Source: Pectobacterium sp. A5351
GTDB lineage: Bacteria > Pseudomonadota > Gammaproteobacteria > Enterobacterales > Enterobacteriaceae
Direction of reading: 5' to 3'
Assembly: GCF_028335745.1 (NCBI RefSeq)
Contig: NZ_CP116477.1
Span: forward strand, 2,480,001 to 2,544,000
DNA: 64,000 nt
Made by a program: the position numbers and the translations under genes. The notes beneath the pieces were generated by a model. The model was not told where the DNA came from and did no database searches. It saw only the letters and a list, made by a program, of their open reading frames with translations. Shown one piece after another: positions 1 through 64,000 of this stretch. Numbering within the stretch: position 1 is the stretch's first letter; each line of letters starts with the position of its first letter.

Positions 1-404
1 TTTTTTGTCTCAGCTTTATCCTGTGGTGCTGGTGCTGGTGCTGGTGCTGGTGCTGGTGCTGGTGCTGGTGCTGGTGCTGGTGCTGGTGCTGGTGCTGGTG
101 CTGGTGTCCTTTTATTTTCACAGTTCCATTCTGAAGAACCATCAGCTTTGTATGTTTCAAGGCATCCGTCATGTGGTTTTTGCGTGTTTTTGATCTCAGC
201 AGATACATCTTGCACCGGCGCTTCTTTTTCTGGTGTTGGAACAAACGCTAGAAGAAAAGCTAAAGCAGCAACAGCACCAACACAAACACCGCTGAATTTA
301 CTTAACCACGGTTTATTACCTTTCTTAATGAAAGTACGCGAAAGGTATTTAGCGACTAAGATCCAAATGACAATAGAACCAGCAATAATCAAAAATTCCT
401 TCAT
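1..404 (-). CDS. Prophage membrane protein with Pro-Ala repeat linker (partial)
   Basis: This reading frame has no stop before the window edge, so its C terminus is missing. The ATG at 404 follows an AAGGAT ribosome site. Residues about 3-22 and 38-55 are strongly hydrophobic and look like two membrane segments. A polar stretch with two cysteines (about residues 81 and 95) follows, then from about residue 101 an uninterrupted Pro-Ala array of about 27 residues, then QDKAETK. The layout (membrane anchor plus rigid Pro-Ala spacer) resembles periplasm-spanning TonB or TolA-type linkers, but no family is recognised. It is the third gene downstream of the prophage repressor in the same direction, so it is probably expressed in the lysogen. 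An immunity or superinfection-exclusion role is only a guess. Confidence 0.7.
   Translation of the reverse strand, partial: MKEFLIIAGSIVIWILVAKYLSRTFIKKGNKPWLSKFSGVCVGAVAALAFLLAFVPTPEKEAPVQDVSAEIKNTQKPHDGCLETYKADGSSEWNCENKRTPAPAPAPAPAPAPAPAPAPAPAPAPAPQDKAETK
25..106. repeat. Hexanucleotide microsatellite, 13 copies of GGTGCT
   Basis: Thirteen perfect GGTGCT units (25-102) are followed by a partial GGTG. On the minus strand they encode the Pro-Ala linker of the prophage membrane protein. Because the unit is six bases, slippage would change linker length without shifting the frame. Confidence 0.97.
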
Positions 405-413
405 GTAATATCC

Positions 414-998
414 TTATCTAAATAAAAAAGATGTAAAAAATCCTAAAAAGAAAACACCGACAAATACTTTAGGGTGAGTTTTTATGAGTTCTTGCCAATC
501 CACTGCTTTAGGCTGTATGGGGTTTGGCTGGTGTTGCCGCAATTCATCTCGATCAAAATGGTCAAACGCTACTTGAAGTTGTTCACGGGATAAATCGTTG
601 AGCGTTTTCGTACCAAATTTTTTCAAACAAAATCTATCGCGTTCTGTTGCGGTATCCACGGTTAATCGCAATATTTCGCTGACTAATCGGCGGCACTCTT
701 TTGCCAGCTTAGCCTCTGCCAGTCTATGTCGCAGATACGTCTCAGCTTTATGATATTTCTTGGTTGTAATGCCATTGATACTGTGAACATCAATATGGGC
801 ATGAACGGCTCGCCACAGATCTTTCTTAGGCTCGCCGCTGGCAGTAACAAGGTCATCTAGCAATTGGTGCAGGCGATGACGCTGAGCTGGAAGTAGCGAC
901 TCATCATCTGTCGGGTTTTCACCTGAAGGGGGATGTATATTGATAATGTCTCTGGATGAGAACTGTCCCTGTGCAGTTCCATTAAATTCCTGCCGCAT
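414..998 (-). CDS. Prophage protein with C-terminal membrane anchor
   Basis: 194 aa, with an ATG preceded by AAAGGAGA. The N terminus carries NGTAQGQFSSRDI, related to the tail of the neighbouring repressor (NGDISGQFAGNQI). Two short similar segments follow, about residues 61-92 (LWRAVHAHIDVHSINGITTK region) and 121-151 (FCLKKFGTKTLNDLSREQL region). Each is a basic helix, a short loop, then a helix with a conserved Ala and hydrophobics, as in the ORF6C/antirepressor type of phage module. That resemblance is weak and from memory. The last 16 residues (about 177-192) are hydrophobic and end in FLFR, suggesting a tail-anchored inner-membrane protein. It lies 32 bases after the repressor on the same strand, so it is likely co-transcribed in the lysogen. 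Function unknown. Confidence 0.75.
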   Translation of the reverse strand: MRQEFNGTAQGQFSSRDIINIHPPSGENPTDDESLLPAQRHRLHQLLDDLVTASGEPKKDLWRAVHAHIDVHSINGITTKKYHKAETYLRHRLAEAKLAKECRRLVSEILRLTVDTATERDRFCLKKFGTKTLNDLSREQLQVAFDHFDRDELRQHQPNPIQPKAVDWQELIKTHPKVFVGVFFLGFFTSFLFR

Positions 999-1030
999 CC
1001 TATCTCCTTTATTACTGTGTGTTACTCGTT

Positions 1031-1444
1031 CTATTTATTTTTTTTATTACTGACCGCGCCATTATTAACAATCTGATTACCGGCAAATTGACCACTAATA
1101 TCGCCATTGAATATCTGAGGAGCAGCACCTTGCGGAACAGAACCAACTGTTAAAGCTGCGAGTACAGCAGACTTGACCGCTAATGGTGCAGATCGATAGT
1201 GATTAATCAATTCCAGTTCATCATTGGGTAAAGCCGCACTTGCTCTTACCCCTGTGACAACATACTGAACATCTAAGCCAAATTTTGCTAGCGCAGCCAA
1301 ATAAGAAGCATCAGGAAAACGCTCACCTTTTTCATAGTTTAGCTGGGTAAGTTTTTTCACTCCGCCGATCTCTCCCATAGCGGGCTGGCTCAATCCTAAC
1401 CGTTCACGTTCTTCTCTTAGGCGCTCGCCGATATAATTTTGCAT
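1031..1444 (-). CDS. Prophage XRE-family repressor
   Basis: 137 aa from the ATG at 1444, which has an AGAGATTAG ribosome site. A longer frame begins at 1537 but would run through the divergent promoter and operator. Residues 5-60 form a typical Cro/CI helix-turn-helix (GERLREERERLGLSQPAM, then EKGERFPDASYL). Residues 80-105 (ELINHYRSAPLAVKSAVL) are a helix pair common in short XRE repressors. There is no RecA-cleavable peptidase domain, so simple SOS cleavage is not expected. The C terminus has an unusual NGDISGQFAGNQIVNNG tail. It lies next to a perfect palindrome overlapping the rightward early promoter, its probable operator. This fits the Mu c-repressor position. Confidence 0.85.
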   Translation of the reverse strand: MQNYIGERLREERERLGLSQPAMGEIGGVKKLTQLNYEKGERFPDASYLAALAKFGLDVQYVVTGVRASAALPNDELELINHYRSAPLAVKSAVLAALTVGSVPQGAAPQIFNGDISGQFAGNQIVNNGAVSNKKNK

Positions 1445-1455
1445 ACTAATCTCTA

Positions 1456-1484
1456 TTGACTGGTATAAATTTTTATACCATAAT
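1456..1484 (+). promoter_or_regulatory. Early rightward phage promoter
   Basis: The -35 box is TTGACT (1456-1461), the spacer is 17 bp and the -10 box is CATAAT (1479-1484). It sits between the divergent repressor and gp16-type genes, in the right place to drive the transposition operon. Confidence 0.75.
1461..1480. promoter_or_regulatory. Repressor operator palindrome
   Basis: TGGTATAAA (1461-1469) and TTTATACCA (1472-1480) are perfect 9-bp inverted arms with a 2-bp centre. The palindrome fills the spacer of the early promoter, so a protein bound here would block polymerase. The likely ligand is the adjacent XRE repressor or the gp16-family protein. Confidence 0.7.
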
Positions 1485-1530
1485 CTACCACGTATTCTAC
1501 AAACATCATTGCATAACCGGAGGCCATAGC

Positions 1531-1719
1531 ATGACACCCGAACAAGTTAAAAACCGCTTGCAGCAACGCGGTATCACCATCACCCAATGGGCACGAGAGA
1601 ATGGCTACTCTCGTGAAGCGGTCTATCGCGTACTGAGCGGCATAACAAAAGCCAAGTACGGCCAGGCACATGAAATCGCCGTCAAACTCGGCCTTAAAAC
1701 CACGGCCCGTGCCGCCTGA
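1531..1719 (+). CDS. BcepMu gp16-family phage regulatory protein
   Basis: 62 aa. The ATG at 1531 has a GGAGG site at 1519-1523. An upstream in-frame ATG at 1456 lies inside the promoter and is not used here. The sequence TPEQVKNRLQQRGITITQWA, then ENGYSREAVYRVLSG and HEIAVKLGLK, is characteristic of the BcepMu gp16 family, small helix-turn-helix proteins at the start of the early operon of BcepMu-like transposable phages. By position it replaces the Ner protein of phage Mu, which dampens early transcription. That role is inferred from position. Confidence 0.85.
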   Translation: MTPEQVKNRLQQRGITITQWARENGYSREAVYRVLSGITKAKYGQAHEIAVKLGLKTTARAA

Positions 1720-1771
1720 TATCTATCATCCTGCGTAACAGATTATCACATATCGCAAAAAGGGGAATGAC

Positions 1772-2077
1772 ATGACTAAGGCAAATGTTTCCAGCGCAGG
1801 CGCTCGGATCTTGCGCGTTCTCAAAGCGCTACGCGGCCATACCCTGAACGGGGTATCAAACGGTGAACTGGCGGCGGCGCTGGACGATTCTCCGGCCAAC
1901 GTTAACCGTGCCTTGAACACCCTTATTGAGGAAGGACTGGCGCAAAAACTGGATAACGGCAGGTTCGCCCTCTCGATGCAGGCGCTACAAATCGCCCAGG
2001 CACATGCAAACGAAATTTCACGGGCGCAAGACCGTATTAACGAAATGAACCAACGCCTGCTGGCTGGCAGTCGCTAA
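1772..2077 (+). CDS. IclR-like winged-helix phage regulator
   Basis: 101 aa. Residues 9-70 form a winged helix-turn-helix of the IclR N-terminal type: ILRVLKALRG, GVSNGELAAALDDSPANVNR as recognition helices, then a GLAQKLDNGRFALS wing. It has no effector-binding domain and ends in a short helical tail. It has an AGGGGA ribosome site and sits in the early operon, 52 bases after the gp16-type gene and 9 bases before the DUF3102 gene. It probably binds DNA and modulates early phage transcription, but its target is unknown. Confidence 0.75.
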   Translation: MTKANVSSAGARILRVLKALRGHTLNGVSNGELAAALDDSPANVNRALNTLIEEGLAQKLDNGRFALSMQALQIAQAHANEISRAQDRINEMNQRLLAGSR

Positions 2078-2086
2078 GGATAAGAA

Positions 2087-2995
2087 ATGGCACGCACCAA
2101 GTCACAAACGGTTGAATTAGTAGAAGATGCTCCGTTAGCGGGCGATCTGAATGTGAAACTCAATGCTCTGACGGAACACCGGATGCAAGTCATGGATCAG
2201 TTTGGCGATGGTTTGCCATATGAACGTTCCCGTATTGTTCATGAAGCACGGTTTTATATGACACAAAGTGCAGAGGCGATGCTTGAAGCAGGGAAACGTC
2301 TGGCTATTCTCAAGGATTGTGAACCACATGGAGAATTTGAATCTATTGTTCGGGACGAGTTAGGTATTCCTGAGCGAACAGCTCAGCGCCTAATGCAAGC
2401 ATCAATTAAATATATGTCTCCACAGTTAAGTTCAAAAGCGCCAGCGCTGGCGCTTTTGGGAAAGACCAAGTTATTTGAATTAATGACCGAGGATGATGAT
2501 GTCCTCTCTGAGTTAGCCGATGGCGGTACAGTTGCAGGTATGACGCTGGATGACATTGATCGCATGACCAGCCGCGAACTGAAAGCCGCACTGCGCGAAG
2601 CCCGCGAGACCAATACCGCCCAGCAACGCGTTCTGACCGACAAAAACCAGAAGATAGATGACCTGACCACCAAACTGGATAAGAAATCCCGCATTCAGCC
2701 ACCGCCGCCCGATCAGGAAGCGGAGAAGCTACGTAAAGAAGTCAGCGCCATTGCCTTTGAAGCGGAAGCTGCCATCACCGTTCGTCTTCACACAGCATTT
2801 TCAACCTTGACCACCTTCACATCCGATAACGATGTAGAGCCACCGTATGATTTTATGGCGGGTTTGGTGTGCCAGATAGAGCGTGCGTTACACCATATCC
2901 GCGCAGTTTTTGACCTTGAGGCAGCACCTACAGGTAGCGAACGTCCAACGTGGCTAGATGCGCCGGAACCTGTGATTCCGCGTACAGACGCATAA
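2087..2995 (+). CDS. DUF3102 domain phage protein
   Basis: 302 aa. Residues about 45-115 contain the DUF3102 signature: EAMLEAGKRLAILKDCEPHG, FESIVRDELGIPERTAQRLM. This domain is common in early regions of transposable phages and other mobile elements, and its biochemical role is not established. The ERTAQRLM part resembles a recognition helix, so DNA binding is plausible. Residues about 165-205 are charged and heptad-like, predicting a coiled coil. Expected to be co-transcribed with the downstream transposase, whose start is 9 bases after this stop. Confidence 0.8.
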   Translation: MARTKSQTVELVEDAPLAGDLNVKLNALTEHRMQVMDQFGDGLPYERSRIVHEARFYMTQSAEAMLEAGKRLAILKDCEPHGEFESIVRDELGIPERTAQRLMQASIKYMSPQLSSKAPALALLGKTKLFELMTEDDDVLSELADGGTVAGMTLDDIDRMTSRELKAALREARETNTAQQRVLTDKNQKIDDLTTKLDKKSRIQPPPPDQEAEKLRKEVSAIAFEAEAAITVRLHTAFSTLTTFTSDNDVEPPYDFMAGLVCQIERALHHIRAVFDLEAAPTGSERPTWLDAPEPVIPRTDA

Positions 2996-3004
2996 GGGGA
3001 CGCC

Positions 3005-4774
3005 ATGAGTGCCGCCCTGACAGAACGATTAGTAGCTATCGCGCGTGTCGCACGGCAGGCCGGGCATGGCGAACGCGGTGCCATCTATGACGCCGCCTGT
3101 ATTGAGCTGGGGCTATCTCGCGCCACGTTGCTACGCAAGTTAAAGGAGGTTGCCGTGACTGACAAACGCAAAAAGCGTGCCGATGCTGGACAAAGCGCCT
3201 TGACGCGGGATGAAGCTGCCATGATTTCCGCCACATTGATGGAAGCAACCCGTAAAAACGGCAAACGCTTGTACTCCATCGCTGACGCCGTAGAGACCTT
3301 GCGGGCAAACGACATGATCGCTGCTGGGCGCATTGATGAAGCCACGGGCGAGTTTTATGCCCTGTCAGAGACCGCTATCAGCCGCGCTCTGCGCAATTAC
3401 GGCCTGCATCCCGATCAGTTAAGCCAGCCTGCGCCCGTGACCGAGCTGGCCAGTCTGCACCCTAACCATGTATGGGAAATCGACGCCTCACTTTGCACCC
3501 TCTATTACCTGAGCAACGGACATAAGGGCTTGCAGGTGATGGACAGCGCGAGGTTCTACAAGAATAAACCAGCAAATGTGGCACGTATCGCCAGTGACCG
3601 CGTCTGGAGCTATGAAATCACTGACCACACCAGCGGCTGGATCTACGTCGAGTATGTGATGGGCGCTGAATCTGGCGAAAACCTGTGCTCTGTGCTCATC
3701 AACGCCTTGCAAGAGCGCGGCGGCGCGGATGTGCTGCACGGCGTGCCTAAGCTGCTGTATCTCGACCCCGGTTCTGCCAACACCGCAAGCATGACAAAAA
3801 ACCTGTGTCGTGCATTGGGTATCGATTTGAAGGCGCATAAAGCCCATGCGGCGCGTTCAACAGGCAGCGTTGAGAAGGCCCGCGACATCATCGAACGCAA
3901 ACTGGAGCCGGGCCTGAAGTTTCAACCGGTTCATAGTCTGGAAGAGCTGAATGCGCTGGCTGTGAAATGGCGTTCTCACTTCAATGCTACCGCTGTTCAT
4001 AGCCGCCACGGACAGACTCGCACCGATATCTGGCTGAAAATCAACGCTGAACAGTTGGTGAAAGCGCCGTCTATTGAGGTTTGCCGCGAACTGGCCGTCG
4101 CAACACCAGAAGAGCGCAAGGTCAAGCCGAAGCTGCGCGTGTCGTTCCGTGGCATTGAATACGATGTGTCTACCGTACCCGATGTGAGGGTCGGCGAGAA
4201 GTTGCTGATCACCCGCAATCCGTGGCGCACCGATGCCGCGCAAGTGGTACTGACAGGTGAAGATGGCCACGACACTTTCTTCCTGATCGATGAAGTCACC
4301 AAAAATGAATTTGGCTTTGCCGACTCTGCCGCAGTGATCGGCGAAAACTACAAATCGCACGCAGATACGCCAGCTCAAACTGCTGCCAAAGAAATTGAAC
4401 AACTGGTGACGGGAACGGATAACGCGACGGATGCGGCGGCGGCACGTAAAGCGAAGGCGCTGCCGTTCGGCGGCAAACTTGACCCATACAAACACATTGA
4501 CGACACCACGTTACCTGCATTTATGCCGCGTCGTGGTACGGAATCTGATGTACGCAGCCCGCGTATCGAACAGCGGCCCCTTACGCATGTTGAAGCGGCT
4601 AAGGCGCTGCGTGAGCGGTTTGCAGCCCGTAACCAGACATGGACAGCCGGACACTTTCGCCAACTGGTTGAACTTTATCCCGCTGGCGTGCCGGAAGAAC
4701 AACTTGATGACGCTGTCGATGCGCTGCTAACACCGGTTTCCGGCAATGTCATCAACATCGTCAACGGGAATTAA
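3005..4774 (+). CDS. DDE transposase of Mu/BcepMu type
   Basis: 589 aa. It catalyses DNA strand transfer for integration and replicative transposition of the phage. Residues 1-50 form an N-terminal helix-turn-helix. Residues about 150-340 are an integrase-core (rve) catalytic domain with a candidate triad D160 (VWEIDAS), D254 (LYLDPGSAN) and E290 (GSVEKARD). The C-terminal part (about 370-440) looks like the Mu transposase beta-barrel. The start has AAGGGGA upstream. A second strong ribosome site (AAAGGAGG, 3142-3149) lies just before an in-frame GTG at 3155 and could give a 539-residue form without the N-terminal HTH. The ATPase partner starts 9 bases downstream. Confidence 0.9.
   Translation: MSAALTERLVAIARVARQAGHGERGAIYDAACIELGLSRATLLRKLKEVAVTDKRKKRADAGQSALTRDEAAMISATLMEATRKNGKRLYSIADAVETLRANDMIAAGRIDEATGEFYALSETAISRALRNYGLHPDQLSQPAPVTELASLHPNHVWEIDASLCTLYYLSNGHKGLQVMDSARFYKNKPANVARIASDRVWSYEITDHTSGWIYVEYVMGAESGENLCSVLINALQERGGADVLHGVPKLLYLDPGSANTASMTKNLCRALGIDLKAHKAHAARSTGSVEKARDIIERKLEPGLKFQPVHSLEELNALAVKWRSHFNATAVHSRHGQTRTDIWLKINAEQLVKAPSIEVCRELAVATPEERKVKPKLRVSFRGIEYDVSTVPDVRVGEKLLITRNPWRTDAAQVVLTGEDGHDTFFLIDEVTKNEFGFADSAAVIGENYKSHADTPAQTAAKEIEQLVTGTDNATDAAAARKAKALPFGGKLDPYKHIDDTTLPAFMPRRGTESDVRSPRIEQRPLTHVEAAKALRERFAARNQTWTAGHFRQLVELYPAGVPEEQLDDAVDALLTPVSGNVINIVNGN
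3142..3157 (+). promoter_or_regulatory. Internal ribosome site and GTG start in the transposase
   Basis: AAAGGAGG (3142-3149), a 5-base spacer, then GTG (3155-3157) in frame with the transposase. Initiation here would remove the first 50 residues, which are the N-terminal HTH. This Shine-Dalgarno is as strong as any in the operon. Confidence 0.55.
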
Positions 4775-4783
4775 GGGGGGAAC

Positions 4784-5935
4784 ATGCTGGTACTGAAACA
4801 ACAGTTAAAACAGGCACGGCTCTCGCAGGCCGTTGTCGCCAGAAATATCGCAGTGTCAGAGGCCACGCTGGCACAAATTGTTAATCACGACCAGTGGCCA
4901 CGCACCAACACCGGGGAAATTCGCCAGCGTCTGACAGCCTTTCTGTCGGCTAATGGCATTGAAACACAACGTAGTTTTGATGCTGTGCAGGACGGCACAT
5001 CCCGCACAGCAGATACAACAGACCTCACAACGGAGGAAAACATGTTACTCAAAAAACAGGTGTTATTTCCAGCAACAAAAAAGGCATTCGGACTGTTCCG
5101 TGACCCCTTTTCCGATGATGCCATGCAGGGCGCGGAAGACGTTTTTACTACGCCGGATAGCCGCTATGTGCGTGAATCACTGTATCAGACCGCGAAACAT
5201 GGCGGCCTGATGGCGGTTATCGGCGAGTCTGGAGCGGGTAAATCCACGCTGCGCCGCGACCTTATCGAACGTATCAACCGCGAGAACGCGCCCGTTATCG
5301 TGATTGAGCCGTATGTGATTGCGATGGAAGACAACGACGTTAAAGGTAAGACGTTGAAAGCCGCCGCCATTGCCGAAGCGATCATCAACACCATCGCCCC
5401 GCTGGAAGGCGTGAAGCGGTCACAAGAAGCACGTTATCGCCAACTGCACCGCGTACTAAAAGACAGCAGCAATGCGGGCTACAGTCACGTTCTTGTGATT
5501 GAAGAGGCGCATAGCCTGCCGATCCCCACGCTGAAGCATTTGAAGCGATTTTACGAGCTGGAAAGCGGGTTTAAGAAGTTGCTATCTATCGTCCTGATCG
5601 GTCAGCCAGAGCTAGCCGTCAAGCTAAGCGAACGCAATATGGAAGTTCGTGAAGTCGTCCAGCGCTGTGAAATCGTCGAACTGCTGCCCCTTGATAACAG
5701 CCTGGAAGCGTTTCTGACATTCAAAGTTGAGCGCACAGGCAAAAAGCTAAGCGACATTATGGATAGCAGCGCGATTGACGCTATCCGGGGCCGTCTCAGC
5801 AGCAATCTCGGCAGTCGGAAGAATGTCAGCCTTCTATACCCGCTGGCCGTTTCCAACTTAGTGATTGCTGCAATGAATCTGGCCGCTGAGATCGGCGTGC
5901 CAGTGGTTAATGCTGATGTCGTTAAGGGGGTTTAG
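4784..5935 (+). CDS. MuB/ExeA-type AAA ATPase, transposition target protein
   Basis: 383 aa. Residues 1-60 are an XRE-like helix-turn-helix (LKQARLSQAVVARNIAVSEA). Residues about 104-340 are an AAA ATPase: GLFRDPFSDD entry, Walker A GESGAGKS (147-154), Walker B VLVIEEAH (236-243), and a sensor-like SIVLIGQPEL. In Mu, MuB binds DNA with ATP, picks the target and activates the transposase. The BcepMu equivalent is ExeA-like, as here. It follows the transposase by 9 bases. GGAGG at 5032-5036 precedes an in-frame ATG at 5042 that would yield a 297-residue ATPase lacking the HTH. Confidence 0.88.
   Translation: MLVLKQQLKQARLSQAVVARNIAVSEATLAQIVNHDQWPRTNTGEIRQRLTAFLSANGIETQRSFDAVQDGTSRTADTTDLTTEENMLLKKQVLFPATKKAFGLFRDPFSDDAMQGAEDVFTTPDSRYVRESLYQTAKHGGLMAVIGESGAGKSTLRRDLIERINRENAPVIVIEPYVIAMEDNDVKGKTLKAAAIAEAIINTIAPLEGVKRSQEARYRQLHRVLKDSSNAGYSHVLVIEEAHSLPIPTLKHLKRFYELESGFKKLLSIVLIGQPELAVKLSERNMEVREVVQRCEIVELLPLDNSLEAFLTFKVERTGKKLSDIMDSSAIDAIRGRLSSNLGSRKNVSLLYPLAVSNLVIAAMNLAAEIGVPVVNADVVKGV
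5032..5044 (+). promoter_or_regulatory. Internal ribosome site and ATG start in the MuB-type ATPase
   Basis: GGAGG (5032-5036), a 5-base spacer, then ATG (5042-5044) in frame. The product would start just after the HTH and linker and would keep the whole ATPase domain. It parallels the internal start in the transposase gene. Confidence 0.55.
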
Positions 5936-5937
5936 CA

Positions 5938-6195
5938 GTGGCCAAAATCATTATTTCTGTACAACAACTGCCTGCTGGGTTGGTCAATGAGGATCAGGTA
6001 CTCAGCCAGTCCATTAACGTTTCAATTGAAAATGAAACAGGTGACATCGTCGTGACACAACTGCTGGCAACGATGATTAAAGATGAGATGGCTAATGCGA
6101 TTAATGCGGCCAACACCAGGCTGATGAAACATCTCAATGCGGCAGGAATGAGCTTCACCAGCCAAATGATGCGTAATCACAGGGATCTGCACTGA
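5938..6195 (+). CDS. Small prophage protein, unknown
   Basis: 85 aa, GTG start two bases after the ATPase stop, preceded by AAGGGGG. Soluble, with no membrane segment. The first half looks beta-rich (KIIISVQQL, VSIENETGDIVVTQLL) and the second half helical (MIKDEMANAINAANTRLMKH). I do not recognise a family. Tight spacing places it in the transposition operon. Confidence 0.65.
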   Translation: MAKIIISVQQLPAGLVNEDQVLSQSINVSIENETGDIVVTQLLATMIKDEMANAINAANTRLMKHLNAAGMSFTSQMMRNHRDLH

Positions 6196-6222
6196 GCACC
6201 TTATATTCTGGGGGACTGATAT

Positions 6223-6492
6223 ATGACGTCTGTTTTGAATATTGATGAGCAATTATCCAATGTGCAAGCCGTCATGACGGCGCTACGAGCCATGAATGCG
6301 ACGGTTCACAGTGTCATGCTCAAGGGTAGCCAACCTATTATTCGCATTGCCAGAAATGGCCACTGTGCAAAATTGATTGAAAACGGTGTGGCGCGTTATG
6401 TGCTGACTGGTGTGAATAACAATGGCCGGTTTCGACAAGGGGAATTTGAACAGCACGGATGCCGAATTATTTGGTCTGAGTCATTACATTGA
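6223..6492 (+). CDS. Small prophage protein, unknown
   Basis: 89 aa from the ATG at 6223, preceded by GGGGGA. A mixed helix/strand soluble protein: an N-terminal helix (DEQLSNVQAVMTALRAM) then short strands with basic residues (PIIRIARNGHCAKL, GVARYVLTG). I know no function. It keeps the spacing and direction of the early operon, which supports it as a real gene. Confidence 0.6.
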   Translation: MTSVLNIDEQLSNVQAVMTALRAMNATVHSVMLKGSQPIIRIARNGHCAKLIENGVARYVLTGVNNNGRFRQGEFEQHGCRIIWSESLH

Positions 6493-6501
6493 GGGGAAAC
6501 G

Positions 6502-6702
6502 ATGGCAACAAAGCGGCAGTTGGCATCATTTCATCATCGTCGGTTAACGCGCATGTATCGTGAATTAATTCAGATGAGTGATCGATGGGATGATGTTGAT
6601 GGATGGGCATCTCAACGCCTTTTGGATATCGCAGAGCAAATAACGTTATTAGCACGACAAATTAACGAGACTAGTAGCAGAGGGAATAAACGTGGAAATT
6701 AA
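6502..6702 (+). CDS. Small prophage protein, unknown
   Basis: 66 aa from the ATG at 6502, with AGGGGAAACG upstream. Mostly helical and basic at the N terminus (KRQLASFHHRRLTRMYRELI), with a WDDVDGWASQRLLDIAEQI helix. Its last 11 bases overlap the start of the DUF3164 gene, suggesting translational coupling. No family is recognised. Confidence 0.6.
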   Translation: MATKRQLASFHHRRLTRMYRELIQMSDRWDDVDGWASQRLLDIAEQITLLARQINETSSRGNKRGN

Positions 6703-7300
6703 TAAAGATGACTACATGACTGACCGTAAAGGTCGGTTAGTCCCAATTAGCCAGATCTCTGATTACGATCTGGCAATGGATACCTTTGTAAATGAACGAG
6801 TTGATGCAGCAGAAATTAAAAGCGCCGATTTGTCTGATTTTAAAACGCGCTCTTTTGATGAGTGCTATGCGTTCATGGATTTAGTTGCAGAAAAATATGG
6901 CCGTCAGCGCGGCGGTGTGAAGGGTAACGTGACGTTCTCCAGCTTTGACGGCAACAAGCAAATCACCATCAAAGTGCAGGAATCACTGACGTTCGGGCCG
7001 GAGCTGCACATTGCAAAAGAAATGATTGATGAGTGTGTTAAGGAGTGGTCACAAGGCGCTGACGAAAAGCTGCTGGCGCTGATTTCTGACGCCTTTCAGG
7101 TTGATAAAGAAGGCAATCTCAGTACCACCCGCATTTTGTCTTTGCGCAGGGTAAAAATTGACGACGAGCGCTGGAAAAAGGCAATGGAAGCTATTTCAGA
7201 GTCATTACTTGTCGCTGTATCGAAAACATATATCAATTTCAGAAAAAAAGACAACTCAGGGAAACTGGTTAATATCCCGTTAGATATCGCCGCGATTTAA
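6692..7300 (+). CDS. DUF3164 phage protein
   Basis: 202 aa with a GTG start. The sequence (DYMTDRKGRLVPISQI near the start, RGGVKGNVTFSSFDGN in the middle, SLRRVKIDDERWKKAM later) matches the DUF3164 family, found in the early regions of Mu-like phages between the B gene and gemA. The role is unknown. No membrane segment or nuclease motif is visible. It overlaps the upstream small gene by 11 bases. Confidence 0.8.
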   Translation: MEINKDDYMTDRKGRLVPISQISDYDLAMDTFVNERVDAAEIKSADLSDFKTRSFDECYAFMDLVAEKYGRQRGGVKGNVTFSSFDGNKQITIKVQESLTFGPELHIAKEMIDECVKEWSQGADEKLLALISDAFQVDKEGNLSTTRILSLRRVKIDDERWKKAMEAISESLLVAVSKTYINFRKKDNSGKLVNIPLDIAAI

Positions 7301-7390
7301 ATATAAAAAAATGAAATTTGCTTTTATTTCGGCGTCAACGCCGGGGAGTCCTGCACGCGTAATTCAGCATAACCACTATTTGGAGAGCAC

Positions 7391-7693
7391 ATGATTAAAG
7401 GTATTGCACACAATCGCTCAACGCTGTACCGCATGGCGTTAAAGCACTTTGGCCCTGAAGCTCAGACGTTAAAACTTATCGAAGAAGCGGCAGAGTTAGG
7501 TGCTGCCGCATCACGCAACCTGAACGGCCTCGGTAACGAGGTCGCTTTAGCGGAGGAAATGGCCGACGTTGAGATCATGATCGAACAGTTCCGCCTGAAT
7601 GGCATGGATAAGTTAATCGAACTGGCAAAGCACAATAAATTAAAACGACTGGCTGAGAGGCTGGAGGTGGAATATGTCGGGGGTGATGCGTGA
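7391..7693 (+). CDS. MazG-like nucleotide pyrophosphohydrolase-type protein
   Basis: 100 aa from an ATG with TTGGAGAG upstream. The arrangement KLIEEAAELGAAASRNL, about 15 residues, LAEEMADVEIMIEQF has the EExxE...ExxD acidic pattern of MazG-fold NTP pyrophosphohydrolases. Such phage proteins may trim nucleotide pools or lower ppGpp, but activity is not shown for this one. A CGGCG-TCAA-CGCCG hairpin at 7330-7343 precedes the gene. The stop overlaps the next start by 4 bases. Confidence 0.7.
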   Translation: MIKGIAHNRSTLYRMALKHFGPEAQTLKLIEEAAELGAAASRNLNGLGNEVALAEEMADVEIMIEQFRLNGMDKLIELAKHNKLKRLAERLEVEYVGGDA

Positions 7694-7890
7694 TTATTGG
7701 CTTCATATTACTGGTATCAGCCTGTAGCGCTGATTTCTGCGATGCCATGCCTGTTTCAGACGACATCTATCTGAACCAAGAGTCGTGCCAGTTAGTGTTG
7801 GATGCTATCCATGAACGCCGCCCTGAAGCCATATTGCTATGCGGCGAAGTCTGGCGGGAGGAAAGCGATGACAAAGAATCAACTGATTAA
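7690..7890 (+). CDS. Small cysteine-containing exported or lipoprotein-like phage protein
   Basis: 66 aa from a GTG that overlaps the MazG-like stop (GTGA). The N terminus (IIGFILLVSACSADFC) is a short hydrophobic stretch ending in a lipobox-like VSAC, with cysteines at about 12, 17, 33 and 51. It lacks the usual positive residues at the extreme N terminus, so export is not certain. Its 3' end overlaps the gemA start by 23 bases. A surface lipoprotein in an early phage operon could act in superinfection exclusion, but that is a guess. Confidence 0.5.
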   Translation: MIIGFILLVSACSADFCDAMPVSDDIYLNQESCQLVLDAIHERRPEAILLCGEVWREESDDKESTD

Positions 7891-8290
7891 GTTGATCCAT
7901 ATAGCCAAACGCGATCTACAACTGGACGATGATACCTATCGCCAGTTGCTAATCACCGTTATAGGCAAGTCATCTACGCGGGACATGACAGTCCCGCAGT
8001 TAGATAATGTCCTGAATGCCATGAAGAAACGCGGGTTTAAGATCAAAGTGGCAAAAAAGGCTAGCAGCACCCGTCCATTGGATGATTCTCCCCAGTCCCG
8101 AAAAATCCGCTCATTATGGTTAGAAATGGCTGATGCAGGCATCATTCGTGACCGTTCTGAAGCCGCGCTGGCGCGTTGGGTGAAGCGTGAAACTGGCGTT
8201 GATAGCCTGCAATGGCTGAACTCAGAACAGGCCAGCGTCATTATTGAGAAGCTGAAGCGGTGGCAACGCCGCGTAAGGAAGCCAGAATGA
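7868..8290 (+). CDS. gemA: GemA-family phage regulator (DUF1018)
   Basis: 140 aa. The ATG at 7868 follows GGGAGGAAAGCG. The in-frame ATG at 7802 has no such site and lies deep inside the preceding gene. The sequence (LIKLIHIAKRDLQLDDDTYR, then MTVPQLDNVLNAMKKRGFK, then SLQWLNSEQASVIIEKLKRW) is typical of GemA/gp16 of Mu-like phages. Mu GemA modulates host gene expression and the position fits. The stop overlaps the Mor start (ATGA). Confidence 0.82.
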   Translation: MTKNQLIKLIHIAKRDLQLDDDTYRQLLITVIGKSSTRDMTVPQLDNVLNAMKKRGFKIKVAKKASSTRPLDDSPQSRKIRSLWLEMADAGIIRDRSEAALARWVKRETGVDSLQWLNSEQASVIIEKLKRWQRRVRKPE

Positions 8291-8679
8291 ACAACGGCAA
8301 TAATTTCCGCAGCAAAGGGCCTGAGCTATTGGTGGAACTGGCGCAGCATACTGCAAGCACAATAAAGGAGGTTGTCGAGATCGACACTGCTATCGCTGAA
8401 CAAATCGGAGAGGCAGTGGCAAACCGCATGATGCAGGTCTGGGGCGGACAAAGCGTCTACTTTCCGATGGGAACGCTATGGCGTATCTCCCAGCGCGATC
8501 ACGACATATTCAACGACTTCAATGGCCGCAATCATCATGACCTAGCACGTAAATACGGCGTTTCTCTTCAGTGGGTTTACAGCGTAATCAAGCGCGTCAG
8601 AAAAGCTGAAACAGATAGGCTTCAGGGGCGTCTGTTTGATGATGGTGAATTTGATGACGAACCACAGCAAGGGGAGTAA
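8287..8679 (+). CDS. mor: Mor-family middle transcription activator
   Basis: 130 aa. The ATG at 8287 overlaps the gemA stop and has AAGGAAG upstream. The central part (AVANRMMQVWGGQSVYFP) is the Mor/C dimerisation region. The C-terminal part (DLARKYGVSLQWVYSVIKRV) is the DNA-binding helix-turn-helix. In Mu, Mor turns on the middle promoter for C and the late genes. Here the gene is intact but almost nothing phage-like follows, so it has lost its targets in this copy. The acidic tail (FDDGEFDDEPQQGE) is normal for these proteins. Confidence 0.85.
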   Translation: MNNGNNFRSKGPELLVELAQHTASTIKEVVEIDTAIAEQIGEAVANRMMQVWGGQSVYFPMGTLWRISQRDHDIFNDFNGRNHHDLARKYGVSLQWVYSVIKRVRKAETDRLQGRLFDDGEFDDEPQQGE

Positions 8680-8837
8680 AATTTCACAGGTCGAACAGAA
8701 GAATGACTAAATTTTTCGTCCGGCCTGTTTTTTCACATACTGTAAGAGAATTACAATTACCATCCAATCTCTTCCCAGTTCAGCCCACTCAGTCCCACAA
8801 TTATCTCGCAGACTCTGTGTTATTTATCTCACTTCTA

Positions 8838-9125
8838 ATCAGCAATAACACACCACGGCATGTTTTTGGTCATCATGGATGTAATCTGATTAAATATTTT
8901 CGGGATATCGTGATGAAGCGCAGTGTTTCCCAAAAGGCGGTCAACCCGTTTTATTTTATCTTTCACGCGAGCAGGGCCGGGTAAATAACGCCCGATGCAG
9001 GTGAGTGAAAGCGTGGCACCGCTTATCAACGCAGCGGTGGAATCAATAAGCGCATGTTGTCGATATTGATGTGTTGAAGCTAAAGCGTGACGGAAAAAAG
9101 TCTGGCATACTTTACGGACAGGCAT
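8838..9125 (-). pseudogene. IS4-family (IS10-like) transposase remnant
   Basis: About 95 codons remain from the N terminus. The stretch SGATLSLTCIGRYLPGPARV followed by KIKRVDRLLGN lines up with the N-terminal domain of IS10-like IS4-family transposases (recalled IS10: TLTELGRNLPTKAR, KRIDRLLGN). The match runs to MPWCVIA, where the family continues VDWS. Here the sequence changes at about 8838 into prophage-side DNA and stops at once. The catalytic DDE domain is therefore missing. It marks the junction where the prophage right part was lost. Confidence 0.75.
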
Positions 9126-9389
9126 AGGGTGATCTCATTGAATTTTTTGGCGAAAATCAGTAGATCATAAAACTCTATGCCTGTCTTGTTTTCTGGGGAT
9201 TCCTCAGCCTTTCAGGGCTGTCGCAAGCGACGTTCAAAAGCGTTCCTGACGCTTTTGTCCATGGCGCAAACGCTTTACTCTTCTATTCCGTTACTCCCGT
9301 TCTCGTTCAGAAAATAGGTTTGTCAGCAGTCTGAAACGGAGCATATTGGCTCCACTTTCTCTTATGCAAGCCGTAAGCCGTCAGTGTAT
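9126..9389. other. Non-coding junction between IS remnant and puuP
   Basis: No credible gene. GGCATAG (9121-9127) and CTATGCC (9175-9181) form a short inverted pair close to the IS remnant. CAAAAGCG (9235-9242) and CGCTTTTG (9250-9257) make an 8-bp stem with a 7-base loop, a possible terminator or transposon end. Neither could be tied to a known element. Confidence 0.4.
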
Positions 9390-10760
9390 TTAAACCGGCT
9401 CTTCACTACATTGCGGTACTGGCTGACGGAAGCTGCGCGTCACAAATGCCAGATAGAGCAATCCAATCGTTGCCCATACCAGACCCAGCGTCATTGAGCT
9501 GGCTTCCAGATTCACCCACAGCGCCCCTACCGTCAACGCGCCCAGCACAGGCAGCACGAGGAAGTTAATGGTGTCTTTCACTGTGCGGTTACGGCGTTCA
9601 CGAATGTAGAACTGTGAAATGACCGACAGGTTCACAAACGTAAACGCGACCAGCGCACCGAAGTTGATCAGCGCCGTTGCTGTCACCAGATCGAACGACA
9701 CCGCAGACAGTGCAATCACGCCAACCAGCAGGACGTTCAGCGCTGGCGTACGCCATTTCGGGTGAATATAACCGAAGAAACGCTCAGGGAATACACCATC
9801 ACGCCCCATCACATACATCAGGCGAGAAACACCCGCGTGAGCGGCCATCCCCGATGCCAGCACGGTAACACAGGAGAACACCAGAATAATGGACTGGAAG
9901 AATTTACCCGCGACGTACAGCATGATTTCTGGCTGAGAGGCATCCGGCTCTTTAAAGCGGGAAATATCCGGGAAGTACAGTTGCAGGAAGTACGCCACGG
10001 CAACAAAAATCACGCCGCCGATCAGCGCCGTCAGGAAGATGGCTTTTGGAATCACCCGACCAGCGTCCTGTGTTTCTTCCGACAGAGAACTGATGCCGTC
10101 AAAGCCCAGGAACGAGAAGCAGAGAATGGTTGCCCCGGTAATCATCGGCACCACATGCGCGTTCTCAGACCAGAATGGACGCGTGCTGGTCAGCGTACCC
10201 GCACCTTCACCCAGATAAACACCGTGGATCACCAGACCCAGGAACACCGCCATGATAGCGACCTGTACTACCACGATAATGGAGTTCAGGTTAGCAACCA
10301 GATTAATGCCACGCAGGTTAAACAGCGTCATCAGCCCAACCAGCGCCGCGACAAAAATCCATGACGGCACGCCGGGGAAGATGGCTTCCAGATAGATTTT
10401 CGCCAACAGAATGTTGATCATCGGCATGAACAGATAGTCCAGCAGTGATGACCAGCCGACCATAAACCCGACGTGCGGGCTGATCGCTTTCTGCGCATAG
10501 GTATAAGCCGATCCCGCAGACGGGAAACGTTTTACTAATTTACCATAGCTCAGCGCCGTGAACAGAATAGCAACCAGCGCAAACGCATAGGCGGTCGCCA
10601 CATGGCCATCGGTCAGGCCAGACACGATACCGAAGGTATCAAAAATGGTCATCGGCTGCATGTACGCCAGCCCCATCATTACGACAGGCCACAGCGTGAG
10701 CGTTCTTTTTAGTTGAGCACGTTTGGCACCAGCATTAGGCAACTGAGAATCAAGCGACAT
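9390..10760 (-). CDS. puuP: Putrescine importer, APC family
   Basis: 456 aa from the ATG at 10760, which has GGAGG eight bases upstream. The GTG at 10769 is inside that ribosome site and is rejected. About twelve membrane segments are expected. Long stretches agree with E. coli PuuP from memory ([59 protein letters not shown]-like region, [17 protein letters not shown]). It should import putrescine with protons across the inner membrane. No puuABCDE catabolic genes lie beside it. The start overlaps a 68-codon ORF by 11 bases, suggesting coupled translation. Confidence 0.88.
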
Positions 10761-10956
10761 GACGCGCACCTCCGTTCATCACGGCAGGCGCATACGCACC
10801 GGAAACAAATGAATGGATACAGGGCTCGCCTGAATCACGATGAGAAGAGGTAGCTGTAACAGCACCAGAAATAACTTGCGACGGCGTCGCGCCATAACCA
10901 ATACCTTTGCAGCCCAAACCGGCGGGCACCGGTGCGAAACTTACTGATTGCCCCAT
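10750..10956 (-). CDS. Candidate leader ORF overlapping the puuP start
   Basis: 68 codons from the ATG at 10956 with a good AGGAAAG site, ending 11 bases inside puuP so that the puuP ribosome site lies within it. The peptide ([20 protein letters not shown], then [13 protein letters not shown], then [13 protein letters not shown]) is Gly/Ala/Pro/Ser rich, has no membrane segment and matches nothing I know. Spacing and ribosome site support translation and the composition does not. It may be a regulatory leader peptide or a chance ORF. Confidence 0.35.
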
Positions 10957-11120
10957 CTTTCCTTTCCTCACTGTGCTCACAGGCACACACAAAATTATCT
11001 ATCCGGATCGTTGTCCGGCCTCTTTGGTTGAAGACCCTATACCCAGCAAACCTGGGCGACAGAGAAGGCAAGAAACCACACCAATACCCCTGTAACCTGA
11101 AGGTTGACGAGCATAAATGT
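10957..11120 (-). other. Structured leader RNA candidate upstream of puuP
   Basis: Read on the minus strand, this stretch holds several short hairpins in series. They are AACC-TTCA-GGTT, CCCAG-GTTTG-CTGGG (11042-11056), CCGGA-CAACGA-TCCGG (11003-11018) and GTGC-CTGTGA-GCAC. All come just before the leader ORF ribosome site and directly after a strong hairpin-U terminator. No known riboswitch class is recognised. Confidence 0.35.
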
Positions 11121-11156
11121 AAAAAAATAACCGACGCTGTTAGACGTCGGTTATTT
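11121..11156 (-). terminator. Rho-independent terminator between ycgR and puuP
   Basis: AAATAACCGACG (11125-11136) pairs perfectly with CGTCGGTTATTT (11145-11156) over 12 bp with an 8-base loop. On the minus strand it is followed by seven T residues. It either ends ycgR transcripts (266 bases after the stop) or acts as an attenuator in the puuP leader. Confidence 0.85.
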
Positions 11157-11422
11157 GCAAGGCGCGTATTCTGCACCAGACGATCTCTTCTGACAAGGCT
11201 CTGAGAACGTTGGAAACAATTTATTTATCGCCGTTATACATCAAACAACCAGCACATTAGTTTTGTGCCTGTAAAACAGTCATGTTTTGTTCTACAGCTT
11301 GAAATATTTAGGGGAAATACGTTAATACTTATTATGAAAAACGTTGCTGCTATGTGTGAAGCGAAAAAACGGTGTGAAACAAAAAAATGTGTGAAGCCCA
11401 GACAAAACGTTGTGCTTAAAAA

Positions 11423-12178
11423 TTACAACTCCTGGAACCGCTTTTTCTTTTCGTTTTGTAATCTTTCCAGCTCAAAAATCACCTGCTGAAGATCTCGCTC
11501 CTGTGCCGCGTTCAGTGAAGGGAACTTGAAACTCAGACGCTGCGTGAGTTTCACTTCGCCTTTGCTATCGACAATTTTCACCATTGCCTGACCGACGAAC
11601 TGCAAATCGACACAGAAAAAACCGTGGTCAGCAAGATCCATCTCCACGCTCTTGATAATGTCGCCTTCGGTCAACAGCCCCGTCGTGTCACGGTCGGTAT
11701 ACAGGCTCAAGCCCCCCAGAGAGAGATCTTTAATCGTAAACAAGAAAACACTCTCATCCGGCAGTTCTCCACGGCACGTCAACGGCGGCCACAGCGGCGT
11801 GTTAATGCGGAAATAGGTTCTGCGTTGGATAAGATAAAGCAATTCAGGAATATGCGCGCTAAAGGCTGGTAGCCCGTCGTACGTCACCGTTTTCGCGATT
11901 TCAGCATGAAATTCGACTTTTGCGCCAGCAGGCTCTGCGACAAAAGACAGCGAACCGGCATACAGCGCGCGGTTGTTTTCACGCTCAATGCCGCCTAAAT
12001 CGAAGACAAACACGTTGTTGTCAGGGACAACGTCAAGAATTTTACTGATGAACTGACCGTGAGAATGATGAACCATCAGAGATGTGTCATTTTTCTTTAA
12101 TTCGCGTAGCGTTGCACAGATAGCCAGTTTGTTGCGCTTAACAAACTGCTCTTTCAAATTTTCATTCACCGCTTTCAT
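11423..12178 (-). CDS. ycgR: Flagellar brake protein YcgR, PilZ c-di-GMP receptor
   Basis: 251 aa if started at 12178, which matches the E. coli N terminus (EQFVKRNKLA). An in-frame TTG at 12247 is less likely, and no start has a strong ribosome site. The N-terminal YcgR domain (about 1-110) is followed by a PilZ domain with the c-di-GMP motifs QRRTYFR and DLSLGG. With c-di-GMP bound, YcgR acts on the flagellar motor and slows swimming. An exact sigma-28 promoter lies upstream (12345-12371), so it belongs to the late flagellar regulon although no flagellar genes are nearby. The C terminus is a charged helix (ERLQNEKKKRFQEL). Confidence 0.9.
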   Translation of the reverse strand: MKAVNENLKEQFVKRNKLAICATLRELKKNDTSLMVHHSHGQFISKILDVVPDNNVFVFDLGGIERENNRALYAGSLSFVAEPAGAKVEFHAEIAKTVTYDGLPAFSAHIPELLYLIQRRTYFRINTPLWPPLTCRGELPDESVFLFTIKDLSLGGLSLYTDRDTTGLLTEGDIIKSVEMDLADHGFFCVDLQFVGQAMVKIVDSKGEVKLTQRLSFKFPSLNAAQERDLQQVIFELERLQNEKKKRFQEL

Positions 12179-12492
12179 CCCTACCATTTTTACATGAATT
12201 ATGTGCCAATGGCTTATATTGATGCACGCCTCTCCGTTATCTTTCAAGTCCCATGTGCGCCATCACGATGCCACCGTACTGGCTGCATATTGAAAACGAT
12301 TATGCGGAGCGTCTAAAATCGTACGATATAGATTCGTGAAAACGTTATCGGCAGTTTGCTCAACAACTTTAGCGGAAGAATAGAAAAAAGTGAGCAGAAG
12401 CGACCAAGTAATGGCGTTTTTTTGTACATCTCTGATGAGTAAAACATTCCCATTCAGAGCCTCTTCCGCCCCAGTGTATTGGCGTCGCAGCG
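12179..12492. other. Intergenic region upstream of ycgR
   Basis: Apart from the sigma-28 promoter, no gene, repeat or terminator is evident between ycgR and the citG remnant. Confidence 0.5.
12345..12371 (-). promoter_or_regulatory. FliA (sigma-28) promoter of ycgR
   Basis: On the minus strand: TAAAGTTG, an 11-base spacer, GCCGATAA. This matches the flagellar sigma-28 consensus in both boxes with exact spacing. Transcription would begin about 80-90 bases before the TTG at 12247 and about 155 before the preferred ycgR ATG. Confidence 0.88.
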
Positions 12493-12777
12493 CTATTCGG
12501 CAGGATAGTGATACAGCAGCCAGGTTAACGCCAGTAAATCAGCACTGCCGCCCGGGCTAAGGTTTCTGGCAATCAGCGCGTTATCCATCGCTATCAGCGC
12601 CTGCCGACCCAACGGAACAACCAGTAACTTCTGCGCGTAATCTTGCACAAACACCAGCCCGCCCATTCCACCGCGAGAAACAACATTGGTGTCAGGATTA
12701 TGAGCCATCAATACCAGCAGCGTGCGTAACAGCGCGGTTTCGTCATCCGCCACGACGGCAATAACCACAATGCGCAT
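12493..12777 (-). pseudogene. citG: citG remnant, C-terminal part
   Basis: 94 codons resembling only the C-terminal end of CitG-type triphosphoribosyl-dephospho-CoA synthases: [30 protein letters not shown], then [20 protein letters not shown]. Full-length members are close to 290 residues, so about two thirds is missing. The frame has a stop just upstream and the remnant abuts the end of yeeZ six bases away. No citrate lyase genes are nearby. An intact short protein cannot be excluded but would lack the ATP and CoA binding parts. Confidence 0.7.
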
Positions 12778-12782
12778 TGCGG

Positions 12783-13628
12783 TTATTGCCGCGAACCTTC
12801 ATTCAACGGCATTGTTGAAGGATCAGGATACTGATAGTCAAACCCAAGTTCATGGCAGATACGTTGCCCATCAACAATCCGGCCCTTATCGTTCTCGGTT
12901 ACGGGGGCAAACTGTGGTGGAGATACACGCAATCGGCGTGCCTGTTCGGGATAAAAATCCTGTCTGGCCGGGTGTTCTGGCGCACACAGGTTATAGATAT
13001 GTCCACCGTTCGGTAGCTTAAGCAGCAATAGAATAGCCGCCAGCACATCTTCCTGATGCACCAGATTCACACCGTGGTTGCCGCGCGGCAGATTGGTTTT
13101 ACCAGCAAGAAAGCGTCCGGGGTGGCGATCGCCACCGACTAACCCAGATAAACGCAAGATATCGACGGAGGTATCAGGCAAGTGCTGTAACCACTGTTCA
13201 AGGGATGCCAATGTCTTCCCAGCGATCGTCGTCGGTTGTAGCGGCGAGCTTTCTCTTACCGTGCCGCTGCCATCGCCATAAACCGAGATCGAGCTGGCGA
13301 AGATGATGCGTGGAACATGAAAGACACGCGCCATATTCACCAACTGCTGTACCGCCTGCGCATACCCTTCTCCCCCCTCCGCCGTTCGACTCGCGGGCAG
13401 CGTCACGATCAATACATCAACCTGTTGTAGTAACGCGTTAAGCTCGTCAGCGTCGCATTCCAATTCTGGCGTCAGAGCCAATTGATAGCACTCAATCCCA
13501 CTCATACGTGCCGCTTCGACGCCATCCAGCGTGGTTTTTGTTCCCGTTACGTGGTAACCGTGCCCATTCAACGCCAGAGCCAGCGGCATACCCAGCCAGC
13601 CCAATCCAACAATCGCTACTTTTTTCAT
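12783..13628 (-). CDS. yeeZ: NAD(P)-dependent epimerase/dehydratase family protein YeeZ
   Basis: 281 aa from the ATG at 13628 with GGGGAGAA upstream. An N-terminal Rossmann fold begins [17 protein letters not shown], with the dinucleotide GxGxx[16 protein letters not shown] and [17 protein letters not shown] are typical of extended SDR proteins. Substrate unknown. It lies divergently upstream of the his operon, as yeeZ does near hisG in E. coli, where yefM-yoeB lies between. That toxin-antitoxin pair is absent here. Confidence 0.85.
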
Positions 13629-13822
13629 CAGTCGTTCTCCCCTGCAAGGCGTCTTTAATTAACCCTACGCTATCCCTACAGAGTAAACGGCTTTGACGCG
13701 CATCGCTACGGAGCCTGCCCAATTTCAACCGGTCTTTCTGCCTATAAATCACCAATATCCCATGCAATTATGCTGGCGTATTCCCCAACCAAAACGAACT
13801 TCCCACATCTGCTAAAAAAATG

Positions 13823-13852
13823 TTGCACAACAGCCCGCACATGGTTTAGGTT
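13823..13852 (+). promoter_or_regulatory. his operon promoter
   Basis: TTGCAC (13823-13828), an 18-base spacer, TAGGTT (13847-13852). The -10 box and the GGTTTAGGTTA context agree with the recalled enterobacterial his promoter. The leader transcript would begin about 65 bases before hisL. Confidence 0.75.
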
Positions 13853-13924
13853 ATTCGACAGATAAATCGTTACTGATTTAATAAATACTGACACAACAAT
13901 ATTTGTACAACAAAGAGACAACTT

Positions 13925-13972
13925 ATGACACGCGTTCTGTTTAACCACCATCATCACCATCATCCTGATTAG
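13925..13972 (+). CDS. hisL: his operon leader peptide
   Basis: 15 residues, MTRVLFN followed by six consecutive His codons, then Pro-Asp. It is nearly the same as the E. coli leader (which has seven His). Ribosome stalling at the His codons when charged His-tRNA is scarce favours the antiterminator and lets transcription into hisG. The terminator lies 63 bases downstream. Confidence 0.97.
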   Translation: MTRVLFNHHHHHHPD

Positions 13973-14035
13973 TCTTTCGGGCAGTTGGTGCTGGAAGACG
14001 TTCAGATCTTCCAGTGGCGCAGAACACAAAGAGAG

Positions 14036-14067
14036 CCCTCGGAAGATCATCTTCCGAGGGTTTTTTT
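14036..14067 (+). terminator. his attenuator terminator
   Basis: CCCTCGGAAGA (14036-14046) and TCTTCCGAGGG (14050-14060) form an 11-bp stem with a 3-base loop followed by seven T. An alternative pairing partner (GGAAGACG...GATCTTCC, about 13993-14012) lies between hisL and the terminator, as expected for an attenuator. Confidence 0.95.
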
Positions 14068-14118
14068 ATGCTCACTCTATTTCTAGAAATTTAAATTTGA
14101 CAGGTTAATGAGGTTTCC

Positions 14119-15018
14119 ATGCTGGATAAAACACGTTTACGGATAGCAATGCAGAAGTCAGGCCGCCTGAGCGACGATTCACGCGAACTGCTGGCACGCT
14201 GCGGGATCAAAATCAACTTACAGCAACAGCGTCTGATTGCGTTCGCAGAAAATATGCCGATTGATATTCTGCGCGTGCGTGATGACGATATCCCTGGTTT
14301 GGTGATGGATGGTGTAGTCGATCTGGGCATCATCGGCGAAAACGTGCTGGAAGAAGAGTTGTTAAACCGCCGCGCTCAGGGCGAAGATCCGCGTTACTTC
14401 ACCCTGCGCCGTCTGGACTTTGGCGGTTGCCGTCTGTCGTTGGCGATGCCGCTGGACGAACCCTATACCGGCCCGGAATGCCTGCAAAACAAACGTATCG
14501 CCACCTCTTATCCTCACCTGCTCAAACAGTATCTCGACAGACAATCTGTCAGCTTCAAATCCTGTCTGCTTAACGGTTCCGTCGAAGTGGCGCCACGTGC
14601 TGGTCTGGCCGATGCCATCTGCGACTTAGTCTCGACCGGTGCCACGCTGGAAGCTAACGGCCTGCGCGAAGTGGAAGTGATTTACCGCTCCAAAGCCTGC
14701 CTGATTCAACGCGACGGCGAGATGCCTGCTGAGAAACAACAGTTGATCGATAAACTGCTGACCCGTATGCAAGGCGTAATTCAGGCGCGCGAATCAAAAT
14801 ACATCATGCTGCACGCGCCAAGTGAACGTCTGGAAGAAGTCATTTCCCTGCTGCCCGGTGCCGAGCGTCCAACCATTCTGCCGCTGGCCGGTGACCAAAG
14901 TCGCGTTGCCATGCACATGGTCAGCAGCGAAACGCTGTTCTGGGAAACCATGGAAAAACTGAAATCGTTGGGTGCCAGCTCCATTCTGGTTCTGCCTATT
15001 GAAAAAATGATGGAGTGA
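14119..15018 (+). CDS. hisG: ATP phosphoribosyltransferase, long form
   Basis: 299 aa, the same size as the E. coli enzyme. It joins ATP and PRPP to make phosphoribosyl-ATP, the first and feedback-inhibited step of histidine synthesis. The periplasmic-binding-like catalytic part contains [10 protein letters not shown] and the PRPP loop [14 protein letters not shown]. The C-terminal ACT-like domain (about 225-299), which binds histidine, is present, so no HisZ is needed. First structural gene after the attenuator. Its stop overlaps the hisD start region. Confidence 0.97.
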
Positions 15019-15023
15019 TGACG

Positions 15024-17422
<2,399 letters not shown>

Positions 17423-17437
17423 TTTTAAGGAGCTCAC

Positions 17438-18505
17438 GTGGGCCAGAAATACCTCTTTATCGACCGTGACGGAACACTGATTGCTGAACCGCCTGAGGAT
17501 TTTCAGGTTGACCGTCTGGATAAACTGGCGTTGGAACCCGATGTCATTCCCTCGCTGCTGGCGCTGCAAAAGGCCGGTTACACGCTGGTGATGATCACAA
17601 ATCAGGATGGGCTGGGAACCGAGAGCTTTCCGCAGGAAACCTTCGATCCACCGCATAATCTGATGATGCAGATTCTGACATCGCAGGGCATCCAGTTTGA
17701 ACAAGTGCTGATCTGTCCACATTTGCCGGCGAATAACTGCACTTGCCGCAAACCCAAGACCGAACTAGTGACCGCCTATTTGAACAACGGCCTGATGGAT
17801 GTGGCAAATAGCTACGTCATCGGCGACCGCCAGACCGATATCCAACTGGCGCAAAACATGGGCATTACCGGCCTGCTCTACCAGCGCGGCGGGTTGAACT
17901 GGCAAGCGATTACTAACCAGTTAACCAAGCGTAACCGCCATGCGCACGTTAACCGCGTCACGCGTGAAACCGCCATTGATGTGAACGTCTGGCTAGATCA
18001 GGAAGGTGGCAGCAAAATCAACACCGGCGTCGGCTTCTTCGATCACATGCTGGATCAAATCGCCACCCACGGCGGCTTCCGCATGAATATTGAAGTGAAA
18101 GGCGACCTGTATATTGACGATCATCACACGGTGGAAGATACCGGTCTGGCGCTGGGCGAAGCGCTGAATAAAGCACTGGGTGACAAACGCGGTATCGGTC
18201 GTTTTGGCTTTGTCCTGCCAATGGATGAGTGTCTGGCACGCTGTGCGCTCGATATTTCAGGCCGTCCGCACCTGGAATACAAAGCGGAATTCAGCTACCA
18301 GCGCGTGGGCGATCTGAGCACCGAAATGGTCGAACACTTCTTCCGTTCGCTGTCTTATTCCATGGCCTGCACGCTGCACCTGAAAACCAAGGGGCGTAAC
18401 GATCATCACCGTGTGGAAAGCCTGTTTAAAGTCTTCGGACGCACGCTGCGTCAGGCAATCCGCGTCGAGGGTGATACGTTGCCGAGCTCGAAAGGAGTGC
18501 TCTGA
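17438..18505 (+). CDS. hisB: Bifunctional histidinol-phosphatase / imidazoleglycerol-phosphate dehydratase
   Basis: 355 aa from a GTG with AAGGAG upstream, as in E. coli. The N-terminal half (about 1-165) is a HAD phosphatase (FIDRDGTL nucleophile motif, MITNQDGLG, zinc loop [26 protein letters not shown]). The C-terminal half (about 167-355) is the dehydratase ([47 protein letters not shown]). It performs two non-consecutive steps of the pathway. Ends one base into hisH. Confidence 0.97.
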
Positions 18506-19095
18506 TGAAGGTCGTCATTCTTGATACCGGCTGCGCCAATCTCTCTTCGGTGACCTATGCCGTGCAGCGGCTGGGGTATACGCCCGTTGTCAGCCGCGAG
18601 GCCGAGATAGTCCTGCAAGCGGACAAGCTGTTTCTGCCGGGCGTTGGCACCGCGCAGGCCGCGATGAATCAACTGGAAGAACGCGACCTGATTGCGTTGA
18701 TCAAGGCCTGCACCCAGCCCGTTCTCGGTATTTGCCTCGGTATGCAGTTACTGGGCACAAACAGCGACGAAAATGGTGGAATCCCCACGCTGGAAATTGT
18801 CGATTCACCGGTGAAAAAGATGGTTGACCATGGCTTACCGCTGCCGCATATGGGCTGGAATCAGGTGATTCCAAAGGCCGGACACCGTTTGTTCCGCGAT
18901 ATCGATGACGGTGCCTATTTCTATTTCGTTCACAGCTACGCCATGCCAGTCTGCGAAAACACGATTGCACAAGCCAATTACGGCGAAGCGTTCACCGCCG
19001 CGCTGGAAAAAGATAACTTCTTTGGCGTGCAGTTCCACCCTGAGCGTTCTGGTGCTGCGGGCGCGCAGTTGCTGAAAAATTTTCTGGAGATGTAG
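18505..19095 (+). CDS. hisH: Imidazole glycerol phosphate synthase, glutaminase subunit
   Basis: 196 aa. A class I glutamine amidotransferase that supplies ammonia to HisF. The nucleophile cysteine is in [13 protein letters not shown] and the His/Glu pair in [10 protein letters not shown]. The ATG overlaps the hisB stop by one base. An AAAGGAG site sits at the end of hisB. Confidence 0.96.
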
Positions 19096-20590
<1,495 letters not shown>

Positions 20591-20597
<7 letters not shown>

Positions 20598-21223
20598 GCG
20601 AAGCGGTTTTTCTAAACGACGAACAACGAAACCAACTCGATTGGGAAAAAACGGACGGTATGCTGCCTGTTGTCGTGCAACACGCGGTATCCGGTGAAGT
20701 ATTGATGCTGGGCTACATGAATCAGGACGCCTTACAGGCTACGGAAGAAAGCGGTAAAGTCACGTTTTTCTCGCGTACCAAACAGCGGTTGTGGACCAAA
20801 GGTGAATCTTCGGGACATTTCCTGAATGTCGTCTCTATTACGCCAGACTGCGATAACGATACGCTGCTGATCCTGGTTAACCCAATCGGGCCAACCTGTC
20901 ATCTGGGCACCAGCAGCTGCTTCTCGCCTGCTGCCAGCGACTGGACGTTCCTCTATCAGTTGGAACAGTTGCTGGCCGAGCGTAAGCACGCCGATCCAGA
21001 TAGCTCGTATACCGCACGCCTGTATGCCAGCGGCACCAAGCGTATTGCGCAGAAAGTGGGTGAGGAAGGACTGGAAACCGCATTAGCAGCAACGGTGCAT
21101 GACCGCGAGGAACTGACCAACGAAGCCGCCGATTTAATGTACCACCTGCTGGTGCTGTTGCAGGATCAGGATTTAGATCTGGCGACGATCATCAATCGCC
21201 TGAAAGCGCGTCACAATAAGTAA
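20591..21223 (+). CDS. hisI: Bifunctional PR-AMP cyclohydrolase / PR-ATP pyrophosphohydrolase
   Basis: 210 aa from a GTG that overlaps the hisF stop. The N-terminal cyclohydrolase (about 1-115) has [30 protein letters not shown] and the zinc cysteines in DCDNDTLL and GPTCH. The C-terminal MazG-like pyrophosphohydrolase (about 120-210) has [11 protein letters not shown] and [13 protein letters not shown]. It carries out steps two and three of the pathway. Last gene of the operon, with a strong terminator 8 bases after the stop. Confidence 0.96.
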
Positions 21224-21230
21224 ATCTGTT

Positions 21231-21268
21231 CCCCGCGTTATCGATCGGTGATAACGCGGGGCTTTATT
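21231..21268 (+). terminator. his operon terminator
   Basis: CCCCGCGTTATC (21231-21242) and GATAACGCGGGG (21250-21261), a 12-bp perfect stem with a 7-base loop followed by CTTTATT. Confidence 0.92.
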
Positions 21269-21285
21269 ATGGCAACATCGCCGTG

Positions 21286-23154
21286 TTAGCTTGAGTGCAC
21301 CTTACGTCCTCCTTTCCAGGTTTCCAGAACCGGAATATCACGCATCCCTTTCACCGGATTATTTTTATCTGCTGAATCATAGGTTAGCGGAGAATCCTCC
21401 AGAATAATAAAGTCGGCACATTTTCCGGCGACCAACGAACCAACCCACTGCTCCGCATGACATTGCCAGGCGGCATCATAGGTTGCGGCTTTAAGCGCAG
21501 CGAAACGGGAAATCCGCTCCTCCACATCCCCATTTAACACGGGTGAAGTAGCATCCTGAGGTGCACGTTCCATTACGCGAGAAATAGCCTGTTCCATCAT
21601 GCGCAATGGGCCAAGTGGTGTAACACCGTTATCGCTGTGTAGCGTAATTCTCATCCCGTGATTAAGAGCGGATTGGCAGCGATCAAGATGTTTAGCACGC
21701 TTTTCTCCCAATATGGTCTGCTGGAATGCCCAGCCCCAATACCCCACATGGCCAATTAAGAAACTGGGTGAAATACCGCGCTGTTTCATTTCAGAAAGAT
21801 GGTCGTCAGTGAGCAGTGACGCATGTTCCAGACGGTCACGGCGCTTTTCATAGGTAGCCGATGTCACACCGGCTAGTTTAAATGACTCTAAAGTCAGCCT
21901 AATCGCTTCATCACCATTCGTGTGAATCATCAATGGCCAGTTATGATCCACAACGTTCTGCACCAGCGTATTGATATCAGTTAATGGAGTAAAGTTGAAG
22001 GCACCAGAGGTTTCCTCACTCGGCGGTATGTTATAGAGGGTATCACAGCAGTACGGCGTGGATTGATACCCCGTCAGCCCTTGATTTGAACCATCTGAAA
22101 TAACCTTGATATACGGCAAGTGAAAATGTTCATCTCCGTAGCCCGGTGAGTAATGACCTGCAACCTTATTATTGAAGTCATCACTATTCGTAACGATCAG
22201 CGCCCCACCTATCCGCACCGGACAAATCGGCAAATGCGCCCATTTTTCCAGAAAACTCACTTGATCGAAGCCAGGCTTACCACGTTCTTTGGGTTCGACT
22301 CCGGCATCAAGCATATACGTCACCCCACGTTTGTTCGCCAAAGCAAACAGCTTGTGAACCGATTCAAGAAGTTTTTCCGCCAATTCCTTTTTGGGATAAT
22401 TACTGACAATAACATTTAAAACCGGCTGGATACCGTCTATTTCCTTAAGGATGCCGTCTGATGGAATGGCGTAATCGATATTATGCTCTTTATTAAATTG
22501 CGTAACAGTCTCGATAGCGGCATGATTGATATAGGCCAGATGCATCGAGGCATTGAGAACAAATACAGGTTGTGTCTTCGTGATTCGATCGAGGGTATTA
22601 ACATCAAATCCCTTATCTCCGTCAATAAACAGCGAGGGATCGGCACCAAATCCGATAAGCCATTTATCGGATTTATGCGGTAACGCCTTATCCTGTAGAT
22701 GGGATATCACCCAATTCCTATTATAATTCTTGCGTAATATCTGTTCTTCAAATGGGCTAACATCATTACCAATACCAGAAAGCATCGCGGTACTAGTGAT
22801 GTGGACATGCGGCTCAATCAGCCCCGGTAACAGCGTTTGTTTGCCTGATAATTGATGCTCCGACGTGTTTTTCGGCATCTTGGCTTTCACATCTAGATAC
22901 GAACCCGTCGCAACCACCAGTCCGTCATGAATGCCCATGGCTTCAACCGCAACTTCCTTCCCATCCTCTAACGTCAAAATAGCTTTTCCAGGGCTACCAT
23001 CCTTATTTGGCGCGGAACGGAATAACCGCGTTTCAATATGTAGACTGTTCTCCCCCTCAGGGATCTCAACTGGCGTATCGGGGAGAAATGATTTCCACAG
23101 AGGGCTGCAACAGGAACAGCTTATGCTACCGGAATGACCACACGCTTCACTCAT
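21286..23154 (-). CDS. YtcJ-type metal-dependent amidohydrolase
   Basis: 622 aa. It belongs to the amidohydrolase 3 / YtcJ branch of the metal-dependent hydrolases. The metal motif is PHVHIT (H116, H118). Further ligand candidates are in MIHTNGDEA, RLEHASLL and TLHSDNGVTPLGP. A C-terminal KCADFIILEDSPL strand closes the composite domain. Substrate unknown; relatives act on N-substituted amino acids, amides or cyclic ureas. The first 20 residues are cysteine- and histidine-rich (CGHSG, SCSCC) and are not typical of the family. No signal peptide is clear. It stands alone, convergent with the his operon. Confidence 0.8.
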   Translation of the reverse strand: MSEACGHSGSISCSCCSPLWKSFLPDTPVEIPEGENSLHIETRLFRSAPNKDGSPGKAILTLEDGKEVAVEAMGIHDGLVVATGSYLDVKAKMPKNTSEHQLSGKQTLLPGLIEPHVHITSTAMLSGIGNDVSPFEEQILRKNYNRNWVISHLQDKALPHKSDKWLIGFGADPSLFIDGDKGFDVNTLDRITKTQPVFVLNASMHLAYINHAAIETVTQFNKEHNIDYAIPSDGILKEIDGIQPVLNVIVSNYPKKELAEKLLESVHKLFALANKRGVTYMLDAGVEPKERGKPGFDQVSFLEKWAHLPICPVRIGGALIVTNSDDFNNKVAGHYSPGYGDEHFHLPYIKVISDGSNQGLTGYQSTPYCCDTLYNIPPSEETSGAFNFTPLTDINTLVQNVVDHNWPLMIHTNGDEAIRLTLESFKLAGVTSATYEKRRDRLEHASLLTDDHLSEMKQRGISPSFLIGHVGYWGWAFQQTILGEKRAKHLDRCQSALNHGMRITLHSDNGVTPLGPLRMMEQAISRVMERAPQDATSPVLNGDVEERISRFAALKAATYDAAWQCHAEQWVGSLVAGKCADFIILEDSPLTYDSADKNNPVKGMRDIPVLETWKGGRKVHSS

Positions 23155-23462
23155 ACACTTTCCTTATTTAGAGATAACGCATTAGAAATGTTAATGTACC
23201 GAATGAAAAGTAGGCAACAACCGTCAAAACTTCAACATCCACACAGTTGAAAATCAAAAAATTCATATTTCATGTGCGAACGGTCACTGGGTCGATCAAA
23301 TAAGCAGGAAAGAAGAGGCGTACAGTGCAGGAGAGCCCCTGATTGATCATCAGTCTAAGGCACCTATCGCGTAGCATTTTAAAGACAAGAAGAATAACGA
23401 TAAACATAAAAAAAGCACCCAATGAAGGGTGCTTCTATAAGGCTGGCATTTATGACTAGCGA
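23155..23462. other. Intergenic region between amidohydrolase and ihfB
   Basis: Only the ihfB terminator is recognised here. The rest is AT-rich and presumably holds the amidohydrolase promoter. No ORF or repeat is supported. Confidence 0.5.
23408..23434 (-). terminator. ihfB terminator
   Basis: On the minus strand, AAGCACCC-TTCATT-GGGTGCTT (8-bp stem) followed by a T-run. It lies 29 bases beyond the ihfB stop. Confidence 0.9.
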
Positions 23463-23747
23463 TTAACCATAAATGTTAGCGCGGTCGCGGAGTTCCTTGC
23501 CCGGCTTAAAGTGAGGGACATACTTGCCTTCCAGCTCAACTTTGTCACCCGTCTTCGGATTACGACCTACACGCGGTGCACGGTAGTGAAGTGAGAAGCT
23601 GCCAAACCCACGGATTTCAATACGGTCGCCTTCGGCTAACGTAGAAGCCATTTGTTCAAGCATTTCTTTCACTGCATCCTCAACCACTTTGGCCGGGATA
23701 TGAGATTGCTGTCCAGCAAGCCTTTCAATAAGTTCAGACTTGGTCAT
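23463..23747 (-). CDS. ihfB: Integration host factor subunit beta
   Basis: 94 aa. It pairs with IhfA to bind and sharply bend DNA in recombination, replication and transcription. Family motifs: [26 protein letters not shown] and the intercalating arm [12 protein letters not shown]. It lies 91 bases downstream of rpsA, as in other enterobacteria. Confidence 0.97.
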
Positions 23748-23800
23748 AGCGCCTCCAAATGCGTGGTTATTGATAACCAGGATAACTGACTACCGTTACA

Positions 23801-23828
23801 AGAGTGAGCAACTTGCGTTGCTCACTCT
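23801..23828 (-). terminator. Stem-loop between rpsA and ihfB
   Basis: AGAGTGAGCAAC (23801-23812) pairs with GTTGCTCACTCT (23817-23828), a 12-bp perfect stem with a 4-base loop. There is no clear T-run on the minus strand, so it is more likely a partial terminator or an RNA-stabilising stem in the rpsA-ihfB transcript. Confidence 0.55.
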
Positions 23829-23838
23829 ACCGTTGTGA

Positions 23839-25512
23839 TTACTCGCCTTTAGCTGCTTTGAACGCTTCTGCCATTGCGTTGGAGAAATTGCTTTCTTCAG
23901 GCTTGTTGTTGACAGTTGCGATTGCATCTTTCTCGTCAGCTTCATCTTTCGCACGAACAGACAGGCTAACAACGCGGTTTTTACGATCAACACCGGTGTA
24001 TTTCGCTTCAACGCTGTCGCCAACGTTCAGTACCAGTGTTGCGTCTTCAACGCGGTCACGAGAGGCTTCAGAAGCACGCAGGTAGCCTTCTACGCCGTCT
24101 GCTAATTCAACTGTAGCACCTTTGGCGTCAACTGCTGTAACTTTACCAGTAACAATAGCACCTTTCTTGTTAACAGACAGGTAGTTATTGAACGGATCTT
24201 CAGCCAGTTGTTTCACGCCCAGGGAGATACGCTCACGCTCTGCGTCAACTTGCAGAACAACAGCGGCGATTTCATCACCTTTCTTGTATTCGCGAACGGC
24301 TTCTTCGCCAGCCACGTTCCAGGAGATGTCGGACAGGTGCACCAGACCATCGATGCCGCCGTCCAGGCCGATGAAGATACCGAAGTCAGTGATAGACTTG
24401 ATTTTACCTTCAACGCGGTCGCCCTTGTTGTGGGTTTCTGCGAACAGCTGCCATGGGTTAGATTTGCACTGTTTCAGGCCCAGAGAAATACGACGACGTT
24501 CTTCGTCGATATCCAGAACCATGACTTCCACTACGTCACCAACGTTAACAACTTTGGATGGATGGATGTTTTTGTTGGTCCAATCCATTTCGGAAACGTG
24601 TACCAGACCTTCAACGCCTTCTTCAATTTCAACGAAGCAACCGTAGTCAGTCAGGTTAGTCACGCGGCCAGTCAGACGCGTGCTTTCTGGGTAACGTTTA
24701 GCGATAGCAACCCATGGATCTTCGCCCAGTTGTTTCAGGCCCAGAGATACACGAGTACGCTCGCGGTCGAACTTCAGCACTTTAACAGTGATTTCGTCGC
24801 CCACATTGACGATTTCGCTTGGATGTTTAACACGTTTCCAAGCCATATCAGTGATATGCAGCAGGCCATCAACGCCGCCCAGATCAACGAATGCACCGTA
24901 GTCAGTAAGGTTCTTAACGATACCTTTAACTTCCATGCCTTCCTGCAGGTTTTCCAGCAGTTGATCGCGCTCAGCGCTATTTTCAGATTCGATAACTGCA
25001 CGGCGGGAAACAACAACGTTGTTGCGTTTCTGATCCAGCTTGATAACTTTGAACTCAAGCTCTTTGCCTTCCAGATGCAGCGTATCGCGAACCGGACGAA
25101 CGTCTACCAGAGAACCTGGCAGGAACGCACGAATGCCGTTCAGCTCAACAGTGAAACCGCCTTTAACTTTACCGTTGATAATACCAGTAACCGTTGCAGC
25201 TTCTTCGTAGGCTTTTTCCAGCGTCAGCCATGCTTCATGACGTTTAGCTTTTTCGCGAGAAAGCAGCGTTTCACCGAAGCCATCTTCGATAGCGTCCAGA
25301 GCAACGTCAACTTCATCACCAACCTGAATTTCCAGTTCGCCTGATGCGTTCTTGAATTGCTCTACCGGAATGGCAGATTCAGATTTCAGACCGGCGTCAA
25401 CCAGTACGACATCTTTGTCAATAGCAACAACAACACCGCGTACGATGGAACCAGGACGGGTTTCGATTTCTTTCAGGGATTCTTCAAAGAGTTGAGCAAA
25501 AGATTCAGTCAT
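23839..25512 (-). CDS. rpsA: 30S ribosomal protein S1
   Basis: 557 aa, the usual enterobacterial length. S1 brings mRNA to the 30S subunit and represses its own translation. Six S1-type OB folds can be followed by their repeated core ([51 protein letters not shown]). The C-terminal tail is acidic to mixed. The start has no strong Shine-Dalgarno (CTTAAGATTATCAAC upstream), normal for rpsA, which relies on a structured leader. Confidence 0.97.
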
Positions 25513-25628
25513 GTTGATAATCTTAAGGGTTTCAATTTAACGTCCATCTGGCATCCTGCTCGATGGGGTTGTTTAACATGCCCCGCTGTGCATCCTTACA
25601 GCGAGGTAAAAAATTCAGTTTTTTGTGA

Positions 25629-26306
25629 TTACGCTAAAATTTCGCGGGCATAAGCCAACGCGCGCGCTATCACTTCATCGATTGTCATTTCCGTTGAATC
25701 CAGCACCAACGCATCGGCAGCCGGCACTAACGGCGCAACGGGACGGTTACGATCGCGCTCATCCCGTTCTTTTATCTCAGACAAAAGACGTTCAAAGTTA
25801 ACATTAAAGCCTTTCCCCTGCAACTGTAGCATGCGACGTTGTGCGCGTTCTTCCGCACTGGCATCCAGGAAAATTTTCACAGGCGCATCAGGAAAAACGA
25901 CGGTACCCATATCACGGCCATCGGCAATCAGCCCTGGGGCTTCACGGAAAGCACGCTGCCGACGTAATAATGCCTCACGAACACGAGGAAACGCCGCGGC
26001 CTGAGAAGCCGTATTACCCACCGCTTCAGTACGAATTTCATGGCTAACGTCTTCACCTTCCAGAATGACTTTTAACTGCCCGTCTTCTGCCACAAAGCGC
26101 ACATCAAGATGAGAGGCCAGCGGGACCAGTGCGTCTTCCGAACTGATATCGACATGGTGGTGTAACGCCGCCAGAGCCAAAACACGATAGATAGCTCCCG
26201 AGTCCAGCAAATTCCACTGTAAAGCTTCAGCCAATGCCTTACACAAGGTACCTTTGCCTGCGCCGCTCGGTCCGTCAACCGTAATTACCGGTGCCATCAC
26301 CGTCAT
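25629..26306 (-). CDS. cmk: Cytidylate kinase
   Basis: 225 aa from the ATG at 26306 with AAAGGAGAGAG upstream. The longer frame to 26381 lacks such a site. It phosphorylates CMP and dCMP. P-loop [10 protein letters not shown]; further signatures [36 protein letters not shown] and RRQRAFRE. It precedes rpsA on the same strand with a 116-base gap that carries rpsA leader sequence. Confidence 0.96.
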
Positions 26307-26494
26307 TTCTCTCTCCTTTAATACTGGGAAGTTCCGCTTATGCCGTTTTATGGCATCACGGAGCCTCATTATACGCATCAATGCAGAGAAAGGTTACCCA
26401 AATGCCGGAATGGTGGGAAAAATAAGGCATTCTCTGAATGCAGTGCGCAATTCAGGAAGAAAAACCGAGCACCGTTTGAGAAAAATAGGGAGAG

Positions 26495-26518
26495 AAAAAG
26501 GCACGGAGACCGTGCCTT
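26495..26518 (-). terminator. aroA terminator
   Basis: AAGGCACGG-AGA-CCGTGCCTT, a 9-bp stem, followed on the minus strand by TTT. It lies just beyond the aroA stop. Confidence 0.85.
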
Positions 26519-26527
26519 AGAGAGGAA

Positions 26528-27817
26528 TCAAGCCAGCTCGCTGAGGCGTGCCAACTGTTCGAAGTAGTCGGGGAAAGTTTTAGCGGTACATTTCGGATCA
26601 AGAATGGTGACCGGCGTATCCGACAGCGCCACCAGCGAGAAACACATCGCCATACGGTGATCGTTGTACGTCCCGATTTCTGCCGCTTTCAGCGTGGTGG
26701 GTGGCGTAATGCGGATATAGTCGTTACCCTCTTCCACTTCCGCGCCCACTTTACGCAGTTCAATCGCCATGGCGGCCAGACGATCGGTCTCTTTCACGCG
26801 CCAGTTATAGATATTACGCAGCGTAGTAGTACCGCCCTGTGCGAAAAGCGCCGCCGTCGCGATAGTCATCGCAGCATCGGGAATGTGGTTCATATCCATG
26901 TCGATCGCGTGCAATTCACCGCGTTCGCATTCAATATAATCCTCACCCCAGCGCACGATCGCCCCCATCTTTTCCAGCACATCGGCGAAGCGTATATCGC
27001 CCTGCACGCTATGACGGCCAACACCAGTCACGCGCACCACGCCGCCTTTAATCGCCGCGGCTGCCAGGAAATAAGACGCTGATGACGCATCGCCTTCCAC
27101 CAGATAGTCACCCGGAGAACGATACTGCTGGCGCCCCGTAACAAAAAAGTGTTGGTAGTTCTCATTACGTACGTCAATACCAAACGCTTTCATCATGTGC
27201 AGCGTGATATCGATATATGGTTTAGAAACCAGATCGCCCTGAATGCTGATTTGCGTATCCTGCGTAGCCAGAGGCGCGGTCATCAACAGCGCCGTCAGGA
27301 ACTGGCTGGATACGCTACCATCGACACTGATTTCTCCGCCCTGAAAACCGCCGTGCAGACGCAGCGGCGGATAGTTTTCCTGCTCCAGATAGTCAATTTT
27401 CGCCCCGCCCTGACGCAGTGCGTCGACCAGATGCCCGATTGGCCGTTCTTTCATACGGGGCTCACCCGTCAGCACAATATCACCATCCGTCAGGCACAGC
27501 GCAGCGGCCAGTGGACGCATTGCTGTACCCGCGTTCCCTAAAAACAGCTCCAGCGGTTGCGATGCCGTAAACGCGTCCCCTAGGCCGGTAATTTCACACA
27601 CAGTCCGATCGGAGGACAGATGATATTCCACGCCCAGCGCCGTTAACGCGGTCAGCATATGGCGAACATCATCACTGTCTAACAGGTTAGTCAGTCTCGT
27701 CTTTCCTTCAGACAAGGCGGCCAGCAACAGCGCACGGTTAGAGACGCTTTTTGATCCTGGAAGGTTAAGGGTACCGTTAATCAGTTTGATGGGTTGTAGG
27801 GTCAGGGATTCCTGCAT
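26528..27817 (-). CDS. aroA: 3-phosphoshikimate 1-carboxyvinyltransferase (EPSP synthase)
   Basis: 429 aa. It condenses shikimate-3-phosphate with phosphoenolpyruvate in aromatic amino acid synthesis. It is a class I (glyphosate-sensitive type) enzyme by its [18 protein letters not shown] and [19 protein letters not shown] motifs, and has the [17 protein letters not shown] and [11 protein letters not shown] segments. Transcribed from the serC side, but a terminator hairpin and an ERIC element lie between the two genes. Confidence 0.97.
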
Positions 27818-27844
27818 GTGAAGCCTATTCTTTCAACGTGGACA

Positions 27845-27870
27845 TAAAAACCCCGGTAAGCCCGGGGTTT
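27845..27870 (-). terminator. Terminator hairpin between serC and aroA
   Basis: AAACCCCGG (27848-27856) and CCGGGGTTT (27862-27870) form a 9-bp stem, followed by TTTTT on the minus strand. It is placed to end or attenuate serC transcription 28 bases before aroA. Confidence 0.85.
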
Positions 27871-27881
27871 ATCAAAATGTA

Positions 27882-28008
<127 letters not shown>

Positions 28009-28023
28009 GCGAGGTCGTATTAA

Positions 28024-29109
28024 TCAACCGTGGCGACGTGCGAAGTCAGCCATAAATTCAGTCAGCGCTTTCACGCCTTCCAACGGCATGGCGTTGTAGA
28101 TCGACGCACGCATGCCGCCCACTACACGGTGGCCTTTCAGCGCATGCAAGCCCGCGGCAACGGATTCTTCCAGGAAGACTTTATCCAGCGCAGCATCCGC
28201 CAGCAGGAACGGTACGTTCATACGAGAACGGTTCGCTACCGCGACGTCATTACGATAGAAATCATTACCGTCAATCGCGCTATACAGCAGGTCGGCTTTC
28301 TCCTGGTTGCGTTTTTCCATTTCAGCCAGACCGCCGTGCTCTTTCAGCCATTTGAAGACCATACCGGACAGATACCAGGCAAAGGTCGGTGGCGTGTTGA
28401 ACATGGAGTCATTGTCCGCCAGAATCTGATAATCCAGAATCGATGGCAGCTCACGACGCGCTTTACCCAACAAATCGTCACGCACGATCACCAGCGTCAG
28501 ACCCGCAGGGCCAATATTTTTCTGCGCACCCGCATAGATCACGCCATAGCGGCTGACGTCAATACGACGAGACAGGATGCTGGAAGAATAGTCAGCGACC
28601 ACAATTTTGTCGCCAAAATCCGGCTCTTCTTCAATCGCAATACCGTCAATGGTTTCATTCGGGCAGTAATGGACAAATGCCGCGTCATCAGACAATTGCC
28701 ACTCACGCATCGGTTTAATACCACGCAGGCCGTCTACGCGCGTTTTCACGTCAATCACGTTAGGCGTGCAGTACTTTTCTGCTTCATTGATTGCGCTGTG
28801 CGCCCAATATCCGCCGTCGATGTAGTCCGCAGTGGTATGCTCGCCCAGAAGATTTAATGGGACTGCCGCAAATTGCGCGCGAGCGCCGCCGTGGCAAAAA
28901 AGCACTTTGTAGTTGGAGGGGATTTTCAGCAAATCACGCAGATCTTGTTCGGATTCAGCGGCAACCTGCATAAACTCTTTACTGCGGTGGCTGATTTCCA
29001 TGACCGATGTGCCCAGGCCATTCCAATTACACAATTCCTGTTCAGCACGACGCAGTACTTCAACCGGCAGCATTGCTGGACCGGCGCTAAAATTAAAAAT
29101 CTGAGTCAT
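28024..29109 (-). CDS. serC: Phosphoserine aminotransferase
   Basis: 361 aa. A class V PLP aminotransferase in serine synthesis, also used for pyridoxal phosphate synthesis. Features: [11 protein letters not shown] start, CHGGARAQF, the Schiff-base loop [13 protein letters not shown] and RMNVPF. It starts 328 bases from the divergent ycaO gene and is followed by ERIC, terminator and aroA. Confidence 0.97.
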
Positions 29110-29437
29110 TTCCCCTCACCACACCTGAAAAATAGCGGCTGTTTTATCACCGTTGTTACAAATACCATTTTTATAAACCTGTCGGTTATAAAAATACCGC
29201 TGTTACAAGATAGTAGTTATAACGGAACGACCGCCATAACCACACTACTTTTACCCTGCTATCGGTTTTATCACTCGTCAATCGCGGCTGCAACGCTTAT
29301 TGCGCTTTCATTATGCAAAACGGCACGTTACACCGTCTGTTCTTTTTCACGGTTGCTAATCTGTTATGAATACATAGAGTCTGGACAGAAAAATCCGTAT
29401 CATGCCGCTTCCGTTAATCTCGATAAGAGTGAACTCC
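29110..29437. promoter_or_regulatory. Divergent promoter region, serC and ycaO
   Basis: No gene is supported. TAACGG/CGGTTA-like short repeats occur (about 29153-29233) near serC, but no known factor site could be assigned with confidence. Confidence 0.4.
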
Positions 29438-31201
29438 ATGACTCAAACGTTTATCCCAGGCAAAGACGCCGCCCTGGAAGACTCCATCGCCCGTTTTCAA
29501 CATCAGCTCCAGGACCTGGGGTTTAACATCGAAGAAGCGTCATGGCTGAACCCGGTGCCCAACGTCTGGTCTGTCCATATTCGAGACCGCGATTGCCCGC
29601 TCTGCTTCACTAACGGCAAAGGTGCCAGCAAAAAAGCGGCACTGGCTTCCGCGTTAGGCGAGTATTTCGAGCGTCTGTCTACTAACTATTTCTTCGCTGA
29701 TTTCTATCTCGGCAAGACGATCGCCAACGGTGATTTCGTTCACTACCCGAATGAAAAATGGTTCCCTATTCCAGAAGATGATGCGCTACCGGAAGGTATT
29801 CTGGATGCCCGTCTGCACCAGTTCTACGATCCTGAGCAGGAATTGAGCGCTAGCGATCTGATCGATCTGCAATCTGGCAATGCCGACAGAGGCATTTGCG
29901 CGCTGCCATTTACCCGCCAGTCCGATCAGCAAACCGTTTATATTCCGATGAATATCATCGGTAACCTGTACGTTTCTAACGGGATGTCCGCCGGGAACAC
30001 CGCCAACGAAGCCCGCGTTCAGGGGCTGTCTGAAGTGTTCGAACGCAGCATCAAAAACCGCATCATTGCCGAGTCGATCAGCCTGCCGGAAATTCCGCAA
30101 GCGGTGCTGAATCGCTACCCTGGCGTGGTCGAAGCGATTGCGACGCTGGAGAAAGAAGGCTTCCCGATTTTCTCTTACGATGCCTCACTAGGCGGAAAAT
30201 ACCCGGTTATTTGCGTAGTCCTGTTTAACCCGGCTAACGGCACCTGCTTTGCCTCCTTCGGCGCGCACCCTGATTTCGGCGTAGCGCTGGAGCGTACCGT
30301 CACCGAACTGCTGCAAGGTCGCGGTCTGAAAGATCTGGACGTCTTCACCCCACCGACGTTTGATGATGAAGAAGTGGCCGAACACGCTAATCTGGAAACC
30401 CACTTTATCGATTCCAGCGGCCTGATCTCCTGGGATATGTTCAAGAAAGACGCGGATTATGAATTTGCCGACTGGAGCTTTAAAGGGTCGACAGAGGAAG
30501 AATTCGCCACGCTGATGGCGATCTTCAAACAGGAAGATAAAGAAGTTTATATTGCCGACTATGAGCATCTGTCTGTTTACGCCTGCCGCATCATCGTGCC
30601 AGGAATGTCAGACATCTACCCTGCTGACGATCTGTTATTGGCCAATAACAGTATGGGCGCTCACCTGCGTGACACGCTGCTGGCGCTGCCTGATAGCAAA
30701 TGGGAGAAAGAAGAGTATCTGGCTCTGTTACAACAGTTGGATGACGAAGGGCTGGATGACTTCACCCGCGTGCGCGAACTGCTCGGCATTGCCACCGGTA
30801 AAGATAATGGCTGGTTTACTCTGCGCATTGGCGAATTGAAAGCGATGTTGGCACTGGCCGGCGGCGATCTGGATCAGGCGCTAAGCTGGACAGAGTGGAC
30901 GCAGGACTTCAACGACTCCGTCTTTACGGCGCAGCGCAGCAATTATTACCGTTGCCTTCAGACCCTGCTGCTACTGGCTCAAGAGCCTGAGCGCGACCCA
31001 GCAGAATATTACGACGCCTTTACCAAAATGTACGGCAGTGAAACGGTTGATGCCGCCAGTGCCGCCGTGGCTGGCGAAGCTTGCTTCTACGGCTTGTTTG
31101 CCGTGGATAACACCTTTACCACGTTACCTGCGCACCAGTCCCTGTTGGCGGCCTATGAGAAACTGCAACAGGCTAAACGTCGTTACTGGCAGGTAAAATA
31201 A
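29438..31201 (+). CDS. ycaO: YcaO, ribosomal protein S12 methylthiolation accessory factor
   Basis: 587 aa from the ATG at 29438, matching the E. coli start MTQTFIPGKDAAL. YcaO domain proteins use ATP to activate peptide backbones. The E. coli protein assists beta-methylthiolation of ribosomal protein S12 by RimO. The catalytic YcaO fold (about 60-400) has GKGASKKAALASALGEYFER and FGAHPDFGVALERTVTELLQ. The C-terminal part has helical TPR-like repeats. It is a housekeeping YcaO, not a thiazole-peptide cyclodehydratase. No precursor peptide or dehydrogenase is nearby. Confidence 0.93.
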   Translation: MTQTFIPGKDAALEDSIARFQHQLQDLGFNIEEASWLNPVPNVWSVHIRDRDCPLCFTNGKGASKKAALASALGEYFERLSTNYFFADFYLGKTIANGDFVHYPNEKWFPIPEDDALPEGILDARLHQFYDPEQELSASDLIDLQSGNADRGICALPFTRQSDQQTVYIPMNIIGNLYVSNGMSAGNTANEARVQGLSEVFERSIKNRIIAESISLPEIPQAVLNRYPGVVEAIATLEKEGFPIFSYDASLGGKYPVICVVLFNPANGTCFASFGAHPDFGVALERTVTELLQGRGLKDLDVFTPPTFDDEEVAEHANLETHFIDSSGLISWDMFKKDADYEFADWSFKGSTEEEFATLMAIFKQEDKEVYIADYEHLSVYACRIIVPGMSDIYPADDLLLANNSMGAHLRDTLLALPDSKWEKEEYLALLQQLDDEGLDDFTRVRELLGIATGKDNGWFTLRIGELKAMLALAGGDLDQALSWTEWTQDFNDSVFTAQRSNYYRCLQTLLLLAQEPERDPAEYYDAFTKMYGSETVDAASAAVAGEACFYGLFAVDNTFTTLPAHQSLLAAYEKLQQAKRRYWQVK

Positions 31202-31281
31202 TGTCTGACTGAGGCAACCAGTGCGTCTTATATTGATGAATACGCGCTATGGCAAATAGCCATCTGCCTCTGGTCATCCCG

Positions 31282-31310
31282 AATAGCCCTTTATCTTAAA
31301 GGGCTATTTT
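31282..31310 (+). terminator. ycaO terminator
   Basis: AATAGCCCTTT (31282-31292) and AAAGGGCTATT (31298-31308) form an 11-bp stem followed by TTATT, 80 bases after the ycaO stop. Confidence 0.88.
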
Positions 31311-31576
31311 ATTATCTACAGGGCAATATTTATTATTCGTAATGCATAATCAGAACATTGTTATTGAATGGTGAATTTTTAATTAAATTACGTCGTCAAG
31401 GTGGTACTGAAACTCTACAAAACATGATTTTCATTAACGCTAAATCGGTAGGTTTAACCTATCTCATTCAACTCTTTTTGTAAAATTTAAAATATTTTTT
31501 TATAATAATATTCAATCAGTTAAGTGTTAAACCCGTGCTTTCCACCCACTTCACCACCCTGTTAATTTCTTGCAAT

Positions 31577-31618
31577 ATGATCCACGTCAAATTTTACCGT
31601 ATACTGCTTTGTTAGTAT
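31577..31618 (+). promoter_or_regulatory. FNR-type promoter of focA-pflB
   Basis: ATGAT-CCAC-GTCAA (31577-31590) matches the FNR half-sites TTGAT/ATCAA at 8 of 10 positions. A -10-like TAGTAT lies at 31613-31618, which puts the site near -41.5, the class II activation position. This fits the known anaerobic control of the operon. Confidence 0.65.
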
Positions 31619-31651
31619 CTCAATGCTGATAATTTTTAAGAGAGAGTTAGT

Positions 31652-32512
31652 GTGAAAGCTGACAACCCCTTTACTCTATTACTCCCGGCTGCAATGGCAA
31701 AAGTTGCTGAAGACGCCGGAGTTTATAAAGCGACCAAACAACCGTGTACAACGTTTTATTTGGCGATAACCGCGGGTGTATTTATTTCGATCGCCTTTGT
31801 CTTTTATATTACCGCCACCACAGGAACCTCAACGATTCCTTTCGGTATCGCGAAACTGATCGGTGGTATTTGTTTCTCCCTTGGTCTCATGTTGGTTGTC
31901 GTCTGCGGTGCGGACTTGTTCACCTCAACCGTTCTCATCGTGATTGCCAAGGCCAGTGGGCGTATTACCTGGAAGCAACTAGCCTATAATTGGGCAAATG
32001 TCTATGTCGGCAACCTGATTGGCGCACTTTTCTTCGTTGGGCTTATCTGGTTCTCGGGAGAGCACATGGTCGCAAACGGCGCGTGGGGCCTCAATGTCCT
32101 GCAAACGGCAGAACACAAGCTGGAACACACATTTGTCGAAGCACTGTGTCTGGGGATTCTGGCTAATCTGATGGTATGTCTGGCCGTGTGGATGAGCTAT
32201 TCCGGCCGTACGCTTACCGACAAAATGTTTGCCATGATTCTGCCTGTCGCCATGTTCGTTGCCAGCGGCTTTGAGCACAGTATCGCTAACATGTTCATGA
32301 TTCCCATGGGCATCGTCATCAAAAACTTTGCGGGACCGGAATTCTGGAATGCGATTGGAATGGTACCGTCTCAATTTGAACATTTAACCGTTAGTAACTT
32401 CATTATTGATAACCTGATTCCTGTGACGCTGGGGAACATCATCGGCGGTGGTGTCCTGGTCGGTTTAACATATTGGGTAATTTATTTGCGCGGTGGAGAC
32501 AAGCACCACTGA
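31652..32512 (+). CDS. focA: Formate channel FocA
   Basis: 286 aa from a GTG (as in E. coli) with AGAGAGAG upstream. An inner-membrane pentameric formate channel of the FNT family, with six membrane segments per subunit. Signatures: GADLFTSTVLIVIAKASGRI, GFEHSIANMFMIPMG (pore histidine region) and VTLGNIIGGGVLVGL. It passes formate made by PflB in and out of the cell. pflB follows after 57 bases. Confidence 0.97.
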   Translation: MKADNPFTLLLPAAMAKVAEDAGVYKATKQPCTTFYLAITAGVFISIAFVFYITATTGTSTIPFGIAKLIGGICFSLGLMLVVVCGADLFTSTVLIVIAKASGRITWKQLAYNWANVYVGNLIGALFFVGLIWFSGEHMVANGAWGLNVLQTAEHKLEHTFVEALCLGILANLMVCLAVWMSYSGRTLTDKMFAMILPVAMFVASGFEHSIANMFMIPMGIVIKNFAGPEFWNAIGMVPSQFEHLTVSNFIIDNLIPVTLGNIIGGGVLVGLTYWVIYLRGGDKHH

Positions 32513-32569
32513 GGTGCAATCGGCCGCAACGTCGGGTTTTAAGAAATCCATATCAAAGGTAGGTGTAAA

Positions 32570-34852
<2,283 letters not shown>

Positions 34853-34882
34853 TTTCCATGACTGTCTGAAAAGGCGTAAAAT

Positions 34883-34910
34883 AAAGGCTCCACGTCAGTG
34901 GGGCCTTTTT
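34883..34910 (+). terminator. pflB terminator
   Basis: AAAGGCTCCAC-GTCA-GTGGGGCCTTT with one G-T pair, then TT. It lies 31 bases past the pflB stop and separates it from pflA. Confidence 0.85.
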
Positions 34911-35121
34911 CTCACCCCCGATTGTCGTCCAGCTTGTTAGCCTGTTTTGCCAGCCCGCTATATTGACCTCATTCTGTGGATGGCTCGCAAAACAGATTCG
35001 ACGCAGCATCTGTCACACGGTGTTCTTCTGCCAGCCATCCCTGCCAGATTCACACCTGCTTTCTCATGACTGCGTTCATAAAGACCGCTATTGTTCGGTC
35101 AAATTTGGAGAAAACCTCGCA

Positions 35122-35862
35122 ATGTCAGTAATCGGTCGCATCCACTCCTTTGAATCCTGCGGCACCGTCGATGGCCCAGGTATCCGTTTCATCATCTTCT
35201 TCCAGGGCTGTCTGATGCGCTGCCTGTATTGCCATAACCGAGATACCTGGGATACGCACGGCGGCAAGGAAGTGACGGTGGAAGAACTCATGAAAGAAGT
35301 CGTGACCTACCGCCACTTTATGAATGCATCCGGCGGCGGCGTAACGGCATCCGGCGGTGAGGCTATTCTCCAGGCTGAGTTTGTTCGCGACTGGTTCCGC
35401 GCGTGCAAGGCAGAAGGCATCAATACCTGTCTGGATACCAACGGGTTTGTTCGCCGCTATGACCCGGTCATTGACGAGCTACTGGACGTCAGCGATTTAG
35501 TGATGCTCGATCTGAAGCAAATGAACGACGATATACATCAGAATTTAGTGGGCGTATCGAACCACCGTACCCTGGATTTCGCTCGCTATCTGGCAAAACG
35601 CAACCAGCGTACCTGGATACGTTACGTGGTCGTCCCCGGCTGGTCTGATGATGATGCGTCTGCGCACAAGCTGGGTGAGTTCACCAAGGATATGACGAAC
35701 ATCGAGAAAATTGAGCTTCTTCCTTATCATGAACTTGGCAAACACAAGTGGATTGCGATGGGTGAAGAGTACAAATTAGACGGTGTTAAACCACCGAAGG
35801 CCGATACCATGGATCGTATTAAGTCGATTCTTGAAAGCTACGGTCACAAGGTCATGTACTAA
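35122..35862 (+). CDS. pflA: Pyruvate formate-lyase activating enzyme
   Basis: 246 aa from the ATG at 35122, the start that matches E. coli ([20 protein letters not shown]). Upstream extension to 34963 runs through non-conserved sequence. A radical SAM enzyme: the 4Fe-4S cluster motif is CLMRCLYC. It makes the glycyl radical on PflB. The SAM-binding GGEAILQ and GYGHKVMY-like tail are present. The GGAG site is somewhat distant (about 11 bases). Confidence 0.96.
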
Positions 35863-35880
35863 TCTCTGACATTTCCTGAA

Positions 35881-35909
35881 AAAATAGCGCGCTCATGGCG
35901 CGCTATTTT
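35881..35909. terminator. Bidirectional terminator, pflA / hydantoinase
   Basis: AAAATAGCGCGC (35881-35892) and GCGCGCTATTTT (35898-35909) form a perfect 12-bp stem with a 5-base loop. It has A and T runs on both sides, serving both convergent genes. Confidence 0.92.
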
Positions 35910-35950
35910 CATTGTAGCGAAGAGATATCCATACATCATTAAGTGCAGCG

Positions 35951-37519
35951 CTAAGCCAGATTTCCTGCTGCCTTGATTTTCACCTGTACCGCATTCCCCG
36001 GTAAATAAGCCAACGGAATTTCCTGGTAGTCGATGATTTCAACGCTGCCCGGCATCGCTCCCGTCTCTTCTGCCAGACAAACGGTTTGCAGTAGCAGCTC
36101 GCTTTTTATCTTTTCACGATCGTTATCCGGCATTTTCACCACGCGTTCAATCTGTGAACCGACCTTCCCTAACGCTACACCAACCGCATTTGCCGCATCA
36201 AAATTCTGCGGGCGCACAATCTGACTGATTCCCGATAAAACATCAGGCAGTAAAATACTGCCGCCACCAACAAGCACAGCGGGAATAGCCGCACTTGACG
36301 ATTTGATCCGATCGATGGCACTTTCCACTTTATCAATCATCTGACGATAAACCTGCTGGCAAAATACGTTACCCAGCTCGGGCAACGGACGAGGAAGACC
36401 AGATGTCCACCGCTCAGGGTGGAGTTGCAGCATGATATCGCTGAGCGTTAACGTCTCCCCGCCAAAGCTGACGCCCTGTTCAAGCAGGCGATAGCCGACG
36501 CTATCAGGTCCAAGAGTGAGCTTTCCATCCGGAGACTGCCGCACGCAGGTTCCACCGCCAATGCCGATAGAAATAATATCCGGCATTCTGAAATTCGTTC
36601 GCACATCGCCCACTTCAACAGCGATGGCCGATTCACGTGGGAAGCCGTTCACCAACACGCCAATGTCTGTCGTCGTGCCGCCAACATCGATGATCAGTGC
36701 ATTATCCAGTCCAGAAAGGTGGCACGCTCCACGAATCGAGTTCGTTAGCCCGCAGGCCATCGTCAGAATGGGGTATTGCTTCACCATACTTTCGGACATC
36801 AATGTACCGTCGTTTTGCCCGAAGAACGGCGTAGCCTTAATACCGTGTCGGATTAGCGCTTGCGTAAAACCGCTAACAAAGCGGTTGGCAGTGCTTTGTA
36901 ACGATGCATTCAGGATGGTTGCGTTTTCCCTTTCCAGTAGTCCCGTGCTGCCGATCCGGTGGGATAACGACAGGGAGACTTCAGGTAATGCTGCATTCAC
37001 CCATTGAGCAACCTGCATCTCCTGTTCATTATTAACGGGAGAAAATACGCCGCAAATCGCCACGCTATCCACATGACCGCGCATCCTGTCACAGGCCGCC
37101 AAGACCTCATCTCGCACTACGGGATGAATCTCGCGGCCATCAAATTCATAGCCGCCATGAATTTGGTAGAAATGCTCGCCTAATGTCCTTTGCCACTCGT
37201 CATCCCAGCCAAATAGCGGCGGGACGCTATCGCTGCTTGGCAGGCTCAGGCGTAATAATCCAACGCGATCCAGCCCTTTCCGCTCAACAATCGCATTGGT
37301 ACATTGCGTTGTGCCCAACATCGCATAGCGAATATGTTGTGGCTCAATACCTGACTGTGTCAGAACGTCTGCAATAACTCGTTCGATGCCGCTATAAATA
37401 TTCAGGCTGGTAGGAAATTTGGCCGTCGCAATACAGCGCAGATCTGCATCTAAAATTGCCGCATCCGTGTTGGTGCCGCCGACATCAATCCCGAGTCGGT
37501 AATCATTTTTATGTAACAT
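35951..37519 (-). CDS. Hydantoinase/oxoprolinase family protein (HyuA-type)
   Basis: 522 aa from the ATG at 37519, which has GAGG eight bases upstream. The longer frame to 37543 overlaps the preceding gene. Two actin-like ATP-binding motifs typical of HyuA are seen: RLGIDVGGTNTDAAILD at the N terminus and ALIIDVGGTTTDIGVLVNG near residue 285, then ISIGIGGGTCVRQ. Family members hydrolyse hydantoin or oxoproline-like cyclic amides, with ATP in many cases. There is no HyuB partner. Instead a DUF917 protein lies 10 bases upstream and an NCS1 permease before that, arguing for a transported cyclic substrate. Confidence 0.85.
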   Translation of the reverse strand: MLHKNDYRLGIDVGGTNTDAAILDADLRCIATAKFPTSLNIYSGIERVIADVLTQSGIEPQHIRYAMLGTTQCTNAIVERKGLDRVGLLRLSLPSSDSVPPLFGWDDEWQRTLGEHFYQIHGGYEFDGREIHPVVRDEVLAACDRMRGHVDSVAICGVFSPVNNEQEMQVAQWVNAALPEVSLSLSHRIGSTGLLERENATILNASLQSTANRFVSGFTQALIRHGIKATPFFGQNDGTLMSESMVKQYPILTMACGLTNSIRGACHLSGLDNALIIDVGGTTTDIGVLVNGFPRESAIAVEVGDVRTNFRMPDIISIGIGGGTCVRQSPDGKLTLGPDSVGYRLLEQGVSFGGETLTLSDIMLQLHPERWTSGLPRPLPELGNVFCQQVYRQMIDKVESAIDRIKSSSAAIPAVLVGGGSILLPDVLSGISQIVRPQNFDAANAVGVALGKVGSQIERVVKMPDNDREKIKSELLLQTVCLAEETGAMPGSVEIIDYQEIPLAYLPGNAVQVKIKAAGNLA

Positions 37520-37529
37520 CGGGAAAGCC

Positions 37530-38639
37530 TCAGCGATTTGCAAGCTGTTCTATCGGCACATACTGCACCGGATAACCGAAATACTCCGGCCCCGCAACAT
37601 CAATCCCTTTTGGCGTTCGCCACTTTTCATTACACGGATAGGCAATGACATCAACTCGCTGCCCATAACGTAAATGTTCCGTAATAATTGGACGTCCGGT
37701 TTCACTGTCTACGATGGAGATTAAATCAGGCACAACAGCCAGCAGATTATCCTGCCTAGGATCTGTCACCTGTGAGGAGCGATAAGCGAGTAATAGTTCA
37801 TTCTGGAAAAGCACCGTAAACGACTCACCCTTGTCGTTCCCCATGCCATCCAACATGACTTTGCCCCGGGCAAGCCCTCCTATGGTACGGCGGTCGACAT
37901 CAACAACCTTGCCAGATGCAATGACGTGACCACTAAGTATGGTAAGCAAAGATTGCACGGGATGACTTCCCGACTGATGAGCCTGACGCAGTGTCTTTCC
38001 AATATCCTGCGCCAGCGTGAGCGTACCTTTGATTGCACTGCGCTTAAGTTGACTACCGCGCAATGGGTAATCACACATGGCACATGCCGCCCCCATTTGT
38101 TCTGCAATCACCCTGGCCAAACGCTCGGACCACATACCATCAATAGGGTTTAAGGTAACTGTATTTCCCTTTTCATCAGCTAACGTATTGGGTGCAGAAG
38201 GTAAATCATCAAGAAAAAAAGTCACCATCTGTGCTTCGGGAAAGGCCCTCCCCATCGCGTCACAATCGACGACAGGTAACCCTTTCGCAGCCGCAACGAC
38301 AAACGGTATAAGCGAATTCATTCCGCCGACTTCGATTGGAAACGTTGCTGTGATAGGCCGCTCAAGCGCCTTTTCCATCGCATCAAATGCCCGAACAAAC
38401 TGGCCCGCTGACATAATTTTTTCAACAACTACCGTCGTTGCGCCAATCATGCTGCAAGGCACAAACACATCATCATCTTTAATTTCATCTAAATCGAATA
38501 TAGTCACTTCGGCTGCATTTTTTAATGCATGTTTTGCCATCAAAGAGCCTACATACGGATCGCCGCCGCCCCCTGTACCAAGAACAGCAGCCCCTAGTGC
38601 TATATCATCGATTATTTGTGTATTAATAGAACGAGACAT
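37530..38639 (-). CDS. DUF917 family protein
   Basis: 369 aa. Glycine-rich N terminus (GAAVLGTGGGGDPYVGSLMA) followed by FDLDEIKDDDVFVPCSMIGA, FPIEVGGMNSLIPF, PVVDCDAMGRAFPE and TIGGLARGKVML. These are the conserved blocks of DUF917 (PF06032). One characterised member desulfurises a thiohydantoin in bacterial ergothioneine breakdown. Most members are unassigned and often sit beside HyuA-type genes, as here. The role is inferred to be processing of a (thio)hydantoin-like ring before the hydantoinase acts. Confidence 0.82.
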   Translation of the reverse strand: MSRSINTQIIDDIALGAAVLGTGGGGDPYVGSLMAKHALKNAAEVTIFDLDEIKDDDVFVPCSMIGATTVVVEKIMSAGQFVRAFDAMEKALERPITATFPIEVGGMNSLIPFVVAAAKGLPVVDCDAMGRAFPEAQMVTFFLDDLPSAPNTLADEKGNTVTLNPIDGMWSERLARVIAEQMGAACAMCDYPLRGSQLKRSAIKGTLTLAQDIGKTLRQAHQSGSHPVQSLLTILSGHVIASGKVVDVDRRTIGGLARGKVMLDGMGNDKGESFTVLFQNELLLAYRSSQVTDPRQDNLLAVVPDLISIVDSETGRPIITEHLRYGQRVDVIAYPCNEKWRTPKGIDVAGPEYFGYPVQYVPIEQLANR

Positions 38640-38676
38640 ACTCTACCCAAGATCTCATGTTATCTGCGTAACACGT

Positions 38677-39981
38677 TTAATCTGCCAATTTAGGGAAAAA
38701 TTTATGTATACCGATATAAACCGCCATACTCACCATTACGCCATCCAGAGCAGAGATCGAGCTTATCGTAAATAAGTCAAAAAAATCAGGGGAGGTTAAT
38801 AGGCTCACAATACTACCGAGAAACCAAGATATAGCCGCCGCAACATTCAAGAATGAAGCCTCTGATATACTTTCCTGCAAACGTGAAGATTTAATAAAAT
38901 AATATTCGACGAGATAAACACCCGCGATAGGGGAAATCAGGACACCAAGCAGTGACAAGAATTGAGTAAAATTATTAATCATACCGTTGTAAGCTAACAG
39001 CAACCCGGCAATAGCCATTAGTACAACCAATACTGGTCGCGATAGCGCTCGAATAACAACGGATAGGCCCAGTGATGCAGAAACAAGGTTGGTACTATTG
39101 GTTGTCCATTGGGCAAAAATAAGCACCACAATAGCAGACATACCCAAACCAATACTGAAAAAGACCTCAACTAAATCTTCTGTCCCGACCAGATGAGTCA
39201 GAGTGAGTGCCACTACTATCGTTGAGCTATTACCCAAAAAGAACCCCAATCCTGCACCGAGAAGCGCGTCTTTACGCGTTTTTGCATAGCGCGCAATATC
39301 CGGTGACATCACGGCAGAGACTATCCAGATAGAAACAACATAAGAGATCGCGCTTCCTATACTAATTGGCGCTTTAATTATTGGAAGAGGTATTTCAGGG
39401 TGGGTATTCGCTGCTAAAATCAGGCCTGTAATGATCAATACCAGCATTAATGGCACGCTGAATACACTCAGTTTGCCTAATGCCCTGACACCCCAGATAG
39501 CAGTAGAGGTCATCAGCACCATACCGAAAACTAAAATAAGAAAACGATCTGGTTCAAATTGATAATGGAGGAGCGCCTTTTGCAGCATCACACCAAAAAA
39601 ATCCAGTTGAAAAGCAAACCACCCAATCAATGATACCGCAGAGAAAATACCGATGATCTTTCCACCAAGACGCCCAAAAACGGAAATACTGAGTAGCGTT
39701 GTTGATAGCCCACAGCCATAACCGACGTTAGCACATAATGCTGCCAACACGCCTAAAAAAGCAGAACCAATAAGCGTGGCACTAACAGCCTGAGAAAAAG
39801 GCAACCCACCGCTTAAGAAAGCACCAAGAAATAGACCTGAGATGTCAATTCCCATTGCCAACCATATTAACGCGATAACATACCAGCTTTTTCTAGCTTC
39901 AGTCGGTACAGATTCGTATTCGTAATCATAGATTTGCCGTCCCTGTTGTTCTTTTTCAGGTACAGCTTTCCCTTGAGTCAT
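38677..39981 (-). CDS. NCS1-family (CodB-like) nucleobase/hydantoin permease
   Basis: 434 aa with about twelve hydrophobic segments. The N-terminal EYESVPTEARKSWYVIALIW and AMGIDISGLFLGAFLSGGLPF, then WIVSAVMSPDIARYAKTRKD and IFAQWTTNSTNLVSASLGL, are typical of cytosine/purine/allantoin/hydantoin transporters. First gene of the leftward cluster, 37 bases before DUF917. It most likely imports the substrate of the two downstream enzymes. Regulation is expected from the divergent LysR protein. Confidence 0.85.
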   Translation of the reverse strand: MTQGKAVPEKEQQGRQIYDYEYESVPTEARKSWYVIALIWLAMGIDISGLFLGAFLSGGLPFSQAVSATLIGSAFLGVLAALCANVGYGCGLSTTLLSISVFGRLGGKIIGIFSAVSLIGWFAFQLDFFGVMLQKALLHYQFEPDRFLILVFGMVLMTSTAIWGVRALGKLSVFSVPLMLVLIITGLILAANTHPEIPLPIIKAPISIGSAISYVVSIWIVSAVMSPDIARYAKTRKDALLGAGLGFFLGNSSTIVVALTLTHLVGTEDLVEVFFSIGLGMSAIVVLIFAQWTTNSTNLVSASLGLSVVIRALSRPVLVVLMAIAGLLLAYNGMINNFTQFLSLLGVLISPIAGVYLVEYYFIKSSRLQESISEASFLNVAAAISWFLGSIVSLLTSPDFFDLFTISSISALDGVMVSMAVYIGIHKFFPKLAD

Positions 39982-40059
39982 ATTCCCTCCATTAAATAAG
40001 CGGCAAATAATTATTGTATCGTTGTGATATTTTATAGAGGTTGCCTGACGGCGTATAGA

Positions 40060-40175
40060 ACAATGGTGTCGTCAGCAAGCTAACAACACCATTGTGCTTA
40101 TGAGAGACCCTGATGTGACGCATAAAACCACACTTTTCGTGGCAACCACATCAGCGATGTGGTGTGGCAACACCA
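40060..40175. promoter_or_regulatory. Repeated TGGTGT/ACACCA dyads between permease and LysR gene
   Basis: ACAATGGTGT (40060-40069) and ACACCATTGT (40086-40095) are perfect 10-bp inverted arms 16 bases apart. TGGTGT-GGCA-ACACCA lies at 40160-40175, and CCACATC-AGC-GATGTGG at 40146-40162. The shared TGGTGT half-site in a divergent intergenic region suggests binding sites for the adjacent LysR regulator. Confidence 0.6.
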
Positions 40176-40254
40176 TAAATGGGTTTCATATCGATTAATA
40201 CAGATATATTTTGATGTTAACATTCAGATATGTAATGTATGCGAAGGAAATGCT

Positions 40255-41196
40255 ATGCGCTTAGATAAACTGGAGATCCGCTGGTTAAAACTTTTTTGTA
40301 AAATCGTTGAAAAACAAGGAATTACTAACGCACAAGATACAACAGGCTTGAGCCAACCCGTACTGAGCCACTACCTGTCTCGCCTTGAGGATACGCTCGG
40401 GTTAGTCCTGTGCGAACGTGGACGCGGGGGTTTTGCCCTGACAACCGAAGGGGAAGTGGTCTATCAGGAAGCTAAATCTGTCATTGCTACGTTGGACGAT
40501 TTTGCTAATCGATTGGCAAGTATAAAACATCAACTTATTGGTAAAGCTCGGATTGGTTGTCTGGATAATACCGTCACTCACCCAGATAAAGTGATTTCTA
40601 ATGCTATTGGAAAATTGTATGAGCAGAGCCCTGACGTTGCTGTTGAACTAGAAATTGGCGATTACACACCGCTCATGGAGCGTCTAAAAAATGGTCACAT
40701 AGACATTATCCTGAGCGTTTTGCCGGACGATGTTCCAACAGAAATCTATTTTCAACCTGTTTTCGTTGAAAATAGTTATTTTTATTCTGTTTCAGAAAAT
40801 GCAGCGAGGATAAAAAAAGAGTGGCAGGACGGAACACTTAACCCCAATAGATTACTCATTGGTGGTCATGCACTACACGAAATTAGCAAACAGCTAGGGC
40901 CAGTGGCAAAGAAAGGTCTGCAAAATACAGCCTGGAATTTGGAAAGTAGCTTGCTGCTTTTATTAGCTGGGACGCATGTTGGCTTTCTTCCCGATCACTA
41001 CGCAGAAAAATGGGTTGAGAAAGGACAACTTACCGCGATTGCACCAGAGAAACTGGAGCTAACCAGCATATTTTATCTGGTGCGAAACGCAAAACAGCGC
41101 CTTAGCCCGGTGGCTGAAGCGCTGTGGAATAACATGGTCGAAGCAGGACAAAGCTCGTTGGCCAGTCTCGATACCGCTAGCTCAAGCAGCAGCTAA
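40255..41196 (+). CDS. LysR-family transcriptional regulator
   Basis: 313 aa from the ATG at 40255 with GAAGGAAA upstream. The frame opens at 40159 but that part is in the operator region. The N-terminal winged HTH ([20 protein letters not shown], then [19 protein letters not shown]) is followed by a substrate-binding domain (about 90-300). Divergent from the permease-DUF917-hydantoinase genes with symmetric dyads between, so it probably controls them in response to their substrate. The C terminus has an odd low-complexity [13 protein letters not shown] tail that overlaps the convergent ycaD end by 15 bases. Confidence 0.85.
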
Positions 41197-42336
41197 CGGA
41201 GTTGGATGATGATCGGCTTTTCTGAGCAACATCATCAGGTAGAGCATGGCAACAGCAGCAATCAGTACAAACAGCAAGCGATCGGAGTAGCTCTGCATCA
41301 ATACCGCAGCAACGCTTGGCCCGCAAAGACTGCCAAGCGTGTAGCTGAGGAGCAAGGCCTGATTCATCGCGACCAGCTCATCAGGGCGTACTTTTTCGCA
41401 TGCCCACGACATGGCAACGGGGTACAGCGTAAACCCTGCGCATCCCAGCAGGAACAGCGACGGCGCCATGGCATAGTGACTGAGGCTTAACATGGCAATA
41501 CAGCCAATAATGACAACAAAGACCAATACCCGCAGAACTAATAGCCGCCCATATCGATCGGCCATACGTCCAATAGGCCATTGACCGATAATCCCAGAGC
41601 TAATCAGCAGTGCCATCCAGTATCCAACCTGCGCATCATTCATTCCCTGATGAGAAAGATACAGCGGCATCAGGCCATACAGCGATCCTAAAATTGCGCC
41701 GGAAATAATACAGCCATGTACGCCTAAACGCGCACTGCGATACGTCAACATTTTCCACAGACTAACAGACTTTTCTTGCTGTTCTGGCGGCGTAGGAAGA
41801 CGAGTAAACAACAGTGGTAATACTGCCAAAATAACTAGTGCGACCATCCACGGCAGCACGTTCAGCAATGCTGTCGGCAATACGCCAAGCAGGAGCTGTC
41901 CAATCACGCTACCGAGGTAATAGGCAATCATATACGCAGCCAGCAGTTGCCCTCGTTGCGTCGGCGTTCCGCTACACAACAAGGCGCTTTCAACCACGAC
42001 CCAGATTAATGCACAGCCGATCCCAGCAAGAAAGCGCCAGAATAGCCAACTGCCAATATCCGTAGAAATACCGAGACCAGCAATCGCGATGCCAAATAAT
42101 AAAGCGGCGAAATAATAGCTGCGGTTAAACCCATAAAGTTTGATTAATTTACCGGCGACTAGCGTTCCAACCAGATTGCCGCCGAAATAGGATGAGCCAA
42201 CGAGGCCAACCTGCCAGACGGGAAGAGATTGATAACTCAGCCAAAGTGGTACCAAAGTATTTAATACCGCGATACAAACTGTCAGCAGCAAGAGTCCGCA
42301 GAGCAATAGCAGCACTGGGCGGGAATAAGCAGACAT
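41182..42336 (-). CDS. ycaD: MFS transporter YcaD
   Basis: 384 aa from the ATG at 42336, aligning with E. coli YcaD ([28 protein letters not shown]). No good ribosome site is seen, and the frame continues up to 42471. Twelve membrane segments; conserved blocks [33 protein letters not shown] and [19 protein letters not shown] (the MFS loop). Substrate unknown. In E. coli it also lies between serS and pflA. Its downstream end overlaps the LysR gene tail by 15 bases in convergent orientation. Confidence 0.9.
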
Positions 42337-42610
42337 AGCGAAGTGGATAACCAAACAACCGGAGAAGAGTGAGCGCATCATGCCACTGCGTATATAAAAG
42401 TCAATCCGGGCAAAAAGTGCTAAAAGTCCTTTCTCAAAAGATGGATTGAAAGAATTCATCAACGCATACAAGGATGCGTTACACTTGAAAACAGGAGCAA
42501 TCTATTTCACTGATTTTAAATCATTTTTAGCTTTAAAATTCAGTCAAACAGGTTGTTTAAAACAAAGAAGCTATTTTTACGATGAAAAAATATTACCGAG
42601 CGCCAGGCGT

Positions 42611-42627
42611 AAAAAAAGCGCCTCTAA
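42611..42627. terminator. Left half of the ycaD/serS terminator, split by the IS
   Basis: AAAAAAGCGCC (42612-42622) is complementary to GGCGCTTTTTT at 44081-44091 on the other side of the insertion. Joined without the IS they form an 11-bp stem with an 8-base loop (TCTAAACG) and A/T runs. This would be the serS terminator on the minus strand. It is now separated by 1447 bp. Confidence 0.8.
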
Positions 42628-42678
42628 TGGACTGCACCCCAAAAGTTGGACACCCAACTGAGTAAGGTGCAGTTTTTT

Positions 42679-43203
42679 ATGGCAAAGCCAAAATATTCCC
42701 TCGAAACCAGATTAGCTGTAGTTAATCACTACCTCGCCGGAAAAGATGGAACACATCGTACAGCTGAACGCTTTGGTGTTGAGAGAACATCAGTGCGACG
42801 CTGGGTAAGAGCCTGGCAACTCCATGGTATTGATGGCATTACCTGGAAAAATGACCGCCATTCTCCGGCGTTCCGGATGACTGTTGTCCAGACTGTTCTC
42901 AATGAAGAACTTTCGATGCGTGAAGCTGCCGCACGGTTTAATATCTCAACTGAAACCGTTGTCCGGCACTGGGTGAATGTATACAAAGACGCAGGTGAGA
43001 AAGGACTTCTGAGCATAAAACCAGGCCGGAGCAAGGACATGACAAAACCCAAAAAAACACCTCCACTTACCGATGCTGCACTGGAAAAGTTATCTCCCGA
43101 AGAACTGCGGGCTGAACTTCGTTACCTGCGCGCAGAGAATGCCTATCTAAAAAAGCTGAAGGCCTTAGTTCAAAGCGAGAAAAGCGGCAGAAAGCCGGAA
43201 TAA
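42679..43203 (+). CDS. IS3-family transposase OrfA
   Basis: 174 aa from the ATG at 42679. It contains two helix-turn-helix units (SLETRLAVVNHYLAG, ERFGVERTSVRRWVRAW and MREAAARFNISTETVVRHWV) that bind the inverted repeats. The C-terminal leucine-zipper-like helix (LSPEELRAELRYLRAENAYL) is for oligomerisation. AAAAAAG at 43149-43155 allows a -1 ribosomal shift into orfB to make the full OrfAB transposase. Confidence 0.94.
   Translation: MAKPKYSLETRLAVVNHYLAGKDGTHRTAERFGVERTSVRRWVRAWQLHGIDGITWKNDRHSPAFRMTVVQTVLNEELSMREAAARFNISTETVVRHWVNVYKDAGEKGLLSIKPGRSKDMTKPKKTPPLTDAALEKLSPEELRAELRYLRAENAYLKKLKALVQSEKSGRKPE
43149..43155 (+). promoter_or_regulatory. Programmed -1 frameshift site (A6G)
   Basis: The heptamer AAAAAAG in orfA, with the -1 frame open from here into orfB (reading KKAEGLSSKREKRQKAG), is the usual IS150-group signal for making OrfAB. 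Confidence 0.85.
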
Positions 43204-43256
43204 TCAGTGAGCTAAGGCTGGAGTATGCGCTCGGTGATCTTCTGCGTGCAGCGGGT

Positions 43257-44042
43257 ATGTCCCGTAGTACGTGGTATCACAATATGAATGCGCTGAAGCG
43301 AGTGGACAGGCATGCCGGGCTGAAAGATAAAATCAGAGAGATTTACCACTATCACAAAGGGCGTTATGGCTACCGCAGGATCACACTCTCACTGAGAAAA
43401 CAGGGGTTGTTGGTAAACCATAAAACTGTGCAGAGACTGATGGCGGAGCTGTCACTCCGCTCTCTGATAAGGGTGAAGAAATATCGTGCCTGGAAAGGGG
43501 AAATGGGCAAGGCTGCGCCCAATATCCTGAGCCGGAACTTCAGTGCATCGAAAGCCAACGAAAAATGGGTCACGGATGTTACAGAGTTCTCGGTGCAGGG
43601 TAAAAAGCTGTACCTGTCGCCGGTTCTCGATCTGTTTAACCGGGAGATTATCTCCTACAGCCTGTCGGAAAGGCCGGTGATGGAGATGGTTAATACGATG
43701 CTGCACGATGCGTTCTCAGCGCTCGGACCGGAGGATACACCGCTGCTGCACACGGATCAGGGCTGGCAATACCGAATGGCAGGCTATCAGGCAAAGTTAA
43801 AGGCACAGGGTATGACGCAAAGCATGTCACGCAAGGGAAACTGCCTGGATAACGCGGTGATGGAGAACTTCTTCGGCACACTGAAATCGGAGTGTTTTTA
43901 CCTGAACAGGTTCAGCGATCTGAATGAACTGAGGAAGGCGATAGAGGACTATATCCATTACTATAACAACGAGCGGATCAGCCTGAAATTAAAAGGCCTG
44001 AGTCCGGTAGAATACCGAACCCGGGCCCTGATAGCCGCTTAA
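43257..44042 (+). CDS. IS3-family transposase OrfB, integrase catalytic domain
   Basis: 261 aa from the ATG at 43257, but probably made mainly as the OrfAB fusion. HTH-like HYHKGRYGYRRITLSLRKQG is followed by the rve core: D in KWVTDVTEFSV, D in LLHTDQGWQYR, E in VMENFFGTLKSE (DDE, 35-residue final spacing). C-terminal HYYNNERISLKLKGLSPVEY is the family ending. No frameshifts or stops. Confidence 0.94.
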   Translation: MSRSTWYHNMNALKRVDRHAGLKDKIREIYHYHKGRYGYRRITLSLRKQGLLVNHKTVQRLMAELSLRSLIRVKKYRAWKGEMGKAAPNILSRNFSASKANEKWVTDVTEFSVQGKKLYLSPVLDLFNREIISYSLSERPVMEMVNTMLHDAFSALGPEDTPLLHTDQGWQYRMAGYQAKLKAQGMTQSMSRKGNCLDNAVMENFFGTLKSECFYLNRFSDLNELRKAIEDYIHYYNNERISLKLKGLSPVEYRTRALIAA

Positions 44043-44105
44043 CATGAACTGTCCAACTTTATGGGGTCAGTCCATAAACGGGCGCTTTTTTCAGGTCATC
44101 AGCGA

Positions 44106-45452
<1,347 letters not shown>

Positions 45453-45504
45453 CTACGCGGCCGGTTTCAGAAAATACCTCAATAACCTTACCGCAACGCT
45501 TAGT

Positions 45505-46848
45505 TCAACGGTAGCGTTTTGTCGGGCTATTTTGATCCTGAGCGGCAAGCCAGGCGAGCTTTTCACCAATTTTGCCCTCAAGGCCGCGCGACGTCGGCGT
45601 GTAATAGTGCGTATCCGCCATTTCCTGTGGAAAGTAGATCTCGCCGGCCGCATAGGCATTGGATTCATTGTGTGCGTATCGATACTCTGCCCCGAGCCCC
45701 ATTTCTTTCATCAATCGGGTCGGCGCGTTACGCAAGTGTTCCGGAACATCATAGTCTGGCTTCTCGCGCGCATCCTGCATCGCCGCTTTAAACGCGCTAT
45801 ACACGGCGTTACTTTTAGGGGCACAGGCCAGATAAACAATCGCCTGGGCGATGGCGCGCTCCCCTTCTGCGGGGCCAACGCGGGTGAAGCAATCCCAGGC
45901 GGAGATAGCCACCTGCATCCCACGCGGGTCGGCGTTACCGACATCTTCCGATGCAATCGCCAACAGTCGTCGGGCAACATACAGCGGATCGCCACCGGCG
46001 GTGATGATTCTCGCGTACCAATAAAGCGCCGCATCCGGCGAGGAACCTCTTACCGATTTATGCAACGCCGAAATTAGGTCGTAATAACGGTCGCCTTTGT
46101 TATCAAAGCGAGCACTACGCTCACCAGCGATTTCGTTGAGGAGTGCCGGCGTTAGAACACGCATGCCCTGCACGTCGATTTCCGCCATGTCGGCCATCAT
46201 TTCCAGACTATTCAGCGCGCGTCTGGCATCGCCGTTGACCAATTCAGCCAGCATCCGTGCGGTGTCAGCAGGCAAGACGATATTCTGTCCGCCGTATCCT
46301 CGCTCGCTGTCGCTCATCGCCTGCTGCAAGACCTGCTCGATATCTTCCGCCGTCAGCGCTTTTAGCAAATAGACGCGGGCGCGAGATAACAAAGCGGAAT
46401 TGAGTTCGAAAGAAGGATTTTCCGTTGTCGCCCCAATGAAGGTGATCGTTCCGTCTTCAATATGTGGCAGAAACGCATCCTGCTGACTTTTGTTGAAGCG
46501 ATGGACTTCATCGACAAACAAAATAGTGCGACGCCCGGCATTGCGGTTTTGCCGGGCACGCTCAATCGCTTCACGAATCTCTTTAATCCCTGACGTCACG
46601 GCAGAAATGCGTTCTACATCAGCCTGCCCGTAATGCCCAATCAATTCTGCCAGCGTGGTTTTTCCCGTTCCTGGCGGCCCCCAGAGAATCATGGAGTGCA
46701 ATTGCCCTGCCTCGATTGCCCGTGGCAAAGGCTTACCCGCACCTAACAGGTGCTGTTGGCCAATATACTGCGCCAACGTCGCTGGCCGCATACGCGCGGC
46801 CAGGGGTTGGAATTCGTTGTGGGAAAAATCAAGGGACAGGTTGCTCAC
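45505..46848 (-). CDS. rarA: Replication-associated recombination protein A
   Basis: 447 aa from a GTG at 46848 with GAGG five bases upstream, matching the E. coli N terminus SNLSLDF. An AAA+ ATPase (WRNIP1/Mgs1 family) that acts at stalled forks. Walker [11 protein letters not shown], Walker [16 protein letters not shown], sensor 1 [12 protein letters not shown], arginine finger LLSRARVY. The C terminus ends with QNSPTKRYR. It lies 7 bases after lolA and is probably co-transcribed with it. Confidence 0.96.
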
Positions 46849-46855
46849 TCTGGCC

Positions 46856-47467
46856 TCACTGACGCTGGTCATCCAGCGTGACGCCTTTCGGCGGTGTGAA
46901 CGTGAATTTCGCGGCATCAACAGCGGCATTTTGCTGGTTCTTCAGCACATAAGCGCTCCGCTGCCCATCCTGTTCCGTCGCGGTAAACTGCTTGATTGTG
47001 CCGTTGGTCGTCACATTAATCGCGAACTGTTTCAGATTGCCACTCGCGGATTTCGGCGTAAGCTCAAAATCATCGCCTTTCTGGCGCACATCGTATTTAC
47101 TCCAGTCGCTGGCATCGTTACGCGTAATCAGAATGAACGGCGTATTTCCTGTTGCATCCTTCAGCCAGGTTGCCGTGACTTGCTCCACAAACGGATTGTA
47201 GAACCAGAGCGTTTTTCCGTCAGAAATCAGCGTACTTTCATCAGGTGATGTGGTTTTCCAGTTAAATAAGTTAGGCCGCTTCAACCACAGTTCACCTTCC
47301 CCTTCCTGCACGGCTGCGCCGTCGGCACTGGTGACTTTCTGGCTAAAATTTGCATGGAAACTGTTTACTTTATTGAGGCGACCCTGCAAATCTTTTGCCG
47401 CGTCCGCATAGACAGCGGTTGAGGTCACACCGGCAATCAGGCAACTGATAGCTAACCACTTTTTCAT
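46856..47467 (-). CDS. lolA: Outer-membrane lipoprotein carrier LolA
   Basis: 203 aa from the ATG at 47467, chosen because AAAGGA lies 8 bases upstream. It has a Sec signal peptide ([20 protein letters not shown], cut before DAAKDL). LolA takes lipoproteins from LolCDE across the periplasm to LolB. Conserved blocks [40 protein letters not shown] and [10 protein letters not shown]. It forms a lolA-rarA unit downstream of ftsK on the same strand. Confidence 0.96.
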
Positions 47468-47529
47468 ACGCATAATCCTTTGAATTTCCTGATATAACAA
47501 CCTTCACATAATGAGGTCAGGTACCTTGC

Positions 47530-47631
47530 ACGAGACCAATGTGATTTGTGGATCGGTGTTATTTGTCGAACTACGTTATCTGTAGATCTATGTTATTTGT
47601 AGATCTATGTTATTTGTAGATCTATGTTATC
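47530..47631. repeat. 17-bp tandem repeat array between lolA and ftsK
   Basis: Six consecutive 17-bp units. The last three are almost identical (TGTAGATCTATGTTATT twice, then the same with a final C). The first three are degenerate (ending GTGATT, GTTATT, GTTATC). Each of the last three contains AGATCT. The gradient from degenerate to identical suggests recent local expansion. Confidence 0.92.
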
Positions 47632-47693
47632 TGAACCCACTCGGGCGGTGATAGGTGAATTATCTGCTTATCACCGCTTTTACGCTTCTTTGC

Positions 47694-47719
47694 ATAAGGG
47701 CTGCACGCGCAGCCCTTAT
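47694..47719 (-). terminator. Hairpin after ftsK
   Basis: ATAAGGGCTGC (47694-47704) and GCAGCCCTTAT (47709-47719) form a perfect 11-bp stem with a 4-base loop 30 bases past the ftsK stop. No clear T-run follows on the minus strand. A second 9-bp stem, GCGGTGATA/TATCACCGC, is at 47645-47677. Together they may slow or end ftsK transcripts. Confidence 0.6.
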
Positions 47720-47749
47720 AGTGGAGTGAGGTCAATCAATACAACGTGC

Positions 47750-50700
47750 TCATTCCATGGATGGCGGAGCCAATACCTCGCGATTGCCATTGTGCCCAGG
47801 GGAGCTGACGATGCCCTGCGCTTCCATTTGCTCAACGATTCGCGCGGCGCGGTTATAGCCGATTCGGAACTGGCGCTGTACACCGGAAATGGATGCACGG
47901 CGCTTATCGACCACAAACTCTACTGCCTGATCGAACAGAGGATCGAGTTCTTCATCGCCATCAAGGCCGAGGCTTCCACCTTCACCATCATCGCCACCAC
48001 TGACAATATTATCGATATATTGAGGACGCCCACGCGCTTTCCAGTCCTGAACGACGGCGTGAACCTCCTCGTCACGGACAAAAGCGCCATGAACACGGAC
48101 AGGTATCGAGGAGTTCGGGGCCATATACAGCATATCCCCCATCCCCAATAGCGACTCTGCGCCGCCTTGATCGAGGATAGTCCGTGAGTCAATTTTGCTG
48201 GACACAGTAAACGCGATACGCGTCGGAATATTTGCCTTGATCAATCCGGTGATCACATCAACGGAAGGACGCTGCGTCGCCAGTACCAGGTGAATACCCG
48301 CAGCACGGGCTTTTTGCGCCAGTCGGGCAATCAGTTCTTCAACTTTCTTGCCCACCGCCATCATCAGGTCAGCAAATTCATCGACCATCACCACAATATA
48401 CGGCAGTTTTTCCAGCACTGGCGGCGTCATGTCCATACTGTCACCCGGCTTCCAGAACGGATCGGGGATCGGGCGTCCCATCGCATTTGCCATCATCACC
48501 CGTTCGTTGTATCCCGCCAGATTACGCACGCCAAGCGCCGACATCATCTTATAGCGGCGTTCCATTTCACCGACACACCAGCGCAACGCATTTGCCGCAT
48601 CCTTCATATCGGTCACGACTTCCGTCAACAAATGTGGAATACCTTCGTACACCGAGAGCTCCAGCATTTTCGGGTCAATCATGATAAAGCGTACGTCTTC
48701 CGGCGTCGCTTTATACAACATACTGATGATCATGGCGTTGACGCCGACCGATTTACCCGACCCCGTCGTACCCGCAACCAGCAGGTGCGGCATTTTCGCT
48801 AAATCGGCAACGACAGGCTCGCCTGCAATATCTTTACCCAGCACAATCGACAGCGGTGATGGATTATCCCGGAACTGATCGCAGTCCAATACTTCGCGCA
48901 GATAAACCGTCTGACGATGCGCGTTCGGCAATTCCAGCCCGACATACGGTTTGCCCGGAATGACCTCAACAATACGCACCGCGACGACTGACAGAGAACG
49001 CGCCAAATCGCGCGACAGATTCGAGATACGCGCCGCTTTAACACCCGGCGCCAGATCCAATTCAAACCGCGTGATCACCGGGCCTGGAGAATGATCGACC
49101 ACATCTGCTTTTACCCGGAAATCAGCCAAACGCGCTTCGATCAGTCGCGCCGTCTGTTCCAACGCGAAATTATCAACAGGCGCTTCGCTGGCCGGTGGCG
49201 GAGTCAACAAATCCAACGTTGGCAGCGGCGTAGTTGGCTTCTGCAGCGGTTGTTCATTGCGCATCAGGAACGGGTGAATCAAGCCATCCATTGCCGGATG
49301 ATGCGTTGGTGCTGCCACAGTTTCCTGTTTCGCGACCTCAACAGGCGCTGGCGTTGGTTGCGCTGGCTGACCAAACGTCAACGGGTTACGCTCATCAGCG
49401 TCGTCGTTATCCTCACCAGCGTGCATCGGTGGAAGATCGGGTTCGGCACGATAAGACGGCTGTGTATACGTCGGCTCACTAAACGCAGGCGGCTCAGGTT
49501 CACGATTATTCTCCGCGCTAAACGGCGAGAATGAAAAAGCGTTATGCGATGCCACAGGCGTCGGCTGAACAGGTTCACTGACCGCAGGCGATGCTGTCGG
49601 AGCAGGCCTCTCCTCATCGTACTGTGGTGCATTAGCATCATAGCGGGACTGTTGCTGTGCAGCGAAATCCCTGGCGAGCTGCGCTTGCAGAAGCGCGTCT
49701 TCATCCTCTTCCTGTGACGGATATTCCTCACCGTAACGCTCGCGCTGCTGATTCAGGTACTCCTGCTGTAGCGCGACTTCCTGACGGGCAATCTCATCAG
49801 GTGTTTCTTCCTGATAGATGTCGTTCGTCAATTCCGTTTCCGCACTCTTATTCTGCGCCTGTAGCCTTGCTTGCTCTTCGGCCAGCCGCTGCGACGGCAG
49901 TTTGATTCCGTATGACGCCAATTCGCGACGAGTAGGAATACGCACCGGATTAGGGCGCGGCAGTTCCGGTCCAACGCCGCGTTTAATCTGCGGGTTGTCA
50001 TCCTCATCGGCGCTGAACGCCGGCATAAAGGTATTGTTCGCGTTGAAATCTGCATCACGTGTAGGCAATGGCGCTTCAGCAAAGGGCTGAACCACTGGTG
50101 CTGTTACGATCGGCGGTACGGCACTCTCTCCGTAACTATTCCCGTAAGGTGCATACGCACTGCTATGAAGTTCAGGCGACGTCGCAATCTCTGGCATCGC
50201 TGCTGGCGTTTCAGGGATTTCAAACGAATACAGCGGCGGATTCAGCGATGATGTCTTATCGATCGTTGATGGGGCAACAGGTGGCACAATAGCAGACGAT
50301 GCATCAGGCAACGCAGAATCAGACGCGGCCAGTTCAGGGAATGTTGACGCTTCTGCGGAGAAGCTCGCTGGTGTAGTGGTCGACGCATTTTCGGCTGAAG
50401 AGGATAGTGATGCTTCCATCTTATTGTCTGCCGCAATGTCGTTTGCTGCATCAGCCACAGAAGGCGCAGAAAACAGCACATCATCGTCATCGCGCGGTTG
50501 CGTTACCGCCTCGTCCGCCGCTTCATCGTGGCGCAAGTTAAGCACGTTGCGTTCATCTTCTTCACGGTCGTTTTCTTCGCGGTAGTCTTCATCGCGACGT
50601 GAACGGTTTGACATAAATGTCAGGCAGCCCAAGACACCGGCACCAATTTTTTCAGCGATCGTTAACCATGACCAACCGGTAAACAGCGTTAACCCAGCGC

Positions 50701-51214
50701 CCCACACGCACAGCAGAATCAACGTCGCGCCCATGCTGTTAAAACGCGGGATCATTGAGCTGCTCAACAGGCTTCCCAACACACCACCGGAAGCAAAATA
50801 GTAGAGATCGTCAATATTCAACGCAGCCAGACCACACGAGGTCAGGATCAGCGCCAATGTCCCAATCAGGCGAAGTGAAAAGGTAAAGTAGTCGATAGAC
50901 TGGTGGTTATCACGCTGGCGGAAAGCAGCCCAGCACAGGGATAACATAATCGGCGGAATGGCATAGGCCAGCACACCAAAAATAAAGAACAGCGTATCCG
51001 CCAGCCATGCGCCTGCTACACCACCAAGGTTGTGAATCGGTTCGTGCCATGCCGTCTGTGACCAACTGGGATCGGAGGGGCTGAAACTGAGTAGTGCGAC
51101 ACTGAGATAAACCGCCAAAAGTGCCACAACGATTAAAATCGCTTCAAGCAAGCGACGTGTTCCACTGAGTTTTTTCAGGGTAACGTCTTTATCTTCTGTA
51201 TATTCCTGGCTCAA
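47750..51214 (-). CDS. ftsK: DNA translocase FtsK
   Basis: 1154 aa. It anchors at the division septum and pumps chromosome ends toward dif, activating XerCD. The N terminus (about 20-205) has four to five membrane segments. A long Pro/Gln/Glu-rich linker (about 210-640) follows. The motor domain comes next, with Walker A GTTGSGKS near residue 815 and [12 protein letters not shown] as Walker B. The C-terminal gamma winged helix ([20 protein letters not shown]) reads KOPS sequences. The linker is shorter than in E. coli (protein about 1329 aa there), a normal variation. The lrp gene lies upstream on the same strand. Confidence 0.96.
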
Positions 51215-51248
51215 GAGTCTCTCCAGGGGCCTGTAAGGTTTATGACAA

Positions 51249-51270
51249 AGCGCCGAGAAAACCCGGCGCT
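51249..51270 (-). terminator. lrp terminator
   Basis: AGCGCCG (51249-51255) and CGGCGCT (51264-51270) form a 7-bp stem followed on the minus strand by TTTGTC. It lies between lrp and ftsK. Confidence 0.75.
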
Positions 51271-51328
51271 GGGACTGTATAAATTCACAGGAGTGTAGCT
51301 GAATTTATCGGGTTTTGCACCCACACGT

Positions 51329-51823
51329 TTATCGCGTCTTAATAACCAGACGGTTGCTTTGCTTCACTTCTTCCATCACCACATAAGTACGGGTGTCGTT
51401 TACGCCCGGCAAACGCAGCAGCGTTTCACCCAGGAGCTTACGGTAAGCAGACATATCCGGCACGCGCGTTTTCAACAGGTAGTCAAAATCACCAGAAACC
51501 AGATGACATTCCTGAATTTCTTCCAGCTTCTGCACCGCAGCATTAAACTGTTCAAACACATCAGGCGCGCCGCGGTTTAGCGTTATTTCAACAAAAACCA
51601 GCAGTGACGCATCCAGATAATGCGGGTTTAGCAGCGCTGTGTAGCCGTTAATGAACCCCTGTCTTTCCAGACGACGCACGCGTTCCAGACAAGGTGTTGG
51701 CGACAGCCCAACACGTTTGGACAGCTCGACATTGGAAATACGCCCATCTTTTTGCAATTCGTTCAGGATGTTACGATCAATACGATCGAGATCTTTTCCT
51801 GGCCGTTTTTTAGTGTCTACCAT
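51329..51823 (-). CDS. lrp: Leucine-responsive regulatory protein
   Basis: 164 aa, the E. coli length. A global regulator of amino acid metabolism and pili. The N-terminal HTH (RNILNELQKDGRISNVELSK, RVGLSPTPCLERVRRLE) is followed by the RAM domain that binds leucine (ECHLVSGDFDYLLKTRVPDM). Divergent from trxB with a 585-base gap, as in E. coli. Confidence 0.98.
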   Translation of the reverse strand: MVDTKKRPGKDLDRIDRNILNELQKDGRISNVELSKRVGLSPTPCLERVRRLERQGFINGYTALLNPHYLDASLLVFVEITLNRGAPDVFEQFNAAVQKLEEIQECHLVSGDFDYLLKTRVPDMSAYRKLLGETLLRLPGVNDTRTYVVMEEVKQSNRLVIKTR

Positions 51824-53371
<1,548 letters not shown>

Positions 53372-53382
53372 TTCGCTGTTAA

Positions 53383-53411
53383 GAACGGGGCGGCGACAGC
53401 CGTTCCGTTTT
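53383..53411 (+). terminator. trxB terminator
   Basis: GAACGG (53383-53388) and CCGTTC (53400-53405) with extra GC pairing in the loop, followed by CGTTTTC, 12 bases after the stop. Confidence 0.6.
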
Positions 53412-53608
53412 CTTCCCTCTGCTTTACCTCACGCAACACAAAAATTGATCGTCTCACCCATTTCCCCTCTCCTTTTCGTTTGCAGCGCGTCCTCGTCGCG
53501 GTAACATGGCATCATTCTGCCTGATAGAAGATAATTTTGTTAACTAACAGTTACATAAGAGTTATTTTCTGTTAAGTCCATTTCTGCAATATAACGAACT
53601 GGTGCCTG

Positions 53609-55375
53609 ATGAAAAAAACCAGACAGCAAGAACTGACCGCCTGGCTGAAACAGCAGAGTAAGCTGGCGCAACGTTGGCTACGGATTTCACTGCTGCTTGG
53701 ATTCCTGAGCGGCGCGTTAATCGTGGCACAAGCCTGGCTATTAGCTACGCTGCTTCATGCCCTGATCATTGAGCATGCCCCCCGAGAATCCCTGCTCTCC
53801 CCGTTTTTTCTACTAATCGCGACCTTCATTCTGCGTGCGCTCAACAGTGTGTTACGCGAGCACGTCGGTTTTCTGTGCGGACAAGCGGTTCGACAGCAAA
53901 TTCGTAAGCTGGTACTGGACCGATTGCAACAGCTTGGTCCTGCCTGGGTACAGGGCAAACCCGCCGGTAGTTGGGCAACGATGATTCTTGAGCAGGTTGA
54001 TGATATGCAGGATTATTACGCCCGCTACCTGCCACAAATGTATCTTGCCGCGCTGATTCCGTTACTTATCTTAATCACGATCTTCCCGCTCAACTGGGCT
54101 GCTGGCTTGATTCTGTTTTTGACTGCCCCGCTCATCCCGCTTTTTATGGCGCTGGTCGGCATGGGCGCGGCGGATGCCAACCGACGCAATTTTCTGGCGC
54201 TGGCACGCCTGAGCGGACATTTCCTCGATCGCCTGCGCGGAATGGAGACGCTACGCCTGTTTCATCGTGGCCAGGCTGAAACCGAACAAATCCGCCACGC
54301 TTCCGAAGATTTCCGTAGCCGCACGATGGAAGTGCTGCGCATGGCGTTTCTTTCCTCGGGCGTACTGGAGTTTTTTGCCTCCATTTCGATCGCCGTTGTC
54401 GCCGTCTATTTCGGTTTCTCTTATCTTGGGGAACTGGACTTCGGCCATTACGGAATGGGGGTAACGCTCTTTGCTGGTTTTCTCGTGCTAATTCTGGCAC
54501 CGGAGTTTTTTCAGCCCCTACGCGATCTGGGCACCTTCTATCATGCCAAAGCCCAAGCTATCGGCGCAGCAGAATCACTGGTGACCTTTTTAGCCGAGGA
54601 AGGAGAAACGGTGGGCTTTGGCACCCAAGTATTCAGCAGCAATACTGCCATTGCCATTCGGGCGGAAGAGCTGGTTGTCCTCGCGCCGAATGGCACACCG
54701 CTAACTCAACCGTTGACGTTCGATATTCACGCAGGCGAGCGTATCGCGCTAGTCGGCCTCAGCGGCGCAGGAAAAAGTTCGCTGCTTAATGCGCTGCTGG
54801 GGTTCCTGCCCTATCGCGGATCACTGACCGTTAACAGTCAGGCTTTAAACACGCTAACCCCTGAATCATGGCGTAAACAACTGAGCTGGGTTGGGCAAAA
54901 TCCCCATTTACCGGAGCAAACGCTGCGCAGCAATATTCTGCTGGGCAACCCGCGGGCCAGTATTGTGGAGTTACAGCAGGCGATTGAGCGTGCCTATGTG
55001 CAGGAGTTTTTACCACAGCTTCCACAAGGGCTGGAAACCACGATCGGTGACAGCGCGGCGCGCTTATCCGTCGGGCAGGCACAGCGCGTCGCCGTTGCCC
55101 GCGCGCTGATCCATCCTTGCCACTTATTGCTGTTGGATGAACCTTCAGCCAGTCTCGATGCCCATAGCGAAGAGCTGGTCATGACGGCGTTGAACGAAGC
55201 CGCACGCCACCAGACCACACTGCTGGTCACGCACCAGCTCACGGATATCACCGAGTATGACGCGATTTGGGTCATGGACAGCGGTCAGTTAGTCCAACGG
55301 GGTAATTATCAAACACTCCGCGCCGAAGCTGGCCCCTTCGCGGCGCTGCTGGCACAACGACAGGAGGCGCTGTAA
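53609..55375 (+). CDS. cydD: Cysteine/glutathione ABC exporter subunit CydD
   Basis: 588 aa. With CydC it forms an inner-membrane exporter of cysteine and glutathione needed for cytochrome bd assembly. The membrane domain (about 20-330, six segments) is followed by an ABC ATPase: Walker A GLSGAGKSS, signature LSVGQAQRVAVARAL and Walker B LLLLDEPSASLDAHS. The stop overlaps the cydC start by one base, so translation is coupled. Confidence 0.96.
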   Translation: MKKTRQQELTAWLKQQSKLAQRWLRISLLLGFLSGALIVAQAWLLATLLHALIIEHAPRESLLSPFFLLIATFILRALNSVLREHVGFLCGQAVRQQIRKLVLDRLQQLGPAWVQGKPAGSWATMILEQVDDMQDYYARYLPQMYLAALIPLLILITIFPLNWAAGLILFLTAPLIPLFMALVGMGAADANRRNFLALARLSGHFLDRLRGMETLRLFHRGQAETEQIRHASEDFRSRTMEVLRMAFLSSGVLEFFASISIAVVAVYFGFSYLGELDFGHYGMGVTLFAGFLVLILAPEFFQPLRDLGTFYHAKAQAIGAAESLVTFLAEEGETVGFGTQVFSSNTAIAIRAEELVVLAPNGTPLTQPLTFDIHAGERIALVGLSGAGKSSLLNALLGFLPYRGSLTVNSQALNTLTPESWRKQLSWVGQNPHLPEQTLRSNILLGNPRASIVELQQAIERAYVQEFLPQLPQGLETTIGDSAARLSVGQAQRVAVARALIHPCHLLLLDEPSASLDAHSEELVMTALNEAARHQTTLLVTHQLTDITEYDAIWVMDSGQLVQRGNYQTLRAEAGPFAALLAQRQEAL

Positions 55376-57114
55376 TGGCTCAGAGAAAAACGATGCAAGT
55401 ATTAAAACCGTTTCTGGCACTCTACCGCCAACACATCTGGCGCTTAAGCCTGGGCATTGTGCTGGCTATCGCTACGCTACTTGCCAGCATCGGCCTGCTC
55501 GCGCTATCCGGCTGGTTTCTGGCGGGTGCTGCACTGGCAGGCATTGTTGGGCTACTCACCTTTAACTATATGCTGCCAGCCGCCGGCGTGCGGGGTGCGG
55601 CGATTGCACGTACGGCCGGGCGCTATGGCGAACGAGTCGTCAGTCACGACGCCACCTTTCGCGTTCTGCTGCGCTTACGTGTTTTCACCTTTTCACGTAT
55701 TTTGCCGCTCTCTCCGGGTGGGCTGGCGCAATTTCGTCAGGCTGAACTGCTCAATCGGCTTGTGGCGGACGTGGATACGCTCGACCATCTCTATCTTCGC
55801 GTGATTTCCCCCATCGTCAGCGCATTCGCCGTCATTCTTATCGTCTGTTACGGTCTGAGCTTCATTGATGCCTCATTGGCGTTAACGCTTGGTGCCATCA
55901 TGCTGGTGCTGTTGTTATGTCTGCCAATTCTGTTTTATCGGGCAGGAAACAGTATCGGGCAGGATTTGACCGCGCGGCGGGCACAATACCGCCTCCAACT
56001 GACGACCTGGCTGCAAGGTCAGGCGGAGCTAACCGTCTTCGGCGCACTCGAACGCGTTCGTCAGCAGTTGGCGCTGGTGGAAATTAACTGGCTGCGTCGT
56101 CAACGCCAGCAAGCCAATCTTACCGGCCTGTCTCAGGCGGCGATGATTCTGTGCAGTGGGCTGACCGTTACCCTGATTCTGTGGCTGGCAGCAGATGGCG
56201 TTGGTGGTAATCCACAGCCCGGCGCGTTGATTGCCCTGTTCGTGTTTGCCTCGCTTGCCGCCTTCGAGGCGCTGGCTCCCGTCACGGTGGCTTTTCAGCA
56301 TATGGGACAAGTGATTGCCTCCGCGGCTCGGGTCGATCAAATCATTCGTCAGCCCGTTGACGTCACGTTCCCGGAGCATGGGCCAGAAACCTCGCGTGAG
56401 GCGTCGCTAGACATCTCACATGTCGGTTTCACGTATCCCGGTCAACCCCAGTCCGTGCTACAGAATATTACCCTTTCCATTCAACCGGGCGAGCATCTGG
56501 CACTGCTGGGGCGTACCGGATGCGGGAAATCGACGCTATTACAATTGCTGACTCGGGCATGGAATTGTGAATACGGAGACATTACGCTGAATGGTCATCC
56601 CCTTGCCGATTGGCGGGAAGCCGATCTCCGTGCAATGATGAGCGTCGTACCACAACGCGTACATATTTTTAGCGCAACGCTGCGCGACAACCTGCTACTG
56701 GCCACCCCCACTGCGCGGGACGAAAAGCTGGCAGAGATATTACAGCAGGTTGGATTAGAAAAACTGTTGGAAAATGAAGGGCTGAATGCCTGGCTGGGAG
56801 AAGGCGGTCGCCAGCTCTCCGGCGGCGAACAGCGCCGTATCGCATTAGCACGCGCTTTATTGCACGACGCACCGCTCGTGCTATTGGATGAGCCTACTGA
56901 AGGATTGGATGCAGAAACCGAAAAACGTATTCTGCAACTGCTCCGCCAGCACTGTGCTGATAAGACGCTGATCGTCATCACTCACCGGTTATACGGCTTA
57001 GAATCAATGGATCGCATCTGTATTCTGGACGACGGCAAAGTGATCGAGCAGGGTAGCCATCAGATGTTAATGGCAGAAAAAGGGCGTTATTGGCAATTCC
57101 GCCAACACGTTTGA
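55375..57114 (+). CDS. cydC: Cysteine/glutathione ABC exporter subunit CydC
   Basis: 579 aa. Same layout as CydD: six membrane segments then an ATPase with Walker [10 protein letters not shown], signature [15 protein letters not shown], Walker [16 protein letters not shown] and H-loop VITHR. The CydDC heterodimer exports thiols to the periplasm and binds heme. aat starts 34 bases downstream. Confidence 0.96.
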
Positions 57115-57148
57115 GGCAAACTCAGTTGAAACACAACGTTTGAAAAAT

Positions 57149-57853
57149 ATGCGCCTATACCAGCTATCGTCTCAATCGCTTCAGTTTCCTGATCCGAATC
57201 ATGCGCTGGATGACCCCAACGGCCTGCTGGCCGTTGGCGGCGATCTCTCCGTTGCCAGGCTGAAAGCGGCTTACCGACAGGGCATTTTCCCTTGGTACTC
57301 CCCCGGTGAACCTATCTTATGGTGGTCTCCGAATCCGCGTGCGGTTCTCTTTCCCGGTGAATTCCATCTCAGCCGCAGCATGAAAAAGTTCCTGAAACGT
57401 CATACTTTCCATGCCACGCTCAATCAGGCGTTTGATGATGTCATTCACGCCTGCGCGCACGAGCACCAAGACGGCACCTGGATTACACCGGGCATTATTA
57501 CAGCCTATCGCCAACTTCATCAGGTTGGGAAAGCCCATTCCGTCGAAGTGTGGCAGGATGACAAACTGGTTGGTGGATTATATGGCATTGAGCAAGGAAG
57601 ATTATTTTGCGGTGAGTCAATGTTCAGCCGTACGGATAATGCGTCAAAATACGCACTGCTGGCATTTCAACAACATTTTACCCGCCACGGTGGTCATTTG
57701 ATCGATTGTCAGGTGTTAAACGCCCATACCGCGTCGCTGGGCGTGAGTGAAATCCCCCGCGATCGCTTCCTGCAACTGCTTTCTCAGTGGCAGGATCTCA
57801 CCGTCGATGACGGTTGCTGGTTACCACAATCGCTCGCCGAACCCGTACTATGA
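57149..57853 (+). CDS. aat: Leucyl/phenylalanyl-tRNA-protein transferase
   Basis: 234 aa from the ATG at 57149, which aligns with E. coli MRLVQLS. A TTG at 57140 extends it by three residues; neither has a clear ribosome site. It adds Leu or Phe to proteins with N-terminal Lys or Arg, marking them for ClpAP through ClpS. Signatures: [37 protein letters not shown] and LFCGESMFS. clpA and clpS, its partners in the N-end rule, are encoded close by. Confidence 0.94.
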
Positions 57854-57951
57854 CAGAGAAAACCGGGTAAATAACGTCCCAAACGTGAACGCTTCTTTAC
57901 ATAATGGCGGTTTTTCGGCATTATCTTGCGGTTAAAAAATAAAGGTAGTGA

Positions 57952-58185
<234 letters not shown>

Positions 58186-58238
58186 CCGGTTCGCCCATCG
58201 CTGAGAACAGCGATATATGAGGATGTGACTCCCTCCCC

Positions 58239-58273
58239 AGCCCTTCCCTTTCATGGTAAGGGCTTTTGTTTTT
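58239..58273 (+). terminator. infA terminator
   Basis: AGCCCTT (58239-58245) and AAGGGCT (58258-58264) with an inner CCTTT/AAGG alternative, followed by TTTGTTTTTT. Confidence 0.82.
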
Positions 58274-58298
58274 TGGAGAACGTCTGACAAAGGGATGT

Positions 58299-58322
58299 AA
58301 AAAAGGGATGCCTTAGCATCCC
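58299..58322 (-). terminator. clpA terminator
   Basis: On the minus strand: GGGATGC-TAAG-GCATCCC followed by TTTTTT. It lies 27 bases past the clpA stop. Confidence 0.9.
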
Positions 58323-58348
58323 TCTTAGATAACAACATACGATATCGA

Positions 58349-60622
58349 TTAATTAACGCTTTCCGCTTTCCGCTTCTCCGCGCTCTGGAAGCCGTAAGTC
58401 AGTTGCTGCGTCTCTTTATCCAGTTCCACCGTGACAGAGCCACCATCCACCAGCGAACCAAACAGCAGCTCGTTGGCCAGCGGTTTCTTGAGGCTTTCCT
58501 GCATTACGCGTGCCATCGGTCGGGCTCCCATGGCTTTGTCGTAGCCTTTTTCTGCCAGCCAGTTACGCGCTTCCTCACTGACTTCCAGCGATACGCCTTT
58601 CGCATCCAACTGCGCCTGAAGTTCCACGATAAATTTATCGACAACCTGCTGAATGACGTCGGTAGACAGATGGTTGAACCAGATAATGCCATCCAGACGG
58701 TTACGGAACTCCGGCGTAAATACCTTCTTGATCTCTTCCATCGCATCACTGCTATTGTCCTGATGGATGATACCGATAGATTTACGCTGTGTTTCCCGCA
58801 CGCCCGCGTTGGTGGTCATGACGACAATGACATTACGGAAATCCGCTTTGCGGCCATTGTTGTCCGTCAGCGTCCCGTTATCCATCACCTGCAACAGCAG
58901 ATTAAAGACATCAGGATGCGCTTTCTCGATCTCATCCAGCAGCAGTACCGCATGAGGATGCTTAATGACGGCATCCGTCAGCAGGCCGCCCTGATCGTAG
59001 CCCACATAGCCGGGAGGCGCACCAATCAAGCGGCTAACCGTATGACGTTCCATATATTCGGACATATCAAAGCGCAGCAGTTCAATATCCAGCGCTTTAG
59101 CCAGCTGTAACGTCACTTCCGTCTTACCAACACCAGTAGGACCGGCGAACAGGAAGGAACCGACCGGTTTACGCTCCTGACCCAGCCCTGCACGGCTCAT
59201 CTTGATAGACTCAGACAGCGCTTCAATAGCCTTGTCCTGTCCGAACACCAGCATTTTCAGGCGGTCGCTGAGGTTCTTCAGCACATCGCGATCGCTGGCG
59301 GAGACGGTTTTTTCTGGAATACGGGCAATACGGGCGACAACGGATTCGATGTCACTCACATTAACCGTTTTCTTCCGCTTGCTGACTGGCACCAGACGGC
59401 TGCGTGCGCCCGCTTCATCGATCACATCAATCGCTTTATCCGGCAGGTGACGATCGTTGATATATTTCACCGCCAGCTCTACCGCTGCGCGAATTGCTTT
59501 CGACGTATAGCGAACATCATGGTGAGCCTCATACTTTGGCTTCAGGCCATTAATGATTTGTATGGTTTCTTCCACGCTGGGTTCAGTGATATCGATTTTC
59601 TGGAAACGACGCGCCAGCGCCCGATCCTTTTCAAAGATATTACTGAATTCCTGATAGGTGGTTGAACCGATGACACGAATCTTGCCGCTGGAAAGCAGCG
59701 GTTTAATCAGATTAGCGGCATCAACCTGACCACCGGACGCGGCACCCGCACCGATAATCGTGTGAATTTCATCAATGAACAGAATGCTGTTTTTATCCTG
59801 TTCGAGCTGTTTCAGCAGCGCCTTGAAGCGTTTTTCAAAATCACCGCGATATTTCGTTCCTGCCAGCAGCGCACCGATGTCAAGCGAGTACAGGGTGCAC
59901 TCCGCCATCACTTCCGGCACATCGCCCTGCACAATACGCCAGGCCAGCCCTTCAGCAATTGCGGTTTTACCCACACCGGATTCGCCGACCAGCAGCGGGT
60001 TATTTTTACGACGGCGGCACAATACCTGAATCGTGCGTTCCAGTTCTTTATCCCGGCCAATGAGCGGATCGATGCCGCCAACACGAGCCAGTTGATTCAG
60101 ATTGGTGGTGAAGTTTTCCATACGATCTTCCCCTCCTGCCTGTTCTTCATTGACGGGATTTTCAGGGTTCGGCGCCTGATCGGTTTCTTCTTTACGCGTG
60201 CCGTGAGAAATAAAGTTCACGACATCCAGACGGCTGACGTCATGCTTACGCAGCAGGTAGGCAGCCTGAGATTCCTGTTCGCTAAAAATCGCGACCAAAA
60301 CGTTGGCACCGGACACTTCGCTGCGACCGGAGGACTGCACATGGAAAACAGCGCGTTGGAGTACGCGTTGAAAGCTGAGCGTCGGCTGAGTTTCTCGCTC
60401 GTCGTCACTCTGCGGTAATGTTGGTGTGGTCTGCTCAATGAACGCCTCCAGTTCCTGGCGCAGGGCGGCTAAATCTACCGTGCAGGCTTCCAGTGCTTCA
60501 CGGGCGGCTGGGTTACTGAGCAGTGCTAACAGCAGGTGCTCCACGGTCATAAACTCGTGTCGGTGCTCACGCGCTCTGGCGAAAGCCATGTTGAGACTGA
60601 GTTCCAGTTCTTGATTGAGCAT
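58349..60622 (-). CDS. clpA: ATP-dependent Clp protease ATP-binding subunit ClpA
   Basis: 757 aa from the ATG at 60622 with GGGAGAGG upstream. A hexameric unfoldase that feeds ClpP. The N domain (1-140) binds ClpS. D1 has Walker A GESGVGKT and Walker B ILFIDEIHT. D2 has GPTGVGKTE and LLLDEIEKAHPDVFNLLLQ. The IGIIHQDN segment matches the ClpP-binding loop (recalled E. coli IGLIHQDN). clpS lies 29 bases upstream in the same direction. Confidence 0.97.
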   Translation of the reverse strand: MLNQELELSLNMAFARAREHRHEFMTVEHLLLALLSNPAAREALEACTVDLAALRQELEAFIEQTTPTLPQSDDERETQPTLSFQRVLQRAVFHVQSSGRSEVSGANVLVAIFSEQESQAAYLLRKHDVSRLDVVNFISHGTRKEETDQAPNPENPVNEEQAGGEDRMENFTTNLNQLARVGGIDPLIGRDKELERTIQVLCRRRKNNPLLVGESGVGKTAIAEGLAWRIVQGDVPEVMAECTLYSLDIGALLAGTKYRGDFEKRFKALLKQLEQDKNSILFIDEIHTIIGAGAASGGQVDAANLIKPLLSSGKIRVIGSTTYQEFSNIFEKDRALARRFQKIDITEPSVEETIQIINGLKPKYEAHHDVRYTSKAIRAAVELAVKYINDRHLPDKAIDVIDEAGARSRLVPVSKRKKTVNVSDIESVVARIARIPEKTVSASDRDVLKNLSDRLKMLVFGQDKAIEALSESIKMSRAGLGQERKPVGSFLFAGPTGVGKTEVTLQLAKALDIELLRFDMSEYMERHTVSRLIGAPPGYVGYDQGGLLTDAVIKHPHAVLLLDEIEKAHPDVFNLLLQVMDNGTLTDNNGRKADFRNVIVVMTTNAGVRETQRKSIGIIHQDNSSDAMEEIKKVFTPEFRNRLDGIIWFNHLSTDVIQQVVDKFIVELQAQLDAKGVSLEVSEEARNWLAEKGYDKAMGARPMARVMQESLKKPLANELLFGSLVDGGSVTVELDKETQQLTYGFQSAEKRKAESVN

Positions 60623-60651
60623 AGGCACCTCTCCCAATAAATCGCCTGACT

Positions 60652-60972
60652 TCAGGCTTTTTCCAGCGTACAGAGCAGCGGGTGCTCATTTTCTCTGGCA
60701 TAACGATTGACTTGTACGACCTTGGTCTCAGCCACTTCAGCACTGAATACGCCACAAATCGCTTTACCCTGATAATGCACGGTTAACATAAGCTGCGTGG
60801 CACGTTCAATATCATAAGAAAAGAACTTTTGCAGAACGTCAATAACAAATTCCATCGGGGTGTAATCATCGTTATTCAACACCACGTTATACATGGACGG
60901 TGGCTGCAATTTTTCTTTCTGTTTATCGACAGTCAGGTTCTCGGATTGTGACCACGTACTGTTGTTTCCCAT
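60652..60972 (-). CDS. clpS: ClpS adaptor for N-end rule degradation
   Basis: 106 aa, with a flexible N terminus and the conserved core ([60 protein letters not shown]). It binds N-terminal Leu, Phe, Trp or Tyr and delivers substrates to ClpA. The NDDYTPMEF segment forms part of the recognition pocket. Its partners clpA and aat are nearby. Confidence 0.97.
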
Positions 60973-61517
60973 TCTCTATCCACATCATGTAACGAATATC
61001 GCGCCCCGCGACATTGGTCTGTTATTCCCAATAGATTCGAGAAGCAGGAAATGAGACCTGCGACTTGAAAGATGACGGGTATCTCTTAATGTGGCTCACT
61101 TAAGTATAGGATTAGGGGAAAACATGATGATAAGGCTCCCACAGGGATGCCTCACACCGTGGTAGCCCCCGGTATCTCGATTCTTAAACGATCGACACTA
61201 CGGATATCTCTGTATTTACAGTATCACGTCTACTTTTTATTTTTCCACCTAAGGGATTAAATGGTTCCTGGAAAGTAAAATTCAAGGCCTGTAATCGATA
61301 TCTTGAGTACGCAGCGCGATCGTGGGTTCATCAATAGCGTTATCTGCATCAAACTTTGACAAACTCCCCTCAACACCACGCGGTAGATCGCTTGACGCCG
61401 GGATCGATTTCACTAAAGTGTACGAATGAATTGATGGGGTTTTAATCAATTCGTATTCGTAGTAACCAAATAACCACACCTTACTGAAAAGAATACTCTT
61501 GCGAAGGATGTCAATGC
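60973..61517. other. clpS-cspD divergent intergenic region
   Basis: 545 bases with an ERIC-derived remnant and otherwise no supported gene. A 65-codon minus-strand frame (61282-61479) has no recognised homology. The cspD promoter must be here. GTGTACGAATGAATTGATGG and TCAATTCGTATTC form a partial inverted pair at about 61418-61460. Confidence 0.45.
61023..61082. repeat. Internally deleted ERIC remnant
   Basis: The two ends match the ends of the full ERIC at 27882-28008. The left end reads TTATTCCCAATAGATTCGAG against TATACCCTAAATAATTCGAG. The right end reads CTTGAAAGATGACGGGTAT against CTTGAAGTATGACGGGTAT. The ERIC core is missing, leaving about 60 bp with a GCAGG/CCTGC stem. Confidence 0.65.
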
Positions 61518-61739
61518 ATGGAGACAGGTACTGTTAAATGGTTCAATAATGCCAAAGGGTTTGGTTTTATCTGTCCAGAAGGGGGGGGTGACGATATCTT
61601 CGCGCACTACTCAACCATTCAAATGGATGGCTACCGGACTCTGAAAGCCGGACAGGTTGTGAGGTTTGATGTTCATCAAGGGCCGAAAGGCAATCATGCC
61701 TGCCTGATCGTCCCGCAAATCACCGAGGCCGCATCCTGA
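61518..61739 (+). CDS. cspD: Cold-shock-like protein CspD
   Basis: 73 aa, GAAGGAT before the ATG. A cold-shock OB fold (GTVKWFNNAKGFGFICPEGG with the RNP1 motif, DIFAHYSTIQMDG with RNP2). CspD is a stationary-phase inhibitor of replication in E. coli, longer and more acidic at the C terminus than CspA, as seen here (IVPQITEAAS). Divergent from clpS, the conserved arrangement. Confidence 0.96.
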   Translation: METGTVKWFNNAKGFGFICPEGGGDDIFAHYSTIQMDGYRTLKAGQVVRFDVHQGPKGNHACLIVPQITEAAS

Positions 61740-61807
61740 CCCTTTCTATCACCCTACACGTTTACTCAGAACACCTACGCTAAACCGTAAAATGACTATA
61801 ATGCGAC

Positions 61808-61841
61808 AAATGCCGTTCACGACACTGAGCGGCATTTTTTT
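61808..61841. terminator. Bidirectional terminator, cspD / ybjD
   Basis: AAATGCCG (61808-61815) and CGGCATTT (61830-61837) with TTTT after it. It lies between two convergent genes and has a run of A/T on both sides. Confidence 0.8.
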
Positions 61842-61850
61842 ATCGTGCAA

Positions 61851-63515
61851 CTAATCTGCACGTCCACGAGCCAGCCACAGTACACGGGAGAACATACTGC
61901 GAATCAGCGGCGGAATGGCATCGTTTCCCATCGCCGCGGCTTCCATCGCCACTTCAATCGCCAGGTCGGGTTTGGATGAACGATGGATCGCTTTGATGAT
62001 GATTTTGTGCATCGATAGCGCTACCTTCTCCGGCAATTGCGCAGTGCGGTGGTAAACGTGGCTGAATCCCTCACGATACATGTAGTGCTCCATATCTGAT
62101 GCAGGCAGAACGGTCAGATGATCTCGTTCGCTTTCGTCCTGTGCGGTTAACATGCTTTTCGCCGTTGCCGCATATTTTTTCCCCGCGTCATCACCATCGA
62201 CCAGCACATGCCATTCAATCCCCATTCGCCGTGCGAATCTCAGTAATGGCCGGAGCCCGGACTGAGCAAACTCAATCACTTTCACCCCCTCAGCTTCAAA
62301 ATGATGCCCACATTGGCGCGCCAGTTCATTCAGCATCCAGACTTCAGTTTCACCTTCCACCAGTAGCCAGCAGCGGGCAAAGAGTGAAGAAGGCCGATTC
62401 ATACGAATATGAAACGCAATACGTCGACTGTCTTCCGCATTCATCCCCTGACGACCCATCCGGTACGTCGCAACCCGTGAAGATTCACGCACCAGACGGC
62501 ACACCTGTTCCATCGGTACCAGCGACAGCAGTTCTCCCGAATTCGTTGTCGTGACTTTCTGGAGCGGCAATTGCGTCAGAAGCCCCCACGCTACTGACAG
62601 CATAATCGGGTGCAGGCGGGTTTCGGGGTCTTCAATCAGCAACAGCGGGCGGGCATGCGGATCCAGCACCACCGATCCTTTCGCCTGCAACAGCGTAGAA
62701 AACAACTCCAGCAGGATAATGCGGCGACTGCGGCTATTCGGGTCAGCAATCAGGCGGTTGATGTTGTCCAGCGATCGCCACGATTTACCGTTGTGCGCTC
62801 GCGCATGACGATGGTGGCGTCGGTCGTTGCCCGTGGCGTTCTGCTCGGAAAAATAGTGCTCCAGTAGTTGCCGCATCGCCACTAAGCCATGACGCAGCTC
62901 TTTATCCGTCAGCTTCTGCGGATTTTGCGCCAGCTCACGCATCAGTTGTTCAAACTGCTGCGCCAGCTTTTCATTACTATTATCTAATGTTGCCGCCAGT
63001 GTCCCGGAACGCAGACGCCGCATAAAACGCGCATCGCGCAGCCGCAGCACCGGATGCAGGCGAATAATCTCTCTGGCCAGCTCATCAATATCTTCCAGCG
63101 GTATCGGGTGCCCGTCTGCGCCGAGAAAACTACGCCAGGTGAAGACCGATTGGCTTTCGTCTACCTCCCCCTCCAGCCGATAAAATATACGACATAGCGA
63201 TGCCTCACCCTCCACCCAAACGGGACTAAGTGAACGATAGCGAGGGGCTAAATGGTGACCGGGTGCGGTTTCGCAGAACGTAAAAATAATCTGAAGGTGT
63301 TTTTCCCGACTATTTTCATCTCCCGGTGTGAAGTGAAAGTCCTGCATATCAAAATGATAAAGCGGCAACGTCGGAGCCAGCAGCAGGGAGAGCGCGTCCA
63401 GCAGGCTTGATTTCCCCCAGGCGTTTTCACCAATCAGCACATTATTCTCGTCCAGCATTAGCGACAGACGATTGATTCCCCGAAATCCCAGGATTTCAAT
63501 ACTTTCCAGATGCAT
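61851..63515 (-). CDS. ybjD: OLD-family ATPase/Toprim nuclease YbjD
   Basis: 554 aa from the ATG at 63515 with AGGAGAGAAGG just upstream. The extended frame to 63557 is not supported by the E. coli alignment. The N-terminal ABC/SMC-type ATPase (about 1-370) has IEILGFRGINRLSLML, Walker A GENAWGKSS and Walker B RPLLLIEDPETRLHP. The C-terminal Toprim domain has CWLLVEGETE and LVDGDDAGKKYA, candidate metal residues. It resembles class 2 OLD (overcoming lysogenization defect) proteins. Its cellular role is not established; no UvrD-like partner (as in Gabija-type pairs) is adjacent. Confidence 0.93.
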   Translation of the reverse strand: MHLESIEILGFRGINRLSLMLDENNVLIGENAWGKSSLLDALSLLLAPTLPLYHFDMQDFHFTPGDENSREKHLQIIFTFCETAPGHHLAPRYRSLSPVWVEGEASLCRIFYRLEGEVDESQSVFTWRSFLGADGHPIPLEDIDELAREIIRLHPVLRLRDARFMRRLRSGTLAATLDNSNEKLAQQFEQLMRELAQNPQKLTDKELRHGLVAMRQLLEHYFSEQNATGNDRRHHRHARAHNGKSWRSLDNINRLIADPNSRSRRIILLELFSTLLQAKGSVVLDPHARPLLLIEDPETRLHPIMLSVAWGLLTQLPLQKVTTTNSGELLSLVPMEQVCRLVRESSRVATYRMGRQGMNAEDSRRIAFHIRMNRPSSLFARCWLLVEGETEVWMLNELARQCGHHFEAEGVKVIEFAQSGLRPLLRFARRMGIEWHVLVDGDDAGKKYAATAKSMLTAQDESERDHLTVLPASDMEHYMYREGFSHVYHRTAQLPEKVALSMHKIIIKAIHRSSKPDLAIEVAMEAAAMGNDAIPPLIRSMFSRVLWLARGRAD

Positions 63516-63692
63516 CCTTCTCTCCTGTAGCGGCTGCCTGCGGGTTTCTGCTGTCATCGCGTGTAGTGTAGATCATCTGGCTACCTTGCACGTGATTCAT
63601 TCAACAAGAGGGATTTATTTTACTTAATGGTCGCCTTTTACCCTCACAGATCCCCCGTGATTGAGAGTGATTTTCATTGCTCATCATCAAAA

Positions 63693-63706
63693 TTGCGCTA
63701 AATCAA
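63693..63706 (+). promoter_or_regulatory. FNR-like site upstream of hcp
   Basis: TTGCG-CTAA-ATCAA matches the FNR consensus at 8 of 10 positions. If TATGCT (63758-63763) is the -10 box, the site is centred near -70, close to the FNR position recalled for E. coli hcp. Confidence 0.6.
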
Positions 63707-63766
63707 ATTTACCTAAAGTTGCAGTAAAAAAGCCTTTTTACCTGCCTCGGCTGACACTATGCTTTA

Positions 63767-63789
63767 AACAAGCATTTAAAATGCAACTT
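63767..63789 (+). promoter_or_regulatory. NsrR-binding site upstream of hcp
   Basis: A 23-bp near-palindrome, AACAAGCATTT-A-AAATGCAACTT. It agrees at 20 of 23 positions with the NsrR consensus of two AAGATGCATTT half-sites. It overlaps the start of transcription just before hcp, so NsrR would repress until nitric oxide is present. Confidence 0.8.
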
Positions 63790-63805
63790 AAAAAAGGACA
63801 TCATT

Positions 63806-64000
63806 ATGTTTTGTGTGCAATGTGAACAAACGATTCGTACCCCTGTTGGAAACGGCTGCTCTTACGCGCAGGGCATGTGCGGTAAAACCGCAGAAACCTC
63901 CGACCTGCAAGACCTGCTGGTCGCTGTGCTGCAAGGGCTTTCTGCCTGGGTGTTGAAAGCGCGCGAGCTGGATATCATCGATCACGAGATAGACAGTTTT
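63806..64000 (+). CDS. hcp: Hybrid cluster protein (hydroxylamine/NO reductase), 5' part
   Basis: The first 65 codons, running off the window. AAAAGGACATC precedes the ATG. The cysteines C3, C6, C18 and C25 in MFCVQCEQT and [13 protein letters not shown] bind the N-terminal iron-sulfur cluster of Hcp. The enzyme handles nitric oxide under anaerobic nitrosative stress. Its hcr reductase partner would be expected just downstream, outside the window. Confidence 0.95.

Follow-up and report, generated by a model that had tools for sequence, protein, structure and literature searches.

Matched tags on prophage repressors and the neighbouring membrane proteins suggest a lysogeny switch wired to the membrane

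In many dormant phages, the lysogeny repressor carries a short tag that matches a tag on the membrane protein encoded by the next gene, and comparison of these proteins suggests that the lysogeny switch is wired to the membrane. Alignment of the loci shows tags that correspond within each locus, vary from one locus to the next, and are attached to partner bodies that BLASTP does not link to one another. The explanation that we regard as the best overall, and to which we give an even chance, is a two-gene lysogeny unit in which the C-terminal tail of the repressor and the N-terminal head of a usually membrane-anchored partner carry matched tags. The evidence, which is drawn from sequences, agrees better with a physical connection of the repressor to the membrane protein than with two unconnected accessory genes.

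The unit was studied in the window, i.e., the whole analysed stretch of 64,000 nucleotides (C2:2480001-2544000 of the 4.41-Mb genome of Pectobacterium sp. A5351); positions given alone refer to it. A preliminary description had proposed a prophage lysogeny module in which a repressor, a 194-residue protein and a third gene are read leftward from a palindrome and could form a new defence arrangement. All three genes are present in the sequence, and the neighbouring genes identify the region as the lysogeny side of a BcepMu/B3-like transposable prophage. To the right (position 1531 onward) are found a divergent HTH gene (1531..1719, plus strand; phrog_925, 3e-29), which is ner-like by position and the first gene of the lytic side, an IclR-type regulator, and transposases A and B. 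Lysis and terminase genes lie to the left (L003). In the interval from the lysis genes to the lysogeny unit, the plus strand encodes a Dam-family adenine methylase (L003:13168-14109; TIGR00571, 109.5 bits, just under the cut-off of 114.85) and a small protein of 92 aa (L003:14204-14482) whose N-terminus is hydrophobic as judged by eye. Three points are new relative to the preliminary description: the third gene is cut, its slot is variable, and the repressor tail and partner head share a motif.

The repressor (1031..1444, minus strand; 137 aa from its ATG) is of the XRE type, as had been proposed: it matches HTH_31 with 27.3 bits against a cut-off of 27, its best PHROG match is phrog_8 (transcriptional regulator, 3e-15), and its best PDB sequence match is the P22 c2 repressor (2e-4). 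SOS-cleavable CI repressors contain an S24 peptidase domain, whereas a Pfam search at E values up to 1 detected no LexA/S24 peptidase domain in the 137-aa protein. The palindromic operator candidate TGGTATAAAttTTTATACCA (1461..1480) spans 20 bp with 9-bp arms; when its intergenic stretch was shuffled by mononucleotides 2000 times, 8 of the shuffles contained perfect arms of at least 9 bp. Of 23 other loci inspected, 12 have a GGTAT...ATACC palindrome upstream of the repressor (L004, L007, L063, L064, L067, L070, L071, L103, L106, L112, L143, and L152, of which L007 and L063 are one contig). Among the near relatives, the exact palindrome with at most four central bases is present in L004 and L007 and absent from L005, L006, and L008.

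The second gene (414..998, minus strand) encodes the 194-aa, Flk-like partner. It had been described as belonging to no recognised family, which can be updated: it matches phrog_5825 at 3.6e-51 (residues 14-193, profile positions 26-207 of 208), a family labelled "unknown function", and it resembles host Flk (NF007987, 9e-14), with a score of 51.5 bits that lies far under the family cut-off of 353. The helical body (residues 37-156; 531..890, minus strand) consists of two halves, each resembling the Red-beta C-terminal domain. The partner shares with host Flk (RflH) a similar helical body domain and a C-terminal hydrophobic end; it has one body domain (residues 37-156) instead of the two of Flk, whereas several host Flk frames give two body matches per frame, and the host Flk of this genome carries no tag by eye. 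The C-terminal membrane anchor proposed earlier corresponds to a helix predicted at residues 176-193 (420..473, minus strand) by the AlphaFold2 model and hydropathy. The protein is thus predicted to be tail-anchored, with a disordered head: residues 1-30 have a mean pLDDT of 46-49 per ten-residue block. Fifteen of its first 21 residues are invariant in 10 aligned sequences, and few parts of the partner are as well conserved as the tag.

The third gene extends leftward from position 404 to beyond position 1 (1..404, minus strand); the full gene (L003:14547-15404) encodes 285 aa. The description of its product as a membrane protein with an Ala-Pro linker was confirmed, while the truncation by the window edge had been missed. 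Helices are predicted at residues 2-27 and 32-54, followed by the linker and a C-terminal alpha/beta domain (model mean pLDDT 66). The Ala-Pro run is encoded by a (GGTGCT)n hexamer array (25..105, ends approximate, minus strand), and its length varies between homologues, being much shorter in P0010. The near relatives L004-L008 were fetched with the 194-aa protein as query, so that the presence of this protein in them proves nothing; the repressor is directly upstream of it in each. In the third slot, L008 holds the same gene (97% identity) and L004 a diverged homologue (67%, best segment), L005 and L007 hold a 132-aa lipoprotein-like gene, and L006 a 320-aa gene. Searches with the third protein itself returned L253 and L254, which are contigs of L008 and L004, and L255 and L256, in which a homologue lies behind other repressor/partner pairs. 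In L255 a two-helix partner with an internal tag-like stretch (L255:2471-3430) follows a repressor without a tail tag. Since the slot varies across relatives, the third gene cannot be counted as a conserved part of the module as first described, and the three-gene module is reduced to a two-gene core plus cargo. This variable cargo is presumably on the same transcript as the core.

The tag of the repressor C-tail, QIFNGDISGQFAGNQIVN (residues 110-127; 1064..1117, minus strand), aligns with a score of 49 to residues 3-20 in the disordered N-terminus of the partner, QEFNGTAQGQFSSRDIIN (939..992, minus strand). The second prophage of the same genome, which is P2-like (G000:C2:1625281; L040:5846-6884), has a repressor tail SINVTGSGQRVAGRDYHE and a partner head TVEAQGDNNRVAGRDYYE; this pair is of class R and the window pair of class F, so that one genome holds two tag classes. 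Its third gene (L040:6932-8125) encodes a 397-aa protein that matches the DNA-ligase family (phrog_2561) and, weakly, PDC-S48 of PADLOC (1.6e-5). Matched tags are also present in named phages, namely B3 ORF18/ORF20, Ps59 gp17/gp18, KS5 gp11/gp12, AP3 gp39/gp38, and KS10 gp13/gp12, and they occur on unrelated membrane proteins such as B3 ORF20. The repressor homologues of Dobby, PfPro, Mana, H72, and JBD25 have no tail tag, and the next genes inspected in these phages have none either. In PfPro (L057) and L177, the next gene shares a helical stretch with the C-terminal part of the repressor, which is another kind of pairing. In one operon with one repressor, three different proteins with hydrophobic stretches bear the same N-terminal tag (L134:3409-5512). 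In three other genomes of the order (L045, L046, and L047), an XRE domain, a Gly/Asn-rich stretch that looks tag-like by eye and a C-terminal domain, which matches ORF6C in L045, are joined in a single polypeptide, and no membrane anchor was seen in these by eye. In phage 520873 (NC_049344.1, L039), gp04 is followed, after position 3768, by a frameshifted partner gene that lacks annotation. Several partners (L108, L172, L175, KS5 gp12, and AP3 gp38) have, by eye, a Cys-containing Y.G..YS.G-like stretch past the membrane segment, which is possibly periplasmic.

Loci were collected by two scans with a profile of 11 repressors, and the best 80 of each scan gave 160 partly redundant loci. The 11 repressors were picked for carrying tags, and the sampling was by DNA-binding domain from tagged seeds. 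Six of the 160 loci lacked a following ORF; the remaining 154 and 12 own or named pairs made up 166 pairs, or 96 after removal of near-duplicates. The summed tail/head score of the 96 cognate pairs was 3239, compared with 2143 for shuffled pairs (sd 76, maximum 2462; 0 of 20,000). The 72 pairs with Gly-rich tails scored 2677 vs. 1721 for shuffled pairs (0 of 20,000); 39 of these tails exceeded the 99th percentile of shuffled heads, and the 33 below it include L066, L070, and L111, which match by eye. For the 24 pairs without a Gly-rich tail, 219 of 20,000 shuffles reached the cognate sum, and four pairs stand out: the tagged L120 and L144, and PfPro and L177 through their helical stretch.

Profile HMMs of the two classes were used to score the tags. 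Among 84 non-redundant repressor-selected loci, which derive from the best 80 per scan, both tags were detected in 31, the tail tag only in 15, the head tag only in 1 (L070), and neither in 37 (Fisher p 1e-10). The co-occurrence of the partner with related repressors, on which the preliminary description depended, is thereby borne out for the tagged partner in these 31 of 84 loci, and in partner-selected loci an adjacent matching repressor was found in 7 of 9. The classes agree in all 31 two-sided loci (R-R 16, F-F 15, crossed 0), a table that is partly circular because the HMMs were trained on 34 of the same pairs. Of the 15 tail-only loci among 46 with a tail tag, L108 and L200 match by alignment after all, and the other 13 include seven from Janthinobacterium, Acidovorax, Undibacterium, and Andreprevotia. 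A clear tail tag, with no tagged gene detected directly behind it, was observed in L159, L169, L182, and L186 (Janthinobacterium) and in the viral loci L132, L138, and L141; L182 has no following ORF within the limits.

In 5406 six-frame ORFs of the 160 loci, which include many near-identical prophages, the R-class head HMM gave 49 domain matches in repressor C-termini, 50 in next genes and 0 in other places, and the R-class tail HMM gave 50 in repressor C-termini, 47 in next genes and 0 in other places. The F-class head HMM gave 41 matches in next genes, 13 in repressor C-termini, 3 at repressor N-termini, and 3 in other ORFs, and the F-class tail HMM gave 45 in repressor C-termini, 15 in next genes, 5 elsewhere in repressors, and 3 in other ORFs; all F-class matches to other ORFs lie downstream of the pair in L129 and L134. 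Within class F, cognate pairs again scored higher than shuffled ones (0 of 20,000), and within class R they did not (1585 of 20,000). L199 and L201 have tags of their own type, and there each side is the best match of the other among the 96 pairs.

The likeness resides in the proteins. At shared residues with degenerate codons in the 39 matched pairs, the same codon was used in 158 of 387 cases, and 161.6 +- 9.2 were expected from codon usage. Codon identity is thus not raised, as it would be if the DNA had recently been duplicated or converted between the two genes; this comparison shows that the tags are kept at the protein level while synonymous codons are randomised. BLASTP comparison (E 1e-3) of the 39 matched partner bodies places 30 in a single linked group and the others in eight separate groups (B3/Ps59, L064, L065, L127, L137, L199, L200, and L201). 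Domain exchange separates the DNA-binding half of the repressor from its tail: L004 and L005 share 29% identity in the DNA-binding half, 97% in the tail, and 99% in the partner, and L042 and L043, which are from the same genus, share 36, 97, and 97%, respectively. The opposite is seen between the window and L064, in which the DNA-binding halves are 99% identical and the palindromes similar, whereas the tails share 23% and the partners 25%; the L064 partner, a small membrane protein, carries a matching tag and has no BLASTP link to the Flk-like group. A partial Mantel test of tail against head, given the DNA-binding half and the body, yielded 0.64 (0 of 2000, n = 45). Because the tail is encoded next to the partner, linkage could by itself account for their being inherited together, but not for the likeness of tail and head. 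By hydropathy, a membrane segment is predicted in 36 of the 39 matched partners vs. 34 of 57 other next genes. KS10 gp12 and, as a borderline case, L199 look soluble by hydropathy, and L163 and L034 do so by eye, so the membrane is not universal in tagged pairs.

From these comparisons we infer that repressor and partner very probably associate through their tags. A lock-and-key contact needs no likeness between its two sides, whereas tail and head are similar and vary in parallel; the simplest reading is therefore a contact of like with like. That the contact is beta stacking in the style of amyloid signalling or RHIM motifs is a proposal for which and against which we see equal weight. Through the tags, the partner would hold or capture the repressor at the inner membrane, this capture would tune the amount of free repressor that guards the operators, and a repressor without a recognised RecA-cleavable domain would gain an envelope-responsive route to induction. 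This sequence of events is put forward tentatively, at a little less than an even chance, and the direction of signalling is a guess. Control of free repressor by the membrane is nevertheless favoured over a Rex-like exclusion device, in which the repressor would sense a superinfecting phage and template the membrane partner via the tag, leading to membrane damage or closure, as RexA stimulates RexB. Such exclusion or abortive infection, which we consider rather unlikely, would account for the frequency of membrane segments among matched partners and for partner bodies in BLASTP-unlinked groups, as is often the case for effectors, and a RexA-type protein of P. putida is described as binding DNA, with a membrane partner that damages the membrane (PMC12894663). 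Against it stand the soluble-looking partners and the presumed co-expression of repressor and partner throughout lysogeny, owing to which activation would need an additional brake. A PADLOC scan of 10 proteins also speaks against it, with only weak matches at best 1.6e-5 (the cargo gene of the other prophage) and 1e-4 (the repressor HTH) and no defence family beyond these.

The remaining explanations are less probable still. Terminal tags are typical of protease or adaptor signals, and the C-tail of the Mu repressor governs its degradation, so the two tags could each be recognised by the same third protein, such as a host protease (ClpXP or Lon) or a chaperone, without touching each other. We consider this improbable, since a single conserved receptor of the host is hard to reconcile with matched tags specific to a locus, such as GSGSVQVGHVEG with GSGNVQAGHVNG in L199 and likewise those of L201, or with the two separate classes of one genome (window and L040). 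Somewhat more improbable is that the tags are relics with no joint function, left when a fused ancestor like L045 was split or tail-coding DNA was duplicated. The fused proteins of L045-L047 and the adjacent encoding of the two tags agree with such an origin, but codon identity no higher than codon usage predicts, the tag on BLASTP-unlinked bodies, the three tagged proteins of the L134 operon and the strong conservation of the tag within the partner all argue against it. The Flk-like body raises the further idea that the partner mimics host Flk, which restrains flagellar late secretion in Salmonella according to PMC13344023, and so delays the flagellar secretion switch and alters motility or receptor display. 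The score far under the Flk cut-off, the single body domain as opposed to two matches in host frames and the untagged Flk of this host make this the least probable of all, and as partners outside the Flk-like group keep the tag, flagellar control is unlikely as a general role.

The closest known short-motif systems to the pairing proposed here, a repressor linked by matched tags to its partner, are the bacterial amyloid signalling motifs (BASS) and the RHIM/PP motifs. BASS motifs, 21-40 aa in length (PMC12261475), were recognised on the basis of a motif common to the products of adjacent NLR and BELL genes, one of which has a membrane helix (PMC7889193). In the phage pairs, too, neighbouring genes encode proteins with a short motif in common at their termini, one of them with a membrane helix, but no NLR is involved: the tag sits on a phage-borne, DNA-binding XRE repressor of 137 aa, and the phage tags occupy opposite ends (C-terminus of the first gene product, N-terminus of the second). 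When amyloid-forming peptides were compared with 45 matched repressor tails, AEB69175_5_29 reached a best score of 41 (0 of 100 shuffled) and AAS80314_349_385 one of 47 (2 of 100), and neither the third verified peptide, ORT49035 (18 of 100), nor the non-aggregating RDW70414 (53 of 100) stood out. Repressor tails that lack a matched partner reach almost the same scores, and partner heads do not stand out against AEB69175 (best 29, control N-ends up to 33), so this likeness is weak evidence for amyloid.

Prophage-encoded pairs of a DNA-binding and a membrane protein are known from lambda CI-RexA-RexB (PMC11077077) and P. putida RexAB (PMC12894663), from which the present pairs differ in that the repressor itself carries the link; scans with Pfam, PHROGs, and PADLOC gave, at the limits applied, no match with the name RexA or RexB. 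Hex of phage 434 is made together with the repressor and influences the stability of the lysogen; it blocks RecA-driven cleavage (PMC3564112), whereas Pfam detected no cleavable domain in the window repressor. Weak matches to antirepressor profiles of the ORF6C/Ant type were obtained for the window partner (1.5e-3 and 4.2e-3) and its relatives (down to 4e-7). ORF6C (PF10552) itself gave no Pfam match in the window protein at E up to 1, and among 10 proteins scanned it exceeded the Pfam cut-off only in the fused L045 (25.7 vs. 22). Over approximately 60 residues, the partner fold resembles one chain of the repressor-containing SaPI2 Stl-Sak complex (8qe9). Unlike these antirepressors, the partner is membrane-anchored and has no match to the antirepressor N-terminal domain.

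RNA-Seq of Fc02 is reported to show that the gene downstream of a B3-like repressor is transcribed with the repressor in the lysogen (PMC9936078). One version of the tagged pair is common in E. coli: when DNA of prophage contig L077, from the 3' part of the repressor through the partner, was compared with 5426 complete E. coli genomes, 515 had a match, which in 511 covered at least 80% of the query, and the 12 matches listed of the 515 are annotated as an HTH protein or transcriptional regulator with a hypothetical or membrane protein. Escherichia phage 520873 has a tag and partner similar to those of L077. From the tags it can be predicted which repressor and which protein form a pair. More speculatively, and at clearly less than an even chance, they may be homotypic tags of the amyloid type outside the NLR world, in which the repressor would act as receptor, one to three co-encoded membrane proteins as executors, and the classes as insulated addresses limiting cross-talk between co-resident prophages. 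If this is true, phage immunity would be wired to the membrane.
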